Source: a bacterium (GTDB lineage Bacteria; AUK180). From it: DNA of 6,099 bases. Position 1 is the stretch's first letter; each line of letters opens with the position of its first letter. The stretch lies in contig JAUXGM010000135.1 in NCBI GenBank assembly GCA_030622125.1, positions 1 to 6,099 on the forward strand, in the 5' to 3' direction. The notes below the pieces were generated by a model. The model was given only the letters and a program-made list of their open reading frames with translations. It had not been told where the DNA came from and made no database searches. A program made the translations under genes and the position numbers. Shown piece after piece: positions 1 through 6,099 of this stretch.

Positions 1-37
1 AAACAATAGCAAAAATAGGGGGTTGAAAGGAGATTGT

Positions 38-94
38 ATGAACCCCGTTAGTAATTTCGAAGTCTTTCTTGTTATATCAAATGAAAGGAGGTAA
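38..94 (+). CDS. possible 18-aa leader peptide upstream of moaC
   Basis: This is a short frame (MNPVSNFEVFLVISNERR) that starts with ATG five bases after a strong Shine-Dalgarno sequence AAAGGAG (26-32). It stops with TAA (92-94) only two bases before the moaC ATG, and its last codons overlap the moaC ribosome binding site. The signals for translation are good, but the peptide resembles no known family. It could be a leader peptide that couples translation into moaC, or the remains of a gene start interrupted by a repeat, because its codons 2-5 contain the sequence ACCCCGTTAG that recurs inverted near 5600. I see the start signals directly; a function is not established. Confidence 0.35.
   Translation: MNPVSNFEVFLVISNERR
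42..51. repeat. half-copy of the CCCCGTTAG palindromic repeat
   Basis: The ten bases ACCCCGTTAG are the exact reverse complement of 5598-5607, the right arm of the inverted repeat at 5578-5606. No second arm follows here, so this would be a decayed or half copy. Ten bases could match by chance, but a G+C-rich decamer is uncommon in this AT-rich window. Confidence 0.35.
84..91 (+). promoter_or_regulatory. strong ribosome binding site of moaC
   Basis: AAAGGAGG lies five bases before the ATG at 97. It fixes the moaC start and sits inside the end of the upstream mini-ORF, so a ribosome finishing that peptide would end directly on the moaC start region. Confidence 0.8.
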
Positions 95-96
95 AT

Positions 97-588
97 ATGA
101 GCAAGCAAATTTCAAACGGGGTGAAACTATCACATTGGCTTGAGGATGGAAATCTGAGAATGATTGATGTTTCGGATAAGAGCCCGTCAAAACGAGAGGC
201 AAAAGCATCCGGTAAAATTCTGATAAAAAGAAAAACAATAAAACTAATAGAATCGGGAAAAACTCCAAAAGGAGATATTTTTACAACAGCAAAAATTGCA
301 GGAATTAATGCCGTTAAGCAGACACAGTTATTGATACCTTTGTGCCATAATCTCAATATAACACATTGCGACATAAATTTCGAAATGAAAAACAACTCTA
401 TAGAAGTAAAAACAACTGTCAAAACACATAACCGAACAGGCGTTGAAATGGAGGCTTTAACGGGTACCGCCGTAGCCCTCCTAACAATTTACGATATGTT
501 AAAACCCGTTGACAAATCAATGATAATAACGGAAATTAAACTTCTTGAAAAAACCGGAGGGAAAAGTGGGCATTACAAAAGAGAATAA
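97..588 (+). CDS. moaC: MoaC, cyclic pyranopterin monophosphate synthase
   Basis: This 163-residue protein has the usual full length of MoaC. MoaC converts the MoaA product (3',8-cyclo-7,8-dihydro-GTP) to cyclic pyranopterin monophosphate in the cytoplasm, the first precursor of the molybdenum cofactor. Family motifs are present in order: IDVSDKSPSKREA (23-35), PKGDIFTTAKIAGI (57-70), LIPLCHNL (79-86), RTGVEMEALT (113-122), YDMLKPVDKSM (132-142) and the C-terminal LLEKTGGKSGH (149-159). Compared with E. coli MoaC, the catalytic Lys51, Asp128 and Lys131 correspond to K58, D133 and K136. The start is supported by AAAGGAGG at 84-91. The gene overlaps the following mogA-like gene by 23 bases. No moaA, moaD, moaE or moeA is in the window, so these must lie elsewhere if the pathway is complete. 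Confidence 0.96.
   Translation: MSKQISNGVKLSHWLEDGNLRMIDVSDKSPSKREAKASGKILIKRKTIKLIESGKTPKGDIFTTAKIAGINAVKQTQLLIPLCHNLNITHCDINFEMKNNSIEVKTTVKTHNRTGVEMEALTGTAVALLTIYDMLKPVDKSMIITEIKLLEKTGGKSGHYKRE
556..560 (+). promoter_or_regulatory. ribosome binding site that sets the mogA start at GTG 566
   Basis: GGAGG inside the end of moaC lies five bases before GTG 566. It makes that codon a better start than the in-frame TTG at 545, which has no comparable site upstream. Confidence 0.7.
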
Positions 589-1081
589 AATAAAAGTAGC
601 GATTTTAACAGTTTCAACAAGCTGTTTCAGGAAAGAAAGAGAGGATAAAAGTGGAAAGGTCCTTGAGGAAATCTGTAAGGATTTCGGTTTTAAAATTTTA
701 AAAAAAGAGATTGTTCCCGATGATAAAAATCTTATCCGTAATAAATTAAAATCCTGTTGTGATAAATTGAAAGCTGATGTCGTTCTTACAACCGGAGGCA
801 CAGGATTAGGTCCTTTTGATATAACACCGGAGGCAACTTTTGAAATAAGCGAAAGAATCGTTCCCGGAATTTCTGAATTAATGAGAATCGAAGGAATCAA
901 AAAAACAAAAAGAGCGTCTCTTTCAAGGGGTATTTCCGGAATAAGAGGCAAAACCCTGATTGTAAATCTACCGGGTTCTCCAGAAGGTGCTATTGAGTCA
1001 ATAAATGCAATTTTAGAGATCATTCCGCACGCGATTAAAATGATACATGGAGGCGGTCACGATTTATTGGAAGAAAATTGA
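566..1081 (+). CDS. mogA: MogA/MoaB-family molybdopterin adenylyltransferase
   Basis: With the GTG start at 566 this is a 171-residue protein; an in-frame TTG at 545 would add seven residues, but GGAGG at 556-560 favours 566. The MoCF/MogA fold is recognisable from KVAILTVSTS (10-19), VPDD (50-53), TTGGTGLGPFDITPEAT (75-91) and the C-terminal VNLPGSPEGA stretch. D52 and D85 match E. coli MogA Asp49 and Asp82, needed for catalysis. The enzyme activates molybdopterin with ATP to adenylyl-molybdopterin before metal insertion. Family members named MoaB are close relatives, so mogA versus moaB is a matter of naming. The start lies inside moaC, 23 bases overlapping, and the stop TGA shares one base with the next ATG. 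MoaC-MoaB fused proteins are known; here the two are separate but overlapping. Confidence 0.9.
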   Translation: MGITKENKIKVAILTVSTSCFRKEREDKSGKVLEEICKDFGFKILKKEIVPDDKNLIRNKLKSCCDKLKADVVLTTGGTGLGPFDITPEATFEISERIVPGISELMRIEGIKKTKRASLSRGISGIRGKTLIVNLPGSPEGAIESINAILEIIPHAIKMIHGGGHDLLEEN

Positions 1082-2082
1082 TGAAAAAAAATACTAAATT
1101 GCTGGTTATGTTTATTATCATCGGCGGATTATTTTGTTGTGCAAAAAAAGAGGAAAAATCAATAAAAATTGCTGTTGAGTTTGTTGATCATGCCTCTTCC
1201 GCATACATTGCAAAGGCAAAGGGATGGTTTGAAAAGGCGGGACTGAAAATTGAGGCGTTTGATAATTACATTACGGGAATGGCTCTTGCTGCTGCTCTTA
1301 CGAGGGGAGACATTGATGCTGCTTACATCTGTATGATTCCCGCAATTTCTGCCTATGCCAATGGCAAAGTAAAGATAAAAGTTGTCTGCGGAACTCATAA
1401 ATACGGTTACGGTTTAATTGTAGATCCGGAAAAAGTAAAAAATGTTTCCGATTTAATGAAGCTCGAGGTAAGAGTCGCCTGTTCGAGGGAAGGTTCACCC
1501 TTGGATTGCCTCTTGAACAAGATGATCGAAGGCTACGGTCTTGACGGAAAAGAATTGAAAAAGAAAATCTTGAGAATGCCGCCGCCAAAAGTTTTACTTG
1601 CCCTTCAAATGGGTCGGATTGATGCAGGTTTTTGCTGCGAGCAGTTTCCAACAATGGGAGAGAGAATGGGATTTAAAGAACTTCTGTCTGCTCAAGACCT
1701 TTGGACCGAAATGCAGGGAAGTGTTCTCGTTGTAAAGGATGAACTTATAGAAAAACATCCCGATATTGTAAAAAAACTTGTCGAAATTACGGAAAAAGGA
1801 ATTGAATATATCAATAAATATCCCGATGAGTCCTCTTTGATCGTTGCACAGGCACTCACGGTTGCCGGGGAAAAAATTCTACCTGTAAAAGTTAGCAAAA
1901 TTGCGGAAAAACTTCAGATAAAACCGGATGATATTCAAAAATCACTTACAAAAAAAATGATAAACACCATTGACATAGATATTGAAGGTATTCAGCAAGA
2001 AATTGACTATATGGCTGAACTTGGTTACATAAAAAAAACATTTGAAGCAACGGAATTATTGGAGTTAAAATTTCTAAAATGA
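1081..2082 (+). CDS. NMT1/TauA/SsuA-type ABC substrate-binding lipoprotein
   Basis: This 333-residue protein is the extracytoplasmic binding component of the importer that follows. Residues 1-20 form a signal sequence (MKKN, then a hydrophobic stretch) ending in GGLFCC, a loose lipobox in which C19 or C20 would be lipidated. The mature part begins with SIKIAVEFVDHASSAYIAKAK, the start of a type 2 periplasmic-binding fold, followed by a GWFEKAGL motif, a GDIDAAY segment (76-82) and a MGRIDAGFCCEQF segment (177-189), typical of the TauA/SsuA/NMT1 superfamily. The mature chain has cysteines at 84, 103, 134, 143, 185 and 186, unusual for a periplasmic binding protein. The ligand cannot be read from sequence; nitrate/sulfonate/taurine/pyrimidine-precursor binders share this fold, and the operon points to a molybdenum-cofactor-related ligand. 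ATG 1081, preceded by GGAAG at 1069-1073, is preferred over TTG 1078. Confidence 0.85.
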   Translation: MKKNTKLLVMFIIIGGLFCCAKKEEKSIKIAVEFVDHASSAYIAKAKGWFEKAGLKIEAFDNYITGMALAAALTRGDIDAAYICMIPAISAYANGKVKIKVVCGTHKYGYGLIVDPEKVKNVSDLMKLEVRVACSREGSPLDCLLNKMIEGYGLDGKELKKKILRMPPPKVLLALQMGRIDAGFCCEQFPTMGERMGFKELLSAQDLWTEMQGSVLVVKDELIEKHPDIVKKLVEITEKGIEYINKYPDESSLIVAQALTVAGEKILPVKVSKIAEKLQIKPDDIQKSLTKKMINTIDIDIEGIQQEIDYMAELGYIKKTFEATELLELKFLK

Positions 2083-2828
2083 AAAAGACAAAAATTTCTG
2101 AATTTATCCCTCTTATCTTTCTTATAATAATCTGGGAGATTGTAGGGAGAATCGGATTTATATCAAAAGGACTATTCCCCCCTTTTTCAGAAGTTTTGAT
2201 CATCGCTTTTTCATTCATCAAAAATGGTATTTTGATTGAAAATTTTCTAAAAAGTTTTATCAGAGTTTTAATCGGCTTTTTTCTTGGTTCCCTTTTAGGA
2301 ATATTTACAGGAATCATAATGGGCTGGAATAAATACATTGAAAGATCATTAAGTCCGATAATAAGCATCCTTTATCCGATACCTGCTCTCGGCTGGCTAC
2401 CGATTTTGATGTTATGGATCGGGATAAATGAATTGCTTCCAATCACGATAATTTTTATCTGTTCGTTTTTCCCGATTTGTTACAACACAATTTGTGGAAT
2501 TAGAAGTGTAGATAAGAATTACATTCGCGTTGCCCGGACACTCGGCGCATCAAAAATAAGGATACTCAGAACAATTGTTTTTCCACTTGCGCTTCCAAAC
2601 ATTTTTACGGGTCTGCGGCTTGAAGCGGGGATGGCATGGAGAGTCATAATTGCCGCGGAAATGGTCGCAATTCCGACAGGAATTGGAGCTTTAATGATGA
2701 AAGCCGAAAGTTTAATAAGAATGGATATCATAATTTTGTGTCTTTTAATTCTCTCCATTATGACATTTCTGTTTGAAAAGTTTTTTGTTTATCTTGAAAG
2801 TAAAACAACAAAATGGAAATTGAAATAA
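2079..2828 (+). CDS. ABC transporter permease, SsuC/TauC-like
   Basis: This 249-residue integral membrane protein belongs to the BPD_transp_1 family and forms the channel through the inner membrane for the substrate delivered by the upstream binding protein. It has about six hydrophobic segments, the first at residues 9-22, and the conserved cytoplasmic EAA loop at about 150-173, including RVARTLGASKIRILRT and FPLALP, which docks the ATPase. The region LYPIPALGWLPILMLWIG (98-115) is typical of the SsuC/TauC/NrtB branch. The gene begins with an ATGA overlap with the binding-protein stop, and GGAG at 2061-2064 is a rather distant ribosome binding site, consistent with coupled translation. The length matches the family. 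Confidence 0.92.
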   Translation: MKKTKISEFIPLIFLIIIWEIVGRIGFISKGLFPPFSEVLIIAFSFIKNGILIENFLKSFIRVLIGFFLGSLLGIFTGIIMGWNKYIERSLSPIISILYPIPALGWLPILMLWIGINELLPITIIFICSFFPICYNTICGIRSVDKNYIRVARTLGASKIRILRTIVFPLALPNIFTGLRLEAGMAWRVIIAAEMVAIPTGIGALMMKAESLIRMDIIILCLLILSIMTFLFEKFFVYLESKTTKWKLK

Positions 2829-3853
2829 AAAATCTGTCAAACTTTATTATGAGAAATATAAATCTCAAGGTAAAAAATGCAGAATTTCTTGTTCTCTTAG
2901 GTCCAAATGGCGCTGGTAAAACAACACTTCTCAATTCAATTGCGGGCTTAATTCCTTATGAAGGAAACATTTTTTTTAATAATCAAAATATCGACGAAAT
3001 TCCATCAGGGAAAAGAGAAATTGGCTATCTTTTTCAGGATCTTTTCCTCTTTCCGCATCTGACGGTTTTTGAAAATCTTGCCTATGGTCTGAAAAGTCAA
3101 AATCCCAAAAAAAACATTGATGGAAAAGTAGAAAAACTTTTGTTTACTTTAAATCTTTTGGAAATGAAAAATCGTTATCCTTCTGAGTTAAGTGGTGGAG
3201 AAAGGCAGAAAGTTGCGCTAGCAAGGGCACTTGCGACAGAACCATCTGTTTTACTGCTTGATGAACCGTTCAAAAGCATTGACCTGCACACATCAAAGTA
3301 CCTGCGTAATGACCTAAAAAACCTACAGAAAAAACTGCAGATTACAACAATTTATGTAACCCACAATCTGTTTGAAGCTGAAGAAATGGCGGACCGCCTT
3401 GTGGTGCTTATTGATGGAAAAATTTGCGAGATTGGAACAGTAAACGAGATATTCTTTAATTCTAAAAATAAGGATGTACTCCGTTTTATTGGCGAGCCAA
3501 ATATTTTGAGTGTTGATTCCTATAAAATTTTAGAGTCGGGGCTGGTTGAGGCAAACTGTAACGGAATGAAGATCATTGCCCCGTATGAAGGTAAAAAAAT
3601 CAAAAAACTGGCAATTCTTCCACAGGACATTTATATTTCTCTTTTTGAAATTATAGGGCCCAAATTTAACATGTTTCAAGGGAAAGTCATTGACATTCTG
3701 CCTGATTCCTCAATCGTAAGAGTAAAAATCTCTGTTGAAAAAAATATTTTTCTATCGGAAGTATCACGAGATATTTTTAATGACCTCAATATAAAAACAG
3801 GAGATAAGATCAATTTAATGCTAAAATTACGGTGGATAAAGACTTATGAATAA
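2813..3853 (+). CDS. ABC transporter ATP-binding protein with TOBE/Mop-like C-terminal domain
   Basis: This 346-residue ATPase powers the importer. The nucleotide-binding domain has Walker A GPNGAGKT (30-37), Q-loop Q75, signature LSGGERQ (126-132), Walker B VLLLDEP (146-152), and H-loop H184. SsuB/TauB ATPases usually end near residue 250; this one continues about 100 residues. The extension starts at FIGEPNIL (225-232), has AILPQDIYIS, similar to the RPED motif of TOBE domains, and ends with a NMFQGKV...LSEVSRDIF...IKTGDKINL pattern that resembles the TOBE/Mop modules of ModC and WtpC ATPases, which sense oxyanions. That similarity is by eye. The start overlaps the permease end by 16 bases and gives the normal N-terminus (MEIEIKNLS) of such ATPases. 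The gene ends by overlapping the DUF364-like gene by eight bases. Confidence 0.9.
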   Translation: MEIEIKNLSNFIMRNINLKVKNAEFLVLLGPNGAGKTTLLNSIAGLIPYEGNIFFNNQNIDEIPSGKREIGYLFQDLFLFPHLTVFENLAYGLKSQNPKKNIDGKVEKLLFTLNLLEMKNRYPSELSGGERQKVALARALATEPSVLLLDEPFKSIDLHTSKYLRNDLKNLQKKLQITTIYVTHNLFEAEEMADRLVVLIDGKICEIGTVNEIFFNSKNKDVLRFIGEPNILSVDSYKILESGLVEANCNGMKIIAPYEGKKIKKLAILPQDIYISLFEIIGPKFNMFQGKVIDILPDSSIVRVKISVEKNIFLSEVSRDIFNDLNIKTGDKINLMLKLRWIKTYE

Positions 3854-4580
3854 AATGAAAATATTAGAGATAACAAGGAATAAAATGAAAGATCTTGTTG
3901 CAAAATATAATATTCCGGATGAAAAAGTTGTCATAACCGCAAAAGTACTGACTGCGGAAGAAGCAATTGGAAATCCCGAACATGATGATTATCCTTTAAT
4001 AAAAGGAAAAGAGCGGTTGATGCAGTCGCAATTTCAGGGATCAAAAGGTGTTGCTTTTTCAGATATGTTCGGGAATTTTTCGGCGAATTTGAGTGAAATT
4101 CTAAATATGGAATTAAAAAATAATTTTAAAAAAGCAATCTTTGTTGCAACAGTTAATGCTGTCTTAAGAAAATTAAATTCGATTGAGAGAACGGAACATT
4201 GCAAAAATAATGATATGATTATTTGTGCATCAAGGGTCTGTGAATTTATCAAAGAAAGATTTGGAAGCCCGAAGATTTTTTTGTGTGGGCTTCAACCTCG
4301 CTTTGCGGAAAAACTTTCATCTGAATTTGAAATAAAAATAACCGATATGGATAAGGCAAATATTGGAAAAGAATTTAATGAAGCAAAGGTTATGGGAATT
4401 GAAACGACTGATGAATGTCTCAATTGGTGCAACCTAATTTTTGCCAGCGGTTCAACTTTTGTAAATGATACTGCTGAGAATCTCATAAAAAGTAGGAAAA
4501 ATATTGTTTTCTACGGAGTTACAGGGGCAGGACCAACATATCTATTGAATCTCAAAAGATATTGCCCTTGTGGTAGATAA
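3846..4580 (+). CDS. DUF364-type putative heavy-metal chelation protein
   Basis: This 244-residue cytoplasmic protein fits the DUF4213/DUF364 architecture: an N-terminal enolase-like part (about 1-95) with a GNPEHDDYPLIKGKE segment and KGVAFSDMFGNFSA (67-80), then a Rossmann-like part with ATVNAVLRKLN (101-111), a TEHCKNND segment (116-123), KIFLCGL (143-149), FASGSTFVNDT (199-209) and FYGVTGAGPTYLL (222-234). The crystal structure of a Desulfitobacterium member led to the proposal of a role in heavy-metal chelation; no reaction is established. Eight cysteines occur in the Rossmann-like half: 119, 127, 132, 147, 191, 195, 240 and 242, the last two in the tail CPCGR. As last gene of a MoaC-MogA-ABC operon it may handle the imported metal, oxyanion or cofactor; this is inference. 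M4 at 3855 is an alternative start. The family assignment is from motif recall. Confidence 0.75.
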   Translation: MNKMKILEITRNKMKDLVAKYNIPDEKVVITAKVLTAEEAIGNPEHDDYPLIKGKERLMQSQFQGSKGVAFSDMFGNFSANLSEILNMELKNNFKKAIFVATVNAVLRKLNSIERTEHCKNNDMIICASRVCEFIKERFGSPKIFLCGLQPRFAEKLSSEFEIKITDMDKANIGKEFNEAKVMGIETTDECLNWCNLIFASGSTFVNDTAENLIKSRKNIVFYGVTGAGPTYLLNLKRYCPCGR

Positions 4581-4781
4581 AATATCAGTCCAACTTCTGG
4601 TAAATCTGTTCAATATTGCAGGGTTTTCTTTAATTTCGGTGAATGGGAAGATATTAAAATGATCTTAAATAATGATGATTTTGCGGATCCCAAATTTCTT
4701 AATAAAAATCCTTATATCAGGGATATGTATGGGAATTATAAGATCAGGATTTACGACCATGTTTTTTCTAAAATTACTTGA
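4581..4781 (+). other. open frame in phase after the DUF364 stop, possible gene remnant or small ORF
   Basis: Directly after the TAA at 4578-4580 the same reading frame stays open for 66 codons to TGA at 4779-4781. The part from ATG 4659 would give a 40-residue peptide beginning MILNNDDFADPKF and ending IYDHVFSKIT, with GGGAAG (4645-4650) eight bases upstream as a possible ribosome binding site. The composition (GEWEDIK, NPYIRDMYG, aromatic-rich) looks like protein rather than random spacer, but I recognise no family. A second frame (4549-4662, ending VNGKILK) is also open over the first part, which weakens the case. It may be the tail of a lost gene, a 3' extension of the DUF364 protein removed by a stop, or non-coding. 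Confidence 0.3.
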
Positions 4782-4806
4782 AATATTGATGTAAAATGTT
4801 TATAAT
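4778..4806 (+). promoter_or_regulatory. sigma-70 type promoter of the lolA-like gene
   Basis: TTGAAA (4778-4783) and a perfect TATAAT (4801-4806) are separated by exactly 17 bases. Transcription would start near 4812-4814, giving a leader of about 22-24 bases before the ATG at 4836. This separates the lolA-like unit from the operon before it. The -10 box is part of a 14-bp perfect palindrome, TATAATATATTATA (4801-4814). Confidence 0.75.
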
Positions 4807-4835
4807 ATATTATACGATTAAATTGGGAGGCAGTT

Positions 4836-5543
4836 ATGAAGAAAAGGATACAAATTTTATTTATTGCTTTAATTCTTTTATGCAGTGTCCATTCTATCTA
4901 TTCAGCAGATAGTGTTGACGGAATTTTCAATAAATTAGAAGGGAATACGGCACAGATGCAGGATATGGTTGCGGATATAAATCAGACTGTTTTTATGATG
5001 GGTCAAAATATTGTTACTATCGGCAAGACCTATATGAAAAAGCCCGATCTTATGAAGATGGAAATTACATCGCCTCAGAAGCAGACAATGATTATCAACG
5101 CAAAAGAGAAAATGATGTATATCAAGATGGAAAACGGTCAGGTGATGAAGCAAAAGATGCCGAATACAGAAAATTATTCAAATATAAGCTTTAAATTTGA
5201 TAAAAAAAACCTCAAAAAGAATTTTAATATCAGGATATTGGAAGATAAAGGCAACTTGGCAACGATTGAACTATTACCAAAAGATGGGAAAAACACAATG
5301 AAGTTGATCCTTACAATCGATACATCAAAAGGTGTTATAACAAAGACAGTTACAAAAGATGAAAAGATCGGACTTGATATGACGGTTGAATTTTCTGATT
5401 TTGAGAAGATAAATAATAAATATTGGATGGCAAAAACGATCATCACAACAACAAACACGGGCGGAAATAATATAAAGACCATCGTTAAATATTCAAATAT
5501 CAAGATAAATCAGAAGTTAAAAGATGAAGAATTCAAGATATAA
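4836..5543 (+). CDS. LolA-like outer-membrane lipoprotein carrier / sorting protein
   Basis: This 235-residue exported protein has a clear signal peptide (KKR, then a hydrophobic core at 7-18, probable cleavage after A24 in IYSA-D). The mature part looks like the LolA fold, an incomplete beta barrel that carries lipoproteins or lipids through the periplasm: an N-terminal helix (GIFNKLEGNTAQMQDM, 29-44), the YMKKPDLMKMEI strand pair (66-77), IINAKEKMMYIKM (86-98), and a C-terminal half of beta strands ending LKDEEFKI. The length is usual for LolA-like proteins. Oddly, 13 methionines lie between residues 41 and 108, all in the N-terminal half. GGGAGG at 4825-4830 is a good ribosome binding site, under a near-consensus promoter. 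A putative outer-membrane protein follows. LolA is the best guess; a broader LolA-fold protein of unknown cargo is also possible. Confidence 0.75.
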   Translation: MKKRIQILFIALILLCSVHSIYSADSVDGIFNKLEGNTAQMQDMVADINQTVFMMGQNIVTIGKTYMKKPDLMKMEITSPQKQTMIINAKEKMMYIKMENGQVMKQKMPNTENYSNISFKFDKKNLKKNFNIRILEDKGNLATIELLPKDGKNTMKLILTIDTSKGVITKTVTKDEKIGLDMTVEFSDFEKINNKYWMAKTIITTTNTGGNNIKTIVKYSNIKINQKLKDEEFKI

Positions 5544-5547
5544 TACA

Positions 5548-5577
5548 GAGGTTAGAGGGTTGGAGGCTGGAGGTTGG
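5548..5577. repeat. heptamer tandem repeat, consensus GAGGTTG, about four units
   Basis: The units read GAGGTTA, GAGGGTTG (one extra base), GAGGCTG and GAGGTTG. The run lies directly between the lolA-like stop and the inverted repeat at 5578, with no coding sense. Confidence 0.65.
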
Positions 5578-5606
5578 CCCCATTAGAGACAGAATCTCTA
5601 ACGGGG
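5578..5606. repeat. inverted repeat with 12-bp arms, REP-like element
   Basis: CCCCATTAGAGA (5578-5589) and TCTCTAACGGGG (5595-5606) pair over 11 of 12 positions around the 5-base loop CAGAA, with one A/C mismatch at 5582/5602. A run of A, not T, follows, so it is not a standard intrinsic terminator for the lolA-like gene on the plus strand, though the stem could still protect the 3' end of that mRNA. Its right arm matches 42-51 in reverse complement, so it probably belongs to a dispersed intergenic family. Confidence 0.75.
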
Positions 5607-5613
5607 TAAAAAG

Positions 5614-5667
5614 ATGAAAAATTCAAGATATAAGCTTCGCAAGTACGAAGTACGGAGTATGGGGTGA
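5614..5667 (+). pseudogene. 17-codon mini-ORF from the duplicated gene start (MKNSRYK)
   Basis: ATG 5614 opens a frame, MKNSRYKLRKYEVRSMG, that shares its first seven residues, except Y for F, with the outer-membrane protein starting at 5771. It runs into the heptamer repeat AAGTACG and stops. There is no good ribosome binding site. It is best read as a by-product of the repeated sequence, not as a working gene. Confidence 0.3.
5641..5661. repeat. heptamer tandem repeat AAGTACG, three units
   Basis: Two perfect units AAGTACG are followed by a diverged unit GAGTATG. This is one of three unrelated 7-bp repeat tracts in the same spacer. Confidence 0.65.
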
Positions 5668-5672
5668 GAAAT

Positions 5673-5707
5673 ATAATGAATAATGAAAAACGAATAATGA
5701 ATAATTA
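5673..5707. repeat. heptamer tandem repeat ATAATGA, five units
   Basis: The units, in strict 7-bp register, are ATAATGA, ATAATGA, AAAACGA, ATAATGA and ATAATTA. The last unit overlaps a TATAAT (5706-5711) that could serve as a -10 box. Confidence 0.7.
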
Positions 5708-5711
5708 TAAT
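5683..5711 (+). promoter_or_regulatory. weak candidate promoter of the downstream outer-membrane protein gene
   Basis: TATAAT (5706-5711) has ATGAAA (5683-5688; four of six matches to TTGACA) 17 bases upstream. The transcript would have a leader of about 50 bases containing the hairpin at 5735-5754. AT-rich tandem repeats produce such matches easily, so this is tentative; read-through from the lolA-like gene is the alternative. Confidence 0.25.
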
Positions 5712-5734
5712 GAAAATACAATACAAACCCGTAG

Positions 5735-5754
5735 GGGCGGTTCGTGAACAGCCC
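5735..5754. repeat. imperfect GC-rich hairpin, REP-like
   Basis: GGGCGGTTC (5735-5743) and GAACAGCCC (5746-5754) pair at eight of nine positions around a 2-base loop, with one G/A mismatch. The element, beginning near CCCGTAGGGGC, stands out in G+C from its AT-rich surroundings and ends seven bases before the ribosome binding site AGGAGA (5761-5766), so if transcribed it could affect access to that site. Confidence 0.55.
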
Positions 5755-5770
5755 TATATTAGGAGATAAA

Positions 5771-6099
5771 ATGAAAAATTCAAGATTTAAGATCATTTTA
5801 ATAACTCTGATTCTGCTGATTCCTATTGTTTCAAGTGCTTCTTTTCATTTCAAAAGATTCGGGATTTCTGTTTTTCCTGCATTCTCAACGGATAATATGC
5901 ATAGATGGTTCAATACCAAATTTGAAGTAGATTGGCATATAAACGATTGGATGGAATTGGAGACCAGTGCGGTGTTTCTAAGGGTCAGCACTTCATACAA
6001 TAAAGAACTTTTCTTCAAAGAGATATGGCTCTTCACAAGTTTTGTTGCCAATGCTAAGTTTAAACTGCCTTATAATTTCTATGCAGGTGCAGGTTTCGG
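5771..6099 (+). CDS. N-terminal part of a probable outer-membrane beta-barrel protein, runs off the window
   Basis: The frame is open from ATG 5771 to the window edge, 109 residues, incomplete at the C-terminus. AGGAGA (5761-5766) is the ribosome binding site. Residues 1-23 form a signal peptide (MKNSRFK, hydrophobic core, VSSA before S24). The mature part alternates hydrophobic and polar residues with many aromatics, for example FEVDWHINDWMELETSAVFL, and ends at AKFKLPYNFYAGAGF, a pattern common in small outer-membrane barrels in which periplasmic turns separate paired strands. No specific family is recognised. It follows the LolA-like gene on the same strand, both being envelope proteins. 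The start codon region is a third copy of a sequence duplicated from the lolA-like 3' end. Confidence 0.7.
   Translation, partial: MKNSRFKIILITLILLIPIVSSASFHFKRFGISVFPAFSTDNMHRWFNTKFEVDWHINDWMELETSAVFLRVSTSYNKELFFKEIWLFTSFVANAKFKLPYNFYAGAGF

Follow-up and report, generated by a model that had tools for sequence, protein, structure and literature searches.

A candidate molybdenum importer family with an NMT1/SsuA/TauA-type binding protein and a DUF364 partner

The locus and its conserved core

The window analysed here is an entire 6,099-base contig from a metagenome bin of 2.08 Mb. Six open reading frames on its + strand span positions 97-4580, with 96 bases upstream of the first and with overlaps of 1-23 nt between neighbouring genes:

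97-588, + strand: moaC, cyclic pyranopterin monophosphate synthase of the molybdopterin pathway (TIGR00581, 195.5 bits; cut-off 141.5)
566-1081, + strand: mogA/moaB-type gene, molybdopterin adenylyltransferase family (PF00994 MoCF_biosynth, 103.7 bits)
1081-2082, + strand: substrate-binding lipoprotein of NMT1/SsuA/TauA fold (NMT1_2, 76.5 bits; SsuA_fam, 112.7 bits, cut-off 163.5)
2079-2828, + strand: permease (BPD_transp_1, 96.3 bits; closest to SaoP/TauC/SsuC among named families, none of which reaches its cut-off)
2813-3853, + strand: ATPase with a C-terminal TOBE domain (ABC_tran, 129.3 bits; TOBE, 22.5 bits; nearest named family WtpC, 295.5 bits, cut-off 440)
3846-4580, + strand: DUF364 protein (PF04016, 27.8 bits, cut-off 23; full-length fold match)

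The mogA-type gene starts with GTG, preceded by GGAGG, and its product scores below cut-off for both the MogA and the MoaB equivalogs, between which it cannot be assigned. Neither in the window nor in 13 related loci did Rfam reveal a Moco riboswitch.

The original prediction was of a six-gene operon, and on this contig all six families and their overlaps were confirmed. A scan of GTDB genomes then yielded 42 further loci from many phyla, all of them in metagenome-assembled genomes of unequal completeness, so that the neighbourhood is far from unique to one genome: what recurs is the binding protein with the permease (present in 38 of the 42) and in many cases the ATPase, usually accompanied by DUF364 (21 of the 42). 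The moaC-mogA pair, on the other hand, was found next to none of these loci, and the six-gene set was accordingly rejected as a conserved entity, real though it is in the window; moaC and mogA are local partners of the transporter that lie outside the conserved unit.

Components compared with known systems

The binding protein has a lipoprotein-like N-terminal start with Cys19-Cys20, and its AlphaFold2 model (AF2; pLDDT 92.5) matches TauA (6ssy, Z 30.6), NrtA (2g29, Z 30.0) and SsuA (3e4r, Z 29.2), the range over importers of this group being about 28-31; the same fold is found in thiamine-precursor (NMT1) and PQQ binders. SsuA_fam is its best NCBIfam match, below cut-off as listed above, while taurine_ABC_bnd scores 36.5 against a cut-off of 304. 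It lies outside the ModA family as judged by PF13531 (17.1 bits, cut-off 25), and neither TIGR01256 (ModA) nor WtpA is among its profile matches. Fold and profile scores therefore agree with the earlier assignment to the NMT1/TauA/SsuA type rather than to ModA, WtpA or TupA. The possibility that it might simply group with taurine or nitrate binders holds at the level of the fold group, but within that group it is a separate clade with pocket residues of its own. Invariant in this clade are E33, H37, C84, H106, Y110, R165, E187, M211 and S214, of which C84 and H106 occur in every aligned clade member but are missing from all five of the closest outgroups (the position of C84 is Gly in aligned TauA); on the best reading, Cys84/His106 would be the diagnostic pair of a new importer family.

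The permease is similarly remote from ModB (TIGR02141, 32.4 bits, cut-off 182.6) and WtpB (23.3, cut-off 340), and the TupB equivalog NF041773 is absent among its matches. In some relatives the ATPase is exchanged or lacks TOBE.

Taken as a whole, the system resembles ModABC in being an ABC importer with a binding protein, a permease and an often TOBE-bearing ATPase, and in having, in part of the family, upstream ModE boxes and modE or modD neighbours; it differs in that the binding protein is not of the SBP_bac_11/ModA type, the permease is nearest SaoP/TauC/SsuC rather than ModB, there is a DUF364 partner, and the family occurs in genomes without modA. With WtpABC it shares an ATPase nearest WtpC, but the window's system has neither a WtpA-type (PF13531) binding protein nor a WtpB-type permease. 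To SsuABC, TauABC, NrtABC and CmpABC it is related by binding-protein fold and permease family, although the window's proteins fall below the curated cut-offs, C84, H106 and M211 are invariant, and the neighbours are molybdenum genes rather than sulfonate or nitrate genes. The SAO (selenocysteine-assisted organometal) system SaoX/SaoP/SaoA provides the top named family for the permease (SaoP, 157.8 bits) and the second for the binding protein (SaoX, 81.7 bits), but the respective cut-offs of 295 and 300 are far from reached, the neighbours are again molybdenum genes, and none of SaoL, SaoC or SaoT was seen among the neighbouring gene families looked at. No paper describing a molybdenum importer of NMT1/SsuA type was found in the open-access literature.

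The DUF364 protein shares the two-domain fold of 3npg (Z 17.2) and 3l5o (Z 15.2) over its full length, but the residues invariant among 32 sequences of its subfamily (T116-x-H118-C119, C127 and C240) form a TxHC...C...C set that is absent from the list of conserved residues for 3l5o. The 2010 structure paper had already linked DUF364 to genes for molybdate, tungstate or iron transport (PMC2954201), and from linkage and conservation it is probably a cytosolic partner for molybdenum handling.

Molybdenum-related neighbours and possible regulation

The window's own direct evidence for molybdenum consists of moaC-mogA alone; the wider case comes from the related loci. Their molybdenum-related neighbours include nifD/K/E/N/B/V, ModE, MobA, MoeA-like, MogA-type and FmdE genes, and in some cases modA/modB (modABC); in one locus (L107) ModD, above cut-off, directly follows the ATPase, and in another (L113) the MogA-type gene is found some 2 kb upstream. 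Such markers were found in 25 of 43 loci as against 0 of 20 control loci of ordinary SsuA/NMT1-type binding proteins (Fisher p 2.5e-6), a comparison in which the test loci themselves supplied the marker queries and few genomes supplied the controls; several of the 18 loci without a marker are short contigs. The types of neighbour track separate clades of the binding-protein tree, and one whole clade sits inside nif clusters. These independent neighbours bear out the proposal of a transport system tied to molybdenum, and show it to recur widely.

Upstream regions of the 42 operons were also searched for the palindrome CGTTATA-N10-TATAACG with at most two mismatches, a pattern with the geometry of the published E. 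coli ModE consensus (PMC545781). There were 17 sites in 12 of the 42 regions, compared with 3 in the remaining 400 kb and 0.02 loci in shuffled sequence; the window's 96-base leader contains none. Together with the five modE neighbours in the family, these boxes suggest that in part of it the operon may be under ModE regulation.

As to other transporters, ModA was absent at E<=1e-3 from 21 of the 42 host genomes, and neither TIGR01256 nor TupB was matched in the window's own genome (G000); in that genome and in G386, G387, G388, G397, G399 and G409 there was no TupB and no PF13531 match beyond the family's own protein (the weak matches in G397, G399 and G409 are, by position, the importer family's own binding protein and were not counted as ModA/WtpA), though such absences are weak for any single genome because the bins are of unequal completeness. 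Four genomes of the same phylum (G001, G003, G004 and G005) encode molybdenum hydroxylases, but the searches made here found in them no known transporter and no member of the new family, implying that further, unknown routes for molybdenum exist in any case.

A proposed function and its alternatives

The transporter genes (1081-3853) together with DUF364 (3846-4580) most likely encode a new family of high-affinity molybdenum ABC importers, one that would serve microbes living without oxygen and often in the presence of sulfide. In the mechanism we propose, the lipoprotein would capture a molybdenum species, be it molybdate, a thiomolybdate or some other complex, outside the membrane in a cleft carrying the invariant Cys/His/His/Glu/Met set, residues whose strand-end positions in the predicted fold suggest a place in the pocket lining and a role in metal binding. 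The permease and ATPase, to judge from their families, would carry this species inside, where the TOBE domain that many of the ATPases carry may, by analogy with ModC, respond to molybdate by stopping transport. It is plausible that DUF364 handles the imported molybdenum within the cell; its His-Cys/Cys/Cys set may bind, convert or hand on the metal. Genetic linkage suggests that in the window's clade, where moaC and mogA would be co-expressed, the metal eventually reaches molybdopterin enzymes, and in another clade nitrogenase.

Tungstate, or molybdenum and tungsten oxyanions in general, might be carried instead, much as by WtpABC or TupABC and without a preference for molybdenum. Many hosts do have several AFOR_C (tungsten-type) oxidoreductases, the ATPase is nearest WtpC, and ModE responds to molybdate and tungstate alike. 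This reading is nevertheless improbable, given a whole clade in nif clusters with Mo-type nifD, three genomes (G397, G405 and G408) that have nifD above cut-off but no AFOR_C, and the three closest hosts (G386-388), which have MoCoBD_1 enzymes, again without AFOR_C. Import of a sulfonate, taurine or nitrate, with the molybdenum genes nearby by chance or because the substrate feeds molybdenum enzymes such as nitrate reductase, would suit the SsuA/TauA/NrtA fold group and the best, albeit sub-threshold, NCBIfam match; it is very improbable, since the 20 loci of such binding proteins lacked molybdenum markers, the pocket differs from that of TauA (e.g. C84 against Gly), and neither sulfonates nor nitrate would explain the linkage to nif and ModE.

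The earlier suggestion of a pterin-like precursor fares worst. A pterin, a molybdopterin precursor or some other organic part of a cofactor, for use together with MoaC and MogA, could be thought of because of the moaC-mogA overlap in the window, the fold common to NMT1 and PQQ binders, and a past suggestion that DUF364 makes a flavin or pterin derivative (PMC2954201). However, in G397, G405 and G408 a search for three Mo/W-pterin enzyme families (PF00384, AFOR_C and MoCoBD_1) found no member of any, and these Mo-nitrogenase genomes, with the nif-cluster clade, point to molybdenum itself and argue against a pterin; the ModE boxes, the ModE, ModD and modABC neighbours and the finding of moaC-mogA beside no other locus of the family do likewise, leaving this the least probable alternative. 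The predicted tie to a molybdenum/tungsten cofactor survives, on the same evidence, as a tie to molybdenum but not specifically to the pterin cofactor.

Within the preferred reading of a molybdenum importer, a more tentative and on balance doubtful idea is that the species carried in sulfidic habitats is thiomolybdate (MoS4 2- or mixed MoO(4-n)Sn 2-). Sulfide turns molybdate into thiomolybdate, as shown in sulfidic medium (PMC10390477); a soft site of Cys84, His37, His106 and Met211, rather than ModA's hydrogen-bond pocket, might bind it, and the His-Cys/Cys/Cys site of DUF364 might receive or desulfurise it before the metal is built into Moco or FeMo-co.

Among about 5900 genomes surveyed, 278 molybdenum-using bacteria and 13 archaea were left without a known molybdenum transporter (PMC6147048), and the new family would be a concrete candidate for filling part of that gap, in which case some genomes that seem incapable of molybdenum uptake may have been misjudged. 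It could supply nitrogen-fixing and other molybdenum enzymes in some bacteria without any of the standard pumps, would bear on the molybdenum supply of anaerobes, nitrogen fixers included, where sulfide makes thiomolybdate, and would give DUF364, unexplained since its structure in 2010, a specific setting.

DUF364 as such was rejected as a strict marker for molybdenum, with markers in just 3 of 18 loci of its more distant relatives; a phage family search with it gave no match. A second DUF364 gene in the window's genome (contig C58) is surrounded by unrelated genes, and two other loci of distant DUF364 relatives adjoin PF02579 FeMo-cofactor-type proteins with NUBPL ATPases.

Gene content and recurrence of the transporter

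The window is a complete contig of 6099 bases from a 2.08 Mb metagenome bin of 96% completeness, and carries the following genes:

97-588, + strand: moaC
566-1081, + strand: mogA/moaB-type gene
1081-2082, + strand: substrate-binding lipoprotein
2079-2828, + strand: permease
2813-3853, + strand: ATPase with TOBE domain
3846-4580, + strand: DUF364 protein
4836-5543: LolA-like gene (outer-membrane lipoprotein carrier), after a 255-base gap

The first six overlap by 1 to 23 bases, all on the + strand, so that the original prediction was correct as to the six-gene arrangement (97-4580); the LolA-like gene is outside this unit.

The phylum was represented by seven genomes in the comparison, and the binding protein was absent from all six relatives of the window's genome examined. 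A search with relatives of DUF364 found binding protein, permease, ATPase and DUF364 together in three unrelated genomes. The wider search for this neighbourhood that had originally been called for was run with an alignment of four binding proteins against one genome per GTDB species, and the transporter recurred in 42 further loci, every host being a metagenome bin (by record title Caldiserica, Elusimicrobia, Methylomirabilis, Deltaproteobacteria, Dehalococcoidia, Aerophobetes, Auribacterota, Omnitrophota, Clostridia, Bacteroidales, Spirochaetes, Sulfurimonas/Sulfurospirillaceae and one Desulfurococcales archaeon). The permease is present in at least 38 of these loci, the ATPase in at least most of them and DUF364 in at least 21, all three being lower bounds because contig ends cut several loci. 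DUF364 is not obligatory, since it was not found in six loci with room for it on the contig (L080, L081, L086, L103, L111, L118). Thus, while the transporter, usually with DUF364, does recur as a conserved unit, the other part of the proposed six-gene unit does not: moaC-mogA adjoins it in 0 of the 42 loci, and is a local partner.

Molybdenum in the neighbourhoods and hosts

The best explanation is that the transporter represents a new ABC importer family for molybdenum, using an SsuA/TauA-type binding protein, which would work much as ModABC does but is not a member of that family by the features tested; here the direction of transport (import), the cargo species and the role of DUF364 are what we infer. 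The neighbours consistently concern molybdenum, in varied ways. The genes nifD, nifK, nifE, nifN, nifB and nifV surround the transporter in Auribacterota, Omnitrophota, several Deltaproteobacteria and one bin of Clostridia, and the NifD of L088 scored 656.2 against the Mo-nitrogenase cut-off of 653.6, far under the cut-offs for the vanadium and iron-only types. Elsewhere a ModE-domain gene adjoins the transporter (five loci), ModD directly follows the ATPase (L107; 182.9 against a cut-off of 178.9), or there are nearby modA or modB genes (L102, L108, L111), MobA- and MoeA-type genes (L084, L086), MogA with a MobA-like gene (L113) or an FmdE gene (L103, L104, L108, L118). When one set of 17 queries was applied to 43 test loci (window included) and 20 control loci, at least one such marker was found in 25 of the 43 as against none of the 20 around ordinary SsuA/NMT1-type binding proteins (Fisher p 2.5e-6, which is not for strict reading because the test loci themselves supplied the queries and only a few genomes supplied the controls). 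The weight rests rather on most of the recurring neighbours being molybdenum genes, and on the kind of molybdenum gene changing with the clade in the binding-protein tree: nif in one clade (n=11), cofactor/ModE in the clade that includes the window (n=13) and FmdE/ModE/modABC in a third (n=10).

Independently of gene names, the 300 bases upstream of 42 operons were searched for CGTTATA-N10-TATAACG with at most two mismatches, giving 17 palindromes upstream of 12 operons as against three in the remaining 400 kb of these loci; after dinucleotide shuffling the figure was 0.02 loci with a palindrome. Spacing and letters agree with the ModE consensus published for E. coli, ATCGNTATATA-N6-TATATANCGAT (PMC545781), suggesting ModE-type regulation in part of the family. 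There is a perfect site in L080, within the window's clade; none was seen in the window's own upstream sequence, of 96 bases only.

The original prediction had named a pterin-like precursor among the possible cargoes. The strongest argument for molybdenum rather than pterin comes from three hosts (G397, G405, G408) that have Mo-nitrogenase and in which PF00384, AFOR_C and MoCoBD_1 were unmatched, so that nitrogenase is their sole molybdenum enzyme among those searched. In the window's genome (G000) MoCoBD_1 matched three molybdenum hydroxylases, and there is a single AFOR-type enzyme. The three genomes closest to it by the binding-protein gene carry three to four hydroxylases, with AFOR and PF00384 enzymes absent.

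Known transporters are missing in several hosts. For ModA (TIGR01256), 21 of the 42 genomes, G000 among them, gave no match at E <= 1e-3, and only 12 gave one above cut-off; ModABC occurs in 88.8% of the molybdenum-using bacteria of a published survey (PMC6147048). In seven genomes (G000, G386, G387, G388, G397, G399, G409) TupB was not found, nor any PF13531 protein beyond the family's own binding protein, where present. For a single draft bin such absence is weak evidence. Four genomes of the window's phylum (G001, G003, G004, G005) have hydroxylases, with known transporters (PF13531, TupB) and the family's binding protein unmatched, so that, by the searches used, further unknown molybdenum routes exist.

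Two other kinds of neighbour were seen. A PadR-type regulator gene lies directly upstream of the operon in L081, L083, L087 and L089 (cluster c9), where others have ModE, and is possibly a different metal sensor. Several Gram-negative hosts have genes for outer-membrane barrels (alginate_exp, OprD and Porin_O_P families) beside the binding-protein gene or not far from it (L082, L093, L097, L107 and L117, cluster c7; L111, 6699-7916; L078, 3-539), and these could possibly encode a pore through which the cargo specifically crosses the outer membrane.

Binding protein and DUF364

The AF2 model of the binding protein (pLDDT 92.5) matched Zn-bound S. aureus 3un6 (Z 31.1), TauA 6ssy (30.6), NrtA 2g29 (30.0) and SsuA 3e4r (29.2). 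Ten residues are invariant in 40 of 40 binding proteins (E33, H37, C84, H106, G109, Y110, R165, E187, M211, S214), although conservation of E33/H37 and of 60-67 is partly selected for, these lying in one search pattern each, while C84, H106, R165, E187, M211 and S214 lie outside the patterns. H37 is shared by the five nearest outgroup proteins, in which positions 84, 106 and 211 are Gly, Asn and His; TauA also has Gly at 84. By the secondary structure of the model the invariant residues are mostly near strand ends and helix starts, the ligand-holding places of the fold, and they would form the ligand pocket. ModA pockets are known to be hydrogen-bonding, and the Cys, His, His, Glu, Met set is softer by comparison, so that a sulfur-bearing molybdenum species would suit it. 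Judging by isolate names, several hosts seem to come from vents, a sulfidic cave, deep water of the Black Sea or sulfide springs, and molybdate becomes tetrathiomolybdate in sulfidic medium (PMC10390477); thiomolybdate is accordingly offered here as a hypothetical cargo.

The DUF364 model (pLDDT 92.1) matched both solved DUF364 structures at full length, and T116-x-H118-C119, C127, C240, N104 and N207 are invariant across 32 relatives. A link of DUF364 to metal transport and chelation is not a new idea, as a 2010 structure paper noted its linkage to genes for the transport of molybdate, tungstate and iron, and proposed that it may act as a chelator (PMC2954201). The wider subfamily also occurs at places with no molybdenum link. 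HC-type DUF364 genes lie beside PF02579 FeMo-cofactor-type proteins and NUBPL ATPases in L059 (4866-7906, also with a radical SAM gene) and L061 (6505-8609), possibly another metal-cluster assembly group. In L084 (5354-6858), L062 (7207-8834) and L066 (6049-7571) the gene for the HC-type protein has as its immediate neighbour a second one, for a canonical DUF4213-DUF364 protein, and members of the two subfamilies might work together in pairs.

Minor features of the window

A possible outer-membrane protein starts at about 5771, beyond the LolA-like gene, and runs off the end of the contig. A 28-base repeat around GATGAAAAATTCAAGATATAA occurs in three copies at 5516-5790, marking the LolA end and the next gene start, and the same region holds an inverted repeat, CCCCATTAGAGA...TCTCTAACGGGG; these resemble a small duplicated segment or an intergenic repeat of the dispersed kind. 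A possible leader ORF of 18 codons, MNPVSNFEVFLVISNERR, lies at 37-93; it has a ribosome site of its own and stops 3 bases short of the start of moaC, and its CCCCGTTAG is found again, inverted, in the downstream repeat.
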